5,801 nt of DNA from J088 sp003695505 [NCBI: Candidatus Dadabacteria bacterium] (GTDB lineage Bacteria > J088): NCBI GenBank assembly GCA_003695505.1, contig RFIY01000057.1, positions 1-5,801 on the forward strand. The letters run 5' to 3'. How positions within the stretch are numbered: the stretch's first letter is position 1; every line of letters starts with the position of its first letter. The translations under genes were made by a program, and so were the position numbers. Of this stretch, positions 1 through 5,801 are shown piece by piece. The notes beneath the pieces are model-generated. The model worked only from the letters and a program-made list of their open reading frames with translations, was not told the DNA's origin and did not search any database.

Positions 1-1
1 A

Positions 2-409
2 ATGCCTGCAACGATTCCCGCGTCACATACCGACCTTCTCGACGGGCCGGTCTACGTCGTCCTGTCCACGCTGATGGCCGATGGTTCGATCCAGTCCAAT
101 CCGGTCTGGTGCAGCCGCGACGGCAATGACGTGCTGATCAACACGGCCGTCGGACGCGTCAAGGATCGCAACCTGCGCGAGCGCAAGATCGCAACCGTTT
201 TCGCAATGGATCCGCAGAATCCGTATCGCTGGATTGAAGTGCGTGGCGAGGTCGCCGAAATCGTCGCGGGCGATGGCGCGGACGCGCATATCGACGATCT
301 TGCGGAGTTGTATCTGGGGCAACGGCCTTACCCGTTCCGTCAGCCTGGCGAACAGCGCGTGATGTACCGGCTCCGACCGGTCCGCGTCAACGCCTTTGCA
401 ATGGAATGA
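2..409 (+). CDS. PPOX-class (pyridoxamine-phosphate-oxidase-like split-barrel) flavin-binding oxidoreductase, start uncertain
   Basis: The 135-residue protein has the layout of the small PPOX-class oxidoreductases often annotated as F420- or FMN-dependent. The N-terminal barrel strand reads VYVVLSTLMADGSIQSNPVW (residues 17-36), followed by a short hydrophobic strand (DVLINTAV, 43-50), a basic cofactor-phosphate region (GRVKDRNLRERK, 51-62), and the central barrel strand YRWIEVRGEVAEI (75-87). It ends in RLRPVRVNAFAME, the usual closing strand. These proteins are cytoplasmic split-barrel dimers that bind a flavin or deazaflavin and reduce small substrates; the substrate here cannot be read. 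The ATG lies at base 2, so no ribosome site is visible and the true start could be upstream. Its stop overlaps the next start by ATGA, suggesting translational coupling with the kinase. The fold is fairly certain, the cofactor is not. Confidence 0.8.
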   Translation: MPATIPASHTDLLDGPVYVVLSTLMADGSIQSNPVWCSRDGNDVLINTAVGRVKDRNLRERKIATVFAMDPQNPYRWIEVRGEVAEIVAGDGADAHIDDLAELYLGQRPYPFRQPGEQRVMYRLRPVRVNAFAME

Positions 410-1446
410 ATGATTCGCCGGAACCACTCGACGCCGACACCCCGGACGACGCCTGGGGCGAGGCCACGACGCGGCTGTTCTACGACCTGACGCCCGACAC
501 GATTCTCGACGCGGTCGAGCAGACGGGTCTGCGCTGCACCGGCCGCTGCCTGGCGCTGAACAGCCTCGAGAACCGGGTGTTCGAGATCGAGATCGAGCCC
601 GACGCGCCGGTAGCTTCTGTCAGCGATCGCTTCGTCGTGGCCAAGTTCTACCGTCCCGGCCGCTGGTCGCGCACACAGATTCTCGACGAGCACGCCTTCC
701 TTGCCGAGGCGGCCGCCGCCGATCTGCCGGTCGTTGCGCCGCTGGACCTGGGTGGTGACACGCTCGGTGAAACCGACGAAGGGATCCTGTTCACCTTGTT
801 TCCGCGTCGAGCGGGAAGAACGATCGACGAGGTCACGCCAGCACTGGCCGAGCGACTCGGCGCCCTCGTGGCGCGGCTACATGCCGTCGGCCGCCAGGGC
901 GAGGCGCCGCACCGCCTGCACCTGACGCCCGAAACCTACGGCCTGCATGCGCTGGATGACCTGCTCGAACGCCGGGCGATCCCGCCGCACCTCGAGAACG
1001 AACTGATCGATCTCGTCGAAGGGATCTGCGAAACGAGTGCGCCCTGGTTCGATGACGCGCCCGTCCAGCGCCTGCACGGCGACATGCATCTGGGGAACCT
1101 GCTGCTGCATCCGGACGAAGGCCTGCGCGTCGTCGACTTCGACGATATGGTGAACGGCCCACCGGTCCAGGATCTGTGGCTGCTGGCCGCCGATCCGGAC
1201 GCACATGACGTGCGCGATGCACTGCTGCGCGGCTACCGGACGTTCGGGACGTTCGACATGGCGCAATGGCGCCTCGTCGAGCCGCTGCGCGCGCTGCGCT
1301 ACATCCACTTCGCTGCCTGGATCGCCCGCCGCTGGACCGATCCGGCCTTTCCCGATGCGTTTCCGAACTTCGGCACCGACCGTTACTGGGACGAACTGCT
1401 CGCCGACCTGCGCGAGCAGTGGCGTCGGATCAACGCCTTGCGCTGA
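406..1446 (+). CDS. srkA: Stress response kinase SrkA/YihE (RdoA)-like
   Basis: This 346-residue protein matches the SrkA (YihE/RdoA) family of cytoplasmic Ser/Thr kinases with an aminoglycoside-phosphotransferase-like fold. In enterics the kinase is linked to envelope and oxidative stress survival. Diagnostic parts are LALNSLENRVFEIE (48-61), the ATP-lysine strand FVVAKFYRPGRW (76-87, K80), the catalytic loop LHGDMHLGN (223-231, D226 and N231), and the metal-binding VVDFDD (242-247, D244). The C-terminal half has the family segment LRALRYIHFAAWIARRW (294-310). The length is slightly above the roughly 328 residues of the E. coli protein, because of a longer N-terminus and an insert near residues 62-75. 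The ATG overlaps the upstream stop by four bases. The dsbA gene that often follows srkA in enterics is absent; the next gene is convergent. Confidence 0.93.
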   Translation: MNDSPEPLDADTPDDAWGEATTRLFYDLTPDTILDAVEQTGLRCTGRCLALNSLENRVFEIEIEPDAPVASVSDRFVVAKFYRPGRWSRTQILDEHAFLAEAAAADLPVVAPLDLGGDTLGETDEGILFTLFPRRAGRTIDEVTPALAERLGALVARLHAVGRQGEAPHRLHLTPETYGLHALDDLLERRAIPPHLENELIDLVEGICETSAPWFDDAPVQRLHGDMHLGNLLLHPDEGLRVVDFDDMVNGPPVQDLWLLAADPDAHDVRDALLRGYRTFGTFDMAQWRLVEPLRALRYIHFAAWIARRWTDPAFPDAFPNFGTDRYWDELLADLREQWRRINALR

Positions 1447-1453
1447 TCCGGGC

Positions 1454-1471
1454 GGCGGGGACGGCCTCGCC
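1454..1471. terminator. Possible terminator hairpin between convergent genes
   Basis: GGCGGGG, a four-base ACGG loop, then CCTCGCC can form a seven-pair stem with one G-T wobble. It lies in the 26-bp gap between the stops of srkA and the convergent lipoprotein gene. There is no clear T tract on either strand, so an intrinsic-terminator role is only suggested by position. Confidence 0.3.
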
Positions 1472-1472
1472 T

Positions 1473-2336
1473 TCAATACACCCGCACGCGCGCGATCGGG
1501 CCGCCCGTCAAATCGGTGATGTAGAGGGAGCATGGATCGAACGGTACGCGACCGAATGCGAGGCTCGCGGGGTTGGACAGCTGGTCGCTGAGTGTTTCCA
1601 CCTCTCCGTCGGGAGAGACCCGAACGACGGTATCGACGAGGTTCAGCGCAACATAGATGTTTCCATCCGCGTCACGCGCAACGCCATCGGGCGTGTCCCC
1701 ACCCGCAAAGGCCACGACCAGCCGGGCTGCGCCTGCCGGGCGACCGTCACTGACGGGAATCGCCCACAGACCGGGATCCGTGAATGTCGACGCGACGTAA
1801 AGCGTTGAGCCGTCAGCGCTGAACACCATGCCGTTCGGTGACGCGACGGCATCGCTCCAGAGTGCAAAGGAACCGTCCGGCTGGATCTCTGTGATATTCG
1901 GTTCGAGATCGTCAGAAACGAGCAACGTGCCCCATGGGGTCGGGACGACAAAATTCGGGTTGCCGCCAATTGCAGCGACCGTTTCTGTCGTGTCCGAGCC
2001 GATCTCCCAGCGTTCGACACGACCACTGTTGAAGCCGGCCACATAGAGCACATTCCCCGTCACCGCCAGTCCAACGGCGGAATCAAATGTCGCAACCAGT
2101 TCCGTCGCTCCGTCAGGAAAAACCTCGAAGACCCCTTGCGGTTGCGAAACGAACAGACGTCCGTCATCGGTAAACGCCACCCCCTCGCTCGACGGCAGTT
2201 CCGCTGTAAGCGGAACAACTGCACCAGGAACCAGGTCGTCGACACATGTCGGACCTGTCGATAACGCGGGATCGTCGCTGGTCACGCAGCCAGACATCGC
2301 CACCAGAAAGCACACCACACAACTCGATTTTCGCAT
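1473..2336 (-). CDS. Predicted lipoprotein with SMP-30/gluconolactonase-like beta-propeller
   Basis: The 287-residue product begins MRKSSCVVCFLVAMSGC, a lipoprotein-type signal peptide with predicted lipidated Cys17, so it is probably membrane-anchored outside the cytoplasm. The rest is a beta-propeller with blade repeats at SEGVAFTDDGRLFVS (50-64), VGLAVTGNVLYVAG (88-101), PNGMVFSADGSTLYVAS (167-183) and PDGVARDADGNIYVAL (216-231). Glu51, Asn168 in PNG and Asp217 in PDG sit where SMP-30/gluconolactonase enzymes place their metal ligands, so a hydrolytic lactonase-like activity is possible. The substrate is unknown. Longer in-frame starts up to 2471 exist, but the chosen ATG has an AGGAG eight bases upstream and yields the signal peptide. 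Cys269 may pair with Cys31. Lipobox residues Met-Ser-Gly before the Cys are not ideal, so plain secretion is an alternative. Confidence 0.82.
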   Translation of the reverse strand: MRKSSCVVCFLVAMSGCVTSDDPALSTGPTCVDDLVPGAVVPLTAELPSSEGVAFTDDGRLFVSQPQGVFEVFPDGATELVATFDSAVGLAVTGNVLYVAGFNSGRVERWEIGSDTTETVAAIGGNPNFVVPTPWGTLLVSDDLEPNITEIQPDGSFALWSDAVASPNGMVFSADGSTLYVASTFTDPGLWAIPVSDGRPAGAARLVVAFAGGDTPDGVARDADGNIYVALNLVDTVVRVSPDGEVETLSDQLSNPASLAFGRVPFDPCSLYITDLTGGPIARVRVY

Positions 2337-2344
2337 CGACACGT

Positions 2345-2349
2345 CTCCT
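2345..2349 (-). promoter_or_regulatory. Ribosome binding site deciding the lipoprotein start
   Basis: On the minus strand this reads AGGAG, eight bases before the ATG at 2336. It favours this start over the longer in-frame starts upstream, which would bury the signal peptide 45 residues inside the protein. Confidence 0.7.
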
Positions 2350-2424
2350 GTTCGTTGCTCGCCCCCCCATGTTGCCATGGCCGCTACAACCGCGAACCGC
2401 ATGCAATCGGATATGATCAAAGGT

Positions 2425-3072
2425 ATGCCTGACCCAATATCCCGTTCACCACTGGCCGCTCTGAGGCACAACGCCAGCGCCTGGCTGATCGACCTGATTA
2501 CGACGCCGGCGGCGAAGATTCGCGGTCAGGTACTCCAGCACGCACGCGGGCGCGTCGCCGACATCGGCATCGGCGGAGGCGGCAGCTTGCGCCATTATCC
2601 GGCTGATGTCACCGAGGTGCACGGAATCGAGCCCGATCCGGCCGAGTGGCTGTTGCGCCGCCGCGCCGGAAAACTGCACGAGGGCATCCAGTTTGAGCTG
2701 GTTTCGGCCTCTGCCGAGGCGCTTCCGTACGAAGACCACTCGCTGGACACCGTGACGTTCCAGCTCGTCCTCTGCACGATCCCCGATCCGGTCGCGGCTC
2801 TGTCCGAAGCGCGGCGGGTACTCAAACCGGACGGCCGCCTGCTGTTCATGGAACACCTGCGCCACCCCGACGAACGGGTCGCGCGCTTTCAGGATCGTCT
2901 GCAGCCGCTGTGGGGGCGCATCGCCGGCGGCTGCCGCATCAATCAGGACACGGTCACCCTGCTCGAACAGGCCGGCTTCGACTTCGCCTGGAAAGAACAC
3001 GTCGTCGACCGCCAGCGCCCGCGCTTTTTGAGTCATCTCGCCTGGGGAATGGCGACGCCCCTCCTTCGCTAA
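2425..3072 (+). CDS. Class I SAM-dependent methyltransferase, METTL7/TMT1-like
   Basis: The 215-residue protein (from ATG 2425) carries the Rossmann methyltransferase signature. Motif I is VADIGIGGGG (44-53), an acidic ribose-binding residue follows in GIEPD (67-71), ASAEALPYEDHSLDTV (95-110) is the adenine-binding and motif II region, and ARRVLKPDGRLLFMEHLRHP (129-148) is the post-motif strand. The tail PLWGRIAGGCRINQDT (161-176) resembles that of the METTL7/TMT1 family, whose characterised human members methylate thiols, so a small-molecule substrate is more likely than RNA or protein. In-frame ATGs at 2377, 2401 and 2413 would add up to 16 residues; none has a good ribosome site, and 2425 has AAAGG very close. 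A TATGAT at 2412-2417 would put a transcript start almost on the 2425 ATG. The last codons and stop lie inside a palindromic repeat. Confidence 0.85.
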   Translation: MPDPISRSPLAALRHNASAWLIDLITTPAAKIRGQVLQHARGRVADIGIGGGGSLRHYPADVTEVHGIEPDPAEWLLRRRAGKLHEGIQFELVSASAEALPYEDHSLDTVTFQLVLCTIPDPVAALSEARRVLKPDGRLLFMEHLRHPDERVARFQDRLQPLWGRIAGGCRINQDTVTLLEQAGFDFAWKEHVVDRQRPRFLSHLAWGMATPLLR

Positions 3073-3084
3073 AGCTACGGAGGG
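3059..3084 (-). repeat. Palindromic repeat copy A, overlapping the methyltransferase 3' end
   Basis: Minus-oriented copy of the palindrome family. On the minus strand the left half is CCCTCCGTAGC and the right half is GCGAAGGAGGG, around a short TTTA centre. Its centre differs from other copies by a paired C-G to T-A change. It encodes Leu-Leu-Arg and the TAA stop of the methyltransferase. It may also act as a 3' transcript-stabilising hairpin. Confidence 0.85.
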
Positions 3085-3151
3085 CGGGGCCCTCATCCGG
3101 CGATGGCTACGCCAGGCAAGGCGGGACGACAACGAACTGATGCAAATCGAA

Positions 3152-3207
3152 CGAAAAGCGGGACCCTCCTTCGCCGGAGGCTACGGAGGGCAGGGACGGG
3201 ATTCGAA
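3152..3207 (-). repeat. Tandem duplicate of the tRNA-Gly 3' end, split by a palindrome
   Basis: Bases 3152-3163 and 3195-3207 together match, base for base, the 25 bp at 3208-3232, which span the T-loop, T-stem 3' strand, acceptor 3' strand and first trailer bases of the intact tRNA-Gly. The matching two parts are separated here by 31 bp (3164-3194) that contain palindrome copy B. It is an extra copy of the tRNA 3' end, not a gene. Confidence 0.85.
3164..3194 (-). mobile_element. Palindromic repeat copy B as a defined 31-bp insertion
   Basis: The palindrome itself is 3164-3190, with arms CCCTCC and GGAGGG and minus-strand halves CCCTCCGTAG and CGAAGGAGGG around CCTCCGG. Four further bases (CAGG on the plus strand) complete the insert. 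Both flanks are continuous in the neighbouring uninterrupted duplicate, so its limits can be read directly. No target-site duplication is obvious. Calling it mobile is inference: it encodes nothing and would need to be moved in trans. Confidence 0.6.
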
Positions 3208-3212
3208 CGAAA

Positions 3213-3285
3213 AGCGGGAGACGGGATTCGAACCCGCGACCACCAGCTTGGAAGGCTGGTGCTCTACCATCTGAGCTACTCCCGC
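3213..3285 (-). tRNA. tRNA-Gly(TCC)
   Basis: The 73-nt minus-strand sequence folds as a standard cloverleaf. The acceptor stem is GCGGGAG with CTCCCGC and the discriminator is T. The D arm is GCTC with GAGC, the anticodon stem CCAGC with GCTGG, the anticodon loop CTTCCAA, and the T arm GCGGG-TTCGAAT-CCCGT. The anticodon is TCC. No CCA is encoded; the next bases are TTTCG. In the conserved cluster this gene normally follows tRNA-Tyr within a few bases, but here 432 bp of repeats and a broken tRNA-Gly copy intervene. A TACAAT on the minus strand at 3304-3309, 18 bases upstream, could be a -10 of its own promoter, but I see no good -35. Confidence 0.96.
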
Positions 3286-3337
3286 AAAGAAGAAGCAACC
3301 ATTATTGTACCCGCCACCCTGCCATCGTTGGGGCAAA

Positions 3338-3363
3338 CCCTCCGTAGCCTTGGCGAAGGAGGG
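3338..3363 (+). repeat. Palindromic repeat copy C
   Basis: Plus-oriented copy with halves CCCTCCGTAG and CGAAGGAGGG around a six-base CCTTGG centre (26 nt). It directly abuts the 3' fragment of the tRNA-Gly pseudogene at 3364, replacing what should be the acceptor end. Confidence 0.88.
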
Positions 3364-3602
3364 CGAACCCGCGACCATGGGTGGTCTGCCTGTCCGCGCT
3401 TCGTCGCGAGGCGCGCAAGACGGCGTTGCAGTGTGGTTTCACGACCGAGCGCCCCGCAGGTGATGCCGATGCGCATCAGCGAGGAGCGCGACCGAGTGAA
3501 ACCGCGCTGCGGCGTCGTATCGCGTGCCGCAGCAGAAGCGGGGGCCGGCAGATCGCCCTACTTGGAAGGCTGGTGCTCTACCATCTGAGCTACTCCCGCA
3601 AA
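3364..3602 (-). pseudogene. Disrupted tRNA-Gly(TCC) copy
   Basis: Bases 3561-3602 are identical over 42 nt to 3247-3288 of the intact tRNA-Gly and its leader. They cover the 5' acceptor strand, D arm, anticodon stem 5' strand, anticodon loop and first following base. The similarity then stops. A further 14 nt, CGAACCCGCGACCA at 3364-3377, match the variable and T-arm region of the intact gene (3229-3242). Between the pieces, 183 bp replace four bases (CCAG) of the anticodon stem. The acceptor 3' strand is missing and palindrome C stands in its place. A functional tRNA is not expected. The 14-nt fragment is short, so the 5' piece is certain and the 3' piece likely. Confidence 0.8.
3379..3558. 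repeat. Imperfect 180-bp inverted repeat within the broken tRNA-Gly
   Basis: The left arm begins GGGTGGTCTGCC, passes CGCTTC, and ends near GGTTTCAC (3435-3442). The right arm read on the minus strand begins GGGCGATCTGCC, passes CGCTTC, and reaches GGTTTCAC (3496-3503). Arms are about 70 bp with scattered mismatches and small indels, by eye roughly 70 percent identical. The centre holds the perfect palindrome GATGCGCATC (3468-3477). No protein gene is visible. It could be a MITE-like remnant or a structured RNA or DNA element; its position between the two tRNA pieces suggests it is an insertion. Confidence 0.65.
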
Positions 3603-3620
3603 AGGAGCAAGGAGAACCGA

Positions 3621-3657
3621 CCCTCCGTAGCCCGCCGAAGCCTCTGGCGAAGGCGGG
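3621..3657 (+). repeat. Palindromic repeat copy D with an extra half-arm
   Basis: The core at 3631-3657 has arms CCCGCC and GGCGGG instead of CCCTCC and GGAGGG: both strands of one pair have changed together, so the stem is kept. The centre is CCTCTGG. One internal base differs, giving GAAG for GTAG. An additional left half, CCCTCCGTAG (3621-3630), precedes it, and a partial matching right half CGAAAAGGAC follows. Confidence 0.82.
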
Positions 3658-3670
3658 CGAAAAGGACCTG

Positions 3671-3717
3671 TCCTCCGTAGCCCTCCGTAGCCTCTGGCGA
3701 AGGAGGGCGAAGGAGGA
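3671..3717 (+). repeat. Palindromic repeat copy E, symmetrically nested
   Basis: The core is 3681-3707, with halves CCCTCCGTAG and CGAAGGAGGG around CCTCTGG. It is wrapped by a second pair of halves, TCCTCCGTAG (3671-3680) and CGAAGGAGGA (3708-3717), whose ends are again complementary. The 47-nt structure abuts the discriminator base of tRNA-Tyr with no spacer, so it forms the immediate 3' trailer hairpin of that tRNA. Confidence 0.88.
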
Positions 3718-3799
3718 TGGAGGGGGGAGGATTCGAACCTCCGAAGCATTCCGCAGCAGATTTACAGTCTGCCCCCTTTGGCCACTCGGGAACCCCTCC
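3718..3799 (-). tRNA. tRNA-Tyr(GTA)
   Basis: An 82-nt class II tRNA on the minus strand. The acceptor is GGAGGGG with CCCCTCC and discriminator A. The anticodon stem is GCAGA with TCTGC and the loop is CTGTAAA, giving anticodon GTA. A long variable arm (TGCGGAATGCTTC region) and T arm GGAGG-TTCGAAT-CCTCC follow. The CCA is not encoded; the next base begins palindrome E. It lies 45 bp downstream of tRNA-Thr, as in the conserved thrU-tyrU arrangement, and is probably cotranscribed with it. Confidence 0.96.
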
Positions 3800-3844
3800 T
3801 GATGTTTTCAATGACGCATCGGAAACCGTCGGCTTCGCGCACAA

Positions 3845-3917
3845 AGCTGACGACCGGAATCGAACCGGTAACCTGCTGATTACAAATCAGCTGCTCTGCC
3901 AATTGAGCTACGTCAGC
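3845..3917 (-). tRNA. tRNA-Thr(TGT)
   Basis: A 73-nt cloverleaf on the minus strand. The acceptor is GCTGACG with CGTCAGC and discriminator T. The D arm is GCTC with GAGC, the anticodon stem GCTGA with TCAGC, the loop TTTGTAA, and the T arm ACCGG-TTCGATT-CCGGT. The anticodon is TGT. No CCA is encoded. It is the first gene of the minus-strand tRNA cluster, and the likely promoter lies just upstream at 3963-3992. Confidence 0.96.
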
Positions 3918-3962
3918 AAGATTCCGGGCCGGCTTTGTCGCCGCGTCGTCCAGAGAAACCAC

Positions 3963-3992
3963 AGGGTACCAAAGGGCCGCGAATTCTTGCAA
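3963..3992 (-). promoter_or_regulatory. Candidate promoter of the tRNA cluster
   Basis: On the minus strand TTGCAA (3987-3992) is followed after 18 bp by TACCCT (3963-3968). A start near 3956 would give a leader of about 40 nt before tRNA-Thr. The -10 matches the consensus weakly, so the call rests mainly on position. Confidence 0.35.
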
Positions 3993-4016
3993 GCCAGAAG
4001 GCGCGTCATATAGAAT
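3987..4016 (+). promoter_or_regulatory. Candidate promoter of the pterin operon
   Basis: TTGCAA (3987-3992) and TAGAAT (4011-4016) are 18 bp apart; the -10 differs from TATAAT at one base. Transcription would begin near 4023, downstream of the in-frame ATG at 4015, which supports the 4084 start for the first PTPS gene. The -35 hexamer is its own reverse complement and could also serve the divergent tRNA promoter. Confidence 0.42.
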
Positions 4017-4083
4017 GACTTTACGGCCCCCAGTCGAACATTTCAGGCGATCTCCTGACCCCCTCTTCGTGGAACAGCAACAC

Positions 4084-4500
4084 ATGCCTCAACCGCATAT
4101 CCGCATTACGCGCCGGTTTCATTTTTCGGCGAGCCATCGCTACTGGCAGCCCGCGTGGACAGACGAGGCCAACGAGCAGGTTTTCGGCAAGAATATTCAC
4201 TCACACGGCCACAACTACATCCTCGAAGTCACGATCGAGGGTCCGATCGACCCCGACACCGGGATGATTCTGAACCTGACCGACGTGAAACACCGCGTCA
4301 ACGACCTGCTCGAAAAATACTACGACCATCGCAACCTCAACGTCGATCACCCCGCCTTCGCGTCGGCGCAACCGACCACCGAACGGATTGCACTCCAACT
4401 TGCGCAGGAGGTACGCGAGCTGATCGATGATGGACACGTTCGCCTGTACCGGATCCGACTCTGGGAAACCGAGGATCTGTACGCCGAGGTGATCTGCTGA
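4084..4500 (+). CDS. PTPS/QueD-family protein lacking the catalytic Cys
   Basis: This 138-residue protein belongs to the 6-pyruvoyl-tetrahydropterin / 6-carboxytetrahydropterin synthase family (COG0720), cytoplasmic T-fold enzymes that convert 7,8-dihydroneopterin triphosphate. Zinc ligands are His18 in FSASHRY and His41 and His43 in HGHNY. DPDTGMILNL (57-66), Asp81-His82 in YYDHRNLNVDHP, PTTER (97-101) and LWETE (127-131) also follow the family. The catalytic Cys is missing: FGKNIHSHGH has Asn37 four residues before the HGH motif, where QueD has Cys, and lacks the two further residues of the mammalian-type C-x5-HGH loop. Activity alone is therefore doubtful. An in-frame ATG at 4015 would add 23 unrelated residues and overlaps the candidate -10, so 4084 is preferred despite a weak ribosome site. 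The stop overlaps the next start by one base (TGATG). Confidence 0.88.
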   Translation: MPQPHIRITRRFHFSASHRYWQPAWTDEANEQVFGKNIHSHGHNYILEVTIEGPIDPDTGMILNLTDVKHRVNDLLEKYYDHRNLNVDHPAFASAQPTTERIALQLAQEVRELIDDGHVRLYRIRLWETEDLYAEVIC

Positions 4501-4919
4501 TGCAGGTTCGCCTGGGTCGCCAGTATCGTTTCTTCGCCGCACACCGGCTCTACAACCCGGCCCTCGATGACGCGGAGAACCTGCGTATTTACGGCAAATG
4601 CAGCCATCCGAATGGCCACGGGCATACCTATCTGGTCGATGTCGTGGTCAGCGGCCCGCTCAATCCTGATACCCAGATGATCGTCGATCTGGACAATCTG
4701 GATGAGTGCGTCAACGCCGTCCTTGACACGATCGCGCACAAGCAGATCGAAGTCGATGTACCGGAACTGGCCGGACAGCGCTCGACAACCGAGAACGTCG
4801 CACGTTACCTGTTCGACAAACTTGACCCGGAAACGACGCGCCTGGGCATCGTCCTGGAGCGCGTCGAAGTCGCCGAGACCCGGAATAACCGCTTTGTTGC
4901 CGAAAGGGCCGCCGCATGA
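4500..4919 (+). CDS. PTPS-family 6-pyruvoyl-tetrahydropterin synthase-like, catalytic Asp replaced by Ala
   Basis: This 139-residue paralogue of the preceding protein is closer to the mammalian-type [18 protein letters not shown] (31-44) has the C-x5-HGH spacing, with Cys34 and zinc ligands His15, His40 and His42. [14 protein letters not shown] (95-108) and [10 protein letters not shown] (124-133) match the substrate-binding and C-terminal strands. Where active PTPS has Asp-His (LDHKNL-like), it reads IAHKQI: Ala79-His80. The charge-relay Asp is thus absent while the nucleophilic Cys is kept, the reverse of its neighbour. A strong ribosome site, GAGGTGAT (4486-4493), lies six bases before the ATG and inside the upstream gene. 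Stop and start overlap on both sides (TGATG, ATGA), so expression with PTPS1 and FolE should be tightly coupled. The product could be a tetrahydropterin or a 7-deazapurine precursor. Confidence 0.88.
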
Positions 4920-5491
4920 CCGAAAAGAACGATCCGGTCGAACCGCTGATTCGAGATCTGCTCAAATCGCTTGGCGAGGATCCCGACCGTGAAGGATTGC
5001 AGCGCACGCCCGAGCGCGTCGCGCGGATGTACCGGCAGATCCTGTCGGGCTACGATGCGGATCCGATCGAGATTCTCAACGACGCCGTCTTTTCGATCGA
5101 ATACGACGAAATGGTCATCGTCAAGGACATCGAGTTCTACAGCCTGTGCGAGCACCATATGCTGCCCTTTTTCGGCAAGGCCTTCGTTGCTTATGTGCCG
5201 GACAAGAAGGTCGTCGGCCTGTCGAAGATCCCACGCCTGGTCGACATGTTCGCCCGCCGCCTTCAGGTCCAGGAACGCATGACACAGCAGATCGCGGACA
5301 TCCTTGAGGAGATCCTGCAACCCAAGGGTGTCGCGGTAGCCATCAACGCCCGCCACATGTGCATGTCGATGCGCGGCGTGCAAAAGCGACAGGCCTCGAT
5401 GATCACGAGCGCCATGCGTGGCGCCTTTCGCGATGATGCACGCACCCGCGGCGAATTTCTGGCGCTGGTCACGAGCACGACGCACGACTGA
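4916..5491 (+). CDS. folE: GTP cyclohydrolase I (FolE)
   Basis: This 191-residue enzyme opens and rearranges GTP to 7,8-dihydroneopterin triphosphate, the first step of folate, biopterin and queuosine biosynthesis. The family signature is complete. [20 protein letters not shown] (19-38) is the helical N-terminal segment. [15 protein letters not shown] (74-88) gives zinc ligands Cys78 and His81 and catalytic His80. [10 protein letters not shown] (100-109) is the phosphate and GTP-binding segment. [13 protein letters not shown] (145-157) supplies the third zinc ligand, Cys149, and His147. The length is that of short bacterial type I enzymes, without a regulatory extension. The ATG overlaps the preceding PTPS stop by four bases and has AAAGGG upstream. 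Its product is the substrate of PTPS-family enzymes, so the three genes form a coherent module. Confidence 0.97.
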
Positions 5492-5531
5492 CTCTTGCGG
5501 CACCCATTCCGGGCGACTAGCATGCAGGAAC

Positions 5532-5801
5532 ATGCGGAGGATTCTCGCCAGTTGCGTTCTGCTCGCCTTGCCTGGCCTCGGCTGCGATCCGTCGCCCGGC
5601 GGCCCCGCGCCTCCGGTTGATTCTGCGAAACCTGCGCTACGCATTGCGTGGCAGCAGGCCCCCACCGCGACGAGCAGCCCGGAAGTCACGTTCGCCTGGG
5701 CGTTGACCGCCGACAACAACCCCATACCGGCGGCAACCTGGTCCTGCAGCATCGACCAGCAACCTGCCGCGTCGTGCACACCGCCACTGACGATCCGCGT
5801 G
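5532..5801 (+). CDS. Probable lipoprotein with Ig-like extracellular domain, C-terminally cut by the window
   Basis: From ATG 5532 the frame stays open for 90 codons to the window end. It begins MRRILASCVLLALPGLGC, a short basic and hydrophobic signal peptide with possible lipidated Cys18, followed by a Pro/Gly/Ser-rich linker (residues 19-34). From about residue 35, IAWQQAPTATSSPEVTFAWA and WSCSIDQQPAASCTPPL resemble the repeated Ig-like or fibronectin-like surface domains that carry a paired-Cys CSLDG...PC motif; here Cys72 and Cys82 are the pair. AGGA is only two bases before the ATG, which is short. The gene is 40 bp after folE with no clear terminator, so readthrough from the operon is possible, but a functional link is not implied. 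The lipobox is imperfect (Gly-Leu-Gly before Cys). Confidence 0.65.
   Translation, partial: MRRILASCVLLALPGLGCDPSPGGPAPPVDSAKPALRIAWQQAPTATSSPEVTFAWALTADNNPIPAATWSCSIDQQPAASCTPPLTIRV

What the first reader, a model, noticed from the sequence alone, without database searches (positions are those of the whole stretch)
4084..4919. Tandem PTPS paralogues with complementary broken active sites: candidate obligate heteromeric enzyme
Seen: PTPS1 has Asn37 at the catalytic Cys position but retains Asp81-His82 and all zinc His. PTPS2 has Cys34 in a C-x5-HGH loop but has Ala79 before His80. Each lacks what the other keeps. Known: in PTPS the active site lies between subunits, with the Cys from one subunit and the Asp-His charge relay from the other. 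Inference: a mixed oligomer would have interfaces with a complete Cys-Asp-His triad, while homo-oligomers would have none. The one-base overlap and strong internal ribosome site would favour equal expression. Both proteins being merely degenerate is less likely, because zinc ligands and folds are kept.
Basis: partly seen in the sequence, partly recalled or inferred. Interest (0 to 1): 0.85.

Follow-up and report, generated by a model that had tools for sequence, protein, structure and literature searches.

The report
Paired PTPS genes sharing one triad
Two neighbouring bacterial genes make look-alike subunits of a pterin-making enzyme in which each subunit appears to keep a different part of the catalytic machinery, and a similar division of labour has arisen repeatedly in unrelated bacteria.

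Summary
The residues are as reported: PTPS1 (4084-4500) has Asn37 at the catalytic Cys position and keeps Asp81-His82; PTPS2 (4500-4919) keeps Cys34 but has Ala79-His80. Both keep the zinc histidines and overlap in an operon with the assembly's only FolE. They belong to an old, widespread A/B duplication, separate genes or fused; a fused form is the 'dual domain' bacterial PTPS known since 2006. In 197 readable pairs B always keeps Cys and no pair lacks Asp-His in both members. Fifty (14 representatives) are split like the window: Cys only in B, Asp-His only in A; the state needs at least 11 changes on the tree. In one phylum (Dadabacteria) 20 of 48 pairs are split, each the genome's only PF01242 match, and the lineages tested are under purifying selection in both genes. 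This supports a hetero-oligomeric PTPS with composite sites. The contact geometry was not shown. New variant of a known kind; nothing tested at the bench.

The parts
4084..4500 (+). PTPS1, the A-type PTPS: no catalytic Cys (Asn37), Asp81-His82 kept, zinc ligands His18, His41, His43 kept
   Evidence: nearest rows are A members in the tree
4192..4194 (+). codon of Asn37 (AAT) at the catalytic Cys position; loop two residues shorter than in PTPS2
4324..4329 (+). codons of Asp81-His82, kept
4486..4494 (+). GAGGTGATC, a ribosome-binding-site-like stretch inside the end of PTPS1, before the PTPS2 start
   Evidence: sequence; function inferred
4500..4919 (+). PTPS2, the B-type PTPS: Cys34 kept in C-x5-HGH, Ala79-His80 in place of Asp-His, zinc ligands kept
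   Evidence: nearest rows are B members
4599..4601 (+). codon of Cys34 (TGC), kept
4734..4739 (+). codons of Ala79-His80 (GCG CAC): Asp lost, His kept
4916..5491 (+). FolE, GTP cyclohydrolase I, the only PF01227 match in the held assembly; makes the PTPS substrate

Best explanation
PTPS1 and PTPS2 are the separate-gene form of the two-module bacterial PTPS (A and B halves of an old duplication). They assemble into a hetero-oligomeric T-fold ring enzyme that works on the FolE product dihydroneopterin triphosphate. Its active site is composite: zinc and the nucleophile Cys34 come from PTPS2 and the Asp81-His82 relay from PTPS1. The mirror site (Cys of A with Asp-His of B) has decayed. Shown: residues, operon, grouping with A and B modules, recurrence, purifying selection in relatives. 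Predicted: side-by-side model of a fused relative. Inferred: the assembly in the window, the contact, the reaction.
For: Split pattern in 50 of 197 pairs (14 of 113 representatives), always the same way round; B Cys kept in 197 of 197; no pair without Asp-His. 17 losses of the B Asp-His pair under irreversible loss, all where A keeps it. Within Dadabacteria there are intact pairs, pairs with only A Cys lost, and split pairs; A Asp-His is kept in 48 of 48 pairs; in 20 of 20 split genomes the pair is the only PF01242 match. Median dN/dS 0.027-0.169 for both members in three lineages of split pairs. L228 (same record as L328) has the same Cys-to-Asn change, with B FDY. FolE directly downstream in 107 of 200 pairs and an SDR reductase in 86 of 200. 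A fused split relative folds with pLDDT 95.3, pTM 0.89 and aligns over both halves with urate oxidase (Z 13.5, 223 residues, rmsd 4.0), so its halves sit side by side. A PTPS-II of Synechococcus, cited to a paper on single and dual domain PTPS, is reported active in vitro (PMC5041015, passages).
Against: The window is the only one of the 50 split pairs whose B keeps the His, so PTPS2 may keep activity of its own. Orthologous pairs with intact members are common. In 66 pairs (58 of them from the phylum of G004) A has neither Cys nor Asp-His and B has both, so there B must work without A's relay; one fixed geometry does not explain both patterns. No close relative of the window was found (best 47% over both domains), so selection on these two genes could not be measured. 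30 of the 50 split pairs come from one family. The contact that joins Cys to Asp-His was not seen in any structure here.
Confidence: 0.56

Rival explanations
1. PTPS2 is the catalyst and needs only its own Cys34, zinc and His80; PTPS1 is a structural or activating partner, as the degenerate beta subunit is for metformin hydrolase.
For: PTPS2 keeps His80, alone among the 50 split pairs. In 133 of 197 pairs B has Cys and Asp-His, and in 113 of these A lacks Cys, Asp-His or both. Metformin hydrolase needs an inactive partner subunit (PMC11399263, abstract and passages).
Against: No pair has lost Asp-His in both members (0 of 197), although it is lost in A in 90 and in B in 64. In the other split pairs B has lost the His, mostly to Tyr or Phe; a purely structural A would not need to keep Asp-His there.
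Confidence: 0.27
2. The pair has moved to another pterin reaction that needs no complete triad (for example side-chain removal, as in PTPS-III).
For: FolB and aromatic amino acid hydroxylase were not found in the window's assembly (assembly 84.5% complete). The SDR genes beside many relatives are of unproven function.
Against: No Glu at the Cys position, the PTPS-III hallmark (PMC2229834, passages); FolB is present in three of three Dadabacteria with split pairs that were tested; the FolE-PTPS-SDR context fits tetrahydrobiopterin-type synthesis.
Confidence: 0.12
3. Both genes are decaying remnants or an assembly error.
For: Long branch of the window pair (1.2 changes per column); fragmented metagenome-like assembly (395 contigs).
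Against: Open frames, overlapping starts, zinc, Glu and fold motifs kept in both; two-base codon differences; purifying selection in split relatives.
Confidence: 0.05

Closest known systems
Dual-domain bacterial PTPS (bPTPS-II) of Synechococcus, Kong et al. 2006 FEBS Lett 580:4900 (title seen in reference lists; details recalled)
   Same: Two PTPS modules, A then B; cyanobacterial fused proteins group by module with the others in the domain tree; PTPS-II activity in vitro is reported in PMC5041015 (passages)
   Different: One polypeptide; of 18 cyanobacterial fused loci 17 keep Cys in A, all 18 have Phe or Tyr for the A His, and B is intact in all 18; no split triad is described in the passages seen
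Single-domain PTPS of animals (rat 1gtq, human 3i2b)
   Same: Fold, zinc ligands, best solved relatives; a title speaks of an 'intersubunit catalytic triad motif' (Burgisser 1995, reference lists)
   Different: Homohexamer with every triad residue in every chain
Bimodular QueF (PMC5372742, passages)
   Same: Tandem T-folds; catalytic Cys kept in the C-terminal module only; active site formed between the two modules
   Different: Different reaction; fused
Metformin hydrolase MefH (PMC11399263, abstract and passages)
   Same: Adjacent paralogous genes, only the heteromer is active
   Different: Another enzyme family; all metal ligands in one subunit, no shared triad
QueD (6-carboxytetrahydropterin synthase)
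   Same: COG0720 fold and zinc motif
   Different: Both proteins score below the QueD cut-off

Membership tests
PTPS superfamily (Pfam PF01242) | score above the gathering cut-off of 22.4 bits | tested here: met
   115.8 and 91.9 bits
TIGR00039 6PTHBS subfamily | score above the curated cut-off of 125.5 bits | tested here: not met
   77 and 74.6 bits
QueD equivalog TIGR03367 | score above the curated cut-off of 89.25 bits | tested here: not met
   60.9 and 52.9 bits
Catalytic PTPS (PTPS-II) | Cys, Asp and His of the triad in one chain | tested here: not met
   PTPS1 lacks Cys, PTPS2 lacks Asp
Catalytic PTPS (PTPS-II) | three zinc histidines and the C-terminal Glu | tested here: met
   both proteins, window rows
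Catalytic PTPS (PTPS-II) | 6-pyruvoyltetrahydropterin formation | not testable with these tools
   no assay
Two-module (A/B) bacterial PTPS | PTPS1 groups with A modules and PTPS2 with B modules | tested here: met
   the five nearest rows of each are all A or all B; PTPS2 lies in a starred set of 17 rows, all B (96); PTPS1 lies in no starred set, so its place rests on weak forks
Two-module (A/B) bacterial PTPS | one fused polypeptide | tested here: not met
   two genes; 46 of 197 pairs are separate genes
PTPS-III (folate bypass) | Glu at the catalytic Cys position | tested here: not met
   loops KNIHS and KCSHPNG; the Glu as told in PMC2229834, passages

The most novel reading that the evidence does not exclude
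Split-triad PTPS pairs are obligate heteromers with half the usual number of active sites, reached independently many times and always the same way round (A loses Cys, B loses the Asp-His pair, in either order). They are built as a uricase-like ring of alternating A and B domains instead of a trimer of one kind, and lineages differ in which neighbour supplies Asp-His.
Probability: 0.25. Interest if true: 0.75.

Novelty: new variant of a known kind. Interest (0 to 1): 0.6.

Why it matters
If true, an intersubunit catalytic triad has been split between paralogues many times, with intermediates still alive (Dadabacteria holds intact, half-lost and split pairs). That gives a rare testable series for how homomers turn into obligate heteromers, and it warns that annotation by single-chain motifs would call such enzymes dead or mislabel them as QueD.

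Tried and rejected
A scan of viral contigs, which reaches close relatives only, found none for PTPS1; matches in plasmid records were weak (under 60% identity) and, where annotated, called QueD or 6-carboxytetrahydropterin synthase, some with queC or queE beside. The idea of a recent, lineage-specific duplication was dropped. A sign test on independent pairs had too few informative pairs (p 1), so I placed losses at random on the tree instead, which is cruder. Parsimony that allows regain gave 9 losses and 5 gains of the B Asp-His pair (P 0.004); irreversible loss gave 17 losses (5e-5 of 20,000 draws, that is one draw). The tree is a quick one, with 26 of 82 forks open. Rows dropped: 200 unique pairs to 197 with readable motifs, to 196 by length, to 113 by identity and state, to 85 by my removing 28 rows, all lacking A Asp-His, which works against my result. 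L026 is not a true pair; L096 and L104 have doubtful A loops. Which interface carries Asp-His: my recollection of the rat structure (Cys and Glu from one subunit, His from another, near the trimer-trimer contact) found no confirmation. No title or abstract start reporting a heteromeric or split-triad PTPS appeared in the listings, which cover open-licence papers only. PTPS1 and PTPS2 themselves were not folded.

Full report
The window is one whole contig (G000:C74, 5801 bases) of a 395-contig assembly, 84.5% complete, whose phylum has no other genome in the collection. Two PF01242 genes lie head to tail and overlap by one base; FolE follows with a four-base overlap. FolE is the only GTP cyclohydrolase I match of the assembly. 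A third PF01242 match (C250) reads HPHGY in place of HGH and looks degenerate, so the pair is the only good PTPS candidate of the held assembly.

The reported residues are right. PTPS1 lacks the Cys and keeps Asp-His; PTPS2 keeps Cys and has Ala-His. Both keep the zinc histidines and the C-terminal Glu. This is unusual: in the other 49 pairs of the same class B has lost the His (list).

Relatives. A first search of 41 genomes showed fused two-PTPS proteins in two phyla. Of the 80 named loci 67 hold a tandem or fused pair and 13 a single PTPS. Pairs occur in, among others, Dadabacteria, Calditrichota, Chloroflexi (Herpetosiphon), Acidobacteria (Terriglobus) and Cyanobacteria (Synechococcus, Prochlorococcus, Nostoc). 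In a tree of 102 single domains the A members need 2 changes and the B members 3, against about 31 when shuffled; PTPS1 falls with A and PTPS2 with B. Many forks are weak, and the place of PTPS1 has no starred branch.

States of 197 readable pairs (200 unique, 3 incomplete): A without Cys and without Asp-His, B intact 66; split (Cys only in B, Asp-His only in A) 50; A with Cys but without Asp-His, B intact 24; A without Cys, rest intact 23; all intact 20; A intact, B without Asp-His 14. B never lacks Cys and no pair lacks Asp-His twice. Sampling is uneven: 30 of the 50 split pairs come from one family of the G039 phylum, and at about 72% identity 14 split representatives remain of 113. On the tree of 85 representatives the split state needs at least 11 changes. 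With irreversible loss there are 20 losses of A Cys, 6 of A Asp-His and 17 of B Asp-His; random placement of 17 losses avoids double loss in 5e-5 of 20,000 draws, of 9 losses in 0.004. By His alone there is also no double loss: 90 pairs lack it in A, 59 in B, none in both; by that stricter count the window itself is not split.

Of 57 genomes 51 have PF01242 and 48 have a pair that I read (G403); of the other three, two have a single gene and one a partial match. The 48: 20 split, 7 with only A Cys lost, 19 intact, 2 incomplete. The split state occurs in three families. All 20 split genomes have exactly two PF01242 matches, the pair itself. One (G723, L328, the same record as L228) has Cys to Asn in A and FDY in B, the nearest to the window's pattern. 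A third PF01242 copy occurs in eleven genomes of family f316, whose readable pairs are intact, and in G745, whose pair has lost only the A Cys.

Selection. Median dN/dS (NG86, pairs with dS under 3; usable A and B pairs in brackets): Dadabacteria f123 A 0.05, B 0.076 (65 and 66 of 66); f315 g500, g502, g503 A 0.091, B 0.169 (10 and 11 of 15); G039 family A 0.054, B 0.027 (33 and 31 of 55; eleven members, ten split and one with an intact B); for comparison, G004 family, not split, A 0.181, B 0.123 (12 and 4 of 45). Both members are kept by selection, though dS is near saturation in the last two. The window has no close relative, so this is by extension.

Structure. A fused split relative (L008) is predicted at pLDDT 95.3, pTM 0.89, and the last strand of A turns almost directly into the first strand of B. 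The A half best matches human PTPS (Z 20.3) and the B half C. elegans PTPS (Z 18.2), and the whole aligns over both halves with urate oxidase (Z 13.5, 223 residues, rmsd 4.0) and GTP cyclohydrolase IB (Z 11.4, 200 residues, rmsd 4.7), which carry two T-folds side by side. So A and B are predicted ring neighbours at least in the fused form. Plasmodium PTPS is a dimer of trimers (PMC7546909, passages); a ring of A-B units would fit four domains better than three. That last step is inference.

Mechanism. The PTPS triad is called intersubunit in the title of Burgisser 1995 (reference lists). A mixed oligomer with Cys from B and Asp-His from A is therefore the simplest account of pairs where no chain has both. 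The 66 pairs where A has neither show that B must manage without A's relay in other lineages, so a single fixed geometry is not enough; this is open.

Pathway. FolE lies directly downstream in 107 of 200 pairs and an SDR reductase within 2.5 kb in 86 of 200 (some held flanks are short). In the Dadabacteria family f123 the SDR, not FolE, follows the pair in the loci examined. With pterin-4a-carbinolamine dehydratase in 15 of 16 genomes tested, the window's included, this fits tetrahydrobiopterin-type synthesis; aromatic amino acid hydroxylase was found in only 3 of 16 and not in the window's, so the use of the cofactor is unknown.

Known and new. A PTPS-II from a paper on single and dual domain PTPS is reported active (PMC5041015, passages). 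What did not show in the listings searched is the separate-gene form with complementary triads, its recurrence, and the one-sided loss pattern. QueF gives a solved precedent for a T-fold active site divided between two modules.

Noticed in passing
window 3213-3285, 3718-3799, 3845-3917 (-): tRNA-Gly, tRNA-Tyr and tRNA-Thr genes; a 42-base stretch reaching into the tRNA-Gly is repeated exactly at 3561-3602, where ARAGORN finds no gene.
   Followed up: partly
window 3613-3711: Two 49-base direct repeats, 86% alike, between the tRNA genes.
   Followed up: no
18 cyanobacterial loci, e.g. L247, L250, L264, L275: Fused PTPS in which A has Phe (17) or Tyr (1) for the catalytic His, keeps Cys in 17 of 18, and B is intact: a different division from the window's.
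   Followed up: partly
e.g. L109, L113, L115, L118, L122: Fused pairs whose A half has lost zinc ligands as well: 15 of the 66 pairs with A lacking Cys and Asp-His.
   Followed up: partly
24 representatives with altered B Asp-His: The His becomes Tyr or Phe in 15 of 24 (8 DY, 3 DF, 2 NY, 1 GF, 1 HY) and stays in 5 (4 EH, and AH in the window); aromatics may plug an unused pocket.
   Followed up: no
G000:C250 (L152), match 2864-3178: A third PTPS-like protein with HGY instead of HGH; no other PF01242 match and no FolB in the assembly as held.
   Followed up: partly
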